Assembly (NCBI GenBank): GCA_022509005.1
Contig: JAFLUC010000006.1
Location: 1-49,950, forward strand
DNA: 49,950 bases
Direction: 5' to 3'
From: Oscillospiraceae bacterium
GTDB lineage: Bacteria > Bacillota > Clostridia > UBA1381
Shown here: piece by piece, positions 1 to 49,950 of the stretch
Layout of the letters: the number at the start of each line of letters is the position of its first letter
Position numbering within the stretch: the stretch's first letter is position 1
The notes under the pieces: generated by a model
What the model was told of the DNA's origin: nothing
Seen by the model: the letters and a program-made list of their open reading frames with translations, nothing else
The model's database searches: none
Program-made: the position numbers and the translations under genes

Positions 1-117
1 GAGCTTAACCATAAGATAATCGTTATAAAAAAAGTGCGACGTACTCCGAAACTTTTCCCCAGAAAAGGCAAAAAAGCGACAGAAATCCCTGTCGAAAAAG
101 CGTTGAAACGAAAATAA
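1..117 (+). CDS. rsmG: 16S rRNA (guanine527-N7)-methyltransferase RsmG, C-terminal end only
   Basis: The window opens inside a reading frame that runs from base 1 to a TAA at 115-117. Its 38 residues include IIVIKKVRRTPKLFPRKGKK, which matches the basic C-terminal tail of RsmG (GidB), normally a K-K-T-P-x-x-Y-P-R-K stretch. RsmG methylates G527 in 16S rRNA. The position supports the call, since rsmG is commonly followed by a noc/parB gene in Firmicutes, as here. Everything upstream, including the SAM-binding fold, lies outside the window. A terminator follows directly. Identification rests on a short tail, but motif and context agree. Confidence 0.8.
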   Translation, partial: ELNHKIIVIKKVRRTPKLFPRKGKKATEIPVEKALKRK

Positions 118-127
118 TCATCTAAGT

Positions 128-153
128 GTGCCGACTTATGTCGGGCACTTTTT
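128..153 (+). terminator. Intrinsic terminator after rsmG
   Basis: GTGCCGAC and GTCGGGCAC form a stem with one bulged G around a TTAT loop, followed by TTTTT. It lies 10 bases after the rsmG stop and probably ends that transcript. The T-tract abuts the -35 box of the next promoter. Confidence 0.75.
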
Positions 154-154
154 C

Positions 155-182
155 TTTACATTGGTATAATTTATGATATAAT
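155..182 (+). promoter_or_regulatory. Sigma-A-type promoter for the candidate small RNA
   Basis: TTTACA at 155-160 and TATAAT at 177-182 are separated by 16 bases. The predicted start, about base 189-190, coincides with the first base of an 8-base helix arm at 190-197. Confidence 0.65.
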
Positions 183-189
183 TGTATTT

Positions 190-327
190 GTAAGACAGGC
201 AATACAGATACAGGCATTTATAAGTGCCACCCCCAATTGCATACCGTATTCGGCATTGCACCATTTTGTCTTACACCTTCCACCACCGGGGCGCGGCGGA
301 GAATATCACGCTCCGCCGCTTTCCTTT
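190..327 (+). ncRNA. Candidate structured small RNA, class not recognised
   Basis: A promoter start near 190 is followed by a foldable stretch that ends in a strong terminator hairpin. Visible helices are GTAAGACA (190-197) with TGTCTTAC (267-274), GCAAT (199-203) with ATTGC (255-259), GGCAT (213-217) with GTGCC (224-228), and CCG/CGG around TATT (244-253). The last helix is GCGGCGGAG (293-301) with CTCCGCCGC (311-319), then a T-rich run. The expected RNA is about 135-140 bases. I do not recognise the SRP, RNase P, tmRNA or T-box hallmarks in it. A 6S-like RNA, or an attenuating leader of the downstream parB gene, are possible alternatives. No convincing coding frame is present. Confidence 0.45.
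293..327 (+). terminator. Terminator hairpin closing the candidate small RNA
   Basis: There is a perfect 9-base-pair GC-rich stem (293-301 with 311-319) and a 9-base loop, followed by a T-rich run TTTCCTTTATT. Confidence 0.65.
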
Positions 328-332
328 ATTAC

Positions 333-385
333 ATTTGCGAAGCAAATCCGTAAAGAATGATTGGGACTCGATGTCCCAATCATTC
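333..385. repeat. Two inverted repeats upstream of parB
   Basis: The first hairpin is ATTTGC-GAA-GCAAAT (333-347), followed by CCGTAAAG. The second is a perfect 13-base-pair inverted repeat (355-367 with 373-385) around TCGAT. A run of six T begins seven bases after the second hairpin, so it is a poor classical terminator. The first resembles in design (arm, CGAAG centre, arm, then CGTA) the hairpin repeats in front of spoVM and murB in this window. Confidence 0.5.
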
Positions 386-426
386 TTCCACTTTTTTAAA
401 TTTATGATATGCAAAGGTGAAAAGAT

Positions 427-1206
427 ATGCCAGATAGCTTTAACACAAAAATCAAAGTAATACCGCTTAAAAGTATTTTGCCCAATCCCGGTCAGCCGAG
501 AAAATATTTCGATCCTGATTCCATGGATGCCCTCACGCGTTCCATCGAACGCTATGGAGTATTATCTCCTATAACCGTACGCGAATGCAGCACTGACGAG
601 TATGAACTCATCTCAGGTGAGCGCCGTTACCGCGCCGCATACGCTGCCGGGCTGGCTGATATTCCATGTATTGTTCTTGATGCCTCCCGCACCGACTGTG
701 CAATACTGTCACTCTTAGAAAATCTTCAGCGCGAAGATTTATCCTTTCTTGAAATTGCCGAAAGCTATCGCGAGCTTGTAAAAAAAGAGGGCTATACAAG
801 CCGCGAGCTTTCACGCAAACTTGGTGACAAGGCATACGAGATAAAAGAACGCATGAATCTTATGAGACTTGATCCTATTGTTCGTAAATACATACGCAGC
901 TTCAGACTCACTGAGCGCCAAGCATCCGCCCTCTTACGGATACGTGACAAGGAACATCAGATCGAAGCAGCACGGCAGATTTGCGAAAACTCTCTTAATG
1001 AGAGCGAAACTATAAAATATATTAACAGTCTTATAAACTCAGGCAACAGTCCGACTGTGCATATAAATAAAATCAAGGACATAAAAATGCTCAGAAATAC
1101 AATTGCGGACGCTGTTGGTATAGTCCGTGAAAGCGGAATTAACGCGGAATATTCTGAATCCTCAACCGACGATGAACAAAAATTTACAATAGTAATACAC
1201 AATTAA
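427..1206 (+). CDS. ParB/Spo0J/Noc-family chromosome partition or nucleoid occlusion protein
   Basis: This 259-residue protein belongs to the ParB CTPase family. These proteins bind parS or NBS sites and spread along DNA as CTP-loaded clamps. The N-terminal ParB fold (about residues 10-100) shows ILPNPGQPRKYF, GERRYRAA (the family's GERRxRAA box) and ENLQREDL. A helix-turn-helix region follows at about 100-190, then a short C-terminal dimerisation segment. The length is slightly below the usual 280. A good ribosome site (AAAGGTGA) precedes the ATG. The position just after rsmG is typical for Noc, but no parA is adjacent, so Noc and ParB cannot be separated here. Which promoter it uses is unclear, as a candidate RNA gene and hairpins occupy the upstream region. 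Confidence 0.85.
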   Translation: MPDSFNTKIKVIPLKSILPNPGQPRKYFDPDSMDALTRSIERYGVLSPITVRECSTDEYELISGERRYRAAYAAGLADIPCIVLDASRTDCAILSLLENLQREDLSFLEIAESYRELVKKEGYTSRELSRKLGDKAYEIKERMNLMRLDPIVRKYIRSFRLTERQASALLRIRDKEHQIEAARQICENSLNESETIKYINSLINSGNSPTVHINKIKDIKMLRNTIADAVGIVRESGINAEYSESSTDDEQKFTIVIHN

Positions 1207-1209
1207 TCC

Positions 1210-1238
1210 TTTACAAATTTATATTTATGTAGTATAAT
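1210..1238 (+). promoter_or_regulatory. Promoter of proB
   Basis: TTTACA (1210-1215), a 17-base spacer and TATAAT (1233-1238). The start would fall near 1245, about 30 bases before the proB ATG. Confidence 0.75.
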
Positions 1239-1274
1239 ATGAAACTGATAAAAATATGAAAGGATTATTCCGTA

Positions 1275-2051
1275 ATGGAAAAGAAAAACAAAAGAATTGT
1301 GGTTAAGGTAGGCACCTCTACGCTTACATATGACACAGGAAAAATAAATTTAAGACAGATAAATTCACTTGCAAGAGTGCTCTCAGATTTGCGAAATCAA
1401 GGCTATGACGTTATTCTTGTATCCTCCGGCGCTATCGGCGTTGCTGTTGGTAAGCTCGGTCTTTCAAGCCCTCCGACAGATACTAAGGTTAAGCAATCGC
1501 TTGCCGCAATCGGTCAGTGCGAGCTTATGTCGCTTTACGACAAGATGTTTTCAGAATACCATAACACTGTAGCGCAGATTCTGCTCACCCGATCCGATGT
1601 TGATATAGAAAAACGAAAAAACCATACTATTGATACTTTCAACACCCTGCTTGACATGGGCATAATCCCTATCGTAAATGAAAATGACACAGTTTCGGTT
1701 GAAGAAATTGAGTTTGGTGATAACGACAGTCTTTCCGCAATCGTTGCAAAACTTGTAAATGCTGATCTTCTTATTCTGTTTTCTGATATAGATGGGCTTT
1801 ATGACTGTGATCCGCATAAAAATCCGGATGCGCAGCTTATTTCACGCGTAGATGACATTGCGTCAATTGAATCCAACGCAGGTGGTGCAGGCACTTCAAG
1901 AGGCACCGGAGGTATGATTACAAAAATAGAGGCGGCAAAAATTGCCAATGAAGCCGGGATTAGTATGCTCATAGTAAACGGTAAGAATATAGAAACACTA
2001 TATGATATTATCGATGGTAAAAAGGTTGGCACTCTTTTCAAGGATTATTAA
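1275..2051 (+). CDS. proB: Glutamate 5-kinase, short form without PUA domain
   Basis: Phosphorylates L-glutamate to glutamyl-5-phosphate, the first step of proline synthesis. This is an amino-acid-kinase fold protein of 258 residues: VVKVGTSTL at the N-terminus (ATP-site Lys11), [15 protein letters not shown] and FGDNDSLSA (glutamate site), FSDIDGLY, and [15 protein letters not shown] near residue 215. Many ProB proteins carry an extra C-terminal PUA domain of about 100 residues; it is absent here, as in a subset of Firmicutes. It has its own promoter at 1210-1238 and an AAAGGA ribosome site about ten bases before ATG. proA is not next to it in this window. Confidence 0.93.
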
Positions 2052-2119
2052 TACATATTCTTTTCACATCTGCGGCATAATAGTTTCAAGCCATAGTTAT
2101 GAAAGGAATAAGAACAGAG

Positions 2120-2305
2120 ATGAACAAAGAAACTATTGATAACGAGGCTGTATTACACAGCCTCGATTTTGGTTTAGGCGACGATGCTGTTTCTCATAAC
2201 GAAACCACCGGATTGATACCCTCGGCTCCCGTTAATCAATATGAGCTTGATTCGTATAAGGAAATTGACGAATATCAGCAAGTGCCCATAACAGAAGATA
2301 ACTAA
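2120..2305 (+). CDS. Small acidic hypothetical protein
   Basis: A 61-residue acidic protein of unknown function with no membrane segment or cysteine. It is rich in Asp, Glu and polar residues and ends YQQVPITEDN. An upstream in-frame ATG at 2099 has no ribosome site, whereas AAAGGAA (2102-2108) sits 11 bases before the ATG at 2120, so I prefer the latter start. It follows proB by about 70 bases on the same strand and may be read through from it. It ends immediately before a bidirectional terminator. I recognise no family; it is called real because of the ribosome site and the placement of the terminator. Confidence 0.55.
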   Translation: MNKETIDNEAVLHSLDFGLGDDAVSHNETTGLIPSAPVNQYELDSYKEIDEYQQVPITEDN

Positions 2306-2313
2306 ACATGAAA

Positions 2314-2352
2314 ACAGGATGTATCAATTTTGATGCATCCTGTATTTCTTTT
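2314..2352. terminator. Bidirectional terminator between convergent genes
   Basis: A 13-base-pair stem (one G-U pair) around ATTT is followed on the + strand by TTTCTTTT and on the other strand by T-containing sequence. It serves the + strand gene ending at 2305 and the - strand gene ending at 2358. Confidence 0.75.
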
Positions 2353-2357
2353 AAACC

Positions 2358-3641
2358 TTAGTCAATTTCTTCGGGAGCTTCATTTATCTCATTATTGTCT
2401 TCAGGAACATCCTCCATATCAGATGTTTCTTCAGAAATATCCTCCAAGTCGGTGTTCTCTTTGGTGACATCATTTGTTTCGGTCCTTTGCTCAACATTAG
2501 TCACTTCGGCAGCGTCAGGCACAACGCTGTCTATAACACCGCCTGCATTTATATCATATGCGATAACAAGCTTAACATTCCCCCACTGATCCGTGCCTTT
2601 GAACACATAGAACTTTGTATCCGGTCTGAAATACGGGGTTTCGGATTCCGGCACAACAGCACTGTAATCCTGAGTTATAGCATCATGCGCATTCTGCAGA
2701 AGGAAATCTTCAAACCTGCCTACCTGCTCCTGATTGTACCAGAAGGTATTATTTGTATCACAATTTATGTATACTGTTTTTGTTGTGTCCTCCCACTCTA
2801 CCACTGCGCCAAAGGCTTCAGATATAACTCTTAACGGCACATATGATCTTGAATTAATTATAGTCGGCTGTAAATCGGCTATATCAATACTGGTATAATT
2901 TGAATCCATTGTATTTGAATTTACCCACTTTTTAAGTGACCATACATTGTAACCGTTATCATTAAATGTTCTTGCAAACTGGATTATTGTGTCGTTCTTT
3001 GTACAAGTGATAAGCTGCTCTTTAAGAATGGAATTCTTCTGATACTCGTCCCAGAACACATTGATTCCCATTCCTGAGAATACACTTCTTAACGGAACAT
3101 ATGTATGATCGTTCATTATGACAGGCTTAACACCATCTTCAAAGCTCACCGGGGTTTCGTTCAGATACACCTTTACATCAACTGTCTGCACAGGCTCTTC
3201 CTGCGTAGGCTGAGGTATGGTCGGTATGTTATCAAATGAGCTATTGGCAACCTTCGGAAGATTACCTGTATACATCTCACCGCCAAGACTTGAAGTAATC
3301 TGAACCTTTACATTTCCGTTAAGCGTAAGAACTGCTGTACCGTCAAATGAGCTGCCGGTATCATTATTTACAATATGGCAGCCGAGAACAGCCGTATCGC
3401 CGCTTACAGTACCCTCGTCAAACGTATATGTATATTTTTCAACATCATCCTTTATACGCTTGAAACGAATAGTGATTGAAGAATCCGTACAAGTGATAAT
3501 ATCCATCGCGGCATATCCTGTTCCGTCTGTATTCCCCGTATAATATGAACCTATGTATATAGAATTATCAGCAAAAGCCGACGGAATGAGGGTTATAAGC
3601 ATAGTAATGACCGCAATAACCGACACAATCTTTTTCTTCAT
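2358..3641 (-). CDS. Secreted protein with copper-amine-oxidase-N-like stalk domain
   Basis: A 427-residue exported protein. The chosen start (MKKKIVSVIAVITMLITLIP) gives a clear Sec signal peptide ending near SAFA-DN, and GGGAGAGG sits eight bases before ATG; the frame stays open upstream but lacks such a site. The middle, about residues 160-310, carries the paired stalk repeats: NETPVSFEDGV, HTYVPLRSVFSGMGINVFWD and later RSYVPLRVISEAFGAVVEWE. Such domains are common in Clostridia exoproteins as surface or scaffold modules and carry no oxidase activity by themselves. The C-terminal 50 residues are a Glu/Asp-rich, low-complexity tail. The enzymatic role, if any, is unknown. It shares the stalk module with the genes at 11379 and 38676. 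Confidence 0.8.
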   Translation of the reverse strand: MKKKIVSVIAVITMLITLIPSAFADNSIYIGSYYTGNTDGTGYAAMDIITCTDSSITIRFKRIKDDVEKYTYTFDEGTVSGDTAVLGCHIVNNDTGSSFDGTAVLTLNGNVKVQITSSLGGEMYTGNLPKVANSSFDNIPTIPQPTQEEPVQTVDVKVYLNETPVSFEDGVKPVIMNDHTYVPLRSVFSGMGINVFWDEYQKNSILKEQLITCTKNDTIIQFARTFNDNGYNVWSLKKWVNSNTMDSNYTSIDIADLQPTIINSRSYVPLRVISEAFGAVVEWEDTTKTVYINCDTNNTFWYNQEQVGRFEDFLLQNAHDAITQDYSAVVPESETPYFRPDTKFYVFKGTDQWGNVKLVIAYDINAGGVIDSVVPDAAEVTNVEQRTETNDVTKENTDLEDISEETSDMEDVPEDNNEINEAPEEID

Positions 3642-3681
3642 GATAAAAACCTCTCCCTTTTCACATAACCACACAGCATAA

Positions 3682-3716
3682 AAGCCGAAGCCCGGCATAT
3701 ACCGCTTCTTCGGCTT
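3682..3716 (-). terminator. Hairpin after the aldolase gene
   Basis: AAGCCGAAG (3682-3690) pairs with CTTCGGCTT (3708-3716). A second, overlapping pairing (GGCATATA around 3693-3700 with TATATGCC at 3719-3726) would exclude it. The U-tract on the - strand is weak, so termination efficiency is uncertain. Confidence 0.5.
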
Positions 3717-3733
3717 CCTATATGCCTTTTTAT

Positions 3734-4597
3734 TTACGCCTTGTTAACTGAACCGAACAGTTCCATTTTTTCCTTAACAATTTCCTTTATTCCCTCAAAG
3801 CCCGGTAAGAGAAGCTTTCTCGGGTCAAAGCCCTTGCCCACAAGATCTTTTCCTTCCTCAATATACTTTCTTGTTGCTTCCTGGAAGTAAAGCTGGCACT
3901 CTGTATTTACGTTGATCTTTGCAACTCCGAGTGAAATAGCCTTTTTGATCATATCAGCGGGAATACCTGTACCGCCGTGAAGTACAAGCGGAAGATCACC
4001 TATAAGCGCCTTTGTAGCTGCAAGCGCGTCAAAGTCAAGCCCCTTCCAATTCTCCGGATACTTACCATGTATATTTCCGATACCTGCAGCCAAGAAGTCA
4101 ACTCCTAGATCTGCGATCTGCTTACATTCGTTCGGATCCGCGATTTCGCCTGCTCCTACAACGCCGTCTTCCTCGCCGCCGATTGAACCAACCTCAGCTT
4201 CTATTGACAAACCTAAGTTGTGAGCTACATGAACAAGCTCCTTTGTCTTTTCAATATTCTCCTCAATCGGGAAATGTGATCCGTCAAACATGATTGATGA
4301 GAAGCCTGCCTTTATACACTTGTAGCATCCCTCATATGAACCATGATCAAGATGAAGTGCAACCGGTACTGTGATTCCGAGCGATTCAATCATAGCCTTT
4401 ACCATAGCTGAAACTGTGCCAAAGCCCGTCATGTACTTCCCTGCGCCCTCTGAAACGCCGAGAATAACCGGTGAATTGTTTTCCTGAGCAGTCAAAAGAA
4501 CAGCCTTTGTCCATTCAAGATTGTTGATGTTGAATTGACCCACCGCGTAGTGTCCTTCAACCGCCTTATTTAACATTTCTGTTGCTGAAACTAACAT
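3734..4597 (-). CDS. fba: Class II fructose-bisphosphate aldolase
   Basis: Zn-dependent cleavage of fructose 1,6-bisphosphate into glyceraldehyde-3-phosphate and dihydroxyacetone phosphate in glycolysis and gluconeogenesis. The 287-residue TIM-barrel protein has the expected class II signature: LHLDHG (catalytic Asp84, Zn ligand His85), EAEVG near 133-137, NIHGKY (His177) and LVLHGGTGIP (His207), then INVNTE. Length is normal for the family. AGGAGG precedes the ATG. It lies 32 bases behind the DNA-glycosylase gene on the same strand with no clear promoter between, so it may be cotranscribed, although the functions are unrelated. A tagatose-bisphosphate aldolase is the main alternative, but an aldolase for FBP fits a core gene better. 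Confidence 0.92.
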   Translation of the reverse strand: MLVSATEMLNKAVEGHYAVGQFNINNLEWTKAVLLTAQENNSPVILGVSEGAGKYMTGFGTVSAMVKAMIESLGITVPVALHLDHGSYEGCYKCIKAGFSSIMFDGSHFPIEENIEKTKELVHVAHNLGLSIEAEVGSIGGEEDGVVGAGEIADPNECKQIADLGVDFLAAGIGNIHGKYPENWKGLDFDALAATKALIGDLPLVLHGGTGIPADMIKKAISLGVAKINVNTECQLYFQEATRKYIEEGKDLVGKGFDPRKLLLPGFEGIKEIVKEKMELFGSVNKA

Positions 4598-4629
4598 TTT
4601 ATAAATCCTCCTGATATTTAATTTACTTT

Positions 4630-5508
4630 TTAAGTTCCTATCCTCTTCTCTCTTGCGTAGAAGAAAAGATATTGCTGCGCAATGCCGCCAAGCTCTCCAA
4701 ACCGCTCATCTGCAAAATCAGCAATTGTTTTGATAGTTTGCGGCTCATTTCCGAAATAGCAGTACTCCATCACGCGCTTTATCCAGACGTCTATCGGGAA
4801 TGAGTCACTACGTGACAAACCGAAAAGCAGAATACAGTCTGAAACCTTATTGCCTATGCCATATATACTCATAAGCGACTTCTTCGCTTGAATCGTATCA
4901 AGTGATCTGATATGATCAAGATCAATTTCGCCGCTGCAAACCTTTTTCGCACAATTTAATATGTACTTGTCACGAAATCCGGCGCGGATAACGGATAAAT
5001 CCTCAAGCGTAAGCAAAGCGATTCTTTGCGGTGACGGAAACGAATAGTATGTTTTCCCTTCATATTCATGTGCATCACCGAAATTTGCACACAATAGCTC
5101 AATAATCTTTTTTATTCTCGGAATATTATTGCTTGCCGATATTATAAAGGAAATCATAGTTTCCCAAAGATCCTGCCTCAGAATTCTTATTCCTTCGCCA
5201 TATTTAACGGCCTCCGCCATTATAGGGTCGCCGCCTGATGTAAGCTGCATCTTAAGCCTGCCGTAGTCACAGTCAAGATCAAGATAATCCTTCCATATAT
5301 TCCAAAAATCCTCTGGTGACGTGTTATGCAGGATTATTTCGCCTGCCTCTTTTGAAACACGTACCGTTCTGCCGAACGCAGTCCCTGTATAGGAACCGTC
5401 AGGATTTGCATTGAACCGGAAGCACTGACCACAGTCAAAAATGTGAGCAGGCTCAAAATCTCTCTGTTCTTTCAGAATAATATTATTATTTGATTCAATT
5501 ACTTTCAT
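4630..5508 (-). CDS. ogg: 8-oxoguanine DNA glycosylase/AP lyase, OGG1 type
   Basis: Removes 8-oxoguanine opposite cytosine and cleaves the abasic strand. This 292-residue protein has the OGG_N-like N-terminal half (DFEPAHIFDCGQCFRF) and a helix-hairpin-helix HhH-GPD domain. The catalytic Lys is in IYGIGNKVSDCILL and the Asp in FPIDVWIKRVM, matching the Lys/Asp pair of human OGG1. The ORF is open seven codons upstream, but no ribosome site precedes either ATG. The promoter at 5518-5546 puts the transcript start only two to four bases before the ATG at 5508, so the mRNA is probably nearly leaderless. Confidence 0.88.
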   Translation of the reverse strand: MKVIESNNNIILKEQRDFEPAHIFDCGQCFRFNANPDGSYTGTAFGRTVRVSKEAGEIILHNTSPEDFWNIWKDYLDLDCDYGRLKMQLTSGGDPIMAEAVKYGEGIRILRQDLWETMISFIISASNNIPRIKKIIELLCANFGDAHEYEGKTYYSFPSPQRIALLTLEDLSVIRAGFRDKYILNCAKKVCSGEIDLDHIRSLDTIQAKKSLMSIYGIGNKVSDCILLFGLSRSDSFPIDVWIKRVMEYCYFGNEPQTIKTIADFADERFGELGGIAQQYLFFYAREKRIGT

Positions 5509-5517
5509 ATTACTTTT

Positions 5518-5546
5518 ATTATAGCACATAATTCAACTATTATCAA
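5518..5546 (-). promoter_or_regulatory. Promoter of the DNA glycosylase gene
   Basis: On the - strand, TTGATA (5546-5541), a 17-base spacer and TATAAT (5523-5518). The predicted start is near 5511, essentially at the start codon. Confidence 0.7.
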
Positions 5547-5642
5547 CAGTAAAGTTAAAATATTTTATATTTGTAAAATTTGCAGATAAGAATTCCTAAA
5601 AACCATTTTTTTCAAGTCATTTTGACAGTCTGCAGTCACAGT

Positions 5643-5672
5643 AAAATAAAAAGGGCTGAAATTCTCAACCCT
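5643..5672 (-). terminator. Terminator of the exonuclease gene
   Basis: On the - strand, AGGGTTGA and TCAGCCCT pair around a short loop (5652-5672), followed by TTTTTATTTTA. Confidence 0.75.
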
Positions 5673-5703
5673 GTGAAACTGCGGTCACAATAGCGACTTT
5701 TAA

Positions 5704-6321
5704 TTAAATCGTTATTTTCTTCCGCTTATGATGACTGTGCTTCTTTTTTGCAGTAAAATCCATTCCAGGATGAACCACACCGCGCGTGGTTTCAAAACAT
5801 TCCTCTATATCCTCAAAGCTTTCCATGCTGTAATCCTCTGCTATGCGCAAGAGCGCCATTGCGCAGGCATACGCGTCATCATACGCGCGGTGATGATTGA
5901 AATTAATTTTAAGCGCGCCGCATAAATTATTCAGCTTATGACTTTCAAGCTCTGGATATGCCTTTTGTGAAAGCTTTACCGTACACATATATGTAAAATC
6001 CGGCAGCACTATGCCATATTTTTGCAGGGTCTGGCACATCACTCGTACATCGAAGCTCGCGTTATGCGCAATAACCATTTGATTTTCTATATCCGGTCTT
6101 ATTTCATCCCAGTATTCAGCGAATGTGGGCTTATTTGCCACCATTTCGGGTCTTATACCGTGTATTTTTATATTATAACCGTTGAATTCGAAAGGCTCAG
6201 GTCTTACAAGAACCTCCTTGCGGCTTACAATCTTGTTATCTCTTACTATGCACCAGCCCATGCTGCATATACTTGTAAAATCAGATGTAGCCGTTTCGAA
6301 ATCTATCGCCGTGAAATCCAA
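5704..6321 (-). CDS. DnaQ-like 3'-5' exonuclease
   Basis: A 205-residue DEDDh-family exonuclease, related to the epsilon proofreading subunit. Motifs seen: FTAIDFETAT (Asp/Glu of ExoI), HNASFDVRVM (ExoII) and HHRAYDDA (ExoIII with the His). It stands alone rather than fused to polymerase or helicase domains and ends with a basic tail (KKKHSHHKRKKITI). Bacterial homologues of this size act as stand-alone proofreading or RNA/DNA trimming nucleases; the exact substrate is not deducible. Own promoter at 6352-6380, GGGAAGTG ribosome site, and own terminator: a monocistronic unit. Confidence 0.87.
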   Translation of the reverse strand: MDFTAIDFETATSDFTSICSMGWCIVRDNKIVSRKEVLVRPEPFEFNGYNIKIHGIRPEMVANKPTFAEYWDEIRPDIENQMVIAHNASFDVRVMCQTLQKYGIVLPDFTYMCTVKLSQKAYPELESHKLNNLCGALKINFNHHRAYDDAYACAMALLRIAEDYSMESFEDIEECFETTRGVVHPGMDFTAKKKHSHHKRKKITI

Positions 6322-6351
6322 TTCTGTTCACTTCCCTTTCCAAACGACTAT

Positions 6352-6380
6352 ATTATACACCCTCTGTGTTAAAAAGTCAA
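6352..6380 (-). promoter_or_regulatory. Promoter of the exonuclease gene
   Basis: On the - strand, TTGACT (6380-6375), 17 bases and TATAAT (6357-6352). Confidence 0.75.
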
Positions 6381-6407
6381 GCGGGACAATTTTCTTTTGT
6401 GATTTAT

Positions 6408-7130
6408 TCATTTCTTATTAAAATATTCAATCTCTCCGGACGTGAGGTATCTCCATCTCCCTTCACGCAAGTTGCCAAGCTCTACTATACCTATTTTTTC
6501 ACGGCGGAGCTTCTTCACCTCGTGACCTACCGCCTCAAACATTCTTCGCACCTGGCGGTTGCGACCTTCATGGATCGTGATCTCAACAAGCGTCATGCCC
6601 ATGTCAATCTCCATTATCTCACACTCCGCCGGGCTTGTCTTTTTACCGTCAAGCATGATTCCACGGCGAATTTTGTTAAGCTCGGGGATTGTGAGAACGC
6701 CTTTCAAAACAGCATAATACTTCTTTGATGATTCATATCTCGGGTGAGTTACGCGATTGGCCCAGTCGCCGTCATTTGTCATTAAAATCAAACCCTCTGT
6801 TTCATAATCAAGGCGTCCGACAGGAAAAATGCGCGTATGAATTTCCTTTGATACAAGATCCATAACCGTCGGGCGATCAAACTGATCCTTAACGGTTGTG
6901 ACATATCCCTCCGGTTTATTTAATGCGATGTATATTTTCTTAATTTCCGCTTTAACGAGCACTCCGTCGATCTCAACGCGGTCATTTCCGATCTCGACCT
7001 TTACTCCCTGCCCTGTTACCATCTCGCCGTTTACGGACACTCTGCCCTCGTCTATCATCTTCTCAGCTGCACGACGTGATGCAGCCCCGCTCATTGCTAT
7101 ATATTTCTGTAATCTCACTATTTCGCCCAT
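6408..7130 (-). CDS. rluB: rRNA pseudouridine synthase, RsuA/RluB family
   Basis: Isomerises a specific uridine in rRNA to pseudouridine (RluB acts on 23S U2605). The 240 residues hold an N-terminal S4 RNA-binding domain (about 1-60) and the synthase domain, with catalytic Asp108 in GRLDYETEG, IALNKPEGYVTT and GRNRQVRRMFEAVGH. The partner upstream is a DacF-like carboxypeptidase, the same neighbourhood as Bacillus dacF-ypuL(rluB), which favours RluB over RsuA. Spacing to that gene is 19 bases with an AAAGGAG site, so the two form an operon. No clear terminator follows. Confidence 0.88.
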   Translation of the reverse strand: MGEIVRLQKYIAMSGAASRRAAEKMIDEGRVSVNGEMVTGQGVKVEIGNDRVEIDGVLVKAEIKKIYIALNKPEGYVTTVKDQFDRPTVMDLVSKEIHTRIFPVGRLDYETEGLILMTNDGDWANRVTHPRYESSKKYYAVLKGVLTIPELNKIRRGIMLDGKKTSPAECEIMEIDMGMTLVEITIHEGRNRQVRRMFEAVGHEVKKLRREKIGIVELGNLREGRWRYLTSGEIEYFNKK

Positions 7131-7149
7131 AATTAAATTGCATCTCCTT

Positions 7150-8283
7150 TTATCTGAATAAGTTTCTTAATATAGTCAGCAGAAAAAACCAGAAGCACCT
7201 CTTTGTTTTTAACTCTCCAGCATCACTTACGGTCCTGTCTGCAACGACATCGACCCGCCCAATGAACTCTTCTCCGCTGTAAATTTCAAGCTCGCCTATT
7301 TTTTCCCCTTCATTAAGCGGCATATATGTTTCATCCGGCAAGTTCACCTTGATATCAAACTTGTTCCCTCTATTTCCGTTTGTCGGAATATCAAAATCCG
7401 ACGCAGAAACAAGCCTGCATACCTCTTTGCCATCACTTGTAACATGTCTTATTATGTCGTTCTTTTTTATTGCTTTTATCATCCTGCATCCGGAAAAACC
7501 AGTTTCAAGCATTTCTTTATGCTCCGCCCAGTCATCCGGGTCATTGAGAGTCACCGCAATATAACGCATACCGTCACGTTCGGCTGCGCTTACCAGACAT
7601 CGACCGTCTGCCTTTGTATATCCGGTTTTTACTCCTATACAACCTTCAACCTCACCCAATAACCTGTTGTGATTTATGTACTCAATCGTTGCTTGGGTTC
7701 CGTCCGCCTTCGTATATGTCGCAGTATGGCTCCTTGTCGATACAACTTTGGCAAATTGCTCATTATTTAATGCATATTGCGTTATTTTAGCAAGATCCCG
7801 AGGTGTTGTATAATGCCCCTCCTCGTCAAGACCGTTGGGATTTTTAAACGAGGTGTTTTTCACACCTATTATCTTTGCCATGCTGTTCATCTCTTCAGCA
7901 AAGGCTTCCTTGCTTCCGCTTATATGATATGCAATCGCGACAGCAGCATCATTACCGGAATTAAGCATCAGTCCGTAACAGAGATCAAGCATTGAATACC
8001 GAGCGCCCTCCTCAAGGTATGCCGACGAGCCTTCCTCTAATACTGCCTCATGAGGGATCGTTACAATATCATCCGTTTCCGATTTTTCAAGCGCAACAAG
8101 CAATGTCATTATTTTTGTTGTACTCGCCATCGGCATTTGAGTATTTCCATTCTTTTCAAAAACAATCTCGCCCGTGATTGCATTCAAGAGACACGCGCCC
8201 TTTGCAGAGTCTGCCATTGCCGACGCCTTAATCCCGGAAAGCATCATAATAAGCGTAATGATGAATAAATATAATTTCCGCAT
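7150..8283 (-). CDS. dacF: D-alanyl-D-alanine carboxypeptidase, DacF/DacB-like (PBP5 family)
   Basis: Trims the terminal D-Ala from peptidoglycan stem peptides outside the membrane. The 377 residues begin with a signal peptide (YLFIITLIMMLSGIKASA), then the serine-peptidase S11 domain with Ser54-x-x-Lys57 (STTK), Ser109-Gly-Asn (SGN) and Lys219-Thr-Gly (KTGYT). A PBP5-type beta-rich C-terminal domain follows from about 270, and the protein ends in a basic, aromatic segment (CFWFFLLTILRNLFR), a likely amphipathic or membrane anchor. Next to rluB, as for sporulation-associated dacF of Bacillus, but a vegetative DacA role cannot be excluded because its promoter looks like sigma-A. Confidence 0.88.
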   Translation of the reverse strand: MRKLYLFIITLIMMLSGIKASAMADSAKGACLLNAITGEIVFEKNGNTQMPMASTTKIMTLLVALEKSETDDIVTIPHEAVLEEGSSAYLEEGARYSMLDLCYGLMLNSGNDAAVAIAYHISGSKEAFAEEMNSMAKIIGVKNTSFKNPNGLDEEGHYTTPRDLAKITQYALNNEQFAKVVSTRSHTATYTKADGTQATIEYINHNRLLGEVEGCIGVKTGYTKADGRCLVSAAERDGMRYIAVTLNDPDDWAEHKEMLETGFSGCRMIKAIKKNDIIRHVTSDGKEVCRLVSASDFDIPTNGNRGNKFDIKVNLPDETYMPLNEGEKIGELEIYSGEEFIGRVDVVADRTVSDAGELKTKRCFWFFLLTILRNLFR

Positions 8284-8322
8284 CTATATCACCCATTCGA
8301 TAATCAAATTGGTATATTTTAT

Positions 8323-8351
8323 ATTATACACCAACTCCCTGATTTATGCAA
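8323..8351 (-). promoter_or_regulatory. Promoter of the dacF-rluB operon
   Basis: On the - strand, TTGCAT (8351-8346), 17 bases and TATAAT (8328-8323). Its -35 box lies only seven bases from the -35 box of the divergent folC promoter. Confidence 0.75.
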
Positions 8352-8358
8352 GTGTTAA

Positions 8359-8387
8359 TTGACATCGCTATGTTTGTATGGTATAAT
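8359..8387 (+). promoter_or_regulatory. Promoter of the folC operon
   Basis: Perfect consensus: TTGACA (8359-8364), 17 bases, TATAAT (8382-8387). The start is near 8394. Confidence 0.85.
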
Positions 8388-8418
8388 ATTCAGAGTTAAA
8401 CATACGGGAGAAATCAAA

Positions 8419-9663
8419 ATGGACTATGAGGAAGCGAGACGCTATATACAAGGGCTTACCCCGCGCGGTATTAAGCCGGGACTTACGAACATAACACGGC
8501 TTTGCAGCGCTTTAAGAAATCCGGAGCGCGGACAAAACTTTATACATATCGCAGGAACAAATGGCAAAGGCTCGGTTGGGGCATTTCTCGGCTCAATCAT
8601 GAATGTCACCGGCATGAGTGTCGGAAGATTTGTTTCACCTGCTGTCGGTGATTATCTTGAAAGTTTCACGATCAACGGATCGCCTATACAAGCTACGCTT
8701 TATGCAAAATGTGCCGAAAAAGTTAAGCACGCGGCTGATATCCTCGAAGCGGACGGTATATTCCCTACCTCGTTTGAAGCGGAAACCGCTATTGCGTTCC
8801 TTGCATTCAAGGAATTATTGCCTGACTACGTACTGCTCGAATGCGGCATGGGCGGACGGCTTGATTCGACAAATATTATTGAATCACCATACTCGTCAAT
8901 TATAACCTCGATATCTCTTGATCACAAAAAATTTCTTGGTAATACCCTTGCTAAAATTGCCGCGGAAAAATGCGGTATTATAAAGGACAACTGTCCGATC
9001 ATAACCTGTAAGCAGCCGGATGAAATCATGGAAGTCATCGCCCGTAATGCTATAGAGCACGACTCACCGCTTTATATTGCAGATGATATAGAAAATATAT
9101 GCGCGTATCCAGATAAAACGATCTTCACGTTTGAAGGAAGAGAGTATGAAATAAATCTTTTGGGAACATATCAACCGCAGAATGCGGCTCTTGCAATAAA
9201 AGCCGCACAGGTTATAGGGATCTCCTATGGCAGTATTTTTGACGGACTAAAAAAAGCAAAATGGGAATACCGTTTTGAGCGTCTCGGAAAATATATTCTT
9301 GACGGAGCACATAACAAAGGCGCCGCGATTGCGCTTGCCGGGTCAATGAGTGAATACCTGAGCGGAAAAACCGCATTTATATGCGGTTGTTTTAAGGACA
9401 AGGATTATAAAAGAATTGTTGAAATAACTGCTCCGTATGCCGATACGGTTTACTGCATAAAGCCGCCGGGGGAGCGCGGACTAAATAGCGAGACACTTTG
9501 CGAAGAGTATAGAGCCGCAGGCGTTGTTAATACAGTTAACTCTGAGACCATGTCAGAGGCGGTTAAAGCGGTATCAGAAGCAAAGTATGACAATGTTGTT
9601 ATCTTCGGTTCGCTTTCGATCTTAGCCGAGGCAAAGCGCATAATAAAGAGGTTGGAAAACTAA
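8419..9663 (+). CDS. folC: Folylpolyglutamate synthase / dihydrofolate synthase
   Basis: Adds glutamate to dihydropteroate and to reduced folates (ATP-dependent Mur-ligase-like fold). 414 residues from the chosen ATG, which follows GGGAGA and sits 25 bases after the predicted transcript start; the open frame upstream begins inside the promoter, so a start there is impossible. Visible are HIAGTNGKGSVGAFL (P-loop), VLLECGMGGRLDSTN, SLDHKKFLG and DGAHNKGAAIAL in the C-terminal domain. Slightly shorter than typical FolC (about 430). The stop overlaps the start of the HD-domain gene by one base (TAATG), and folP follows, making a three-gene folate operon. Confidence 0.92.
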   Translation: MDYEEARRYIQGLTPRGIKPGLTNITRLCSALRNPERGQNFIHIAGTNGKGSVGAFLGSIMNVTGMSVGRFVSPAVGDYLESFTINGSPIQATLYAKCAEKVKHAADILEADGIFPTSFEAETAIAFLAFKELLPDYVLLECGMGGRLDSTNIIESPYSSIITSISLDHKKFLGNTLAKIAAEKCGIIKDNCPIITCKQPDEIMEVIARNAIEHDSPLYIADDIENICAYPDKTIFTFEGREYEINLLGTYQPQNAALAIKAAQVIGISYGSIFDGLKKAKWEYRFERLGKYILDGAHNKGAAIALAGSMSEYLSGKTAFICGCFKDKDYKRIVEITAPYADTVYCIKPPGERGLNSETLCEEYRAAGVVNTVNSETMSEAVKAVSEAKYDNVVIFGSLSILAEAKRIIKRLEN

Positions 9664-10127
9664 TGCAGAGATGTAATAAAATATATAATCATCCCATATA
9701 CCAAAAGCATATGGCACACATTGACGAGGCTGAGAGGGACAGAAAATTTTGTCTTCATAATCTTGAGCATTCGCTGGATGTTGCAAGAATTGGCTGGATA
9801 ATGATACTTGAAAAAGGTCTTGATATTGATAAAGAGCTTTTCTATACCGCCGCGCTGCTGCATGATGCGGGACGGTATACAGGTATTCCCCACAACGAAT
9901 CCGGCGCAATGCTTGCAGGCAAGCTCATGCCGCAGTGCGGCTTTTCGGATGAGGAAACAGAGCTTGTAACAAACGCAATACGCGAGCATCGGATAAACGA
10001 GAACAGCTCAGAATTTTCAAAAATACTTTACACAGCGGATAAAAAGTCGCGTATGTGCTTTAACTGTGCCGCGGCCGATGAATGCTACTGGGAGATGGAG
10101 AAAAGAAATTCAGATATAGAGGTATAG
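9663..10127 (+). CDS. HD-domain phosphohydrolase-like protein in folate operon
   Basis: A 154-residue HD-superfamily protein. Metal-binding residues are visible in HNLEHSLDVAR, ALLHDAGRY, REHR and YTADKKSR, the H...HD...H...D pattern. A cysteine cluster after the HD core (CFNCAAADEC) may bind a metal. It is translationally coupled to folC (TAATG) and lies one base before folP, so it most likely works in folate synthesis. Similar HD proteins occur with fol genes in Clostridia, but I know of no assigned reaction. Removal of phosphate from dihydroneopterin triphosphate or a related nucleotide is a guess from context. The HD fold itself is clear. Confidence 0.8.
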   Translation: MQRCNKIYNHPIYQKHMAHIDEAERDRKFCLHNLEHSLDVARIGWIMILEKGLDIDKELFYTAALLHDAGRYTGIPHNESGAMLAGKLMPQCGFSDEETELVTNAIREHRINENSSEFSKILYTADKKSRMCFNCAAADECYWEMEKRNSDIEV

Positions 10128-10128
10128 T

Positions 10129-10947
10129 ATGATTATAGGAAATAAACTCTTTGACGAAAATCGTACTCATATAATGGGCATTTTAAATGTGACGCCTGAT
10201 TCATTTTCCGACGGCGGAAAATGGAACAGCATAGACAGCGCACTGCGGCATACAGAGAGAATGATTAACGACGGCGCTGAAATTATCGATATCGGCGGCG
10301 AATCCACACGTCCGGGATATGTGATGATTTCCGACGAAGAAGAAATACGCCGTGTTGTTCCTGTAATAGAAGCCATAAAAAAAGAGTTTAATGTCCCCAT
10401 TTCTATTGACACCTATAAAAGCAACACAGTGCGCTCCGCAATTGAAGCAGGTGCTGATTTGGTAAACGATATATGGGGATTAAAGTGTGACTGCGAAATG
10501 GCACATACTGTGCGAGAGTTTAATGTCCCCGTCTGCATTATGCATAACCGCAAAAACACCGATTACACCGATTTTCTGAACGACGTTATTTCTGATTTAA
10601 AGGAAAGCATAGCAATAGCCAAATCCGCAGGAATCACAGACGATAAAATAATTCTTGACCCCGGTGTTGGATTTGCAAAAACGTATGAGCAGAATTTGCA
10701 AATTATAAACCATATGGAGCTTTTACACACACTCGGCTATCCCCTGCTGCTCGGTGCGTCTCGAAAATCAATGATAGGACTTGCGCTTGATTTGCCAAAA
10801 GACGAGCGCATAGAGGGCACAATTGCCACATCTGTTATCGCCTGCATGAAAGGCGCAATGTTTGTAAGAGTACACGACGTAAAAGAAAACCTCCGCGCGG
10901 TAAAAATGACGGAGGCGGTAATAAAAAGTGAGCTTGCAGGGTATTGA
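10129..10947 (+). CDS. folP: Dihydropteroate synthase
   Basis: Condenses p-aminobenzoate with dihydropterin pyrophosphate to dihydropteroate, the substrate of FolC. The 272-residue TIM barrel shows the signatures MGILNVTPDSFSDGG, IDIGGESTRPG, SIDTYKS, VNDIWG, ILDPGVGFAKT and LLGASRKSMIG. Length is normal. It starts one base after the stop of the HD gene, with AGAGGT as ribosome site, so translation is coupled. folE, folB and folK are not in this window. No good terminator directly follows. Confidence 0.95.
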   Translation: MIIGNKLFDENRTHIMGILNVTPDSFSDGGKWNSIDSALRHTERMINDGAEIIDIGGESTRPGYVMISDEEEIRRVVPVIEAIKKEFNVPISIDTYKSNTVRSAIEAGADLVNDIWGLKCDCEMAHTVREFNVPVCIMHNRKNTDYTDFLNDVISDLKESIAIAKSAGITDDKIILDPGVGFAKTYEQNLQIINHMELLHTLGYPLLLGASRKSMIGLALDLPKDERIEGTIATSVIACMKGAMFVRVHDVKENLRAVKMTEAVIKSELAGY

Positions 10948-11047
10948 CCCCGCCATTTCTCCTTAAATAAAATCATATAATCGTAAGACAATAAATTGCA
11001 ACACCATACTCCCTGGCCAGATTATACACCAATAAAAGTATAGACAA

Positions 11048-11089
11048 AAAGTAGGCACTTCTTTGTGTCTACTTTGATGCACCTACTTT
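11048..11089 (-). terminator. Hairpin at the end of the TPR fragment
   Basis: AAAGTAGG and CCTACTTT (11048-11055, 11082-11089) enclose a 26-base loop. On the - strand a TTTTTG run follows. The right arm overlaps the stop codon of the TPR fragment. Confidence 0.5.
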
Positions 11090-11313
11090 AATTGTTTTTC
11101 TGTTTTAGCGATCCACTCCTTTACCGCTTGTGTATGATGATGATTTTCTCCAAATTGATTTTTTAAAATCATAAATGCTTTTCGAAAATAATCCAGTGCT
11201 TCAGAATAACCTCTCTTGTTATAATATACTACTCCTATATTATTATATACCATAGCAGTATTCATGTGCTCTTTACCCAGTGATCTTTTATTAATAACTA
11301 TTAAATCTTTCAA
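11083..11313 (-). pseudogene. Remnant of a tetratricopeptide-repeat protein
   Basis: A 77-codon stretch encodes one complete TPR motif and part of a second (MNTAMVYNNIGVVYYNKRGY, then SEALDYFRKAFMILKNQFGE). The pattern LGKEHMNTA...GENHHHTQA is that of kinesin-light-chain-type TPR proteins, which normally have many units. Here the frame is closed by a TAA five codons before the TTG that could serve as start, there is no ribosome site, and no N-terminal domain exists. I read it as the 3' remnant of a longer gene. The promoter of the next gene (11317-11345) now occupies the place where its 5' part would be. Confidence 0.6.
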
Positions 11314-11316
11314 ATG

Positions 11317-11345
11317 TTGACTTACTTAAAAACATGTGCTATAAT
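11317..11345 (+). promoter_or_regulatory. Promoter of the stalk-domain exoprotein gene
   Basis: TTGACT (11317-11322), 17 bases and TATAAT (11340-11345). Confidence 0.75.
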
Positions 11346-11378
11346 TATACTATACAACAAAAGGAGGCAAATTTAATT

Positions 11379-12620
11379 ATGTTAAAACAAAAGCTTATTG
11401 CAATAGGGTTAATTACTGTTATGATTCCATTATGCGTTAATGCTGCAGACAGCGTGAATATAGAGCTTAACGGCGAAAAGATGCAGCTTGAACAGGAGCC
11501 GTTTATTAATGACGGCAATACACTCGTGCCAATGCGCGCAATATTTGAGGCATTGGGCGCTGAGGTAGAATGGGACGGTACAGAAAGGAAAATTTATTCG
11601 AGAAAAAATGACAGCATGATTGAGCTTAAGATAGATTCACATGAAATGTATGTGTATCCGAATATTCTCATGAGTAGCCGTGATACGGTTACTCTTGAAA
11701 AAGCACCGGTTATAGTTGATGATTTTACATATGTTCCGCTGCGCGCGGTTGCAGAGGCATTTGATGCCGTTGTTGACTGGAACGGCGATACAAGAACTGT
11801 TTCAATCACAACTGCCCAAGAGCCCGAGGATGCGACCGAAAACCCGGCAGAACCTACAGCAGAGCCTACTGAAACACCAATAGAATCCTCGCCGGAGCCG
11901 ACAGAGGCTGCCGCAGAACCTGTTGAGGTTGCAGACGAAACATCCGCATATAAAAAAATGTATGAAGGAACTGGATACGTGTTTGAAAGAAATATTCCCG
12001 TGCTTACCTGTGACTTTGAAGAAGACGCATGCGGGTTTGAGGAATCTCAGCACTGCGCATGGGGCAAGGACAGCAGCGGAAACGGGGTACTGTATGTGCA
12101 GAAGGAGACCCGAGAACAAGAAACGCATAGCGAAACAGAATTAAAATTGCCGTATCTCAGCAATTATGCTGAAGATGAGATTATTGATATATCATTCGAT
12201 ATGTATTGTCCGCCTTCAAACGGAGGCTCAGCATTTACAGTCCTGGGAAACAATGAGTTCAGCATCGTTACAATTAATGTAACGGGAAATAGTAAAAAAC
12301 TGAGTGCTATCCGCAGCCAGGATTATAAACTGGAGGGTATTAACGCGATGGATTATTTCAGCAATAATACACAGGGAAACGCGGAGGATATTAATATTGA
12401 AAACGGCGCGCATGTTAATGTGCTGCTAAATCCCTACGGTTCAAAATTAACAGTTACAATTACAAGTAAATCCGGAAATGCGGAGCCGATTGTTGTAAGT
12501 GAATTTATCGATCGGGGCACGAGACTGTTGGGCTTTAAGATTACAGCCGATTATTACAGCAATGTAAAACCGGTGATTGTTGATAATATTGTTACAAATA
12601 TAGTGAAAAAGGCTGAATAA
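11379..12620 (+). CDS. Secreted stalk-domain protein with C-terminal beta-sandwich-like region
   Basis: A 413-residue exported protein; start chosen at the ATG after AGGAGG, since the longer frame begins in the promoter. Signal peptide MLKQKLIAIGLITVMIPLCV ends at VNAA-DS. Residues about 25-145 are the copper-amine-oxidase-N-like stalk domain (NTLVPMRAIFEALGAEVEWD and FTYVPLRAVAEAFDAVVDWN). A Pro/Thr/Glu linker follows (about 150-190), then roughly 220 residues with alternating hydrophobic strands (LTCDFEEDACGFEES, IIDISFDMYC, VNVLLNPYGSKLTVTI) that resemble a carbohydrate-binding or LamG-like sandwich; this last point is inference. No SLH or sortase signal is seen. Expressed from its own promoter and terminator. 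Confidence 0.78.
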   Translation: MLKQKLIAIGLITVMIPLCVNAADSVNIELNGEKMQLEQEPFINDGNTLVPMRAIFEALGAEVEWDGTERKIYSRKNDSMIELKIDSHEMYVYPNILMSSRDTVTLEKAPVIVDDFTYVPLRAVAEAFDAVVDWNGDTRTVSITTAQEPEDATENPAEPTAEPTETPIESSPEPTEAAAEPVEVADETSAYKKMYEGTGYVFERNIPVLTCDFEEDACGFEESQHCAWGKDSSGNGVLYVQKETREQETHSETELKLPYLSNYAEDEIIDISFDMYCPPSNGGSAFTVLGNNEFSIVTINVTGNSKKLSAIRSQDYKLEGINAMDYFSNNTQGNAEDINIENGAHVNVLLNPYGSKLTVTITSKSGNAEPIVVSEFIDRGTRLLGFKITADYYSNVKPVIVDNIVTNIVKKAE

Positions 12621-12630
12621 AGTCCATACA

Positions 12631-12660
12631 AAGAAACAGCGCAGATGCGCTGTTTCTTTT
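12631..12660. terminator. Bidirectional terminator
   Basis: A perfect 12-base-pair stem (12631-12642 with 12647-12658) has an AGAT loop, flanked by TTTT on the + side and a matching run on the other. It separates the convergent exoprotein gene and mnmA, and its end overlaps the mnmA stop. Confidence 0.85.
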
Positions 12661-13723
12661 AGCAAATCGTTCCGCCGCCTACCACGGTTTCGCCGTCGTA
12701 TAATACGACAGCCTGTCCCTTTGTTATGGCGCGCTGCGGCTCATCAAATTCAACATGGATTTTATTCTCAGCCGTCTGCCATACAGTTGCTGGCTTTGCC
12801 GACTGGCTGTATCGGATTTTTGCCTCCACTCGTATAGCCGCGTCAAGTTTATCCGTTGTTATGAGGTTTATATCCTCCGCGTCAAGACCGCGCGCGAACA
12901 AATCATTATTATCGCCTAAAATTACAGTGTTTTTCTCCGGGCATATACTGCATACATACATCGGTTTGGGCAGTGCGAGACCCAGCCCTTTGCGCTGTCC
13001 GATCGTGTATCGGATAAGCCCCTTATGTCGTCCCAGCACATTGCCGTCAACATCGACAAAATTGCCGTTCGGATAGCTTTTTCCCGCGTATCTTTCAATA
13101 AATGCCGCATAATCGCCGTCCGGAACAAAACAGATATCCTGACTGTCATGCTTCTTCGCATTTATAAAGCCCTGCGCCTGCGCAATTTCGCGGACCTCGC
13201 TCTTTGCAAGTCCGCCAAGCGGCAGAATTGTGTGACGCAGCTGCTCCTGAGTCATGGAATACAGAACGTAGCTCTGATCCTTTGTATTGTCAAGCCCTTT
13301 TTTCAGAATAAATCTGCCGTTTACAGACTCAATCCGCGCGTAATGACCTGTCACTACGTAATCGCAATCAAGCTCATAGGCACGCTCTAAAAGCCGCTTG
13401 AACTTGATGTATCTGTTACAGTCGATACACGGATTAGGTGTTTGGCAATGCTCGTACGCAGAAATAAACCTGTCTATTACCTGTGACTTGAAATCATCGG
13501 AGAAATTAAACGTATAATGCTCTATCCCCAATCGTCTTGCAACACTTTTGGCATCCTCAACATCGGATAAAGAGCAGCAGCTCTTTTCTTTTATTCCCGC
13601 GTCCTCATTATTAAAAAGACGCAGTGTTACGCCCATTATGTCGTAACCTCTCTCCTTCATAATATAAGCGGCGACGGAGCTGTCAACTCCGCCGCTCATA
13701 GCTATAATCGCTCTGTTATTCAT
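12659..13723 (-). CDS. mnmA: tRNA-specific 2-thiouridylase
   Basis: Makes 2-thiouridine at wobble position 34 of tRNA Lys/Glu/Gln using ATP and a sulfur relay. The 354 residues show the PP-loop SGGVDSSVAAY (10-20), NPCIDCN (Cys99 and Cys102) and the second catalytic cysteine, Cys198, in SQDICFVPD, then a C-terminal beta-barrel. All catalytic residues are present and length is typical. The start overlaps the end of nadA by eight bases, so it is translated from a nadA-mnmA message. A partner cysteine desulfurase is not nearby. Confidence 0.95.
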   Translation of the reverse strand: MNNRAIIAMSGGVDSSVAAYIMKERGYDIMGVTLRLFNNEDAGIKEKSCCSLSDVEDAKSVARRLGIEHYTFNFSDDFKSQVIDRFISAYEHCQTPNPCIDCNRYIKFKRLLERAYELDCDYVVTGHYARIESVNGRFILKKGLDNTKDQSYVLYSMTQEQLRHTILPLGGLAKSEVREIAQAQGFINAKKHDSQDICFVPDGDYAAFIERYAGKSYPNGNFVDVDGNVLGRHKGLIRYTIGQRKGLGLALPKPMYVCSICPEKNTVILGDNNDLFARGLDAEDINLITTDKLDAAIRVEAKIRYSQSAKPATVWQTAENKIHVEFDEPQRAITKGQAVVLYDGETVVGGGTIC

Positions 13724-14636
13724 GGTTAAGCCTTATCATCTCATCAATGCACTTCTTCGCATCAGCTATAGTCTGTTCGTCAAGAATTATTTCCTCTCCG
13801 CCCTTGCCTCTTACGCAGTTGTATACGTCAACAAGCGTTGTAAGCTTCATGTTCTTGCATACAAGTCCAGCCGACAGCGGGTAGAAATTCTTATCTGGGA
13901 ATTCATACTGCAAATGCTCCGCAATGCTCAGCTCCGTGCCGATTATAAACTCCGTATCCTCTGAATTTCTCGCAAAATCCATAATTTCCGAGGTTGAGCC
14001 GACAAAATCAGCCTTCTCCACAACGTCCGGCGTACACTCAGGATGAACAAGTACCTTGCAGCCCAGATGTCTTTCTCTTGCAAGATCGACATCACGCGGA
14101 TTTACCGCCGCATGGATCGGGCATCCGCCGCTTAAAAGCTTGATATTCTTATCAGGACACTGCGCGGCAACATACGCTCCGAGATTGCAGTCCGGGATAA
14201 AGAGTATGTTTTTATTTTCGATATTATTTACAATCTGTACCGCAGATGACGATGTAACGCAAACATCACATATTGTTTTGAGTGCCGCGGTTGTGTTAAC
14301 ATATGCAACGATTGTATAATCCTTATATCTCGGCTTTAGCTGCTCGATAAGCTCTTTATCCATCATATCTGCCATGGCGCAGCCTGCCTCCGGGTGTGAG
14401 ATAAGCACCTTCTTTTCAGGTGAAAGAATCTTGCAGGTTTCAGCCATGAACCGTACTCCACACATGAGAACAGTCTTATTCGGCACGCTCTGCGCCTTTA
14501 CACTGAGCGCATATGAATCGCCCGTAAAATCAGCAATCTCTAATATCTCATGAGCCTGATAGCTGTGCGCGAGTATGCATATATCATTTTCCTTTTTTAA
14601 TCTCAGAATTTCCTTTTGTATGTCATTTATCTTCAT
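13716..14636 (-). CDS. nadA: Quinolinate synthase A
   Basis: A [4Fe-4S] enzyme that condenses iminoaspartate with dihydroxyacetone phosphate to quinolinate in NAD synthesis. About 306 residues; I start at MKINDIQKE because TGGAG lies seven bases upstream, whereas the ATG five codons earlier would overlap the recR end without a site. Cluster cysteines expected in LMCGVRFMAET, HPECTPDVV and NCVRGKGGEEI are all present, as are ILAHSYQAHEI and VGSTSEI. nadB and nadC, its usual partners, are absent here. The gene sits between recR and mnmA with overlaps on both sides. Confidence 0.93.
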   Translation of the reverse strand: MKINDIQKEILRLKKENDICILAHSYQAHEILEIADFTGDSYALSVKAQSVPNKTVLMCGVRFMAETCKILSPEKKVLISHPEAGCAMADMMDKELIEQLKPRYKDYTIVAYVNTTAALKTICDVCVTSSSAVQIVNNIENKNILFIPDCNLGAYVAAQCPDKNIKLLSGGCPIHAAVNPRDVDLARERHLGCKVLVHPECTPDVVEKADFVGSTSEIMDFARNSEDTEFIIGTELSIAEHLQYEFPDKNFYPLSAGLVCKNMKLTTLVDVYNCVRGKGGEEIILDEQTIADAKKCIDEMIRLNHE

Positions 14637-14647
14637 GTTAAACTCCA

Positions 14648-15247
14648 TCAATTCATAAGCTGTCTGCTTTCCAGTGCCTTAATAATGGTGATCTTATCGG
14701 CATATTCTATATCCGATCCGATCGGTATACCGTGTGCTATGCGCGTTACACGTACATCAAACGGCAAAAGCAGCTTTGAAATATATACAGCCGTTGCAGT
14801 TCCGTTTACTGTCGGATTAGTTGCAAGAATTATTTCCGAAACTTCACCGTCAGCAAGCCTTAATAACAACTCATTTATCTTTATATCATCCGGGCCTATG
14901 CCATCCATAGGCGAAAGCGCGCCGTGAAGCACGTGGTACAGTCCGTTATATTCATGCGTGTTTTCTATTGCTGAAACGTCCTCAGGTCCTTCTACAACGC
15001 AAATCACCGATTTATCGCGCTTGGGTGATGAGCATACTGAGCATACACTTTCATCTGTAAGGTTTTGACAGCATTCGCAAAGACGTACATTCTTTTTCGC
15101 CTTAATGATAGTGCCTGCCATATCCTCGGCATCCTTCTCGCTCATGTTTTCAAGCATATAAAACGCAATGCGTTCCGCGCTTTTATGGCCTATACCCGGA
15201 AGTCTTTCAAATTTTTCGATGAGCTCATCAATTACTGCTGAATACAT
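14648..15247 (-). CDS. recR: Recombination protein RecR
   Basis: Works with RecO (and RecF) to load RecA on gapped DNA. The 199 residues contain an HhH motif (LPGIGHKSAERIAFYML), the four-cysteine zinc site (CECCQNLTDESVCSVC), and a Toprim domain (ICVVEGPEDVSAIE, then YHVLHGALSPMDGIGP). Length is typical. The start codon touches the stop of the YbaB gene, giving the standard dnaX-ybaB-recR order. Confidence 0.96.
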   Translation of the reverse strand: MYSAVIDELIEKFERLPGIGHKSAERIAFYMLENMSEKDAEDMAGTIIKAKKNVRLCECCQNLTDESVCSVCSSPKRDKSVICVVEGPEDVSAIENTHEYNGLYHVLHGALSPMDGIGPDDIKINELLLRLADGEVSEIILATNPTVNGTATAVYISKLLLPFDVRVTRIAHGIPIGSDIEYADKITIIKALESRQLMN

Positions 15248-15597
15248 CAGAATAATCCCGGAATATTCATTCCGCCAGTGATCGCGCCCATCTTCTCAGA
15301 CATCATATCATCAGCCTTGCCTATACCCTCGTTAACAGCGGCCATGATAAGATCCTCAAGAGTTTCAACGTCCTCAGGATCAACAGCGTCAGGATCAATC
15401 TTGATTGAAAGAAGCTCTTTTCTTCCGTTCACAACAACCTTAACAGCGCCGCCGCCGGCTGCCGCTTCAACCTCCTGCTCCTCTGTTTCCTTCTGAACGC
15501 GCTCCATTTCCTCCTGCATCTTCTGAGCCTGCTTGATAACGCTGTTCATATTCTGCTTCTGGTTCATTCCGGCTCCTTTAAAACCTTTATATGCCAT
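15247..15597 (-). CDS. YbaB/EbfC family nucleoid-associated protein
   Basis: A small DNA-binding protein of 116 residues. The N-terminal third is a Gln/Glu/Lys-rich helix (MNQKQNMNSVIKQAQKMQEE), then VEAAAGGGAVKVVVNGRKEL and a helical end DLIMAAVNEGIGKADDMMSE, the classic YbaB pattern. AGGAGG lies before the ATG. Located between dnaX and recR as in most bacteria. It is thought to coat DNA, but the physiological role is not firmly known. Confidence 0.93.
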   Translation of the reverse strand: MAYKGFKGAGMNQKQNMNSVIKQAQKMQEEMERVQKETEEQEVEAAAGGGAVKVVVNGRKELLSIKIDPDAVDPEDVETLEDLIMAAVNEGIGKADDMMSEKMGAITGGMNIPGLF

Positions 15598-15622
15598 AAT
15601 AATCCTCCATATTAATTATTTA

Positions 15623-17521
15623 TCACAAATTATCCTCATCATCATATAAGGATAATTCATTTTCAGTTAAAAATTCTTCATGGTCGTCATCAAAATCCTC
15701 AAAAGAGGACTGCTCGCCCATTTCCTTTTCAGGATCAAAATTCCCCGGCAAACGGTCTCCGTCTGTGATTATATCAGAGAATTTTTCAATAAATTCGTCA
15801 AGCTTGTCCTGGTTTTCACCATCACGTAACCCCTGCGCCGCTGCGGATTGAGATTCACTGCTGTCTGAAGACGCCGCGTTTCTTTTAAGCTCAAACGGAT
15901 TTAATATACAGCTCTCATCAAGATCGGAACGCCTCGCAATTTTTATATTATAATCTGTTCCGGTTGTTTTGTGAAATATCTCCCGTATTTTATCTATATG
16001 AGAAACCGACATCCGCTGCGTGAAGCCAAGCCTTCCTTCCGGTACAAGTATTATAAGTCCCTCTGCGTCGAATGTGACAACGCAGTTTTTAAGCGGTGCT
16101 ACAAACGGTTTATTCTTCTGCGCCATCGTTTCAACTGTCGTCTTCCAGTTGCGGGCAAGCTTTGCAGTCGGGTAATCATAGTTCAGCTCCGATTCCGGTA
16201 TGGGAACATAGAGTCGGTGCGAAACCTTTTTCTTTTCTGTTATTTTTTCAGTTTTTTTTTCTGGGCTCTCCAGCTTAACTCCGTTTTGTATCGCGACCTC
16301 GATTGCGTCAATGCGCTTTATAAGCTCGGAATTGTCTCCCACAGCTAATGACGACGATATCTGCGGCGCACCGTATTCAAGCTTCTGCTCTACAGTCGCA
16401 AGTCTGTTCATAATTCCTTCAGGAGTTCTATCTATCTCCGGTCTCGCAATCTTGATAAATGCAAGCTCATATATTATCCTCGCTGATTTTGCAGCTTTTG
16501 CGTCACTGGCTGCCTTTGCTATAAGCGATGACGCATGGTTGATTTTTTCAAATGTCAGCTTTGCGCTTTGCGACTTCATTCGCACAAGCGTATTTGAATC
16601 ACACTCGATAAGTCCCTCCGGATTTTCTGAAAGCTTGCAAATCATCAGTGAACGGAAATGTTCAAGAGCCGAGCTTGCAAGCTGTGACAGCTCTTTTCCA
16701 TCTGCTATCACCTTGTCAATTATATTTATGACCGATACGCTGTCACCGTTTATAATTGCATCAGTAAGCGAAAATACAGTTTCTCTCGATGAAATTCCCA
16801 GCGCGCTTACAATATCCTCCTCGCTTACACTTTTCCCGCTTGCCGATATCACTCGCTCCATTATGCTTAGTCCGTCTCTTAACGAGCCCTCTGCAAGCGA
16901 AGCGAGCATACGGTATGCCGTGTCGGTTATTTCATAGCCGTCAGCATAGGCGATTTCCTTCATCCTTATTATTATATCATCATTTCTGATTCGCTTGAAG
17001 TCGAACCGCTGACATCGTGAAAGTATCGTCTGTGGAACCTTGTGCGCTTCTGTTGTAGCAAGAATAAATATTACATTTTCCGGCGGTTCTTCAAGTGTTT
17101 TTAAAAGCGCGTTGAATGCTCCGGTTGAGAGCATGTGCACCTCATCTATTATATAAACGGTATATTTCGAGTTTGACGCGACATAGTTTATATCATCCTT
17201 TATTTCGCGTATATTATCAACACCGTTATTTGAAGCCGCGTCTATTTCGGATACGTCCATAATTGAGCCGTCTATTATACCGCGGCACACCTCACACTCA
17301 TTACACGGATTGCCGTTTTGCGGGTTGAGACAGTTTACAGCGCGAGCGAGTACCTTTGCACAAGAAGTCTTTCCAGTTCCGCGCGTTCCGCAGAAAAGGT
17401 ATGCATGTCCTACAGCATCAGATAATATCTGGTTTTTAAGCGTTTTTGTAATATGCTGCTGACCTACTATGTCGTCAAACGTCATAGGTCTCCATTTACG
17501 ATATATCGCCTGATGCGCCAC
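15623..17521 (-). CDS. dnaX: DNA polymerase III subunit gamma/tau
   Basis: Clamp-loader ATPase that opens and places the sliding clamp and links polymerases. I start at the GTG at 17521 (VAHQAIYRKWRP) because AGGAGGTGGAGA lies directly before it; an ATG eight codons upstream would place this site inside the gene. About 632 residues: Walker A GTRGTGKTS, zinc cysteines in CLNPQNGNPCNECEVC, Walker B IIDEVHML, LSRCQRF sensor, then domains III and a variable acidic C-terminus. The SRP RNA gene and its terminator lie just upstream. Confidence 0.95.
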   Translation of the reverse strand: MAHQAIYRKWRPMTFDDIVGQQHITKTLKNQILSDAVGHAYLFCGTRGTGKTSCAKVLARAVNCLNPQNGNPCNECEVCRGIIDGSIMDVSEIDAASNNGVDNIREIKDDINYVASNSKYTVYIIDEVHMLSTGAFNALLKTLEEPPENVIFILATTEAHKVPQTILSRCQRFDFKRIRNDDIIIRMKEIAYADGYEITDTAYRMLASLAEGSLRDGLSIMERVISASGKSVSEEDIVSALGISSRETVFSLTDAIINGDSVSVINIIDKVIADGKELSQLASSALEHFRSLMICKLSENPEGLIECDSNTLVRMKSQSAKLTFEKINHASSLIAKAASDAKAAKSARIIYELAFIKIARPEIDRTPEGIMNRLATVEQKLEYGAPQISSSLAVGDNSELIKRIDAIEVAIQNGVKLESPEKKTEKITEKKKVSHRLYVPIPESELNYDYPTAKLARNWKTTVETMAQKNKPFVAPLKNCVVTFDAEGLIILVPEGRLGFTQRMSVSHIDKIREIFHKTTGTDYNIKIARRSDLDESCILNPFELKRNAASSDSSESQSAAAQGLRDGENQDKLDEFIEKFSDIITDGDRLPGNFDPEKEMGEQSSFEDFDDDHEEFLTENELSLYDDEDNL

Positions 17522-17555
17522 ACTCTCCACCTCCTGCGCTTGCATGCCATAATAC

Positions 17556-17582
17556 GAAAAAACGTCCGCATTTCGGCGGACG
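17556..17582 (-). terminator. Terminator of the SRP RNA transcript
   Basis: On the - strand, CGTCCGC and GCGGACG (17582-17563) form a stem around CGAAAT, followed by TTTTTT. Confidence 0.8.
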
Positions 17583-17628
17583 GCATTTATAGAGTAAGAC
17601 CGAAATCGGTATTCTGCTTATAATGGCT

Positions 17629-17727
17629 CCGGGCGAGTTTCCCGTAACACATCCCGAGATCCGCTTAGTGCTGCTTGGTTCCCCACCTGACACAGTTCAC
17701 GGTACAGAATCGCACGGACTCGCCCAT
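17629..17727 (-). ncRNA. ffs: Signal recognition particle RNA, small bacterial type
   Basis: On the - strand a hairpin RNA of about 97 bases is closed by GGGCGAGT with ACTCGCCC (17725-17718 with 17638-17631). The apical domain reads GTCAGGTGGGGAACCAAGCAG then CACTAAG, i.e. the conserved Ffh-binding core with a GGAA tetraloop and the AAGCAGC asymmetric loop. The two base pairs next to the tetraloop are G-C here instead of the E. coli C-G orientation. Its place upstream of dnaX is common in Firmicutes. No room exists for an Alu domain before the promoter, so it is the short 4.5S-like form. It partners with Ffh for membrane-protein targeting. Confidence 0.9.
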
Positions 17728-17741
17728 CATCGCCATTATTT

Positions 17742-17770
17742 ATTATATCATATTATTGTCAAAAGTTCAA
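17742..17770 (-). promoter_or_regulatory. Promoter of the SRP RNA gene
   Basis: On the - strand, TTGAAC (17770-17765), 17 bases and TATAAT (17747-17742). The start is near 17735, just before the closing stem. Confidence 0.75.
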
Positions 17771-17825
17771 GTATTATTTGAAATTTTTTTGTTTTTTCAA
17801 AAAGCTTTTTGGTATATTACGTTTC

Positions 17826-18473
17826 TCATGTATGAAAACATTTATGAATATCTTTATCACCACCGAGCACAAGAAGCGTACTATCGTCTCTTAAAACTGT
17901 TTCCGCTGCAACATTCAAATCCAATTGCCCATTCTTTTTTATCGCTAATATACTTACCCCATAGTTTTTACGAACTCCTATATCGTCGACTCTTTTTCCA
18001 AGCCATTTTTCAGGAATTACAACCTCAAAAATCGAATAATCGCCCTCAACCTCAATATAATCGAGAATATTGTCAGAACTGTAGCGAATTGCAGTCCATT
18101 CTGCGAGCTGACGCTCGGGATATACTACTCTGTCCGCACCGTTTCTGAGCAAAAACTTTTCATGAACCGAGCGTGCTGCTCTTGACACCACAAATTTTGC
18201 TCCAAGCTCCTTCAGTAGCGAGGTTGTTTCCAAAGAGCTTTGAAAATTATCGCCTATCGCAACTATACATACATCGAAATCTTCAATCCCTAAAGACTCC
18301 AGGAAATCATGATCTGTACTATCCCCTATCAGCGCATTTGTAACATATGACAGAATGTCTTCCACTCTATCCTCTCGTATATCCGTTGCCATTACCTGGT
18401 GCCCCAGTTCTGTCAGTTTCATCGCTGCGTGCCGTCCGAAGCGTCCCAGCCCTATTATCAAAATATTCTTCAT
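17826..18473 (-). CDS. ktrA: Potassium uptake regulatory subunit KtrA (RCK/TrkA-N)
   Basis: Cytoplasmic gating ring of the Ktr K+ channel. The 215 residues hold an RCK-N Rossmann fold (ILIIGLGRFGRHAA, then TDIREDRVEDI and VAIGDNFQSSLETT) and a C-terminal TrkA-C domain from about residue 140, the part that binds cyclic di-AMP in Firmicutes. 13 bases after ktrB with TAAGGAGG. Normal length for KtrA (about 220), so a single-unit type rather than the double TrkA. Identification as the Ktr partner is secure from the neighbour. No ydaO-type riboswitch was seen upstream of the operon. Confidence 0.93.
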   Translation of the reverse strand: MKNILIIGLGRFGRHAAMKLTELGHQVMATDIREDRVEDILSYVTNALIGDSTDHDFLESLGIEDFDVCIVAIGDNFQSSLETTSLLKELGAKFVVSRAARSVHEKFLLRNGADRVVYPERQLAEWTAIRYSSDNILDYIEVEGDYSIFEVVIPEKWLGKRVDDIGVRKNYGVSILAIKKNGQLDLNVAAETVLRDDSTLLVLGGDKDIHKCFHT

Positions 18474-18486
18474 AATCTATTCCTCC

Positions 18487-19818
18487 TTAACCCACAGTTA
18501 TATTCTCTTCCGGAAATCTTGCCGAAGCTTTATTTTTAGATACTGCCGCAAATATTATCGTTAAACCGCCTACCCGACCGATAAACATAAGCGCCATCAG
18601 AATGCATTGTGAAACGATACCAAGCCCTGGCGTCAATCCCAGCGATAATCCGACAGTACCGACTGCCGATGCAGTTTCAAATAAACATACTCCTATCGGC
18701 AAAGTTTCAATCACGCTTATTATCAGTGCGCCGCCTACAAATAGCATGATATACATCATAAGAATTGCGGCAGCTTTTTTTATGATTTCATCATTGATTC
18801 TCCTGCCGAAGTAGTGAGGATTGGATTTACGCCGGAATACAGAGAGCATCGCTGCAAAAAGTACCGCTAATGTTGTGGTTTTCATACCTCCCGCAGTAGA
18901 ACCCGGCGAGCCTCCTACCAACATTAATACAATGAAAATGCATTTCCCCGCTCCGGTAAGCTTTGTTAAATCTGTTGTGTTAAACCCCGCGGTTCTTGTT
19001 GTAACCGATTGGAACAGAGAGTTCAAAACTCTTTCACCTGTCGGGTATTCTGTAAACTCAAAAAAGTAAAAATACACAGTGGGTACAATAATCAATATTG
19101 CCGAGGTCGTGAGAATAACCTTGCTCTGCATACTGTAATGTCTGAACCGATAGCGGTTTATCTTGATATCATTCCATGTAAGAAAACCTATTCCCCCGAT
19201 TACAATCAGGAGTATAACCGTAATATTAATAATGTAATTTCCCGTATATGAAGTAAGTGATGCAAACGGCACTTCGGTTGTTCCCATAACATCAAAACCG
19301 GCATTGCAAAACGCCGACACAGAATGAAACACAGCCATCCATATACCTCTTACTCCGAAATCTTTACAGAATACTGGCAGCATAATAAGCGCTCCGAACA
19401 ATTCAAAAACGAGCACCGCTTTGATTATAAAACTTGTGAGAGCGACTATTCCTCCCGCTTTCGATGCATTAATCGACTCCTGCACAGTACTGCGCTGCAT
19501 CAGCGATATTTTCCTGCCCGACAATCTCGCAAGAGATACCGCTACCGTAATAACTCCAATGCCACCGACTTGAATGAGTATTAAAATAACAGCTTTTCCG
19601 AACAACGACCAGTAGCTTGCAGTATCATGTACCACTAATCCCGTTACACACGCAGCAGAAACAGAGGTGAACAGCGATTCGTTAAATGACGTCACATATC
19701 CCTTCTGAGAAGACACCGGAAGCATGAGCAGCAATGCTCCGAGAAAAACAACAGCGATAAAACCCAATATGATAATCTGGAATGATGTCAGATGTCTTTT
19801 TATACGTAAAAATCTCAT
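18487..19818 (-). CDS. ktrB: K+ uptake transporter transmembrane subunit KtrB
   Basis: Membrane channel-like subunit of the Ktr system. 443 residues with eight or more membrane helices in the TrkH/KtrB pattern of four M1-P-M2 repeats. Filter-loop segments seen include SVSAACVTGLVVHD, SVSAFCNAGFDVMG, SVTTRTAGFNTTDL and ETASAVGTVGLSLGL, each with the conserved Gly. Works with KtrA downstream. The start overlaps the stop of the antiporter gene by four bases (ATGA). Sodium dependence or affinity cannot be read from the sequence. Confidence 0.93.
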   Translation of the reverse strand: MRFLRIKRHLTSFQIIILGFIAVVFLGALLLMLPVSSQKGYVTSFNESLFTSVSAACVTGLVVHDTASYWSLFGKAVILILIQVGGIGVITVAVSLARLSGRKISLMQRSTVQESINASKAGGIVALTSFIIKAVLVFELFGALIMLPVFCKDFGVRGIWMAVFHSVSAFCNAGFDVMGTTEVPFASLTSYTGNYIINITVILLIVIGGIGFLTWNDIKINRYRFRHYSMQSKVILTTSAILIIVPTVYFYFFEFTEYPTGERVLNSLFQSVTTRTAGFNTTDLTKLTGAGKCIFIVLMLVGGSPGSTAGGMKTTTLAVLFAAMLSVFRRKSNPHYFGRRINDEIIKKAAAILMMYIMLFVGGALIISVIETLPIGVCLFETASAVGTVGLSLGLTPGLGIVSQCILMALMFIGRVGGLTIIFAAVSKNKASARFPEENITVG

Positions 19819-21008
19819 AGTTCAGCTCCTAATCTCTCATGCAATAGTTTCTTATAGGTAAGATCAATAAGAAATGCCCCAAGAGGTGCTGTAATCAAAA
19901 TTGCCATAACAGCGATCGTAAGAACAACATTTCCGCATTCAAGTCCCATCGCAAGCGGCACTCCTCCTATAGCTGCCTGGACAGTTGCTTTCGGTATATA
20001 CGCAATCATACAGAATAACCTCTCTTTCAATGATAATTTTGTATGAAGCATGCACAAGAACACGCCAAGCATTCTGAAGCATAGAACACCGAATATTAAA
20101 AGAATTGCTGGGATTGCTGCGTTTGTTACATAACGAATATCAACTGCCGCTCCAATCAATACGAACAAAAATACTTCCGCGCATACCCACAGCTTATTAA
20201 ATCTTACAGATAAACGCGAAGAAGCTTCTTTTCGATATCTTTGCATGGCAACCCCAATAAACATAATTGCAATTAACGCCGAAAATGTAATACTCACAGT
20301 GATATTATCTTCTATTGTAACTAAAATAAAAGATATACTCAGGATAACGATTACTTTCATTGTATCACGAATATGCACCTTTTCAAAGAGCTTCGACAAC
20401 AGAAATCCTAACAATAAACCTATTGCAATACCCAAGCCTATTGAAACCGGAATGTTTACAAAACTCATAACGGAAATTTGGTTTCCCTGTGCCAATCCGG
20501 TAAATGCTGTAAAAAGCACGATCACAAAGATGTCGTCAACCGAAGCTCCGGCTAATATTAACTGAGGAATACTTTTATTCGTTCCGTATCCTTCATCTAT
20601 AAGCCTTATCATTTTCGGTACAATAACAGCCGGAGAAACCGCAGCGACAACTGCGCCTGTTATTGCGGCATCAAGTATGGATACATTGAACAATTTAGGA
20701 GCTAAAATTATCATTCCGGTAATTTCAAGAACAGCCGGAACAAAACACATCAGCATCGCTGGACGACCAACTTTTTTTAAATCACTTATGTTTAAAGTAA
20801 GTCCAGCCCTTGTCAGTATAATAATCAGAGCAATTTTTCTAATATCTGCCGAGATATTTAATATTGATATATCTATCAGATCCAGCACATGCGGACCGAT
20901 GATAACTCCTGTAAGCATCATTCCAAGCAAACCGGGTAATTTGATCTTTTTGCATATCCACCCTAAAAATGTTCCGCTAAGCAATATCAGAGAAACACTA
21001 ATTAACAT
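19815..21008 (-). CDS. Cation:proton antiporter (CPA family)
   Basis: A 397-residue integral membrane protein with about twelve hydrophobic helices. It shows the Na+/H+ exchanger fold pattern LPGLLGMMLTGVIIGPHVLD, TRAGLTLN and TGAVVAAVSPAVIVPKM, and the acidic pair in AGASVDDIFVIVLF expected in the ion site. Probably exchanges Na+ or K+ for H+ at the cell membrane. Its gene is translationally coupled to ktrB, suggesting joint control of K+ and Na+. AGGAG before ATG. It lacks a C-terminal regulatory domain. No convincing promoter lies in the 90 bases upstream, so read-through from the SLH gene is possible. Confidence 0.85.
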   Translation of the reverse strand: MLISVSLILLSGTFLGWICKKIKLPGLLGMMLTGVIIGPHVLDLIDISILNISADIRKIALIIILTRAGLTLNISDLKKVGRPAMLMCFVPAVLEITGMIILAPKLFNVSILDAAITGAVVAAVSPAVIVPKMIRLIDEGYGTNKSIPQLILAGASVDDIFVIVLFTAFTGLAQGNQISVMSFVNIPVSIGLGIAIGLLLGFLLSKLFEKVHIRDTMKVIVILSISFILVTIEDNITVSITFSALIAIMFIGVAMQRYRKEASSRLSVRFNKLWVCAEVFLFVLIGAAVDIRYVTNAAIPAILLIFGVLCFRMLGVFLCMLHTKLSLKERLFCMIAYIPKATVQAAIGGVPLAMGLECGNVVLTIAVMAILITAPLGAFLIDLTYKKLLHERLGAEL

Positions 21009-21057
21009 ATAAACTCTCCTATATTAATTTGATTTTTTCAACGAGAATTAATTCCAC

Positions 21058-21089
21058 AAAAAGGCGCATCATTTCTGATGCACCTTTTT
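21058..21089 (-). terminator. Terminator after the SLH protein gene
   Basis: AAAAAGGYGCATCA arms (21058-21071 with 21076-21089) form a 14-base-pair stem with one wobble around a four-base loop, ending in TTTTT on the - strand. Confidence 0.85.
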
Positions 21090-21101
21090 GGCCTCTATGT
21101 A

Positions 21102-23876
21102 TTAATAGCTTACAAAATTATCGAATCTTTCGATTATTGCTGCAGCCTCTGCTCTTGTAGCATTTCCCTGCGGGTCAAGAACATTGCCGTCCTTGCCTTC
21201 CATTATGCCTGCGCCTGTTGTCCAGATAAGAGCGGTCTGTGCCCAATCCGAAATCTTTGCCGAGTCATTGTATTTTATAATGTTTCCGGCAGCTGATGTG
21301 TCATAGCCGAAAGCCTCGCAGTATCTGTACATAATTGCTGCAAGCTGCTCGCGTGTAATGTTTGAATCAGGATCAAATCTTCCCTCTGATGTACCGTTTA
21401 CTATACCTGCATCTGATGCCCACGCTACCGCATCGCTGTACCACTGACCGCCCGGAACATCACTGAAGTTTGACGCAAAGTCAACATTCGGCTCCGATGC
21501 ATATCTGTAAAGAATTGTTACGAGCATTGCTCTTGTGAGCGTTGAATCCGGCTCAAATCTTGTATCTGAAACGCCGTTCATATATCCCTTGTTGCAGATA
21601 TTTGTTACACTGTTGTAATACCAGCTTGTTGCCGGAACATCAGAAAACGCATATGACTTTGAATCCGATGAATTTGTATAGTTATACAGCGTTGAATCCG
21701 ATGATGGTCTGCTTGATGAGCTGACTGTTGATCCGTTTGAAACCTCGTATATTGCGGTAAATGATGTTGCACATCGTATATAATATGTTTTCGGATTTTC
21801 AATAAGAACTCCGTTTGCTGACCAACCCTTGAACACATAACCTTCATCAGCCTTAACTACAGGATAGTCCGCTATTCCGGTAAGCTTTACCGTCTGTCTT
21901 GCCTTACCCGAAACAATTGTGCCGTGAGCGCCTTCGTCAAAAGTTACTGTGTAATATTTTGATGTGCCTCGTGTCTTGGTTTCCTGCATTGTAACCCTTG
22001 TTCCGGTTGCGGGTACTTCATCCGAGCCCTGCGCTCTCATCTTTACAACGTATGTTTCGCCGCCTGAAAGATTGGAGAATGTAACAGTTCCGTTTGTAGG
22101 CGTCGTCCATTGTCTTACCCTCGTACCGCCTGCTGAGAACAGACCTACTTCACTGCTGCTGTCAAGATTCTTTATTGTCATTATTGTTGTTGTTACTGTA
22201 ATATTTCCGACTGCAACACTGTAATCATAACCATTAATATTGATCGTCAGGTCAATAGTCCGTGTGCTTTCCTCAGCTGTCGCTACGGTGTCTGATGTGA
22301 GAGTTACGGTAAATTTGTAATATCCGTCCTGACCTGTCGGGGATGCGAGCGTACCTTTTACAGGCGCCTTTACCTCACCGTTCTCAATTGTATATTTAAC
22401 ACCCTGATATTCATCTGCAATAGAATCAATCTTCTTTTTTATCGAATCCTTAACACTCTCCTGCGAATCGTATGAGCCGCTTGAAGACTGGGTAACATCG
22501 CTGAACTTCATGGTGGCAATCGCAACCTTGAACTGGTCTATAACAGTAGCCTCTGCGACTGTTACACTGAGCTTATATACATTAGTTGTACCGTCCTCAG
22601 CCTTTACAGTAATGATATACTGGCCGTCTTCACTTGTAATTGTATATTCTGACTTGCTGTCATTTACAACTACGGAGATATCGGATATTGATACCTTATC
22701 ACCGTACGGTACAGTTACAGTATATGTATTGTCCGAACCTAAAACAGCCGTATAATCCTTTACCTTAACCGATTTCAGGGTTGCATCCCATGATTTTACT
22801 TCAATTCCGTCTATTGTGATTACAACATCATCTTTTATATCACTTATAGTATAAACACCTTCCACAGGACTGATAACTACTCCGTTAGCTTTTACAACGA
22901 GATTAGTTGAATCATAGCTGCTTCCTAAGCTTAATGTGAAGCTGTAGCTTCCGTTAAGCTCAACCGGTGACTTGCTTCCATTCACAGGAGTGATTGTAAC
23001 ACCTGTCATTTGCGGAACTGTGATTTCGCAGCTTGTTTTCTCAGCCTGAACGGAAAGATGTGTCTCCTTATCTTTTTCCACAGTTACAGTTTCGCTGTAA
23101 GCCTTTAATGTGTATCCTTCATAGCTTGTCGCCGATACCGAATATGTTCCGGCTGCTATATGGTTCTTTCCTGCGGATATTTCTTTATTTTCGCCATCCT
23201 TGGTAATTATTACTTCCTTTACACCATCTGTAACGGATAAGTCAATAATACCATCTTCTTCTTCAACTATGATGAAGCATGAAGCTATAAGCTTTGTATC
23301 CTCATCCATCGCGCTTACAATAGCACTTCCGGCAGCAGTTGCTGTCACATTACCCGAGCTGTCAACAGTAACACTCTTACTATCACTGCTTACGCTCCAT
23401 ACAATGTTTACATCTTCAACATTCTCAGGCTCTGTTTTTGCCGTAAGCTTAAAACTTTCGCCCTTCTTCAGCTGAAGATTCTGCTTATCGAGAGTCAGGC
23501 TTGTTATCTTCGGCTCTGACGTAACCTCCGGGATTACTGTAGGTGTCTCTGTAACAACAGGTGTTGCCGTAGGTGTCTCTGTAGTAACAGGAGTTGCAGT
23601 TGGCTCTGCTGTTGCTGCAGGTGTAGCCGTTGGAACCTCTGTCGGTTTCTCTGTGATAACTTCTGTCGGCTTGTCTGCTGCAATCTCTGTCGGCTTATCG
23701 GATGGTTTCTCCGTTGCCGCTGCTGTCGTAGGCATAGGAGATACCGTTTCCTCTGCCTGCAACGCCGCACCATAAAAAGCAGAATTCAACTCGCTTCCTA
23801 ACCATGACGCGCCCGCGCCTACCGTTGATGCAGTCAAAAGCGATAACGCCGTAATTGTTGATAATAGTCTTTTCAT
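21102..23876 (-). CDS. S-layer homology (SLH) domain surface protein with Ig-like domain
   Basis: A 924-residue exported, wall-bound protein. A signal peptide (MKRLLSTITALSLLTASTVG) is followed by a Thr/Pro/Glu-rich spacer (residues about 45-125, imperfect TEKPTEVP and TATPVVTETP repeats). Then comes a bacterial Ig-like (Big_2) domain (ITSLTLDKQNLQLKKGESFKL), a long beta-rich middle including a cadherin-like segment (WDATLKSVKVKDYTAVLGSD), and a Listeria-Bacteroides-like GWSANG repeat. Three SLH domains occupy about 742-920 (FSDVPATSWYYNSV, FSDVPGGQWYSDAV, YNDSAKISDWAQTA; each followed by a TRA/TRE motif). SLH domains bind pyruvylated wall polymer. The ligand is unknown. AAGGAGGAATAGGT before the ATG and its own promoter. 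Confidence 0.9.
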   Translation of the reverse strand: MKRLLSTITALSLLTASTVGAGASWLGSELNSAFYGAALQAEETVSPMPTTAAATEKPSDKPTEIAADKPTEVITEKPTEVPTATPAATAEPTATPVTTETPTATPVVTETPTVIPEVTSEPKITSLTLDKQNLQLKKGESFKLTAKTEPENVEDVNIVWSVSSDSKSVTVDSSGNVTATAAGSAIVSAMDEDTKLIASCFIIVEEEDGIIDLSVTDGVKEVIITKDGENKEISAGKNHIAAGTYSVSATSYEGYTLKAYSETVTVEKDKETHLSVQAEKTSCEITVPQMTGVTITPVNGSKSPVELNGSYSFTLSLGSSYDSTNLVVKANGVVISPVEGVYTISDIKDDVVITIDGIEVKSWDATLKSVKVKDYTAVLGSDNTYTVTVPYGDKVSISDISVVVNDSKSEYTITSEDGQYIITVKAEDGTTNVYKLSVTVAEATVIDQFKVAIATMKFSDVTQSSSGSYDSQESVKDSIKKKIDSIADEYQGVKYTIENGEVKAPVKGTLASPTGQDGYYKFTVTLTSDTVATAEESTRTIDLTININGYDYSVAVGNITVTTTIMTIKNLDSSSEVGLFSAGGTRVRQWTTPTNGTVTFSNLSGGETYVVKMRAQGSDEVPATGTRVTMQETKTRGTSKYYTVTFDEGAHGTIVSGKARQTVKLTGIADYPVVKADEGYVFKGWSANGVLIENPKTYYIRCATSFTAIYEVSNGSTVSSSSRPSSDSTLYNYTNSSDSKSYAFSDVPATSWYYNSVTNICNKGYMNGVSDTRFEPDSTLTRAMLVTILYRYASEPNVDFASNFSDVPGGQWYSDAVAWASDAGIVNGTSEGRFDPDSNITREQLAAIMYRYCEAFGYDTSAAGNIIKYNDSAKISDWAQTALIWTTGAGIMEGKDGNVLDPQGNATRAEAAAIIERFDNFVSY

Positions 23877-23923
23877 ACCTATTCCTCCTTAAAATTATAA
23901 GATTATTTATCTCCGATATATTC

Positions 23924-23952
23924 ATTATAGCATAAACTGCCGCTTTTGTCCA
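23924..23952 (-). promoter_or_regulatory. Promoter of the SLH protein gene
   Basis: On the - strand, TGGACA (23952-23947), 17 bases and TATAAT (23929-23924). The start is near 23917, about 40 bases before the ATG. Confidence 0.7.
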
Positions 23953-24153
23953 TAACAGCGAAAAAAATAATTTATGAATTTTTTCAACTTTACAGATTCA
24001 TCGGAAAATTTTTGCTTTTCATATATAATACTTTTGAAAAAATCAAAATGTTGCAAAATTTTAAAAATTTTTTATTTTTTTTATTTTCATCTCCGCTCAC
24101 AGCAACTGTTTCGCTGTTTCGCCGAAAAACTCGTAAATTATAATTAATTAATA

Positions 24154-24182
24154 TTGCAATTTAAGGAAAAATGTGATATACT
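24154..24182 (+). promoter_or_regulatory. Promoter of the gene at 24232
   Basis: TTGCAA (24154-24159), 17 bases and TATACT (24177-24182). Confidence 0.65.
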
Positions 24183-24231
24183 GATATTATAAATATATTT
24201 ACTTTAAATATTTCCTGTAAGGAGGATTTAT

Positions 24232-24897
24232 ATGGATAACGGATATATTAACATGCCGGAGGGAGATGATTACGAGAATTCGGGCTCTTTCCAGCCATCA
24301 CGCAGACAGATGGATGAACAACCGGAAAATGAAGATCAGTTTTATCCTCAGTATCTTGATACAGCCATTTCTACCGAAACGAAAAAAAAGCCGAAAACGT
24401 TGCTTATTATAGGAATTATTGCAACGGCTGTAATAGTTTTAGGAGTATCGGCATTCTTCATATTCAGGCCCGGAGGCGCGGGTTCCGGAACAAAGCCGGC
24501 TGACTTTACGGCTGATATCGCTGCAGCGGAGGAAACAGTTACAATCTTTTCTAAAGCGTATAACGACGGCGATTTTGATACCCTTACAGAGTGTCTTGAT
24601 TCCGATATCCGTGATAAAATTGACAACATAAAGAGCTATGGCTCGATAATTTCAGCGGTAGCCGGTGTCGATATAGATATTGATTCGCTTCTCAGTCAGG
24701 CGCTCGGATATGCGGCATTCGGCGCATCGTTTGACATCAGGGAAATGACGACAACAATCAATGGCGATACTGCAAAGGTGGACGCCGAAATCGTATTGAA
24801 AACCTCTATTTCAGGTACAAAGAAGGGTGAAACGACTCACCAAAAGTTCAGTCTTGTAAAAGAGGATGGAAAGTGGTATATTTCCGGTTTGAAATAA
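24232..24897 (+). CDS. Membrane-anchored protein with extracellular NTF2/DUF4878-like domain
   Basis: A 221-residue protein of unknown function. An acidic, low-complexity cytoplasmic N-terminus (about 55 residues) precedes one membrane helix (TLLIIGIIATAVIVLGVSAF, about 56-78) and a Gly-rich linker. The C-terminal domain (about 90-221) has the cystatin/NTF2-like look: AAEETVTIFSKAYNDGDFDT, then paired strands ending KFSLVKEDGKWYISGLK. That ending is typical of DUF4878-type lipoprotein or sensor domains. TAAGGAGG before the ATG and its own promoter. It precedes the pyrophosphatase by 44 bases with a new ribosome site and no terminator, so it may be cotranscribed. Confidence 0.7.
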   Translation: MDNGYINMPEGDDYENSGSFQPSRRQMDEQPENEDQFYPQYLDTAISTETKKKPKTLLIIGIIATAVIVLGVSAFFIFRPGGAGSGTKPADFTADIAAAEETVTIFSKAYNDGDFDTLTECLDSDIRDKIDNIKSYGSIISAVAGVDIDIDSLLSQALGYAAFGASFDIREMTTTINGDTAKVDAEIVLKTSISGTKKGETTHQKFSLVKEDGKWYISGLK

Positions 24898-24940
24898 CCG
24901 GTAATAATATAATTAATATTTATTAAGGAGGAGATTTTCA

Positions 24941-27028
24941 ATGTTTGAAAATGTTGCACCATTTGCAGTGCTTATCTGTGCATTGCTTGCATTGGCTTTC
25001 TCGTGCTACAATTTCTTTTCGGTTAAGAACAAGCCGGAGGGAACCGACACAATGAAGTCAATTGGTGAAAAAATCCGTAAGGGCGCTATGGCTTACCTTA
25101 AGAGACAGTATAAGACCGTAGGAGTATTCTTCGCTGTAATGTTTGTAATACTTCTCGCGCTTGCTCTCTTTACAAACGCGCTCACAATTTATGTTCCGTT
25201 TGCTTTTCTTTCAGGCGGCTTCTTCTCGGGCCTCTCAGGCTTTATAGGTATGAAGATAGCGACATATGCCAACACAAGAACAGCTAACGGTGCGAGAGAG
25301 GGACTTAATAAGGGTCTTAAAATCGCATTTGCATCAGGCTCGGTTATGGGTCTTACAGTTGTTGGTCTCGGTCTTTTCGATATCAGCGTATGGTTCATAC
25401 TCTTAAAGTATGTGTTCCATCTTGACATTGATAAAATCATGGCTGCAATGCTCACCTTTGGAATGGGCGCAAGCTCAATGGCGCTCTTTGCGCGTGTGGG
25501 CGGCGGTATCTTTACAAAGGCTGCGGACGTAGGCGCTGACCTTGTTGGTAAGGTTGAGGCGGGCATCCCGGAGGACGACCCGAGAAACCCTGCTTGTATT
25601 GCCGATAACGTAGGCGACAATGTAGGCGACGTTGCAGGCATGGGCGCTGACCTTTACGAGTCATATGTTGGCTCTGTAATCTCATGCGGTGCTCTTGCAA
25701 CTGCTGCTGGACTTGGGTTTAAAGGCGTTCTAGTTCCGATGCTCATTGCGGCAATCGGTATAATAGCGTCAATCATAGGTACATTCTTTGTATCAACAAA
25801 GGAAGGGGCAGACCAGAAATCACTTCTCGGCTCATTAAGACGCGGAACATATATCAGCTCGATTCTTTCGGCTATAGGCGCTGCCGCGCTTATCTTCACA
25901 CTGCTTCCTGAGAACTCAAACGTGTTCTGGGCAGTTATTTCAGGACTTTTGGCAGGTGTATTAATAGGCTTCTTCACAGAGTATTATACATCTGATTCAT
26001 ATAAGCCGACAAGGAAGCTTTCAGGCTCGTCCGAAACAGGCTCGGCTACTATCATAATTGACGGTATCGCGCTCGGCATGCAGTCAACAGCTATTCCTGT
26101 AATCATCATCGGTATATCAATTATCGTGAGCTTTTTCGCTTCGGGTGGCTCATCATCGTTTGCGCACGGTCTTTACGGTGTTGGTCTTTCCGCTGTCGGT
26201 ATGCTTTCAACACTCGGCATAACTCTTGCAACAGATGCTTACGGTCCTGTTGCCGACAATGCCGGAGGTATCGCGGAAATGTCAGGTCTTCCTGAGGTTG
26301 TTCGCGAGAGAACAGACGCTCTTGATTCACTCGGAAACACCACCGCGGCTACAGGTAAGGGCTTCGCGATTGGTTCTGCCGCTCTTACAGCTCTTGCTCT
26401 TATCGTTTCATATACAGATAAGATTGAGGGACTTAATAAAGACATTCTTAACCTCAGTATCACAAATCCGGCTGTACTCATAGGTCTCTTTATCGGAGCG
26501 ATGCTTCCGTTCCTGTTCAGCGCGATGACAATGAAGGCTGTAGGACGCGCAGCTCAGAAGATTGTTATTGAGGTAAGACGCCAGTTCAAAGAAATCAAGG
26601 GTCTCATGCAAGGTAAGGCAGAGGCTGACTATGAAAAGTGCGTTGATATATGCACAAAATCGTCACTCGCAGAGATGATACTTCCGGCTGCGCTCGGAAT
26701 AATATCTCCGATCGTTGTCGGTCTTGTTCTCGGTGTAAACGGCGTTGTAGGTATGCTTGCAGGCGCACTTATATGCGGCTTCGTACTCGCAATCATGATG
26801 GCGAACTCCGGTGGTTCATGGGATAACGCTAAGAAGTACATCGAAGCGGGTAACTTCGGCGGCAAGGGCAGCGAAAACCATAAGGCTGCCGTTGTAGGCG
26901 ATACTGTAGGTGACCCGTTCAAGGATACATCAGGTCCGTCAGTTAACATCCTTATAAAGCTGCTTTCAATGGTTTCAATCGTTTTTGCAGCTATCGTTGT
27001 TCAATACGGCGGTCTTGGCTTATTCTGA
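24941..27028 (+). CDS. hppA: Membrane-bound ion-pumping pyrophosphatase, K+-dependent type
   Basis: Couples hydrolysis of pyrophosphate to outward pumping of H+ and/or Na+. A 695-residue protein with about 16 membrane helices. The PPi-binding segment [20 protein letters not shown] and [20 protein letters not shown] lie around residues 190-235, and [15 protein letters not shown] near the C-terminus. At about residues 464-472 it reads [10 protein letters not shown]; an Ala where K+-independent enzymes have Lys points to the K+-dependent class. H+ versus Na+ cannot be settled by eye. Energy recovery from biosynthetic PPi is the likely role. TAAGGAGGAG before ATG. Confidence 0.95.
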
Positions 27029-27052
27029 TAATATCTTATAATTAAAGATGCA

Positions 27053-27088
27053 AAATATGGTGCCCGCAAAACGCGGGCACCATATTTT
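27053..27088. terminator. Bidirectional terminator
   Basis: A perfect inverted repeat of about 16 base pairs around AAAAC, flanked by AAAATATGG and CCATATTTTTT. It separates hppA and the convergent sipL-like gene. Confidence 0.9.
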
Positions 27089-28615
27089 TTAAGCAGGAAT
27101 GAACAGCTTAGTTCCTTTTGTTATTTTATTTTCTTCTATACTATTATACTTCACGATCTTATCCTGCGGTATGGCGTAGCGCTTTGCAATATCCCAAAGG
27201 CTGTCGCCCTCTCTTGCAAAGCAGATCACAATACCATGCTTTGCTTCTCTATCTGCACTTTCTATATCGGTTATATTTTGGAATTCAACCTTCTCAGTGA
27301 GCTTGCCGTCAATTGCAAGCAGGCAGCGCAGCTCGAGCTCTCCCGATGAATTGAGATTGTAGCTTACGTGCTTAACCTCAGCCTTTAGCTCGATATCTCC
27401 CTCACCTCCTGCATTCTCGCATTCAATCATATAGGAGAACGGGATATCCTTTTTTATACTGTAAACAGGATTCTCTGCATTGTTTGTAAGATACAGCACA
27501 TATGCTTCAATTCTCCCCTCACATATCAGTCTGCTGTGCTGCAGCTCTGATTTTGTGATAACAGAATTCGTCATTACGTTATATATACCGCCCACCTCCG
27601 GCGCATTGGACGGAAAATCAATAATCTCGCGTATTGTATTCTGCGATATTGGTCTTTCCACTATATTATTTAACATAATCGTTTCCTTTTTACATTCCGT
27701 TCCTGAATACGGGATGAAGCAGTCTTCAAGAGTTTCAAGTTCTACTGGTTCACTGCCTCTTACCGACGCTGAAATGTCAATATCAATAGCAGCTATGCGC
27801 ATATCACCATCGCTGTCCTTTTCAGCCTCAGTCATTACTCCGACCACATTATAATCAATATCGCAGATCGTGTCTTCACGCACGTTCTCAGCGTCAAGAA
27901 CCTCTGTGAACGGCACCTCCGCCTCGATAAACTTTATTTCATTATCATCATCGGTATACAGAATACATATCCCGACGTTTCCCTTAACAATGATTTTACC
28001 TGTCACGGTTTTATGCTCGGTATCTGAGATTTTTACATCTGTCTTTAAAATCTCGCCTATAGAGCTTTGTCCCGAAGGTACTTCAAGTGTTTCCTTTAGT
28101 GTGAAAGTATGCTCTGAAATATCTGATACATTTTCAAAGGTCATAACAGCCATGCTGCATTCTGCCGTGTTCTCCTCTACGCCGGTACATATATCATGGT
28201 CCTCTGTGCGGCAAACCTCATAGTCGAGATGAATTATCGCGCGCAGACGTAGCTTTCGCGAATTAACAGCGCTGAATTCAACCCTCTCAACTGATGCGTC
28301 AGCAATAACTGTAGCATCCGGTGACGCTCCGTTAGCGTCAACAGTCTGCCTGAATTCCATCGAAGTTAATATGCTCTTAATGCGCTCATTTTCCTTATCC
28401 GGCACATATAATACCTTATATTCAGCTCTGCCGCTTATTACAAGCCTGCCGTTTTCTATGTACTTATCTGTTATATACGCGTCCGCGTCAACCTGAAGTA
28501 TTTTCAGAATATCCGGCTTTATGTCAGGTACATTTACATCGCCTTCAGCCATAGCCTGAGTTGTCCCCTTGATTATCGTACTGCAAAGACGTACAGTTTC
28601 TTTTTTTAACTCCAT
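27089..28615 (-). CDS. sipL: SipL-like spore coat morphogenesis protein (DUF3794/SPOCS repeats plus LysM)
   Basis: A 508-residue protein with the architecture of SipL, which in Clostridioides binds SpoIVA and is needed for spore coat localisation. There are repeated DUF3794 (SPOCS) domains through most of the length (e.g. VPDIKPDILKILQVDADAYI, FIPYSGTECKKETIML) and a C-terminal LysM domain (about 460-508: FAREGDSLWDIAKRYAIPQD). No signal peptide, as expected for a mother-cell cytosolic protein. I start at the ATG behind TGGAGGACTAAG; the frame is open 63 codons further but without a site. A sigma-E-like promoter lies upstream, and spoVM lies divergently within 500 bases. Assignment rests on domain order and sporulation context. 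Confidence 0.82.
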   Translation of the reverse strand: MELKKETVRLCSTIIKGTTQAMAEGDVNVPDIKPDILKILQVDADAYITDKYIENGRLVISGRAEYKVLYVPDKENERIKSILTSMEFRQTVDANGASPDATVIADASVERVEFSAVNSRKLRLRAIIHLDYEVCRTEDHDICTGVEENTAECSMAVMTFENVSDISEHTFTLKETLEVPSGQSSIGEILKTDVKISDTEHKTVTGKIIVKGNVGICILYTDDDNEIKFIEAEVPFTEVLDAENVREDTICDIDYNVVGVMTEAEKDSDGDMRIAAIDIDISASVRGSEPVELETLEDCFIPYSGTECKKETIMLNNIVERPISQNTIREIIDFPSNAPEVGGIYNVMTNSVITKSELQHSRLICEGRIEAYVLYLTNNAENPVYSIKKDIPFSYMIECENAGGEGDIELKAEVKHVSYNLNSSGELELRCLLAIDGKLTEKVEFQNITDIESADREAKHGIVICFAREGDSLWDIAKRYAIPQDKIVKYNSIEENKITKGTKLFIPA

Positions 28616-28663
28616 CTTAGTCCTCCATTCCGCCGCCATGCGGCGCACAAATTCGTTTATTAC

Positions 28664-28691
28664 AATATATGAAGTTATATTTTGTTTATGA
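28664..28691 (-). promoter_or_regulatory. Candidate sigma-E-type sporulation promoter of sipL
   Basis: On the - strand, TCATAAA (28691-28685), 13 bases and CATATATT (28671-28664). This approximates the Bacillus sigma-E consensus (KMATATT, 13-15 bases, CATACAMT). The family match and the sporulation product support each other, but it is consensus matching by eye. Confidence 0.45.
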
Positions 28692-28725
28692 CAATAAAGC
28701 CTAAATGTTATAAGAGTGATTTTAT

Positions 28726-28754
28726 CACAACTCTGCACTATACCGCATATTATA
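28726..28754 (+). promoter_or_regulatory. Candidate sporulation (sigma-K/E-like) promoter of the small protein and spoVM
   Basis: CACA (28726-28729), 16 bases and CATATTATA (28746-28754) fit the Bacillus sigma-K pattern mACm-N16-CATAnnnTA. sigma-E has a related -10 box, so the factor is not certain. Confidence 0.4.
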
Positions 28755-28777
28755 AGACAGAAAGGCGGTTGGTTCAA

Positions 28778-28948
28778 ATGGGCAATAAATGTATGTGTAT
28801 GCACGGCGCTTCGAAGGCTGTCGGACTTTCGCTGCTCACATTCAGCATAGGAGTTTTAGCAGGTCTCTTGTGTCCGCTGTATGTCCTTGCGATTGTCGAG
28901 CTTTTCGTCCTTGCGCTGTTAGGTTATCTGTGTCTGCTTAAATTTTAA
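28778..28948 (+). CDS. Small membrane protein, 56 residues, next to spoVM
   Basis: No family recognised. The start ATG follows AAAGGCGG; the longer frame upstream starts before the candidate promoter and lacks a site. The protein has a short N-terminus with three residues of metal-ligand type (CMCMH), then two hydrophobic stretches (GLSLLTFSIGVLAGLLCPLY and VLAIVELFVLALLGYLCLLK) that could form a membrane hairpin. The sequence ends in KF. Location between sipL and spoVM, with a candidate sporulation promoter, suggests a role in the spore or forespore membrane, but that is inference. Confidence 0.6.
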   Translation: MGNKCMCMHGASKAVGLSLLTFSIGVLAGLLCPLYVLAIVELFVLALLGYLCLLKF

Positions 28949-28950
28949 GG

Positions 28951-29035
28951 TGAACAACTTGCTTGCAAGTTGTAGCATAGTGAACAATCTGCTTGCAGAT
29001 TGTAGCATAGCAAAACGAAGTTTTGCGTAGCGTAG
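28951..29035 (+). repeat. Tandem hairpin repeats in the spoVM leader
   Basis: Two 30-base units (28951-28980 and 28981-29010) are followed by a related 25-base unit (29011-29035). Each contains a hairpin and then a linker: (T)GTAGCATAG in units 1 and 2, CGTAGCGTAG in unit 3. The hairpins are CAACTTGC/GCAAGTTG, CAATCTGC/GCAGATTG and GCAAAAC-GAA-GTTTTGC. Between units 1 and 2 the only differences are two base pairs changed on both sides of the stem. The array stops five bases before the spoVM ribosome site. A partial copy lies before murB (49898-49950). Confidence 0.9.
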
Positions 29036-29051
29036 AAAAGGGGGTATATCT

Positions 29052-29120
29052 ATGAAAATTGTAGTTAAACGCGTACCGAAGGGACTTTCAGGTATTATCA
29101 AGCTGATTTTCGGATTTTAA
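29052..29120 (+). CDS. spoVM: Stage V sporulation protein SpoVM (22 residues)
   Basis: A 22-codon gene, far below ordinary gene-finding limits. It begins MKIVVKRVPKGLSGIIKL and ends with IFGF. It aligns without gap over the first 21 residues with Bacillus SpoVM (26 residues): M-K at the start, basic residue 7, Pro9-Lys10, Leu12, Gly14-Ile15 and Gly21 are shared, as is the amphipathic helix with a kink-making Pro9. SpoVM inserts into the outer forespore membrane, senses its curvature and recruits SpoIVA. The ribosome site AAAGGGGGT lies eight bases before ATG. It lies close to sipL, whose product also binds SpoIVA. The stop is directly followed by a terminator. Confidence 0.85.
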   Translation: MKIVVKRVPKGLSGIIKLIFGF

Positions 29121-29125
29121 TACAT

Positions 29126-29159
29126 AACAAAACGACACAGCGCGCTGTGTCGTTTTGTT
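29126..29159. terminator. Bidirectional terminator between spoVM and rnjA
   Basis: A perfect palindrome of 34 bases, with long arms AACAAAACGACACAG meeting at a GCGC centre. Its T-rich ends serve both convergent genes. Confidence 0.85.
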
Positions 29160-29161
29160 AT

Positions 29162-30829
29162 TCAAATTTCCTCTATTATCGGAAGTATCATCGGATTACG
29201 CTTTGTTGATTCGTAAATATATCTTGCTACGCTTGACCTTACATTATTCTTCATCATGGTCCAGTCAACATTACGTCTTGCAAGGCAGTCCTCAACCGCG
29301 GCTGCCGCCTTATTCTTAACTTCATCAATCAGCTGTTCCGCCTCTCTTACATAAACGAAACCTCTTGAGATTACATCCGGTCTTGAGAACATTTCACGGT
29401 TATCATTATCAATTGTTATAACTATGATTATGAGGCCATCCTCCGCAAGATGCTTTCTGTCCCGAAGCACTATATTTCCTACATCTCCCACGCCAAGACC
29501 ATCAACCAACACCTGACCTGAGGGAACTGTTCCGCTGATTTTAGCCGAATCCGCATCAATTTCAAGCACCGTTCCGTTGCTTAGTACAAAAGATCTTTCC
29601 TCCGGTACTCCCACCTGCGCTGCAAGATGCTTATGGAGCACAAGATGACGATGTTCTCCGTGAACAGGAATAAAGAACTTAGGCTTTGCGAGACCGAGCA
29701 TAAGCTTCAGCTCCTCCTGACATGCGTGACCGGAAACATGGACGTCCATAAGTGACTTATATATAACCTCCGCTCCTATTTTAAACAGCTCATTAATGAC
29801 TGTTGACACGGGCTTTTCATTTCCAGGAATAGGCGAAGCGGAAATAATTATAAGATCATCCTTCGTTATTTCAACCTTCCTATGGTCTGAGAATGCCATT
29901 CTTGTGAGTGCGCTCATAGGCTCACCCTGAGAGCCTGTTGTTATTATTACTACCTGATTCGGATTGTATTTCTTTATGCTGTCAATATTTATGAGTACAC
30001 CCTCAGGAACCTTCATATATCCGAGCAGAATTGATATTTCAACAATATTCTCCATACTCCTGCCTGAAACCGCTACCTTGCGGCGGTTCTTTGCGGCAGC
30101 ATCAATAATCTGCTGAACTCTATGAACATTTGAAGCAAAAGTTGCAACTATTATACGCTTATTGCAGCCCTTGAATATGCGGTCGAATGTATCGCCTACG
30201 CTTTTTTCACTCATTGCATAGCCCGCCCGCTCAACATTTGTCGAATCCGACATAAGCGCAAGAACTCCTTCATTTCCGAGCTGGCCTATACGCGCAAGAT
30301 CTATCATTTCACCCACAATAGGCGTTGTGTCTATCTTCCAGTCACCGGTATGCAGAATAGTTCCGACCGGGGTTCGCAGCGCTATTGCCACAGAGTCGGC
30401 AATAGAATGATTTGTCGCTATAAACTCAACCGAAAAATACTTGCTCACCTCGACAATATCCCCCACTCGCGTACGCTTGAGCGAGACGCGCGATACAAGA
30501 TTGTGCTCTTTGAGCTTGTGCTCAACAAGCCCGAGAGTGAGTCTTGTGCCGTAAACAGGCACATTTATTTCCTTAAGAAAATACGGCAATCCGCCGATAT
30601 GGTCCTCATGACCATGGGTCAGAAAAATACCCTTTATTTTCTGGGCATTCTTAACAAGATATGTTATATCGTTAATTACCATATCCACGCCCGGCATATC
30701 GTTATCCGGGAATGCCATACCGCAGTCAATAATAACAATCTCGCTGCTATACTCGAAGGCAGTCAAATTTTTTCCGATCTCATCAAGACCGCCTATCGGT
30801 ATAATTCTCAATTTTTTAGTTTTTGCCAT
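29162..30829 (-). CDS. rnjA: Ribonuclease J
   Basis: Endo- and 5'-3' exoribonuclease for mRNA turnover and rRNA maturation. The 555 residues start at MAKTKKLRIIPIGGLDEIGK behind AGGAGGTTATA; the upstream open stretch lacks a site. Metallo-beta-lactamase motif HGHEDHIGG, then TNHSI, HTGDW and the beta-CASP motifs (DSTNVERAGYAMSE; GSQGEPMSALTRMA) and SGHACQEELKLM, PVHGEHRH. A C-terminal RNase J-specific domain is present. Only one RNase J copy lies here, so J1 versus J2 is not decided. Own promoter and terminator. Confidence 0.95.
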   Translation of the reverse strand: MAKTKKLRIIPIGGLDEIGKNLTAFEYSSEIVIIDCGMAFPDNDMPGVDMVINDITYLVKNAQKIKGIFLTHGHEDHIGGLPYFLKEINVPVYGTRLTLGLVEHKLKEHNLVSRVSLKRTRVGDIVEVSKYFSVEFIATNHSIADSVAIALRTPVGTILHTGDWKIDTTPIVGEMIDLARIGQLGNEGVLALMSDSTNVERAGYAMSEKSVGDTFDRIFKGCNKRIIVATFASNVHRVQQIIDAAAKNRRKVAVSGRSMENIVEISILLGYMKVPEGVLINIDSIKKYNPNQVVIITTGSQGEPMSALTRMAFSDHRKVEITKDDLIIISASPIPGNEKPVSTVINELFKIGAEVIYKSLMDVHVSGHACQEELKLMLGLAKPKFFIPVHGEHRHLVLHKHLAAQVGVPEERSFVLSNGTVLEIDADSAKISGTVPSGQVLVDGLGVGDVGNIVLRDRKHLAEDGLIIIVITIDNDNREMFSRPDVISRGFVYVREAEQLIDEVKNKAAAAVEDCLARRNVDWTMMKNNVRSSVARYIYESTKRNPMILPIIEEI

Positions 30830-30874
30830 TATAACCTCCTGTTTTAAGATTTCCGAACATAGTAATACATTTAT

Positions 30875-30904
30875 ATTATACCACAAACAGCAATAATTAG
30901 TCAA
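30875..30904 (-). promoter_or_regulatory. Promoter of rnjA
   Basis: On the - strand, TTGACT (30904-30899), 18 bases and TATAAT (30880-30875). Confidence 0.7.
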
Positions 30905-30914
30905 GGATTTTACC

Positions 30915-30946
30915 ATAAAAAATCAACCCCTGCTAAGGGGTTGATT
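30915..30946 (-). terminator. Terminator after the LtaS-like gene
   Basis: AATCAACCCC (30921-30930) with GGGGTTGATT (30937-30946). On the - strand a TTTTTT run follows the stem. Confidence 0.85.
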
Positions 30947-30947
30947 A

Positions 30948-32924
30948 TTATTCATCTGTTTCCGGTTCTTCGGTTTCTTTTAAGAACTCATAATGCAGCG
31001 GCTCATTTTTGATTATTGCATATTCAAAATCATAATACTCATCAAATCTTTCAAAGTCTGATTTATTATGCCATACGCCGTCATAATCAAAATATCCCAT
31101 TGGGTTGAACTGCTTCACTTCACTATGTATATCGTCAAGATACATCTGCATACGACTCTTAGGCAGCCCTGCGACCTCCATAATCTTGCTTGAAAGGAAG
31201 CATGGGCTCATCTCTATCCCCTGCTCCTCCTCTATGTCATAATTTGCCCATATCATAAACGGCACCTTATACCGTTTTGTCAGTGCTTCGTTATCGAGGT
31301 TATCAAGAGAAGTGCCGTAAAGCTCTTCGAAGAACTCACGCTCTATATTTGGCTGGTGATCTCCAAACATTACAACAACCGTCGGTTCATCATAGTTTTC
31401 AAGCTCACCAAGCAAATACGCCAAAGCGTCATCCGTATGCTTTATGCATGTAAGATATTGCTCCGCCTGCGGGTACGAGCCTTCCATGTCGGTTATATTC
31501 ACCGATGCATTAAAATCTTTATAATCATATCCGCCGTGATTCTGCATGGTTACGTTGAATATGAAATCTCTTTGAGACTGATCCTCTTTATTGTAAAGGT
31601 AGGTAAGAAGCGTGTCGAAATCGCCTTTATCACTCACATATGCCCGAAGACGTTCTGCATGCTCGACGTAATTAAACATCGTTTCATAGCTTATAAACTC
31701 GTCAAAACCCATATAGTTATATACATTTGTACGATTCCATCCGTTCGCGTAATATGGATGGAAAGCTGTTGTTCTATATCCCATCGCCTTCATATGCGAT
31801 GTGAGAGAGTACGGAATCGGATTAAAAATCATCTGAGCATACGGAATCGCATTTGCCCGCAAAAGTCCTGTGCTCATGCCTGTTAAGAACTCAAATTCCG
31901 TATTACAGGTGTTGCCGCCGAACACAGAAACAAGCAGTTCGCCTTTTATTGTGTTTTCGGAGAGCGAACTAAAGTAATCAATATATCCCTCATTTGTTGA
32001 AAAATCGCCTACAGCAGCAAGATCTGAAAAGCTTTCATTCATTATTACTATGACGTTAGGCTTGTCCTCCGGAATTTCGGTATCATTTTCATATGAGTCA
32101 AGTATTTCGTTCAGTTTGTTTGGATCGTATGTATCACTCTTTTTCAGTCCCATTTTCGCAGTATTTGCATAAAAACTGAATACCGAGCCGTAATTGAGAT
32201 TTGCAAAATACTGATCAAAAACCGAAACATCATAGTTTGCAAGGTCTACCGTAGAGATAACAAAAACAGATATAAGCGCCATCACAACAGATGCCAGCCG
32301 GAGAATAAGTTTATTCCGTTTAAAGTTGAATTTTATCGGAAACTTAAACGCAAGCATCATCATTGCAATTGCCATAATTGTCGATGTGATCATTTGATGT
32401 TTCAGCTTGAAATGATATGAGCCCGCAACATTCATGGCAGTTTTGAATCCATATATATCTGTAGGGGTAAGCGATGTGCCTCTGAAAGAGTATATAATAA
32501 AGCTTATACAATTAAACGCGTACGAGACACTGAGCGCTGTAAGCGCAGAAACCCGCATGCTGCCCGAAATCAAAAGACCTATCGCTGCAAATATCGTGTA
32601 GAACGCTACATTTACAAGATAGATATATGGGGTCGAAAGAAACCCGTCGGAGAACAGGATCGATATGTTCATCGCGTTCATTATGGACAGAATATATGCA
32701 ATAATACTGACTACCAAATAGGCTTTTTTGCCTAACTCAAATTTCAATGAGCCCAGCGCCGCTATAAGAAGGCAACAAAAACCGGTTATGCCAAGATATA
32801 AATGTCGCTGCCACACTTCTTTGGTTTTATCATATAATTGTATATTAATGAGAGTATAAACAATTAAGCCTATGGCCAAAGCCAAGGATATAATAATCTT
32901 CGGAAGTTTATTTTTCTTTATCAT
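30948..32924 (-). CDS. LTA synthase-family sulfatase-fold membrane enzyme
   Basis: Probably transfers phosphoglycerol or a related group onto a surface polymer. About 658 residues from MIKKNKLPK: around seven N-terminal membrane helices (to about 245) and an extracellular sulfatase-fold domain from about 295. Metal-site and nucleophile motifs are visible: NVIVIMNESFSDL, GGNTCNTEFEFLTG (nucleophile Thr in the NTE position), MQNHGGYD and VVMFGDHQPN. Longer than LtaS (about 650 including similar parts). The start is not fully certain because GAGAGGAG lies 14 bases ahead of this ATG and the frame is open further upstream. Own sigma-A promoter. Confidence 0.85.
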   Translation of the reverse strand: MIKKNKLPKIIISLALAIGLIVYTLINIQLYDKTKEVWQRHLYLGITGFCCLLIAALGSLKFELGKKAYLVVSIIAYILSIMNAMNISILFSDGFLSTPYIYLVNVAFYTIFAAIGLLISGSMRVSALTALSVSYAFNCISFIIYSFRGTSLTPTDIYGFKTAMNVAGSYHFKLKHQMITSTIMAIAMMMLAFKFPIKFNFKRNKLILRLASVVMALISVFVISTVDLANYDVSVFDQYFANLNYGSVFSFYANTAKMGLKKSDTYDPNKLNEILDSYENDTEIPEDKPNVIVIMNESFSDLAAVGDFSTNEGYIDYFSSLSENTIKGELLVSVFGGNTCNTEFEFLTGMSTGLLRANAIPYAQMIFNPIPYSLTSHMKAMGYRTTAFHPYYANGWNRTNVYNYMGFDEFISYETMFNYVEHAERLRAYVSDKGDFDTLLTYLYNKEDQSQRDFIFNVTMQNHGGYDYKDFNASVNITDMEGSYPQAEQYLTCIKHTDDALAYLLGELENYDEPTVVVMFGDHQPNIEREFFEELYGTSLDNLDNEALTKRYKVPFMIWANYDIEEEQGIEMSPCFLSSKIMEVAGLPKSRMQMYLDDIHSEVKQFNPMGYFDYDGVWHNKSDFERFDEYYDFEYAIIKNEPLHYEFLKETEEPETDE

Positions 32925-32973
32925 TTTATGACCATTATCTCCTCTCTTTTTTAACACAAATCCACAGTTTGAA

Positions 32974-33002
32974 ATTATACCACAACGTTGTTCCTTTTTC
33001 AA
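32974..33002 (-). promoter_or_regulatory. Promoter of the LtaS-like gene
   Basis: On the - strand, TTGAAA (33002-32997), 17 bases and TATAAT (32979-32974). Confidence 0.75.
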
Positions 33003-33139
33003 GTCATTGTTTAATTTTTTTTGAGATATTGTAATATATTTTGTGATATTAACGAAAAATTTCATCCTCAATTCAGTTTCATCAACTATAAATTAACAAA
33101 AAATATCCACATTTTACCCAAAAAACCACCGGTATTTCA

Positions 33140-33168
33140 TTGACAATTAGTTAAAAATATAATATAAT
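33140..33168 (+). promoter_or_regulatory. Promoter of rhaB
   Basis: Perfect consensus TTGACA (33140-33145), 17 bases, TATAAT (33163-33168). Confidence 0.85.
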
Positions 33169-33205
33169 AAGTTTAATAGTATTTAGAATAACGGAGGAAA
33201 TTAAA

Positions 33206-34699
33206 ATGTCAAAAACCTTTAAATTTTTAGCTTTTGACTTCGGCGCTTCATCAGGCCGTGCAATTCTTGCCAAATTTGACGGCGAAAAACTTGTGCTTGA
33301 GGAAAAGCACCGCTTCTCAAATGACCCTGTAACAATCAACGGAGACTTCCATTGGGACGTGCTCAGATTATTCTTTGAGATCAAGCAGGGTATCTTAAAA
33401 TGCGCAAATTCAGGTGACCGCGACATTGACTGTATCGGTATCGACACATGGGCGGTTGATTACGGACTTCTTGACAAAAACGACAAGCTTCTCGGCAACC
33501 CCTATCACTATCGTGACACGAGAACCGAAGGAATGTATGACGAGGCGTTTAAGCTCGTTCCTAAAGAGGAAATCTTTAAGGAAACAGGTATTGCCTTTAA
33601 CTGGTTTAACACTGTGTATCAGCTTCTCGCGGCAAAACTTGCCGATGATCCTACGCTTAAAGAGGCAAAAACACTTCTCATGATGCCCGATCTCTTTAAC
33701 TTCTTCCTCACGGGCGTTAAGAAAACAGAATACACCAACGCTTCAACAACACAGATGTTTAATTCCGAGCGTTATGAATGGTCATACGATATGTTAAATA
33801 AGCTCGGTCTGCCGACAGATATTCTTACAGACATCGTATATCCCGGCGAGATCGTAGGAACAATAAAGCCTGAGCTTGCAGAGGAGCTTGGCATAGCCGA
33901 GGTTCCGGTCGTTGCTGTTGCATCGCACGATACAGGTTCAGCGGTTGCATCGGTTCCTGTTGTTGATAAAAAAGACTTTATATACATATCCTCAGGCACA
34001 TGGTCACTCATGGGCGTAGAGCTTGACGCGCCTAACGTAACAGACGGCGCGATGCAGTACAACTTCACAAACGAGGGCGGCGTTAACAAGACGATCCGTT
34101 TCTTAAAGAATATTATGGGGCTGTGGCTTATCCAGGAAAGCCGTCGTCAATGGGACAGAGAAGGTACTCTTCTCTCCTTTGACGAGCTTGAGCAGTCAGC
34201 CCGTGCAGCAGAGCCGTTCGCAAGCCTTATCGACCCCGATTATCCCGCATTCCAGACTCCGGGCAATATGCCGAAGCGTATACGCGAATACTGCAAGATG
34301 ACAGGTCAGAAGGTACCTGAGACAACGGGTGCGGTTATCCGCTGTATCGCTGAGAGTCTCGGTTTCCGATATCGCTATACAATCGAAGGCATGGAGGAAG
34401 TTACCGGTAACAAGTACAACGTTGTAAATATTGTAGGCGGTGGAATAAAAGATAAGATGATCTGCCAGTTCACAGCCAATGCTACAAAGCGCGTTGTAAA
34501 TGCAGGACCGGTTGAAGCTACATCAATCGGCAATATCATTGTTCAGGGTATCGCAATGGGCGCGATAAAGGATCTCAACGAAGGACGCAAAATCGTGCGC
34601 AACAGCTTTGACATCGCCGAATATACCCCGCAGGACAGCGAGGCATGGGATGAAGCATACGCAAAGTGGAAAAATATTGTTGCATCAACTCAGAAATAA
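33206..34699 (+). CDS. rhaB: Rhamnulokinase
   Basis: Phosphorylates L-rhamnulose in rhamnose catabolism. The 497-residue FGGY-family kinase begins FLAFDFGASSGRAILAKFDG (phosphate-1 loop), with IGIDTWAVDYGLLD, PYHYRDTRT, SHDTGSAVASVP, SSGTWSLMG and NIVGGGIKD, which are typical of RhaB rather than xylulokinase. Length is normal. GGAGG precedes ATG. No isomerase, aldolase or transporter for rhamnose is adjacent, so the rest of the pathway must lie elsewhere. A strong consensus promoter with no visible operator palindrome suggests little local regulation. Confidence 0.92.
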   Translation: MSKTFKFLAFDFGASSGRAILAKFDGEKLVLEEKHRFSNDPVTINGDFHWDVLRLFFEIKQGILKCANSGDRDIDCIGIDTWAVDYGLLDKNDKLLGNPYHYRDTRTEGMYDEAFKLVPKEEIFKETGIAFNWFNTVYQLLAAKLADDPTLKEAKTLLMMPDLFNFFLTGVKKTEYTNASTTQMFNSERYEWSYDMLNKLGLPTDILTDIVYPGEIVGTIKPELAEELGIAEVPVVAVASHDTGSAVASVPVVDKKDFIYISSGTWSLMGVELDAPNVTDGAMQYNFTNEGGVNKTIRFLKNIMGLWLIQESRRQWDREGTLLSFDELEQSARAAEPFASLIDPDYPAFQTPGNMPKRIREYCKMTGQKVPETTGAVIRCIAESLGFRYRYTIEGMEEVTGNKYNVVNIVGGGIKDKMICQFTANATKRVVNAGPVEATSIGNIIVQGIAMGAIKDLNEGRKIVRNSFDIAEYTPQDSEAWDEAYAKWKNIVASTQK

Positions 34700-34722
34700 A
34701 ATAAATATAAGAGAAACGCACT

Positions 34723-36306
34723 ATGAAAAATGTAAAAAACTTCAAAGAGCTTGTAGAGCAATGCGCGGTTAAAAAACCAAACGATTTAGCTTTTACATGG
34801 CTTGATAACAAAGAAATAAAAGAAAAAACATATTCGGAATTTATAAGTGACATAAACGGACTTGGCACATATTTTTACTATAATGGCTTCAAGAAGGCAA
34901 GAATTGCCGTAATAGGCGAAAACAGCTATGAGTGGATCCTCACCTATTTCGCAACCGTTATCGGTGGAAATGTTATCGTGCCGGTCGACCGTGACTTAAA
35001 GGCGGACGCGATAGTTAACGTGCTCAAGGACAGCGGTGCGAAGCTTCTTGTCTATTCAGACGCTTATAAAGGCATCATAGAAGATGTCAGAAAGCGCGCA
35101 GGCGTTAAGGTTATAAACCGAAACAAGATCGAAGCGCTTATCGCAGAGGGAAACGCACTGCTTGCAAAGGGCAAGAATAAATATGTTTCAATTGAGACAG
35201 ATGAGCATGAAATGTCTACTATTATATACACCTCAGGCACGACTGGTAAACCGAAGGGCGTTATGCTCTGTCAATACGGCATAATACAGTCGGCATACGC
35301 GGCTGCCGAGAATGTAAAGGTTAACGGACCGTCTATGCTCGTGCTGCCTATTCATCACACATACGGTTTTACAGCCGGAGTTATTGCAGTGTTCTTCTTC
35401 GAGGTGCCTATAATAATCAGCGGCAGTCTCAGAACATTTGTTAGCGATATGCAGCTTTTCCATCCTGAAAACATGTTCCTCGTGCCGATGTTTGTTGAGT
35501 CGATGTACAAGAAGGTCATGAAAACGGTTGAGGATAAGAAGCTTGGGGCAGCGTTCAAGGCGCTCAGAAAAACCTCAAACGCGCTCAGAAAGATCGGTAT
35601 CGACGGAAGGAAAAAGATTTTCAAATCCGTCCACGAAGCGTTTGGCGGCAATCTAAAAATCGTCATCAGCGGCGGCGCGGCGCTTGATCCGCTCTACTGT
35701 AAATACTTTGACGAGTTCGGCATAACACTGCTTAACGGCTACGGAATCACCGAGTGCTCGCCGGTTGTCGCGGTAAACAGCAACAATGGCACAGACCCGA
35801 ACAAGGTAGGAAGCATCGGAAAGGTGCTCAGCTGCAACGAGGTCAAGATCATTAACGAGGACGAGAACGGCAATGGCGAAATATGTGTTAAAGGCTCAAA
35901 TGTAATGCTGGGCTATTACAATAATAAGCAAGCAACTGCAGAGGCGTTTGAGGGCGAATGGTTCAGGACAGGCGATCTCGGTTATCTCGACGAGGATAAT
36001 TATTTGTATATGTCCGGTCGGCAGAAGAACCTCATAATTCTCGATAATGGCAAGAACATCTACCCAGAGGAGCTTGAAGAGCTTATTCTGCGTATCCCCG
36101 ACGCGCTCGAAGCCGTTGTCTACAGTGAAAATGACGTTATAACAGCCGAAATATACACGGAAAATCCGTCCGGCGTTCAGCTCGCGATCCGTGAACTGAA
36201 CAAGACACTCCCGATCTACAAAAATATTGTAGGTCTCAAATTCCGCACAACCGAATTTGAAAAGACCACAACTAAAAAAATCAAGCGTAATCTTGTTAAA
36301 GCATAA
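34723..36306 (+). CDS. AMP-forming acyl-CoA synthetase/ligase
   Basis: A 527-residue adenylate-forming enzyme of the ANL family, long-chain acyl-CoA synthetase-like. Core motifs: IIYTSGTTGKPKGVML (P-loop), LLNGYGITECSPV, WFRTGDLGYLDEDNYLYMSG, RQKNLIILDNGKNIYPEE and the C-terminal Lys in TTTKKIKRNLVKA. Substrate is not deducible; fatty acid activation is most likely. It follows rhaB by 23 bases on the same strand and ends in a terminator, so the two are probably cotranscribed though no functional link is apparent. Confidence 0.87.
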   Translation: MKNVKNFKELVEQCAVKKPNDLAFTWLDNKEIKEKTYSEFISDINGLGTYFYYNGFKKARIAVIGENSYEWILTYFATVIGGNVIVPVDRDLKADAIVNVLKDSGAKLLVYSDAYKGIIEDVRKRAGVKVINRNKIEALIAEGNALLAKGKNKYVSIETDEHEMSTIIYTSGTTGKPKGVMLCQYGIIQSAYAAAENVKVNGPSMLVLPIHHTYGFTAGVIAVFFFEVPIIISGSLRTFVSDMQLFHPENMFLVPMFVESMYKKVMKTVEDKKLGAAFKALRKTSNALRKIGIDGRKKIFKSVHEAFGGNLKIVISGGAALDPLYCKYFDEFGITLLNGYGITECSPVVAVNSNNGTDPNKVGSIGKVLSCNEVKIINEDENGNGEICVKGSNVMLGYYNNKQATAEAFEGEWFRTGDLGYLDEDNYLYMSGRQKNLIILDNGKNIYPEELEELILRIPDALEAVVYSENDVITAEIYTENPSGVQLAIRELNKTLPIYKNIVGLKFRTTEFEKTTTKKIKRNLVKA

Positions 36307-36328
36307 ACTTGAATTTAATAAATAGGCG

Positions 36329-36365
36329 AGCGCTCGCGGAGCTATTTTCCGCGAGTGCTTTTTTA
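36329..36365 (+). terminator. Terminator of the rhaB-ligase unit
   Basis: AGCGCTCGCGGA (36329-36340) with TCCGCGAGTGCT (36348-36359) around a seven-base loop, then TTTTTT. Confidence 0.85.
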
Positions 36366-36436
36366 TCTTTCGCGCTCTGCATAAAATTCTATATATTTTT
36401 CGTAAATTGCTGCTCTATAACTATTTACTTTGACTA

Positions 36437-36464
36437 TTGACTTTTAATGGAAAAGATGTATAAT
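36437..36464 (+). promoter_or_regulatory. Promoter of the GLUG-repeat exoprotein gene
   Basis: TTGACT (36437-36442), 16 bases and TATAAT (36459-36464). Confidence 0.65.
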
Positions 36465-36527
36465 ATAGTATTTGGATTAATGTACACTTTTAGAACGAAG
36501 ATTCAAGTATAGCAGGGAGTGAAAAAA

Positions 36528-38429
36528 TTGAAGCTATTTAAAAGATTTTTGTCAGCAGCTATCGCTCTTGTGATGGCGATGTCGCTTATGCCGACACTTG
36601 CGCTGGCGGATGACGGGCCGATATTTAGCGGCGGTGACGGTACAGCAGACAATCCATATCAGATTTCAAACGTGAAGGATCTTACTGACCTTGCCGAGGC
36701 GGTAAACGGCGGTGAAACTTACTCAGGTAAACATTTTGAGTTAACGGATGATATCAATCTCGGTGGCGAGAGCATGCCATGGACGCCGATCGGACAGGAC
36801 ACAGAATCTAAACAAGATGACTTTCAAGGTTTCAAGTTTTCCGGGATCTTTGACGGTGCCAATCATAAGATAACCGGACTGTATATAAATTCACAAAAAG
36901 ATTATCAGGGCTTATTTGGATATATCGAAAAAAATGGTATAATTCAGAATCTCAGCGTGGATGGCTCTGTTTCAGGTGAAAATTACGTCGGTGTAATTGT
37001 TGGATATAGTAGAGGTAAAATATTAAAATGTTATAATAGCGGAACTGTTTCAGGAATCAGGAACAGCAGCAATCTCGGCGGCATTGTAGGAATGAATGAT
37101 GGCGGTACAATATCAGACTGCTATAACACAGGAAAGATCACAAGTTATGGAAACGCCGGCGGCATTGCAGGACAGAATAAACAAGGCATAATATCAAACT
37201 GCTATAACATCGGCGAACTTATAGGCGAAGGATATGCCGGTGGCATTGTAGGATGGAATCACACAGACAGCACAATATCAGACTGTCACAACGATGGTCC
37301 TGTTATAAGTAGAGAAAGATACAGTTATGCCGGGGGCATTGCTGGAAGTAATGCCTTAAACAGTGCAATATCGAACTGCTATAATACCGGAACTGTCGAA
37401 AGCAATAGTACTATCAGCTATGCCGGCGGTATTGCAGGAGATAATGGAGAGAAGTGCAAAATAGAAAACTGCTATAACAACGGTTCCGTTATCTGTACCA
37501 CCTCTGATTACGGCTATGGCGGTGTCGGCGGTATTGCCGGGCAAAATTATAGTCCATTGGTATCAAACTGCTATAACACTGGAGCTATTTCCAGCAGCGG
37601 TGCAAGTGGTGCATTACTATATGTTGGAGGTATTGTGGGATATAATGCTGAGAATGAGCAATATGGCGCCACAACAACGAACTGCTATTATCTTGAAGGC
37701 ACTGCTGACGGTGGGATAAATGGCGAGGATAATTTAGGGAAAGCAGAAGTGAGAGATGAAACCGCATTCGCTTCCGGTGAAGTGGCGTGGCTGCTGCAAA
37801 ACAACGCCGATCCCGCTCAGTCCGGCTTAGTTTGGGGACAGCAGATTATAACAGGGCAGACAGACGATTATCCGATTTTTGCTTCCGAAGAGGCAGAAAG
37901 AGTATTTAAAATTGATTGCTCAACTCTTAATGATGTAATTCTTGCAACGAAATATACAAATACAGATGGTTCGATAGTATTACCGGATGAATCGGATTTA
38001 CCGGAGACTCTGCAAGGCAATTTCAGTCATTGGACGTTCGACAAAAAGGACGCTGACAAGAATTTCACCAACGAAACGCAACTTAATAAGACACTTGCTC
38101 CCATTAAGGATAGTATGACCGTTTATGCGTTACCGAAGTTTGATGTGAAAATTGATGTTATTGCAGACCATGGAACCGGTAAATATGCAGATACTATAGC
38201 AACAGGCTTCTTAGCAGACATCACAACCTATGCGGAAACTGCATCGATATCAAAGCTTTTGTTTACTGTTACTGCAAACGAAAAAATAGCTGATACAGAT
38301 ACTTTTGAAAAAGATGTAAATATCAAGCCAGAAATAACTATTTCTCGTGGTGCCGGTATTATCATGGGCTTTGTTATAGACCAGATTTTTGATGAGGACG
38401 CTGACGTTACACTCAAGGTAGTAGAGTAA
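36528..38429 (+). CDS. Exported GLUG-repeat surface protein
   Basis: About 633 residues. A GTG at 36519 sits inside the ribosome site; the TTG at 36528 lies eight bases after GGGAG, so I prefer it. The signal peptide is KLFKRFLSAAIALVMAMSLM with cleavage near ALA-DD. A conserved opening (DGTADNPYQISNVKDLTDLA) leads into about eight GLUG-type repeats (YVGVIVGYSRGKILKCYNSG, AGGIAGQNKQGIISNCYNIG and similar; residues about 145-400), a beta-helix-like module found in adhesins and IgA-peptidase-type proteins. The C-terminal third is beta-rich with no SLH, LPXTG or enzyme signature. Likely adhesin-like; ligand unknown. Confidence 0.82.
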   Translation: MKLFKRFLSAAIALVMAMSLMPTLALADDGPIFSGGDGTADNPYQISNVKDLTDLAEAVNGGETYSGKHFELTDDINLGGESMPWTPIGQDTESKQDDFQGFKFSGIFDGANHKITGLYINSQKDYQGLFGYIEKNGIIQNLSVDGSVSGENYVGVIVGYSRGKILKCYNSGTVSGIRNSSNLGGIVGMNDGGTISDCYNTGKITSYGNAGGIAGQNKQGIISNCYNIGELIGEGYAGGIVGWNHTDSTISDCHNDGPVISRERYSYAGGIAGSNALNSAISNCYNTGTVESNSTISYAGGIAGDNGEKCKIENCYNNGSVICTTSDYGYGGVGGIAGQNYSPLVSNCYNTGAISSSGASGALLYVGGIVGYNAENEQYGATTTNCYYLEGTADGGINGEDNLGKAEVRDETAFASGEVAWLLQNNADPAQSGLVWGQQIITGQTDDYPIFASEEAERVFKIDCSTLNDVILATKYTNTDGSIVLPDESDLPETLQGNFSHWTFDKKDADKNFTNETQLNKTLAPIKDSMTVYALPKFDVKIDVIADHGTGKYADTIATGFLADITTYAETASISKLLFTVTANEKIADTDTFEKDVNIKPEITISRGAGIIMGFVIDQIFDEDADVTLKVVE

Positions 38430-38447
38430 GACAGGAGGATAATAAAT

Positions 38448-38633
38448 ATGCAGAGAAATTTTGAGACTCCGATGATAAATATAGCGATTTTTGATCACAG
38501 CGACGCGATTATAACAGTCAGTGACGGCAGGCTTGCAAAAGATGTGGTCAGCGACCGACTGAGAGAAATGGCGAAAGCGAAAGCACAAGAAACAGTAGAC
38601 ATATTTGTATTCAACGAGGGTACATATAAATAA
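38448..38633 (+). CDS. Small protein of 61 residues following the exoprotein
   Basis: Starts MQRNFETPMINIAIFDHSDA, with AGGAGGATAATAA before the ATG, 18 bases after the exoprotein stop, and its own end at a terminator, so it is cotranscribed. Many small Clostridia proteins share the opening 'x-F-x-T/E-P-x-I-x-x' then a hydrophobic-acidic pair; none that I know has a function. No signal peptide or membrane segment. Mixed alpha/beta composition with an Ala/Lys-rich helix (DRLREMAKAKAQET). A regulator, chaperone or modified peptide partner of the surface protein is possible. Confidence 0.6.
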   Translation: MQRNFETPMINIAIFDHSDAIITVSDGRLAKDVVSDRLREMAKAKAQETVDIFVFNEGTYK

Positions 38634-38635
38634 AC

Positions 38636-38668
38636 AACGAGGATATCTGACTGATATCCTCGTTTTAT
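38636..38668. terminator. Bidirectional terminator
   Basis: A perfect 12-base-pair stem (38636-38647 with 38653-38664) around TGACT, then TTTT. It lies between the convergent genes ending at 38633 and 38676. Confidence 0.85.
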
Positions 38669-38675
38669 CATTATT

Positions 38676-39158
38676 TCATTCAGGTATCCAGACCTCAGTT
38701 AAGCTGCCTTCAAATACTATTTTGCTGTCAGTGAATACCGCAAGCATGTCTTTCGTGACGTACATTATATCGTTTATGGCTATTGATTTATCCGAAAAAT
38801 GGATATTTTCGCCGTGATAGGTTATAACATCGCTGTTTGTATAAATGTACGATTTACCGTCACGGTCCGATATCGCAAGCGCGTGCAGCTCAGTGTTATA
38901 ATACGTTGTGTATCCGCAATGCTTGAGCAGATCATCTACAGGGACATACTCTTTTGAATTGTATATCACCGGCTCGCCGCTCAGATAATATATTTCATTA
39001 TCAACATAATACATCGTGCTGCCGCCGACCAGTCTGAATGTATGACTTCGGCTTGCAAACAGCAAAACGAGTGCGAGTACAAGCCCTGCCGACGCGGCGA
39101 TGGCAAGAACCAGAAAGGCAATCTTCCTTTCATGGCTTCTGTGCATGACCTTTTTCAT
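38676..39158 (-). CDS. Membrane-anchored stalk-domain-like protein
   Basis: A 160-residue protein with one N-terminal membrane helix (IAFLVLAIAASAGLVLALVL, about 13-35) and no cleavage site, so it is anchored with the C-terminus outside. The external part carries a degenerate copper-amine-oxidase-N-like unit (YNSKEYVPVDDLLKHCGYTT...ALAIS, SIAINDIMYVTKDMLAVFTD) of the type seen in the two other stalk proteins of this window. Function unknown. A GGGGGATAGA site lies about five bases before ATG. It follows the thioesterase gene by about 25 bases and probably ends the pfkA-pyk transcript. Confidence 0.65.
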   Translation of the reverse strand: MKKVMHRSHERKIAFLVLAIAASAGLVLALVLLFASRSHTFRLVGGSTMYYVDNEIYYLSGEPVIYNSKEYVPVDDLLKHCGYTTYYNTELHALAISDRDGKSYIYTNSDVITYHGENIHFSDKSIAINDIMYVTKDMLAVFTDSKIVFEGSLTEVWIPE

Positions 39159-39183
39159 TCGTATCTATCCCCCGAATCAAACT

Positions 39184-39603
39184 TTAAAGCAATGCCTCAA
39201 TACTCTCCCATATCTCAGGGTACATCTTTTTAAGATTTATCGGTCTGAATTCTCCGTTACTTGTGAATCCGTGCTTTGTAACACCCTCGCTCATAAGCTT
39301 CATTTCCGGCAGCTTATACACCTCATACGCAAATTCAATTCTCGCTACAGTGAGCTTTGTTGCCTTACAAGTTACTAAAACCTCATCCTCATATCGCAGC
39401 CCGTAATGATACCGGCACTGTGTTTCAGTGAGAGGAAGCAATATGCCCATCTGCTCCATTTTTGAATAGGTAAGCCCCGATTTTTTTATCCAGTCAGTTC
39501 TCGCCTGCTCAAACCACGGATAATATCGTGAATGATGTACAACTCCCATCATATCCGTTTCAGCATAGCGAACTGTAAGCCTTGTTTCACTTATATACGG
39601 CAT
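39184..39603 (-). CDS. Acyl-CoA thioesterase, 4HBT/YbgC type
   Basis: Hydrolyses acyl-CoA or related thioesters. A 139-residue hotdog-fold protein with the family signature YAETDMMGVVHHSRYYPWFE containing the catalytic Asp. Lengths agree. GGAG lies nine bases before the ATG; an in-frame GTG lies one codon earlier. It follows pyk closely and precedes the stalk protein, so it belongs to the glycolytic transcript by position rather than by obvious function. Substrate unknown. Confidence 0.85.
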   Translation of the reverse strand: MPYISETRLTVRYAETDMMGVVHHSRYYPWFEQARTDWIKKSGLTYSKMEQMGILLPLTETQCRYHYGLRYEDEVLVTCKATKLTVARIEFAYEVYKLPEMKLMSEGVTKHGFTSNGEFRPINLKKMYPEIWESIEALL

Positions 39604-39623
39604 CACATAAATCTCCGTTTCGA

Positions 39624-41378
39624 TTAGTTATTATCCTTTGTTCCTGCATAAACTATTCCGCTTGCAGCGTCAACAGTTACCATTGTTCCTGATTTCAGTA
39701 TTTTCGTAGCTCCTGCCGCTCCGACAATAATTGGGATATCAAGTGCCATTGCAAGGATCTTAAGCTCATCTATGTTATCAGCGGACTCAACCACAATACC
39801 GCTTGCGTTTCTGAGTACGACAATCATCTCGGTTGTAACTCTGTCAATTACAACAAGATCGCCGTCATTGAACGCCGAGAACAGCTCCGCGCGGCCTCTT
39901 GCAACAAGCACATGACCTCTTGCTTCAACAGCTGTAAGACCTGTACCCTTTACAAGAATATGTCCTACAAGCTGAACCTTCATTATATTAGTTGTACCTG
40001 CGACTCCGAGCGGTACTCCGCCTGTGATTACAACAAGATCACCGTTCTTTACAAGACTCAGCTTCTCTGCATCGTCAACAGCCTTATCAAACAACTCATC
40101 CGAGTTTGCGCATACGCTTGAAGCTACCGGTATAACACCCCATGAGAGATTGAGCTGACGTCTCGCCTTTTCGCTGATTGTCGGCGCAATAATAGGACAG
40201 TCTGGACGGAAACGTGAAATCTGTCTCGCTGTGCCGCCTGAGTATGTAAGAGCGATGATTGCCGCCGCTTTAAGATCGTGGGCTGTTGTGCAGGTCGCAT
40301 GAGAAATCGCGTTTGTTACATCAAAACCACTTGTAAAGTCCCTGTTCTTCAGACGTTGTATATAGTCTATATCGCGCTCTGTCTGCTCCGCAATAGACGC
40401 CATTGTCTTTACCGCCTCAATTGGATACTTGCCCATTGCAGTCTCGCCTGAGAGCATGATCGCCGATGTGCCGTCATATATAGCGTTTGCAACGTCCGAT
40501 ACCTCTGCACGCGTCGGTCGCGGATTGCGTATCATTGAATCAAGCATCTGAGTAGCTGTTATAACACGCTTACCGGTTCTATATGTCTTTTTGATGAGCT
40601 TCTTCTGGATAACAGGAAGTTCCTGCATATCTATTTCAACACCCATATCGCCGCGGGCTACCATTATGCCGTCTGCGATATAGAGAATTTCGTCTATGTT
40701 ATCTACACCCTGCTTGTTCTCGATTTTTGCAATAATATTGATATCGCGTCCGCCGTTTCTTTCAAGAAGCTGCTTGATTTCAAGAACATCTTCCGCTGTG
40801 CGGCAGAATGAAGCTGCGATAAAATCGAAATCCTGCTCGATGCCGAAAAGAATATCCGATTTGTCTTTTTCGCTCATATACGGCATTGAAAGCTCAACAT
40901 TCGGAACATTGACACCCTTGTTATCGGAGATTGTACCGCCGTTATTAACGATACAAACAATTTTATCATTCTTTACAGATGTGACCGCAAGCTCAATAAG
41001 GCCGTCATCTATAAGAATACGCGTACCTACCGCTACATCATCCGTAAGGTCTGAATATGTTATTGAAACCTGATTCTCATCGCCTTCGACATCGCCTGTG
41101 CAGAGCGTGAATGTCTGCCCCTCCTTGAGAGTGACCTTGCCGTCCTTGAACTTTTTCAGTCTTATTTCCGGTCCTTTTGTGTCCAGAAGGATTGCAACAG
41201 GAAGATTAAGTTCTTTTCTGACTTTCTTTATCTTATCAACCATAATCTTCGCGGCCTCATGCGTGCCGTGCGAAAAGTTGATTCTTGCAACGTCCATGCC
41301 TGCGAGCATAAGTTCACGGAGCATAGACTCGTCACTCGTAGCAGGACCGATCGTACATACGATTTTGGTTTTTCTCAT
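39624..41378 (-). CDS. pyk: Pyruvate kinase with C-terminal extension
   Basis: Makes pyruvate and ATP from PEP and ADP. The 584 residues contain MRKTKIVCTIGPATSDESML, INFSHGTHE, LLDTKGPEIR, IIAKIENKQGVDNID, MVARGDMGVEI, and TATQMLDSMIRNPRPTRAEV, the complete active-site set, followed by the regulatory domain and a C-terminal PEP-mobile-like extension from about 480, as in Geobacillus. In that extension the usual TSHA segment is not seen: DNIDELKILAMALDIPIIVGA lacks His, so it is probably structural. AGAAGGATT ribosome site. Follows pfkA by about 30 bases. Confidence 0.95.
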   Translation of the reverse strand: MRKTKIVCTIGPATSDESMLRELMLAGMDVARINFSHGTHEAAKIMVDKIKKVRKELNLPVAILLDTKGPEIRLKKFKDGKVTLKEGQTFTLCTGDVEGDENQVSITYSDLTDDVAVGTRILIDDGLIELAVTSVKNDKIVCIVNNGGTISDNKGVNVPNVELSMPYMSEKDKSDILFGIEQDFDFIAASFCRTAEDVLEIKQLLERNGGRDINIIAKIENKQGVDNIDEILYIADGIMVARGDMGVEIDMQELPVIQKKLIKKTYRTGKRVITATQMLDSMIRNPRPTRAEVSDVANAIYDGTSAIMLSGETAMGKYPIEAVKTMASIAEQTERDIDYIQRLKNRDFTSGFDVTNAISHATCTTAHDLKAAAIIALTYSGGTARQISRFRPDCPIIAPTISEKARRQLNLSWGVIPVASSVCANSDELFDKAVDDAEKLSLVKNGDLVVITGGVPLGVAGTTNIMKVQLVGHILVKGTGLTAVEARGHVLVARGRAELFSAFNDGDLVVIDRVTTEMIVVLRNASGIVVESADNIDELKILAMALDIPIIVGAAGATKILKSGTMVTVDAASGIVYAGTKDNN

Positions 41379-41407
41379 AATCCTTCTCTCCTTTATTATT
41401 TATTAAA

Positions 41408-42385
41408 TTATGTTGAAAGCTTCTTTGCAAGCTCTATTAACTCCGCCGGAATCTGCTTTGTCATTTCAAGACCTTCGTTTATATCAACGTCTGTGATTCT
41501 GCCGTTTTGTGTACACACTATTCTGTTCGCCTTGCCTTCAATGAGCAGCTCAACGCATTTAGCACCCATACGGCTTGCCATAACTCTATCTTGTACCGTT
41601 GGCGAACCCCCTCGCTGAACATGACCGAGGATAGTAGCTCTTGACTCTATTCCTGTTGCAGCCTCTATCTTCTGAGCCATCTCAATAACGCCTCCGACAC
41701 CCTCTGCAACAACAACGATAGCGTGCTTCTTGCCTCTCTGTTTAGCTTCAAGTATCGGACGAAGCACGTCCTCATCAAAATCATTTTTCTTCTCCGGGAT
41801 GAGAATTACATCGGCACCGCAGGCAATACCCGCTTCAAGCGCTATATATCCGGCAGCGCGTCCCATTACCTCAATTACCGAGCAGCGCTCATGTGATGAA
41901 GCAGTATCTCTTATTTTATCTACCGCGTCCTTAACGGTATTAAGACATGTGTCATAGCCTACAGTATATTCTGAACAGCTTATATCGTTATCAATCGTGC
42001 CCGGCATTGCAACCGTCGGCAGTCCGGCATTTGAAAGATCACGCGCGCCTCTGAACGATCCGTCGCCGCCGATTACAATAAGTCCGTCAAGACCGAATAC
42101 TCTTGCAATCTGAATCGCGCGGTTTACGCCTGCCGGCTCTTTGAACTCTAGACAGCGTGCAGTCATAAGACGCGTACCGCCCCTTTGCAGAACATCAGAC
42201 ACCGCTCTCGGCGACATTTCTTCAATCTCACCGTTTATAAGACCGTTATATCCTCTCTTTACTCCGCAAACCTTTAAACCGTAGTATGCTCCTGTTCTTA
42301 CAACAGCTCTGATTGCCGCGTTCATGCCCGGAGCATCGCCGCCGCTTGTAAGTACACCTATTGTTCGTATATTTCTGTTTTCCAT
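41408..42385 (-). CDS. pfkA: 6-phosphofructokinase, ATP-dependent
   Basis: Phosphorylates fructose 6-phosphate to the bisphosphate, the committed step of glycolysis. The 325 residues hold GVLTSGGDAPGMNAAIR, LIVIGGDGSFRGA, PGTIDNDISCSEYTVGYDT, RCSVIEVMGR and ILGHVQRGGSP, typical of bacterial ATP-PFK (about 320). GGGAGG lies before the ATG. It sits between the 68-residue gene and pyk, the usual Firmicutes pfkA-pyk order behind dnaE. An ATP rather than PPi donor is inferred from GGDG. Confidence 0.95.
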   Translation of the reverse strand: MENRNIRTIGVLTSGGDAPGMNAAIRAVVRTGAYYGLKVCGVKRGYNGLINGEIEEMSPRAVSDVLQRGGTRLMTARCLEFKEPAGVNRAIQIARVFGLDGLIVIGGDGSFRGARDLSNAGLPTVAMPGTIDNDISCSEYTVGYDTCLNTVKDAVDKIRDTASSHERCSVIEVMGRAAGYIALEAGIACGADVILIPEKKNDFDEDVLRPILEAKQRGKKHAIVVVAEGVGGVIEMAQKIEAATGIESRATILGHVQRGGSPTVQDRVMASRMGAKCVELLIEGKANRIVCTQNGRITDVDINEGLEMTKQIPAELIELAKKLST

Positions 42386-42418
42386 ATTTAAAAGCCTCCC
42401 AGCTGTGAATTTACTTGA

Positions 42419-42625
42419 TTATTTACTTTTCATCTCTGTCTCAAAAATAATCTCCTGCGCCATTTCAAGCTCGGTCTTAGGCACAAGTATCTCATAGCTC
42501 GTACCGTCGCCGAAATCATCCTCACTTGATACTTTAAGCATTGTGAGAATCTTTTTTTCACCGAGAACCTCAAGCATTTTATCAACCTTCGGTTTATTCT
42601 GTGATACAAAAACAACTGTCCACAT
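42419..42625 (-). CDS. Conserved small protein before pfkA
   Basis: A 68-residue protein beginning MWTVVFVSQNKPKVDKMLEV. Similar small proteins sit between dnaE and pfkA in many Clostridia, where some are labelled 'glutamate decarboxylase' without basis; nothing here supports any PLP enzyme. Alternating strands and helices suggest a ferredoxin-like fold with a signal-transducing look. GAAGGAG lies before ATG, and a promoter (42640-42668) directly upstream begins the pfkA-pyk transcript. A regulator of glycolytic enzymes is possible but unsupported. Confidence 0.7.
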   Translation of the reverse strand: MWTVVFVSQNKPKVDKMLEVLGEKKILTMLKVSSEDDFGDGTSYEILVPKTELEMAQEIIFETEMKSK

Positions 42626-42639
42626 AATTCGCTCCTTCT

Positions 42640-42668
42640 ATAATATAACATTTTATAAAAAATTTCAA
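42640..42668 (-). promoter_or_regulatory. Promoter of the pfkA-pyk transcript
   Basis: On the - strand, TTGAAA (42668-42663), 17 bases and TATTAT (42645-42640). The start is near 42633, some 8 bases before the ATG of the 68-residue gene, so the leader is very short. Confidence 0.6.
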
Positions 42669-42751
42669 GCGTTATTTGCTATCATTTTATCAAATTTTAA
42701 CATACTATATTTGTGTAATTTGACACAATTATACCAAATTATACAAAAAAC

Positions 42752-45700
42752 TTATTTTATAATAACATTTTCCTCACCGAATTCATATTTAAGTTCACGT
42801 ATTGCAGACGCTGTGCCGTTAAAATACAAATCTCGCGGCACTCCGGCAACCTTTCTTGTGTCGCTGAAGAATATTCTTACCTCCGTGTCGCCTTTAAACG
42901 GTGAAAGCGCACCCTTGATCCGATTAAATAGTTCAGGTGTATTCTTATCGACACGTATGAACAAAACCGGAGGCTTTGCCTCTGAATTCGGTGTCTTAAC
43001 TCCCGCTCCGTTATACTTGCTGCCATTATCTCGCGGTTTACGTGATATGTTCTGAAGGTTATGCGGATTACTCAACCCCGTTTCCAGCGGCTCGGCAAAA
43101 TTCAAGAGCAGCTTAGGCTCCTCATCCTCACGCAGACTAAGATTTCCGCCTATAAGAACCTTCTCGCCCTCTCTTAAAATTCCCGAATACCGTTCGAGTA
43201 TTTTAGGGAATACAATACATTCCATGGAACTGTTCGCATCCTCTATCGTCAGGAATGCCATCTGTGTTTTATTTTTCGTTGTCTTATTCTTACGCTTTTC
43301 TATTATGCATCCGATAAGAACACTGTCACCGTCGTTAAGTCCGTTTCCGCTGTTCACATACATTCCGTCCTCGGTTTTTATAACGCTCTCATTGAGTTTC
43401 AGGATATTATTTGCGGTGATGGCTTTGAGTCTCTCTGTATATTCCTCCATAGGGTGTCCTGAAAAATACATTCCTATTGACTGCTTTTCAAGCCGCAAAA
43501 GCTCACTCTTAGGGAATTCCGGAACATCAGGAAGATCAACCTCGGTTATCTCCTCAATATCGTCAAAGAGTGATATCTGCCCGGCGATATTGCTATGCAT
43601 TCTGTCCGACGCGTTCTGTAATGTATCCTCATAAACGCGCATAAGCTGCGAACGTTTAATCCCGAGCGAATCGAACGCGCCGCTGTATATAAGCCCCTCT
43701 ACGGCCCGCTTATTCATCTCTGCCCCTGTCATTCTTTCAACAAAATCCGAAAAGCTCTTATAATAGCCGTTTTCATCGCGCTCCTTTACCAAAAGCTGCG
43801 CAAATCCCTTTCCGACATTCTTTATTGCCAAAAGTCCGAAACGAATTTTGCCATCCTCAACAGTGAAATCAAGCCTGCTCTTATTCACATCAGGAGGAAG
43901 ACGGTCAATACCCATCTCCTTGCAGTTTGCGATATAATGATTGATTTTGTCAGTCTCATCTATAGTGGAAATCAGCGCCGCCATGTACTCAACAGGATAG
44001 AATGTTTTAAGATATGCCGTCTGGAAGCACACAAACGCGTATGCCGCCGCGTGAGACTTGTTAAATCCATAATTCGCGAAATCGTTTATCTCGTCAAATA
44101 TCGCAATTGCGGTTTTTTCGTCAATCCCCATATTGATACAGCCGGGAATACCTTCCTCATCATTACCGTATATGAAGTTCTGACGCTCAATTTTCATCTG
44201 CGCCGCCTTCTTCTTAGAAATGGTGCGGCGCATGCTGTCAGCCTTACCCAGCGAATATCCCGCAAGCGAGCGTACAATTTCAATAATCTGCTCCTGATAG
44301 ACCATGCAGCCGTATGTTACGTTAAGTATCGGCTCAAGTTTCGGATGCTTATATGTCACATCCTCAGGATGCTTTTTGTTGTGGATATATCTGGGTATCT
44401 GCTCCATAGGCCCGGGACGGTACAATGCTATTCCGGCTATGACATCTTCGAGATTATCCGGATGAAGTTCGACCATAAATGACTGCATTCCCGCGCTTTC
44501 AAGCTGGAACACACCGTCATCATTACCTGAAGCGATAAGTTCAAATACCTCTTTTTTATTATAGTCTATTTTATCAATATCAATGTCAATTCCGCGCGTT
44601 TCCTTTATGATTTTAAGCGCGTTATCTATTACAGTCAGGTTTCTTAGTCCTAGAAAGTCCATTTTTAGAAGTCCCAGACTTTCAACCGTGTCTTTGGGGA
44701 ATTGAGTTGTAATGAAATTATCCTCGTTCAGAGTAAGCGGAACATAGCTCACGATCGGCGCTCCGGTGATAACAACGCCCGCAGCATGAGTTCCCGCCTG
44801 ACGCGGCAAACCCTCAATCGCCCTTGATGTATCAATAAGCTGCTTAATCTGCGCGTCACTGTCATAGAGAGCTTTAAGCTCACGCGACGTTTCAAGCGCG
44901 CTGTCGATCGTTGTACCGAGATCTCGCGGCACAAGCTTTGATATTCTGTCAACATCGCCATACGGCATTCCTAGCACTCTGCCTACGTCACGTATTGCCT
45001 GCTTCGCCTTGAGCGTCCCGTAAGTCACGATCTGCGCAACGTTATCCGATCCGTATTTTTCCACGACATATTTTATTACCTTCTGCCGTCCCTCCGGCGC
45101 GAAGTCTATATCTATATCCGGCATGCTAACGCGCTCAGGATTAAGAAATCTCTCGAAAATAAGGCTGTATTTTATCGGGTCAATGCTTGTTATGCCAAGC
45201 GTGTATGACACAAGACTTCCCGCCGCGCTGCCGCGCCCCGGTCCCACAGGGACATCGTGAGTTTTCGCGAAATTAATAAAGTCTTGCACTATAAGGAAAT
45301 AGTCGGTAAATCCCATGCTTTGAATAACGCCCAGCTCATAGTCAAGCCGCGCCTTAAGCTCATCCGATACATCATCTCCATAGCGTTCCTGTAACCCTTT
45401 ATAGCACAGCTCACTGAGATATCCAAATGCGTCCTTGCCGTTTGGAACATCAAATTTCGGAAGATGACGTGTATTAAAATCAAAATCAACGTTACAACGC
45501 TCTGCAATTCGCGCCGTATTATCTATCGCCTCCGGAACATACGAAAAAAGCTCCCGCATTTGTTCCTCGCTCTTTACGTAGAACTCATTCGTTTCAAACT
45601 GCATTCTGTCCGTTTCGTCAATAGTCTTTTTCATTGCGATGCACATTAAGACATCCTGATAGAATGCGTCCTCTTTGGCAAGATAATGAATATCATTCGT

Positions 45701-46306
45701 TGCGACAAGACCCGCACCGATTTCCTTTGCAAGCTTAATGAGCTCAGGGATTATCTGCTTCTGCTCCGCAAGGCCATGATCCTGAAGCTCTATGAAATAA
45801 TTGTCTTTTCCAAAAATGCTCTGATATTCAAGCGCTGCAATCTTTGCCGCCTCATATTCGCCGTTTAAAAGCAGCCGCGGTACCTCGCCCGCAACGCACG
45901 CGCTGAGCGCTATTATACCCTCGCTATGCTCGCGCAGAAGTTCTTTATCTATACGCGGTCGGTAATAATAGCCCTCAATACAGCCCATACTGACAAGATA
46001 TATCAGATTCTTATAGCCTGTTTCGTTTTCCGCAAGCAAAATAAGATGTGAATATTTATTATCCACACCGTACACTCTTCCGAACCGCGAGCCGGGCGCA
46101 ACATAAACCTCGCAGCCGATTACCGGCTTTATTCCGTTTGACTTACATTCACGGTAGAAGTCAATAACACCATACATAAACCCGTGATCTGTGATTGCGC
46201 AGCAGTCCATACCAAGCTCCTTGACGCGCGCTACAAGCTTCTTTATACTTGCCTCTCCGTCAAGCAGGCTGTATTCCGTATGTGTATGAAGATGACAGAA
46301 GGTCAT
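42752..46306 (-). CDS. dnaE: DNA polymerase III alpha subunit DnaE
   Basis: Replicative polymerase of the C family. 1184 residues: PHP domain (FCHLHTHTEYSLLDGEAS; ITDHGFMYG), catalytic palm with GPGRGSAAGSLV and the PDIDIDF acidic triad, finger and beta-binding regions, and a C-terminal OB domain (VLIGGNLSLREDEEPKLLL) ending with the tau-binding tail. Full length for DnaE. The start overlaps the whiA stop by four bases (ATGA), so its translation is coupled. In Gram-positives DnaE usually works next to PolC. Confidence 0.96.
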   Translation of the reverse strand: MTFCHLHTHTEYSLLDGEASIKKLVARVKELGMDCCAITDHGFMYGVIDFYRECKSNGIKPVIGCEVYVAPGSRFGRVYGVDNKYSHLILLAENETGYKNLIYLVSMGCIEGYYYRPRIDKELLREHSEGIIALSACVAGEVPRLLLNGEYEAAKIAALEYQSIFGKDNYFIELQDHGLAEQKQIIPELIKLAKEIGAGLVATNDIHYLAKEDAFYQDVLMCIAMKKTIDETDRMQFETNEFYVKSEEQMRELFSYVPEAIDNTARIAERCNVDFDFNTRHLPKFDVPNGKDAFGYLSELCYKGLQERYGDDVSDELKARLDYELGVIQSMGFTDYFLIVQDFINFAKTHDVPVGPGRGSAAGSLVSYTLGITSIDPIKYSLIFERFLNPERVSMPDIDIDFAPEGRQKVIKYVVEKYGSDNVAQIVTYGTLKAKQAIRDVGRVLGMPYGDVDRISKLVPRDLGTTIDSALETSRELKALYDSDAQIKQLIDTSRAIEGLPRQAGTHAAGVVITGAPIVSYVPLTLNEDNFITTQFPKDTVESLGLLKMDFLGLRNLTVIDNALKIIKETRGIDIDIDKIDYNKKEVFELIASGNDDGVFQLESAGMQSFMVELHPDNLEDVIAGIALYRPGPMEQIPRYIHNKKHPEDVTYKHPKLEPILNVTYGCMVYQEQIIEIVRSLAGYSLGKADSMRRTISKKKAAQMKIERQNFIYGNDEEGIPGCINMGIDEKTAIAIFDEINDFANYGFNKSHAAAYAFVCFQTAYLKTFYPVEYMAALISTIDETDKINHYIANCKEMGIDRLPPDVNKSRLDFTVEDGKIRFGLLAIKNVGKGFAQLLVKERDENGYYKSFSDFVERMTGAEMNKRAVEGLIYSGAFDSLGIKRSQLMRVYEDTLQNASDRMHSNIAGQISLFDDIEEITEVDLPDVPEFPKSELLRLEKQSIGMYFSGHPMEEYTERLKAITANNILKLNESVIKTEDGMYVNSGNGLNDGDSVLIGCIIEKRKNKTTKNKTQMAFLTIEDANSSMECIVFPKILERYSGILREGEKVLIGGNLSLREDEEPKLLLNFAEPLETGLSNPHNLQNISRKPRDNGSKYNGAGVKTPNSEAKPPVLFIRVDKNTPELFNRIKGALSPFKGDTEVRIFFSDTRKVAGVPRDLYFNGTASAIRELKYEFGEENVIIK

Positions 46307-47160
46307 GTCCTACGCCTCTCTTTCTCTGTTAACGAATCGGCGTATTCTATGATCCTCTTCAAACGATGGTTCACGCCTGATTTTCCTATTTCCTGTTTTG
46401 TCATTTTACCCAGCGCCTCTATGCTGACGTCCGGATATTTTATCCTCAGCTCGCCGATTTCACGCAGCACCTCAGGCATAGCCGACCATTTCCGCGCCGC
46501 TTTTATCCGTCTTATAGCCGTGATCTGCTTCGCGCTCGCTGCCGCCTGCTTGTTAAGATTCGCACTGTCGCAGTTGACACGGCGCTGAGCGGAGCTTTTA
46601 AGCTCCTTTTCAATCTGTATCGACATTATTTCAAGCCCCGCCCTGCCGCCTGTCATATAACCTATGAGATCGGCAATCTGCGAGCTTTCTTTTATATATA
46701 TAACATTTTTATTCTTTCTTTGCGTAATCTTTGGACAGAATTCATATTCCTTTAAAACACTCATCAGGAATTCCGCTTCCTTATCTGATTTCGTTGCAAA
46801 CTCCAAGTGGTAATCCTTTTCGGGATTACTCACCGAGCCTGAGCTTAAAAACGCCCCGCGTATGTATGCTGTTTTACAGCATTCGTTTATAACATCCTCG
46901 TCTGAGAGTGCATCCCGAAGCCTTGCAGCCCCGTGAATAATGCCTTTGCTTCCATTAAACTCCTGCACTGTGCCAAACTCATCGAAAAGCGCGTTCCCTA
47001 TCCTTGCTCCTGCCCTCTCGGATGGAAGGCTGTATTTTACACAGTCTTGTGAAAGCTTATCAGGAAACACGAAAAAGCCCGCAAGCTCCGCTCTCATGCA
47101 GCCCGGGCATTGGTATTCTGTTTTGCATATAATATCCTTTATATCAGACGAAAATGACAT
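46303..47160 (-). CDS. whiA: WhiA-family DNA-binding regulator
   Basis: A LAGLIDADG-homing-endonuclease-like fold joined to a C-terminal helix-turn-helix. 285 residues: FSSDIKDIICKTEYQCPGCM at the N-terminus, RGAFLSSGSVSNPEKDYHLE in the LAGLIDADG half, and LGKMTKQEIGKSGVNHRLKR in the HTH. WhiA controls sporulation/division in Actinobacteria and is linked to cell-wall and nucleoid physiology in Firmicutes. Shorter than usual (about 310). CGGGAGATAAGAGA before ATG. In many Firmicutes a Crh/HPr gene lies after whiA; here dnaE follows directly. Confidence 0.93.
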   Translation of the reverse strand: MSFSSDIKDIICKTEYQCPGCMRAELAGFFVFPDKLSQDCVKYSLPSERAGARIGNALFDEFGTVQEFNGSKGIIHGAARLRDALSDEDVINECCKTAYIRGAFLSSGSVSNPEKDYHLEFATKSDKEAEFLMSVLKEYEFCPKITQRKNKNVIYIKESSQIADLIGYMTGGRAGLEIMSIQIEKELKSSAQRRVNCDSANLNKQAAASAKQITAIRRIKAARKWSAMPEVLREIGELRIKYPDVSIEALGKMTKQEIGKSGVNHRLKRIIEYADSLTEKERRRT

Positions 47161-47164
47161 TCTC

Positions 47165-48112
47165 TTATCTCCCGAGTTTCATTATTGCCCTGGAAAGACG
47201 GCTGAAATTATGCCGTACCTGACCATCTTTTACGAGGAACAGATTACCATGCAGAACGTTTACGCGTCTCTCAAGCTTTTCTATATCAGGCGCAACCGGC
47301 ACCGCGCCCTGAAGCGCGTATGTTTCCTTTACGCTCTCCGGAATCGGCGCGTCGTTTACAATCATATAATCTACAATACCGCTAGCACTGTGCCGCTCAA
47401 GAGCGTCAAGGTGCTGCGAAGCGCTATAGCCGTCAGTTTCGCCCGGCTGCGTCATTATGTTGCATACATAGATCTTTTTTGCCCTACTTTCTCTTATAAT
47501 ATCTGTAATACCACTGACAAGCAGATTCGGTATAACGCTCGTATAAAGGCTTCCTGGGCCAAGAACGATAATATCCGCATCGCTGATCGCACGAACCGCG
47601 CTTTTAACAGGCTTCGCGTCCTCAGGATCTATAAAAACCTTTTTTATTCCATATTCCGTATTCGTTCTTTTTCCTATATTTGACTCACCATTTACGATCA
47701 TTCCGTTTTCAAGCAGAGCACTAAGCACAATCGAATCATTTGACACAGGCACAACATTTGCCGAAACCCCCACAAGGCGGCAAAATTTCTTAACAGCCTC
47801 ATCAAAATTCTCCGACATATCGTTTATCGCCGCAAGAAATATATTTCCAAGCGTGTGTCCATTAAACACTCCATCAGCAAACCGATAGTTCAAAAGCTCC
47901 TCATACATCGGTTCAACATCCGTAAGAGCAGCAACACAGTTACGGATATCACCAGGAGGAAGCATACCCATGTCCGAGCGCAAAATCCCTGAGGATCCGC
48001 CGTCATCCGCAACGGAAACGATAGCTGTAATCTTATTTGTATGAAGCTTCAAACCCTTCAGCATCGTTGACAGCCCCGTACCGCCGCCTATCGCCGCAAT
48101 TTTTAAGTCCAT
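47165..48112 (-). CDS. yvcK: YvcK/CofD-like gluconeogenesis factor
   Basis: A 315-residue nucleotide-binding protein: IAAIGGGTGLSTMLKGLK at the N-terminus, VSVADDGGSSGILR, LPPGDIRNC and GPGSLYTSVIPNLLV. In Firmicutes it is required for growth on gluconeogenic carbon sources and influences cell wall synthesis, with UDP-sugar binding shown for B. subtilis YvcK. TAGGAGG before the ATG. Placed between rapZ and whiA as in the conserved cluster. Confidence 0.95.
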   Translation of the reverse strand: MDLKIAAIGGGTGLSTMLKGLKLHTNKITAIVSVADDGGSSGILRSDMGMLPPGDIRNCVAALTDVEPMYEELLNYRFADGVFNGHTLGNIFLAAINDMSENFDEAVKKFCRLVGVSANVVPVSNDSIVLSALLENGMIVNGESNIGKRTNTEYGIKKVFIDPEDAKPVKSAVRAISDADIIVLGPGSLYTSVIPNLLVSGITDIIRESRAKKIYVCNIMTQPGETDGYSASQHLDALERHSASGIVDYMIVNDAPIPESVKETYALQGAVPVAPDIEKLERRVNVLHGNLFLVKDGQVRHNFSRLSRAIMKLGR

Positions 48113-48123
48113 ACAAAGACCTC

Positions 48124-48990
48124 CTATTCGTGTGAGGCGTATATGGCTATATCACGGTGCACCGTAGAAGCACTGTAGCCTTTATCCGTAAGATACTCCG
48201 CGAGCATATTAGCAAATGTAACGCTTCTGTGATGTCCTCCCGTGCAGCCGATAGCAATTGTAAGCGAGCCTCTGCCCTCCTCTATATACAGAGGAATGAG
48301 CATCTCGATCATATCCTTTAGTCTATCAAAAAAGCTTCCCGCCTCCGCTGAACTCATAACATAATCGCGAACCTCTTTATCATTACCGGTTTTTCTTTTC
48401 AGCTCCGGTATATAGAACGGGTTCGGAAAACAGCGTACATCAAAAACAAGATCGGAATCAACAGGGATTCCGTGCTTAAATCCAAAGGATTCAACCTTTA
48501 TATCAAAAATCCTGTTAACCTCAGACATATTATATATCTCCATTAGTCTGTCACGGAGCATATTACTTTTTAAGCTTGAGGTATCTATAACATCATCAGC
48601 CTCATCCTTGAGCTTTGCGAGCATACGCCGCTCCTCCCGGATCGATGCAAGCAGACCTTGTTTATTATTCAGCGGATGCATACGTCTTGTTTCCTTATAG
48701 CGGCGGACAAGCGTATTATCATCAGCGTCAAGAAATATCATTTTAACACTGCGTGTTTCTCTGAGCCTATCCACCTGATCTAAAAGCTCATTTATCATAT
48801 CACCTACACGTATATCTATTACAAGAGCTATACTCCTGAATTTGTCCTTAACCGAGTCCGACATTCCAGCAAGCATAGGGATAAGCGCCGGGGGCATATT
48901 ATCTATACAAAAATATCCTATATCCTCAAAGAAATGAATTGCCATTGTCTTTCCCGAACCGGACATTCCTGTTAAAATTGTAAATTCCAT
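48124..48990 (-). CDS. rapZ: RapZ/YvcJ nucleotide-binding protein
   Basis: The 288 residues begin with a P-loop: TGMSGSGKT (residues 7-15), followed by DIGYFCIDNMP. A C-terminal domain carries AIGCTGGHHRSVTFAN. In Enterobacteria RapZ guides RNase E to GlmZ and binds GlcN6P; in Firmicutes (YvcJ) it hydrolyses GTP and its role is less clear. AGGAG before ATG. Between murB and yvcK, as in the conserved arrangement. Confidence 0.94.
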   Translation of the reverse strand: MEFTILTGMSGSGKTMAIHFFEDIGYFCIDNMPPALIPMLAGMSDSVKDKFRSIALVIDIRVGDMINELLDQVDRLRETRSVKMIFLDADDNTLVRRYKETRRMHPLNNKQGLLASIREERRMLAKLKDEADDVIDTSSLKSNMLRDRLMEIYNMSEVNRIFDIKVESFGFKHGIPVDSDLVFDVRCFPNPFYIPELKRKTGNDKEVRDYVMSSAEAGSFFDRLKDMIEMLIPLYIEEGRGSLTIAIGCTGGHHRSVTFANMLAEYLTDKGYSASTVHRDIAIYASHE

Positions 48991-48991
48991 A

Positions 48992-49885
48992 TTAATCTCC
49001 TACGAGTCTTACCTCAGGCTCTAAATCTACACCAAATTTTTCCTTAACCGTTTTTTGTACATACTCTATTAAATCAAGCACATTCTTTGCCGTTGCGCCG
49101 CCCTTATTTATAATAAATCCGGCATGCTTTTCGCTTACTTGTGCGCCGCCTATAGAATAACCCATAAGTCCCGCATCCTGTATAAGCTTTCCGGCAAAAT
49201 ACCCGTCCGGACGTTTAAACGTACTGCCCGCCGACGGCATATTAAGCGGCTGCTTATCAGATCTTCGCTTATTATAATCAGCCATTGCTCTCCGTATCTC
49301 AGATTCATCGCCTTTTTCAAGCTCCAGTACCGCCGATAAGATGTATTTTCCGCCGCCGGAAAATACACTTTTCCTATATCCGAAGGCACACTCGGAATTA
49401 TATATTGTTTTTATATTTCCTTCATCATCAATATAGGTAACGCTCTTTATTATATCCTTAAGCTCCCCGCCATACGCTCCGGCGTTCATAAATATTCCGC
49501 CACCGAGCGTTCCTGGAATTCCCGAAAGTGGTTCAAAACCCGTGAGCTCCGCTTTTAAAACTGCTGAGGCAAGCTTTGACATTAAAATCCCCGCCTGTGC
49601 TTTTACGATTGTGCCGGTTATTTCATATTCGCTCATATTCTGGGCAATCTGAATTACAAGTCCTCTTATTCCGTTATCGCTTACAAGCATGTTTGAACCG
49701 TTGCCTACAATCATAAACGGCACATTCTGCAACTTTGCCTCTTTAATAAGAGCAGCAAGCTCCTTTTCAGCCGAAACGCTTATAAAAACATCCGCCGGAC
49801 CGCCTATACGGAAGCTGGTATGCTTTGACATCGGCTCTTTTACTAAAAGCTGCGGTGATATTTCCTTGAATTTTTCAATTACCAT
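48992..49885 (-). CDS. murB: UDP-N-acetylenolpyruvoylglucosamine reductase
   Basis: FAD- and NADPH-dependent reduction to UDP-MurNAc in peptidoglycan synthesis. The 297 residues show SFRIGGPADVF, GNGSNMLVSD, PGTLGGGIFMNAGAYGGE (FAD site), CAFGYRKSVF, MPSAGSTFKRP (catalytic Ser) and a C-terminal LEPEVRLVGD (Glu). Type II length. Ribosome site AAGGGGA before ATG. The spoVM-type hairpin repeat lies directly upstream (49898-49950). First gene of murB-rapZ-yvcK-whiA-dnaE, with very short gaps. Confidence 0.96.
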   Translation of the reverse strand: MVIEKFKEISPQLLVKEPMSKHTSFRIGGPADVFISVSAEKELAALIKEAKLQNVPFMIVGNGSNMLVSDNGIRGLVIQIAQNMSEYEITGTIVKAQAGILMSKLASAVLKAELTGFEPLSGIPGTLGGGIFMNAGAYGGELKDIIKSVTYIDDEGNIKTIYNSECAFGYRKSVFSGGGKYILSAVLELEKGDESEIRRAMADYNKRRSDKQPLNMPSAGSTFKRPDGYFAGKLIQDAGLMGYSIGGAQVSEKHAGFIINKGGATAKNVLDLIEYVQKTVKEKFGVDLEPEVRLVGD

Positions 49886-49897
49886 ATAAGTCCCCTT

Positions 49898-49950
49898 CTA
49901 CGCTACGCAAAACTTCGTTTTGCTATGCTACAACTTGCAAGCAAGTTGTT
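49898..49950 (-). repeat. Second copy of the hairpin repeat, in the murB leader (cut by window end)
   Basis: Read on the - strand, these 53 bases are identical to one 30-base unit of the spoVM leader array minus its first two bases (hairpin CAACTTGC/GCAAGTTG, then TAGCATAG), joined to the third unit (GCAAAAC-GAA-GTTTTGC, then GTAGCGTAG). The CT/AG arms identify it as the unit 1 version; the unit 2 version is missing. The copy ends six bases before the murB ribosome site. More units may lie beyond the window. Confidence 0.9.

Follow-up and report, generated by a model that had tools for sequence, protein, structure and literature searches.

The DNA at positions 28951-29035 is one copy of a hairpin family that occupies about 40 loci in the 2.56-Mb genome of its host, an uncultured clostridium congeneric with 'Candidatus Ornithomonoglobus'. 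Beyond the tandem leader hairpins described in the initial annotation, it proved to be a dispersed, lineage-specific insertion situated inside the Shine-Dalgarno sequence (SD) of about 40 genes. We consider it likely that the family is a small, non-autonomous, orientation-fixed and modular mobile hairpin repeat, which would have spread recently in this lineage by inserting into SDs that it regenerates. Mobility is suggested by the high copy number, the high similarity of the copies, their lineage-specific occupancy and the clean empty sites in sister species.

Architecture of the copy at 28951-29035

In the window, i.e., the whole 49,950-nt stretch that was analysed, the following features belong to this copy, its surroundings and a second copy.

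28778..28948, plus strand: upstream small membrane-protein ORF, ending in a stop codon that adjoins the element; in sister species it also precedes the SpoVM-like gene
28946..28950, plus strand: left flank TAAGG, i.e., the stop TAA of that ORF plus GG, a presumed remnant of the native SD; in two sister loci (L156, L157) an SD lies right after the upstream stop, with no element
28951..28980, plus strand: module 1, comprising TGAAC, a hairpin (arms 28954-28961 and 28966-28973, loop CTTG) and the linker GTAGCATAG (28972-28980)
28981..29010, plus strand: module 2, which repeats module 1 apart from two compensated base pairs (arms 28984-28991 and 28996-29003; linker GTAGCATAG at 29002-29010)
29010..29035, plus strand: module 3, a second hairpin type, GCAAAAC-GAA-GTTTTGC (29010-29026), with the terminal linker GTAGCGTAG (29027-29035)
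29036..29044, plus strand: apparently regenerated SD AAAAGGGGG at the 3' edge of the element, the start codon lying 7 nt further
29052..29120, plus strand: downstream gene of 22 aa (MKIVVKRVPKGLSGIIKLIFGF), SpoVM-like by pattern
49896..49950, minus strand: second copy, of the two-hairpin form, cut by the contig end and preceding the murB start codon

The initial annotation had described two tandem units whose four differences make two exchanged base pairs, and the sites were exactly as it gave them: the 30-base units 28950-28979 and 28980-29009 are 87% identical, and their 4 differences convert C28958/G28969 into T28988/A28999 and T28959/A28968 into C28989/G28998. As it had also claimed, the loop CTTG and the linker GTAGCATAG are identical in both units, and the third unit joins different arms (GCAAAAC GAA GTTTTGC) to a linker of the same kind, GTAGCGTAG. 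The better module boundary runs from TGAAC to GTAGC(A/G)TAG, with 28951 as the first base, and the GG at 28949-28950, directly 3' of the upstream gene's TAA, would be flanking native SD. Within the window, GTAGCRTAG occurs five times against 0.44 expected, and two of the five occurrences belong to the copy at 49896-49950.

The label "leader" was apt, in that the element forms the 5' leader of the 22-aa gene, which we take to be SpoVM-like from its motif. Neither the 22-aa protein nor the upstream small membrane protein matched any Pfam or NCBIfam entry. The same pair, i.e., the SpoVM-like gene and the small membrane-protein ORF (MGNKCMCMHGASKAVGLSLL...), is also present in sister loci L151, L156 and L157. 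Between the SpoVM-like gene and a convergent RNase J-like gene lies a perfect 19-bp inverted repeat with no spacer (29124-29161; ATAACAAAACGACACAGCG/CGCTGTGTCGTTTTGTTAT), probably a bidirectional terminator. The folding stability of the leader as a whole gave a z of only -1.5, so folding energy alone proves nothing here, and it is covariation that carries the case.

A dispersed family at ribosome-binding sites

A search of the genome and its relatives, as the initial annotation had recommended, revealed about 40 further places in the same genome (151 contigs, 95% complete, 0.18% contamination), as well as copies in related genomes. The 101-nt stretch used as a query gave 45 DNA matches in this genome, and a covariance model (R1) based on 19 complete copies gave 46. 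Several contigs end inside the element, which itself indicates a repeat. The copies are modular, with one to four hairpins; the commonest form has two hairpins and about 60 nt, and reads AAAGG TGAACAAYYYGCTTGCRRRTTGTAGCATAGCAAAACGNAGTTTTGCGTAGCGTAG AAAGGAG. One-hairpin copies precede dnaJ, ruvB, ispH and corA, three hairpins are found in the window copy, and four in L035 and L036. Linkers within a copy have the sequence GTAGCATAG, except for the terminal linker, which is GTAGCGTAG. Where full copies stand in tandem (L014, L016), AAAGG connects them, as repeated insertion into a regenerated SD would give. A sub-type with a shorter tail, in which a hairpin is followed by TCTAAACGG or TCTATACGG and AAAGGAG in place of GTAGCGTAG, was seen in the ribBA, gyrA/parC-type and gapA-like leaders (L112, L113, L040), also at SDs. 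Matches to GTAGC(A/G)TAG on contigs C7, C63, C97 and C151 were set aside as chance.

All copies with readable flanks, i.e., leaving aside three truncated at contig ends and one broken by Ns, share the orientation of a gene and immediately precede its start codon, separated from it by an SD. This position also holds for 32 members recovered with an anchor pattern that uses no SD letters, and likewise for two weak remnants, one of which precedes a gapA-like gene. The downstream genes include pyrG, prfA, der, murB, dnaJ, ruvB, ligA, trpB, ribBA, fabF, fapR, hpf, pcrA, a gyrA/parC-type gene, ispH, tlyA, aconitase and spore-germination genes. They are mostly housekeeping genes of unrelated function and share no common pathway, and a common regulon was therefore rejected. 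Only 9 of the 17 non-coding AAAGG sites in the window are SDs, and a plain AAAGG target would thus have left copies elsewhere, so that a fuller AAAGGAG target, or selection, is needed. The SD-only position could also come from less specific insertion combined with strong selection.

Sister orthologues, found with a concatenated query in the genus whose named members are Candidatus Ornithomonoglobus, lacked the element at 13 of the 13 loci compared and at spoVM, and each had an intact native SD. Presence and absence at orthologous sites, as looked for in miniature inverted-repeat elements (MITEs), is thus documented between sister species with diverged flanks, one genome representing each species; no long terminal inverted repeat was seen. 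In the aligned flanks the element interrupts the native SD immediately 3' of (A)AGG, and the rest of that SD (AG..) comes after the AAAGG of the element. The clearest alignments were those of parC (gAAAGG[TGAAC..AAACGG]AAAGGAGCCATGATAAATG against gAAAGGAGCCATGCTTAATG in the sister), dnaJ (gcgAAAGG[..] against gcgAAAGGAG), ribBA (ttttAAAGG[..] against ttttAAAGGAG), oadA and fabF (TTAGG[..]AGGcac against TTAGGAGGcag). At ruvB, ribBA and spoVM the upstream stop codon lies within the left flank, which argues that the left half of the SD is native. In a small test, with sisters that are not independent and contexts partly entered by hand, the left flank resembled the native upstream side (p 0.03) and the right remainder the native downstream side (p 0.007). 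AAAGG is identical on both sides at parC, ribBA and oadA, and does not match at fabF, pcrA and ruvB; from these sequences, the right-hand AAAGG may be either a target duplication or borne by the element.

With the covariance model at E <= 1e-4, 26 of 70 family genomes matched, the others carrying 1-10 copies each, while the 25 genomes from the order's other families gave no match at E <= 1e-8. At the latter threshold no other genome had more than three copies, as compared with 33 in the host. Some of the relatives' copies also lie at SDs, with GGAGG on both sides (L121, L124, L215, L230), and a four-hairpin copy in genome G072 (L217) has the same architecture as L035 and L036. The distribution and the likeness of L217 suggest that the modules are older than the species and that amplification at SDs was recent and local. 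In genus g15, a sister module (GTGAACAACACGCTTGCGTGTTGTAGGCGTGTT...) occurs mainly in terminators and intergenic palindromes, often outside SDs, so that SD targeting does not extend to the superfamily as a whole. In a separate intergenic repeat family of g15, longer palindromes (CCCCCTTTG[..]CAAAGGGGG) and terminators have a related module at their apex (L195 and L205 in G077 and G082; L198-L213). Single copies were seen in three other species (L235, L237 and L238 in G025, G014 and G001, respectively); that in G001 precedes a small coiled-coil gene of phage-like appearance, which hints at horizontal carriage. Phage, plasmid and viral collections contained no match to the element, and a single viral match (L309) was rejected as it forms no hairpin.

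Stem pairing and how the family may have spread

In the 19 complete copies, all 15 stem pairs are formed in every copy (285 of 285 cells), with two-sided changes at six pairs (26 cells). This level of pairing was reached by none of 500 shuffles, and slid pairings fell to 28-46%. Copies were also collected with a structure-blind anchor, i.e., TGAAC, 16 free letters and GTAG, no structure being used in the selection. Over all loci collected, six Watson-Crick pairs were present in 44 of 51 distinct contexts, with pairs varying among AT, GC, CG and TA and the loop reading CTTG in 43 of 49. Across the host genome this anchor gave 34 matches, of which 32 were family members, nearly all hairpin-forming, against 10 for a reversed control pattern. 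Among one-hairpin copies some pairs are broken, which would fit decay following insertion. The initial annotation had named two outcomes that would speak against the fold, i.e., a lack of further copies and arms varying without pairing; what we found was further copies, with 100% pairing in the complete two-hairpin ones and broken stems in some old one-hairpin ones. Its claim that the fold is being preserved is thus borne out by pairing kept across many more copies, although paired change alone cannot distinguish selection on an RNA fold from the needs of a mobile DNA or RNA hairpin or from quasipalindrome correction. As far as sequence comparison reaches, the pairing shows that the hairpin, whether as RNA or as DNA, is kept as the family spreads.

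It seems unlikely that the family is a regulatory or stabilising 5'-UTR module, whose hairpins shield the 5' end of the mRNA, bind a factor or insulate the SD, and which spread and was kept for helping expression. Such a role would suit the sense orientation of every copy directly before a start codon and the strictly kept fold of two-hairpin copies, and in a few leaders (e.g., C84:11155 and C35:6384) the element lies about 6 nt downstream of the end of a TATAAT-like box, which would place the transcript start at the element. However, the downstream genes have no function in common, their sister orthologues do without the element, some copies sit inside operons, and stems are decaying in one-hairpin copies at genes that are still needed (ispH, ruvB, trpB). 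In addition, predicted accessibility of the SD and start was barely altered, at 0.57 with the element, 0.54 with it excised (p 0.12) and 0.53 with it shuffled (p 0.02). Exposure of the SD by the hairpins was rejected given the small predicted effect; in the model, the small change on excision fits a harm-avoiding passenger better than a regulator.

Compensated stems might also arise by mutation: in quasipalindrome correction, template switching rewrites one arm from the other, and pairing then needs no function. Stem 1 indeed shows only double changes among the 19 copies, without one-sided intermediates, and one-sided states are confined to rarer or older copies, so arm-to-arm switching could contribute. 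Yet the loop and linkers, which would gain no protection from arm-copying, show the same degree of conservation as the stems, and of the six pairs examined five switch type on both sides between copies and genera with CTTG largely unchanged, which leaves this explanation of the pairing rather improbable.

Still more doubtful is a REP/RAYT- or IS200/IS605-type origin, in which a Y1 (HUH) transposase moves single-stranded hairpins with GTAG, inserting 3' of a short target and leaving a target-like right tip: the idea is attractive on account of the hairpins beside GTAG, the defined left target, the AAAGG right tip with no target duplication required, and Y1 genes above cut-off in 33 of 70 family genomes, but the host's 95% complete draft has no PF01797 match, none of 30 Y1 loci in relatives lies near a real element, no CCTTT-like guide was seen 5' of the hairpins, and the always-sense SD position is unlike that of REPs.

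For the mobile repeat that we favour, the following course can be proposed. The element would enter an SD just 3' of (A)AGG, and since its 3' end, GTAGCGTAG, is followed by a fresh AAAGG, the split SD would be restored with correct spacing to the start codon, leaving the host gene translatable. The perfect hairpins (type 1 with loop CTTG, type 2 with a 3-nt loop) are maintained as structures, most likely because a mobilising machinery, presumably acting in trans, recognises the folded strand. The search turned up no transposase or reverse transcriptase, nor any longer autonomous relative sharing the ends of the element. Going further, we give slightly less than an even chance to a new class of selfish element that targets the SD itself, i.e., one that integrates 3' of AGG, carries a replacement SD, can settle in essential-gene leaders with function retained and offers its folded hairpin as the substrate of a putative mobiliser. 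If so, a repeat living only in ribosome-binding sites, and restoring them, would represent a novel way for mobile DNA to find safe sites in a compact genome, and dozens of housekeeping genes would have gained a ready-made structured 5' UTR. As the sisters are empty at the same genes, effects on mRNA stability and translation are measurable locus by locus, and the compensated stems provide a natural mutational series for whatever recognises the fold.

Comparison with known systems

The initial annotation knew no named element of this form. An Rfam 15 scan of the window likewise matched only a bacterial small SRP RNA (RF00169; 17633-17726, minus strand), nothing in the element reaching the gathering score, and the literature on a named element in these bacteria yielded only comparators, i.e., cluster K SAS, BOX and REP/RAYT. 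The nearest case of start-associated repeats is that of the SAS and extended SAS (ESAS) of cluster K mycobacteriophages, short repeats, about half with inverted repeats, found in one orientation at the ribosome-binding site of many unrelated genes (PMC3203893). The SAS are phage-borne and largely conserved at orthologous genes between phages (PMC3203893), whereas our element shares their placement but is chromosomal, absent from sister orthologues and built of compensated modular hairpins, with the SD split and regenerated. A 13-bp SAS of the GGGATAGGAGCCC type was not present at the copies, whose right flanks read AAAGGAG with variable 3' letters, and no phage record matched.

Among modular hairpin repeats the nearest is BOX of Streptococcus pneumoniae, a small dispersed repeat with a variable number of internal modules and strong RNA folds (PMC3049150). 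BOX is regarded as MITE-like and as influencing expression where it is co-transcribed, and it is over-represented between convergent genes and not tied to SDs (PMC3049150); compared by description, the likeness lies in modularity only.

The nearest hairpin-plus-GTAG system is REP/BIME with RAYT (TnpA-REP), in which a hairpin with a conserved GTAG tetranucleotide is present in many copies and presumed to be mobilised in trans (PMC8266576, PMC2817692). In REPs GTAG lies 5' of the palindrome, whereas here it follows hairpin 1, thereby preceding hairpin 2 at a short distance; moreover, the host genome has no Y1/RAYT match and the element is always sense and at an SD. A REPtron arrangement, with repeats flanking or near a Y1 gene, was not seen at the 30 Y1 loci of relatives.

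Small elements derived from IS200/IS605 (palindrome-associated transposable elements) have a hairpin near each end, insert 3' of a short target and possess a target-like right tip. In the hairpins, the insertion 3' of a target and the target-like tip our element is alike, but no transposase link or matching guide sequences were found, nor ends in common with an IS200/IS605 copy at the relatives' Y1 loci. The element could be assigned to none of the families compared, and is best placed among small dispersed hairpin repeats, from which insertion into the SD with SD regeneration sets it apart.

Follow-up and report, generated by a model that had tools for sequence, protein, structure and literature searches.

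Judged by its sequence, the 22-codon frame at positions 29052-29120 of the window (the whole 49,950-nucleotide stretch of DNA analysed) is a genuine, tail-less spoVM gene of a known kind. Together with an uncharacterised gene directly upstream, it appears to form a bicistron that is conserved. This partner, a small membrane-protein gene absent from the original prediction, tells more about the locus than spoVM itself. Hairpin proteins of this type are encoded alongside SpoVM in much of the clostridial sample. We consider it probable that the two genes constitute a mother-cell sporulation operon encoding a true SpoVM and a membrane-hairpin accessory of the SpoVM/SpoIVA base layer.

Identification of the spoVM gene

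The gene is read on the plus strand from the ATG at 29052 to the stop at 29120 and encodes MKIVVKRVPKGLSGIIKLIFGF, in agreement with the position and the 22 codons originally predicted. The preceding ribosome-binding site, AAGGGGGT (29038-29045, plus strand), was read from the sequence 6 bases 5' of the ATG; it had been called ideal, but is better described as good, with one G-U pair against the usual anti-Shine-Dalgarno sequence, while many relatives carry AAGGAGG. A perfect 17-bp palindrome lies 3' of the spoVM stop at 29124-29161, between the convergent spoVM and RNase J genes and assigned to neither strand, and is a candidate bidirectional terminator; its RNA fold (−23.6 kcal/mol, z −7.4) was matched in stability by 0 of 200 shuffles, but a consensus scan did not include it in its terminator list because the T-run sits within the stem.

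Profile searches of the peptide against NCBIfam returned SpoVM_broad as the only family match (E = 0.0026, 17.7 bits, positions 1-21 of 26), and no match was obtained against Pfam. The score lies below the curated SpoVM_broad cut-off of 31 bits, which agrees with the earlier remark that the gene is easily missed. Since the SpoVM of a genome identified as C. difficile (L253) also falls short of it with 27.8 bits, we read this cut-off as an annotation threshold and not as a defining trait of SpoVM.

Comparison with the SpoVM proteins of B. subtilis and C. difficile (NF033436), to which the peptide aligns end-to-end over the 21 matched positions, revealed a shared MK start, Pro9-Lys10, Ile15 and an amphipathic helix; for residues 10-21 the hydrophobic moment amounts to 0.50, a value reached by 3.5% of 2000 shuffles. 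In contrast to these proteins, the window peptide comprises 22 rather than 26 residues and lacks the basic tail, as the original prediction had pointed out, carries Lys instead of Ile at position 6, scores under the curated cut-off, and is encoded next to RNase J and sipL genes rather than rpmB. According to Ribis et al. 2017 (PMC5607322), K2 and I15, both carried by the window peptide, are among the residues required in B. subtilis SpoVM, while Ile6 is required for SpoIVA binding. Lys6 is shared by the other 13 aligned members of the genus, and position 6 is variable across clostridia; we take Ile6 to matter for function and not to define the family.

Searching with the peptide yielded matches at E ≤ 10 in 35 of 61 genomes (its own and 60 relatives); within the genus, 14 of 16 genomes, its own included, carry the frame. 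Among 30 aligned homologues M1, P9, K10 and G14 are invariant, so that the diagnostic Pro9-Lys10 pair named at the outset is found in 30 of 30, 23 have a length of exactly 22 residues, and 29 match SpoVM_broad. Pro9 is reported in PMC5607322 as the sole fully conserved SpoVM residue. Comparison of the window gene with 13 genus members gave pS 0.716, pN 0.155 and a pN/pS of 0.22; the frame is under purifying selection. A better spoVM elsewhere in the genome was sought, and the one other match (E = 2.3) contains an internal stop, leaving 29052-29120 as the only credible copy. That the frame merely resembles SpoVM by chance, as its sub-threshold NCBIfam score and the missing Pfam match might suggest, is refuted by this conservation; together with the pN/pS ratio, the invariant Pro9-Lys10 and the fixed place after the partner gene, it leaves such a reading with a negligible probability.

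The proposed spore-former status of the source organism is very likely by gene content, because its genome encodes a full-length SpoIVA (E = 4.1e-213) and the window contains sipL (SPOCS domains and LysM; 27089-28615, minus strand, 508 aa from the ATG at 28615), with matches of the surrounding ORF to PF12673 (E = 1.7e-48) and LysM (E = 2.1e-8). SpoIVA matches were found in 57 of the 61 genomes. In nine genomes of the window's genus, SpoIVA carries 14 private fixed residues relative to 11 relatives (L265-L284), including L488 and L490. By a numbering that relies on equal protein length, these two lie near G486, the reported interaction site with SpoVM Ile6; they may or may not compensate for Lys6 of SpoVM, and the proximity is suggestive.

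A membrane-hairpin gene upstream of spoVM

The gene at 28778-28948 (plus strand) encodes a 56-residue protein, predicted to be a two-helix membrane hairpin and an operon partner of SpoVM belonging to a CD25622-like family. Each of the 30 loci read has a homologous ORF ahead of spoVM in the same orientation (the window's own and 29 others, out of the 35 genomes with a peptide match; five further genomes are not included). These ORFs span approximately 48-61 residues and end 12-189 nt before spoVM. In window numbering, M1, G25 and P33 are invariant in the alignment of the 30 proteins, and K13, G16, F22, G29, E41, C52 and L53 are nearly so. An AlphaFold model of the 56-residue protein predicts helices at 8-31 and 34-55 with the turn at P33 (pLDDT 76.8, pTM 0.46). 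Neither Pfam nor NCBIfam provided a family for this protein, nor a match above chance level for any of the 30 members; the best sub-threshold hits look like generic hydrophobic similarity and were rejected as family names.

The intergenic gap measures 103 nt in the window and 12-43 nt in 27 of the 29 other loci, the remaining two having 79 nt (L026) and 189 nt (L021). It contains three short hairpins (28954-29026, plus strand; RNA fold −29 kcal/mol, z −2.2) formed by TTGTAGCATAG repeats, of which a further exact copy is located at 49923-49933; the repeat is possibly a small mobile element. An Rfam search of the gap and its flanks gave one match, at E = 0.21 and far under the gathering score.

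Upstream of the hairpin gene lies a candidate mother-cell promoter of the sigma-E/K type (28727-28753, plus strand), with AC at 28727 and CATATTAT at 28746-28753. The corresponding motif, AC-N15-19-CATAhhrT, which resembles mother-cell sigma-E/K promoters, was present in 23 of 30 regions covering 110 nt 5' of the membrane gene, the same 30 sequences on which it had been defined, as compared with a mean of 0.74 and a maximum of 4 in dinucleotide shuffles, and in 16 of 600 random windows.

The convergent RNase J gene (29162-30916, minus strand; TIGR00649, 637 bits) is the neighbour of spoVM in four further members of the genus as well (L004, L006, L008 and L010). The divergent sipL gene was considered as a conserved link to spoVM and rejected, as this adjacency occurs in the window only among 65 close-relative loci, which derive from fewer genomes and include some short flanks.

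Distribution of the gene pair

Scanned against 245 Clostridia genomes, a profile of the 30 hairpin proteins (A2) gave 41 matches at E ≤ 1e-3, one per genome. In 32 cases, a SpoVM profile match follows in the same orientation at a distance of 13-106 nt, and reading of the remaining nine loci revealed a SpoVM-like ORF downstream in each, several lacking the usual P-K; thus, all 41 A2 matches directly precede a SpoVM-like ORF. Reading of further spoVM loci revealed a similar hairpin ORF, missed by A2, in many families. An alignment of 23 such divergent proteins from other families (A4) matched A2 in a profile-profile comparison with a probability of 95 and a score of 37.95, whereas reversed A4 scored 11.96 and 0 of 200 block shuffles reached the observed value (maximum 25.4). 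A4 returned no family name from Pfam or NCBIfam.

The merged hairpin profile (A5, 44 rows) matched 177 of 391 genomes of the class at E ≤ 0.01, and the merged SpoVM profile (A6) matched 206 at E ≤ 0.02. Both were found in 131 genomes, SpoVM only in 75, the membrane gene only in 46 and neither in 139. Among the 100 best A5 matches, 95 have a SpoVM-like ORF directly downstream (77 by profile and 18 by earlier matches or reading), while the five others all belong to genus g46 of family group f23. The order and strand of the two genes are identical in every paired locus read.

A5 matches at E ≤ 0.001 were obtained in 39 of 299 genomes drawn from the phylum. In each of the 18 loci read outside the class, the hairpin gene is followed by a convergent rpmB, and in 16 a SpoVM-like ORF lies in between. 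As the order hairpin gene, spoVM, rpmB is thus seen outside the class, the arrangement looks old. SpoVM-like peptides with an N-terminal extension (MSKKKEPK...) were observed at loci L290 and L297.

Relation to CD25622 of Clostridioides difficile

One A5 match (G349, E = 3.3e-5) is a 50-residue protein whose gene is followed by a 26-residue SpoVM and then by convergent rpmB. An identical copy of this protein is encoded in all 8 genomes of the genus, each with spoVM and convergent rpmB after it, and matches occur in 43 of 71 genomes of the family. CWB2 domains are abundant in the family group (92 matches in G349), and another genome of the genus, G438, contains a 100% match to a 203-residue piece of Cwp6 (PDB 5j72), presumably a C. 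difficile protein. By its length, gene order and proximity to rpmB rather than by accession, the 50-residue protein of this putative C. difficile is almost certainly CD25622.

According to PMC5607322, CD25622 comprises 50 residues, is cotranscribed with spoVM near rpmB, and is described as 'unique to the Peptostreptococcaceae'; C. difficile spoVM is reported there to be under sigma-E control. CD25622 resembles the window's 56-residue protein in being small and encoded directly 5' of spoVM in the same direction; whereas that paper confines it to a single family, matches to the profile used here span 177 genomes of the class. Since A5 detects the 50-residue protein with none of its 44 rows taken from the family group concerned, the published restriction looks wrong on sequence grounds. 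Within the literature searched, which covered few subscription journals, no description of the wider CD25622-like family was found, nor any naming of CD25622 beyond this one paper.

The paper further reports that an insertion in CD25622, polar on spoVM, caused a 3- to 5-fold loss of heat resistance, equal to that of a spoVM insertion, and proposes an unknown redundant factor. Because the CD25622 insertion is no worse than the spoVM insertion, the partner has little visible effect in C. difficile, and these published data suggest that its role there is minor.

Occurrence of one gene without the other

Of the 206 genomes of the class in which SpoVM was matched, 75 gave no match to the partner, so that the latter is not required everywhere. 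In the loci read, spoVM stands alone in family groups f10, f28 and f56 and at most loci of f43. In f56 (L143, L144 and L164), an unrelated 87-residue membrane protein is encoded 86-114 nt 5' of spoVM.

The reverse group of 46 genomes with the membrane gene only, a minority of whose loci were read, combines genomes that truly lack SpoVM with others whose SpoVM has diverged, and perhaps with some false A5 matches close to the threshold. Of the genomes that have the membrane gene but yielded no SpoVM profile match, 18 were checked, 13 of them from f23 and five from elsewhere: the gene is convergent with rpmB in all 18, no SpoVM-like ORF was seen between the two, and SpoIVA is kept in 17. Within f23 (L219, L226, L227, L233-L235, L238, L240 and L244-L248), where the hairpin gene lies by rpmB and spoVM is absent, SpoIVA was matched in 12 of 13. 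At three loci of family group f67 (L221, L224 and L229), the SpoVM-like ORF lacks Pro9.

These unpaired genes bear on two alternative explanations. The hairpin protein could be a spore-membrane protein of independent function, placed under one promoter with spoVM only because the two are required simultaneously, and have no physical partnership with SpoVM, as would fit both its persistence in several families without a recognisable spoVM, and the converse in others, and the equal phenotypes of the polar CD25622 mutant and the spoVM mutant (PMC5607322); the nearly exclusive pairing among the best A5 matches and the constant order and strand speak against such independence, to which we assign a distinctly lower, yet still appreciable, probability than to a shared base-layer function. 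Alternatively, the hairpin protein could be a second, partly redundant holder of SpoIVA able to replace SpoVM, which would explain the lineages that lost SpoVM. The retention of SpoIVA and the conserved position beside rpmB in the genomes checked would agree with this, as would the redundant factor proposed for C. difficile, but the effectively double CD25622-spoVM mutant was no sicker than the spoVM mutant according to the same paper, the opposite of what redundancy predicts, and we consider such a replacement unlikely.

Proposed function of the operon

Under the preferred two-gene operon reading, the hairpin gene and spoVM would be expressed together in the mother cell during sporulation. 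By family analogy, the amphipathic helix of SpoVM, kinked at Pro9, would come to lie on the convex outer membrane of the forespore and help SpoIVA, encoded elsewhere, to wrap the spore, whereupon SipL, encoded next door, would tie in the coat. The hairpin protein would most likely reside in the same membrane as SpoVM, its two ends reaching into the mother-cell cytoplasm, and there may be an accessory that anchors or stabilises the SpoVM/SpoIVA base layer; both this location and this role are inferred. Lys6 of the window SpoVM counts against the mechanism, given that Ile6 is needed for SpoIVA binding in B. subtilis (PMC5607322).

According to PMC5607322 and PMC8265636, CmpA, SsdC and SpoVQ, other membrane or checkpoint factors of the coat base, are likewise mother-cell factors tied to SpoVM/SpoIVA. 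Set beside the hairpin protein by description, SpoVQ differs in having a single membrane segment at its N-terminus besides a soluble portion, whereas the hairpin protein consists of two helices only.

Implications for SpoVM in clostridia

Galperin et al. 2012 (PMC3533761) failed to detect SpoVM in a number of clostridia and raised the question of distant versions. Versions of this kind can be reached through the upstream gene; they include ones missed by the first SpoVM profile and also SpoVM-like peptides without the supposedly universal Pro9. In its broadest form, the idea would be that a phylum-wide hairpin family is a standing SpoVM partner and part of the coat base layer, holds SpoIVA beside rpmB where SpoVM has been lost, and serves as a signpost to diverged SpoVM peptides that earlier surveys missed; taken as a whole, we regard this as a doubtful, speculative extension. 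As regards annotation, even the SpoVM of C. difficile seems to escape the curated cut-off. Because there are lineages that possess SpoIVA and the upstream gene with no recognisable SpoVM, the published question as to which other factors hold SpoIVA in place in clostridia becomes directly testable.

Follow-up and report, generated by a model that had tools for sequence, protein, structure and literature searches.

The window analysed here, the complete contig C108 of 49,950 bases, comes from the genome of a gut bacterium, Candidatus Ornithomonoglobus (2.56 Mb in 151 contigs, 95% complete). At its far end lies murB, encoding UDP-N-acetylmuramate dehydrogenase (48992–49885, minus strand; NF010480 and TIGR00179 above cut-off, Pfam MurB_C), preceded on the same strand by a two-hairpin element at 49898–49950. 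This copy covers positions 6–58 of a 58-position covariance model, R1 (cmsearch 78.5 bits), its 5′ part being lost where the contig ends inside it. Fold and covariation place hairpin 1 at 49930–49949 and hairpin 2 at 49907–49923 (both minus strand). The murB Shine–Dalgarno (SD) tract AAGGGG (49892–49897, minus strand), assigned from sequence and offsets, abuts the element without a gap, and the murB start codon follows 12 nt 3′ of the element. A further copy on the plus strand (28978–29035; hairpin 1 at 28984–29003, hairpin 2 at 29010–29026; R1 cmsearch 87.1 bits) stands in the leader of a spoVM-like 22-aa ORF (29052–29120, plus strand). This ORF was recognized by NF033436 SpoVM_broad with an E-value of 0.0026 and 17.7 bits, under the 31-bit cut-off, and had no Pfam match. 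Here too the SD tract, AAAAGGGGG (29036–29044, plus strand; sequence and offsets), abuts the element directly, while an additional hairpin-1 unit is found on its 5′ side (28948–28980, plus strand; sequence and inverted-repeat pair I2). A conserved 9-nt tail, GTAGCGTAG, forms the spacer between hairpin 2 and the SD.

A preliminary description of this DNA had reported a double hairpin directly before the murB ribosome site that recurs in the spoVM leader, and this is borne out by fold, sequence and cmsearch. The gap of five to six bases that it placed between the hairpins and the ribosome site does not exist, as the conserved part stops at 49898 and the SD tract begins at the adjoining base. Its 53-base identity between the spoVM and murB sites holds if the middle spoVM unit is skipped but fails contiguously, where the two are 93% identical. 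Several other features of the window were noted in passing. A perfect 19-bp inverted repeat right after the spoVM-like ORF (29124–29161) is probably its terminator. On the minus strand, 28919–29101 stays an open frame antisense to the element, which gene callers could take for a small protein. Two interleaved motifs of 25–28 nt, in seven copies 81–102 bases apart (37015–37646), probably belong to a repeat-containing gene, and a GC-rich overlapping palindrome, GCGAGCGCTCGC, lies at 36317–36346.

The element is a non-coding 58-nt double hairpin with the majority consensus AGGTGAACAACTCGCTTGCGAGTTGTAGCATAGCAAAACGAAGTTTTGCGTAGCGTAG. In an alignment of 26 copies (A1), all 390 cells of the 15 named pairs hold standard pairs, and 8 of the 15 pairs are altered on both sides. 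The covariation score was 0.281, compared with 0.145 (s.d. 0.011) for shuffled alignments, and none of 500 shuffles reached the observed value, a proportion that is not a probability because the copies are closely related. When pairing partners were slid, covariation did not exceed 0.062, although this control leans towards the structure since the same sequences were used to choose it. A measure of further pair types did not rise above shuffles (439 of 500 reached the observed value). One-sided pair changes occur in five cells, all of the G–U type and none A–C. RNAalifold gave both hairpins again, together with a two-pair closing stem around hairpin 2, and single sequences showed only a moderate gain in folding over their shuffles (z −1.3 to −2.4). 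That the hairpins matter is evident from the compensatory changes, but a mobile element could require them simply in order to move. We also considered a coding leader peptide: the stretch from GTGAAC to GCGTAG is open for 16 codons, but the in-frame TTG at SD distance varies and the stems covary, and the candidate was rejected.

R1, which was built from 26 copies (23 from the host genome and 3 from other genomes), yielded 42 matches in the host genome at E ≤ 0.01. BLAST returned 35 matches there at E ≤ 0.001, and a pattern for hairpin 2 gave 13 forward and 22 reverse matches, with three sites counted on both strands; its reversed control gave 1 and 0, respectively. The repeat reported in the preliminary description is thus real and far above chance. 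Copies differ in unit number, as had been claimed: tandem copies occur on contigs C137 and C102, and single-hairpin forms precede dnaJ, ruvB, corA-like, lytB, DUF1858 and DUF2975 genes at the same position, which eroded forms of the element also keep relative to the gene. At murB itself, unit number is not readable because the contig stops within the element. Searches of a collection of genome contigs returned no match to an exact hairpin 2–tail pattern and two matches to a longer pattern with the hairpin 2 loop left open; an exact-pattern scan of viral contigs returned none. Eight copies are found at the ends of contigs, where a repeat that breaks short-read assembly should often fall, and one array contains an N gap. 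These are the features that an artefact of assembly or binning would also leave, but the other copies are internal to contigs and flanked by genes on either side, and relatives of the element are present in further genomes, making such an artefact extremely improbable.

To place the copies with respect to genes, we scored a match as a leader copy when it was followed by an SD-like motif and an ORF of at least 60 aa beginning no more than 35 nt downstream. The automated rule selected 31 of the 42 R1 matches, and the remaining 11 were inspected by hand. Three are truncated where a contig stops (C15, C144 and C68); five are internal units of arrays, each array reaching a leader with its last unit (three on C102, with the N gap intervening, and one each on C137 and C86); and three are leaders that the rule missed, namely spoVM, whose ORF is too short, C69, whose SD is AGAGAG, and C72:11457, where the match overruns the start. 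All 39 placeable matches, 31 assigned by the rule and 8 by inspection, therefore lie on the sense strand, either as leader copies or as internal units of arrays in leaders. Under a stricter leader rule, 19 of 26 copies qualified, compared with 466 of 20 000 random positions in the window. The downstream ORFs are real genes (a Pfam domain in 36 of 38 scanned) with unrelated products, including CTP synthase, release factor 1, Der, β-ketoacyl synthase, aconitase, HPF, PcrA, asparagine synthase and GerA/GerAC proteins.

Offsets were measured on those two-hairpin copies that form the last unit and have sequence downstream of them (26 in all). From the end of the element to the first GG of the SD, the mean distance is 3.33 nt (s.d. 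1.03), a GG being present in 24 of the 26 copies and missing on C46 and C69; to the start codon, it is 15.77 nt (s.d. 2.22, range 12–22, n = 26). Because the offset to the SD is the tighter of the two, we take the SD, and not the start codon, to be the anchor. The fixed spacing to a start site that the preliminary description proposed accordingly applies, tightly, to the SD, while spacing to the start codon is looser. The check that it proposed, the distance of the copies to the nearest start codon, puts every one of the 26 scored copies 12–22 nt before a gene start. Such a distribution could in principle arise by random landing, with selection keeping solely the insertions just before an SD: insertions within genes would be lost, and the intergenic room of a compact genome would lie largely near starts. 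We consider this unlikely, as the neutral room that should then have been colonized (gene ends and promoter-upstream DNA, in either orientation) is empty of placeable matches (0 of 39), and a spread of 1 nt relative to the SD seems too tight for a filter on spacing alone.

Comparison with related genomes revealed empty sites. None of 40 orthologous leaders in the congeners G015, G003, G005 and G011 carries the element, whether judged by eye or by the model at E ≤ 0.1; the 40 leaders represent 13 occupied genes, not each of them in each of the four congeners. The empty leaders have an ordinary SD where the right flank of the element would begin. A search at the DNA level across 16 congeneric genomes, the host among them, returned 33 matches in the host and one each in G001, G005 and G015. 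Taken together, the empty orthologous leaders and the 16-genome search indicate that the burst is lineage-specific and recent. One half of the preliminary interpretation, a mobile element that favours leaders, is well supported by the empty sites in four congeners and the near-absolute leader location. An integron cassette was rejected as a candidate, since the sequence upstream of several occupied genes appears to match the empty sites in relatives. Of the lone copies in congeners, L047 (G015) precedes a short coiled-coil-like ORF and L048 (G001) one with a weak resemblance to TrbL, a hint that the repeat travels between genomes on mobile elements. Separately, some congener leaders contain other, unrelated hairpins before the SD (L140, L143 and L124, in orthologous pyrG and oadA leaders of G011 and G003), which suggests that the pyrG and oadA leaders accept hairpin insertions repeatedly.

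The other half of that interpretation, a portable post-transcriptional control, would have the hairpins kept as an mRNA stabilizer, ribosome standby site or insulator and spread through their usefulness. The strictly sense-strand leader location with intact SD spacing, the compensatory changes in the stems and the recurrence of a similar organization in several genera are all consistent with this, and the five one-sided changes, being all G–U, are as expected of a fold in single-stranded sense-strand RNA. On the other hand, the downstream genes have no evident function in common and the 40 congener orthologues do without the element. Copies are also found in the leader of a conjugation gene and within traG, where a benefit is not evident, and six loci (56,906 bases) gave no match to an Rfam family above the gathering score. 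We judge a control element to be improbable as the main explanation.

Aligned copies begin with A(G/A)GTGAAC or a near variant and end with GCGTAG. The run of A residues 3′ of GCGTAG varies by site and is missing where the target SD starts with G (L047, L176 and L179), and we therefore count it as part of the target. In A1 the ends, AGGTGAAC and CGTAGCGTAG, lack complementarity, and no terminal inverted repeats are present. Flanks were compared with the 40 empty orthologous leaders and with seven traG homologues; a target duplication longer than 1–2 nt could not be fixed because the left end (AGGTGA) and the target are both SD-like. A GTAG stands 3′ of each hairpin on the sense strand, with an ambiguous foot end. 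One insertion lies within a gene: in L076 (JAQXZB010000095.1), a close relative of the element at 775–832 interrupts a conjugative traG-like coding region (Pfam TraG-D_C). Across this junction, six of seven traG homologues have Gly-Gly and one (G007) has Gly-Lys; which state came first decides whether the element entered an SD-like Gly-Gly stretch or a run of A behind GG. Both options are purine-rich on the strand of the element. As this copy is inside traG and not before a gene, insertion does not strictly depend on the SD of a gene leader. Next to the truncated traG, this conjugative region also contains a 603-aa reverse-transcriptase/maturase-like ORF (1370–3181), which we take to be of the group II intron type.

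R1 matches were found in 28 of 70 genomes of the family, whereas none of 23 genomes from three other families of the order matched (E ≤ 1e-5, completeness ≥ 70). From selected loci in genomes other than the host, 76 non-tandem matches were examined; L047 and L048 had been added before the count by type, and four weak matches had been left out (L176 1464–1499 and three short reverse-strand palindrome matches). Type A repeats have an A/T-rich second hairpin and end in GCGTAG or GCGTAA; of 26 outside the host genome, 12 are at an SD, with the leader copy L048 set aside in error by the tandem filter; the 14 non-leader cases include L180, L182 and L187, which are orthologous copies of one old insertion. 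Type B, a sister type of the form GTAGGC…GCCGTAG, is at an SD in 3 of 50 cases, one of which, L242 (a 40-aa ORF), is probably false; the leader copy L236 was miscounted as type B. A distribution that is random with respect to start codons or mainly at gene ends, named in the preliminary description as evidence against its proposal, is thus absent from the host genome and present for type B in other genera. Type A leader copies precede the ribosomal protein genes rplN (L14; G029 and G036), rplQ (L17; G005) and rpmD (L30; G047), as well as pth (G031), feoB (G022), a porA-like oxidoreductase gene (G047), a serine recombinase gene and, in L224, a conjugation gene for a TrbL-like protein (TrbL_2). 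SD-adjacent insertion therefore recurs in several genera with different stem sequences, and it is not universal. With the covariance model, which is looser than the DNA search, G003 gave 33 matches, and those inspected were type B. Type B repeats often lie between CCCCTTTGAC-like and CAAAGGGG-like arms, nested in another palindromic repeat away from an SD, at loci in G003 and genus g7 (e.g. L217, L218, L219, L228 and L242).

With its repetition, empty sites in congeners, location, orientation and conserved stems all directly observed, the element is probably best explained as a recently spread miniature mobile repeat, with one-unit and many-unit variants, inserted at the 5′ edge of a coding-strand purine tract, in most cases the SD, in the direction of the gene. 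Choice of SD-like A/G tracts as targets, combined with loss of insertions within genes, would account for the observed location. Insertion would leave both the SD and its distance to the start intact, making each event tolerable and presumably neutral; tolerable insertions would explain how the element can occupy the leaders of presumably essential genes (murB, pyrG, der and prfA), and intact spacing together with loss of in-gene insertions would yield the observed distribution. Once transcribed, the hairpins would lengthen the leader and could tune mRNA decay or initiation.

The weakest step in this scheme is the mobiliser: the hairpins may serve a trans-acting enzyme as its substrate. One candidate would be a RAYT, an IS200-type Y1 tyrosine transposase, acting on a REP-like element. 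The small imperfect palindromes, unpaired GTAG tags and head-to-tail arrays fit such a reading, and RAYTs are hypothesized to move REPs (PMC3733652). However, Y1_Tnp (PF01797) had no match in the 95%-complete host genome at E ≤ 0.001, while 5 of 14 control genomes were positive; the GTAG of this element lies 3′ of each hairpin; and REPs, according to the same paper, are mostly at the 3′ ends of ORFs, opposite to the 5′ leaders occupied here. We regard a RAYT-driven origin as quite unlikely. The TnpB domain was not found in the host genome either. IS110 was also considered as mobiliser and rejected, there being one clear copy (C2:257) but no model match nearby.

For the miniature mobile repeat that we favour, a more specific mechanism can be put forward tentatively, with the odds close to balanced but slightly against it: the element family may home to the SD. 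A recombinase acting in trans, or alternatively a process guided by RNA or copying it, would read the A/G-rich SD of the coding strand and insert the double hairpin in a single orientation just 5′ of it. On this SD-homing reading, arrays would grow unit by unit because an SD again lies downstream of every new copy. If true, the ribosome-binding site itself would be the safe harbour of the element, an unusual strategy, and a structured leader would have been added to dozens of mRNAs at once without stopping genes expected to be essential. The occupied genes would provide a natural test of the extent to which a hairpin upstream of the SD changes translation and decay, since sister species supply orthologues with clean empty sites, and also a lead towards an enzyme specific for SD tracts.

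Small mobile palindromic repeats are a known kind of element; the target is what is unusual here. The open-access literature that we searched held no description of an SD-targeted hairpin repeat or of repeats in Monoglobus relatives. The element resembles MITEs in being miniature, non-coding and highly base-paired, but lacks terminal inverted repeats, and no target duplication beyond 1–2 nt could be fixed. REPs, as characterized in PMC3733652, carry GTAG motifs, occur in many copies and in dimers or arrays, mostly beside the 3′ ends of ORFs, and are associated with RAYTs. The small GTAG palindromes, high copy number and arrays are shared with REPs and BIMEs, whereas the location in 5′ leaders (39/39 placeable) and the lack of a detectable Y1 transposase in the genome are not. 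The pneumococcal BOX, RUP and SPRITE repeats are presented in PMC3049150 as modular hairpin repeats of varying unit number, probably parasitic and transcribed within leaders, and as over-represented between convergent genes. Modular hairpins, varying unit number and presence in leaders are points of likeness to these repeats; in contrast, none of the 39 placeable matches here lies between convergent genes, the comparison with BOX being one of description and not of sequence. Nearest in behaviour are MIRUs (mycobacterial interspersed repetitive units), which according to a recent review (PMC12548453) appear to be mobile, insert at start codons and hardly disturb the downstream gene. In both cases a short, seemingly mobile repeat has inserted at a translation signal, but MIRUs enter at the start codon and bring with them a coupled, overlapping ORF, whereas the element described here is non-coding, stops 12–22 nt short of the start codon and preserves the SD.
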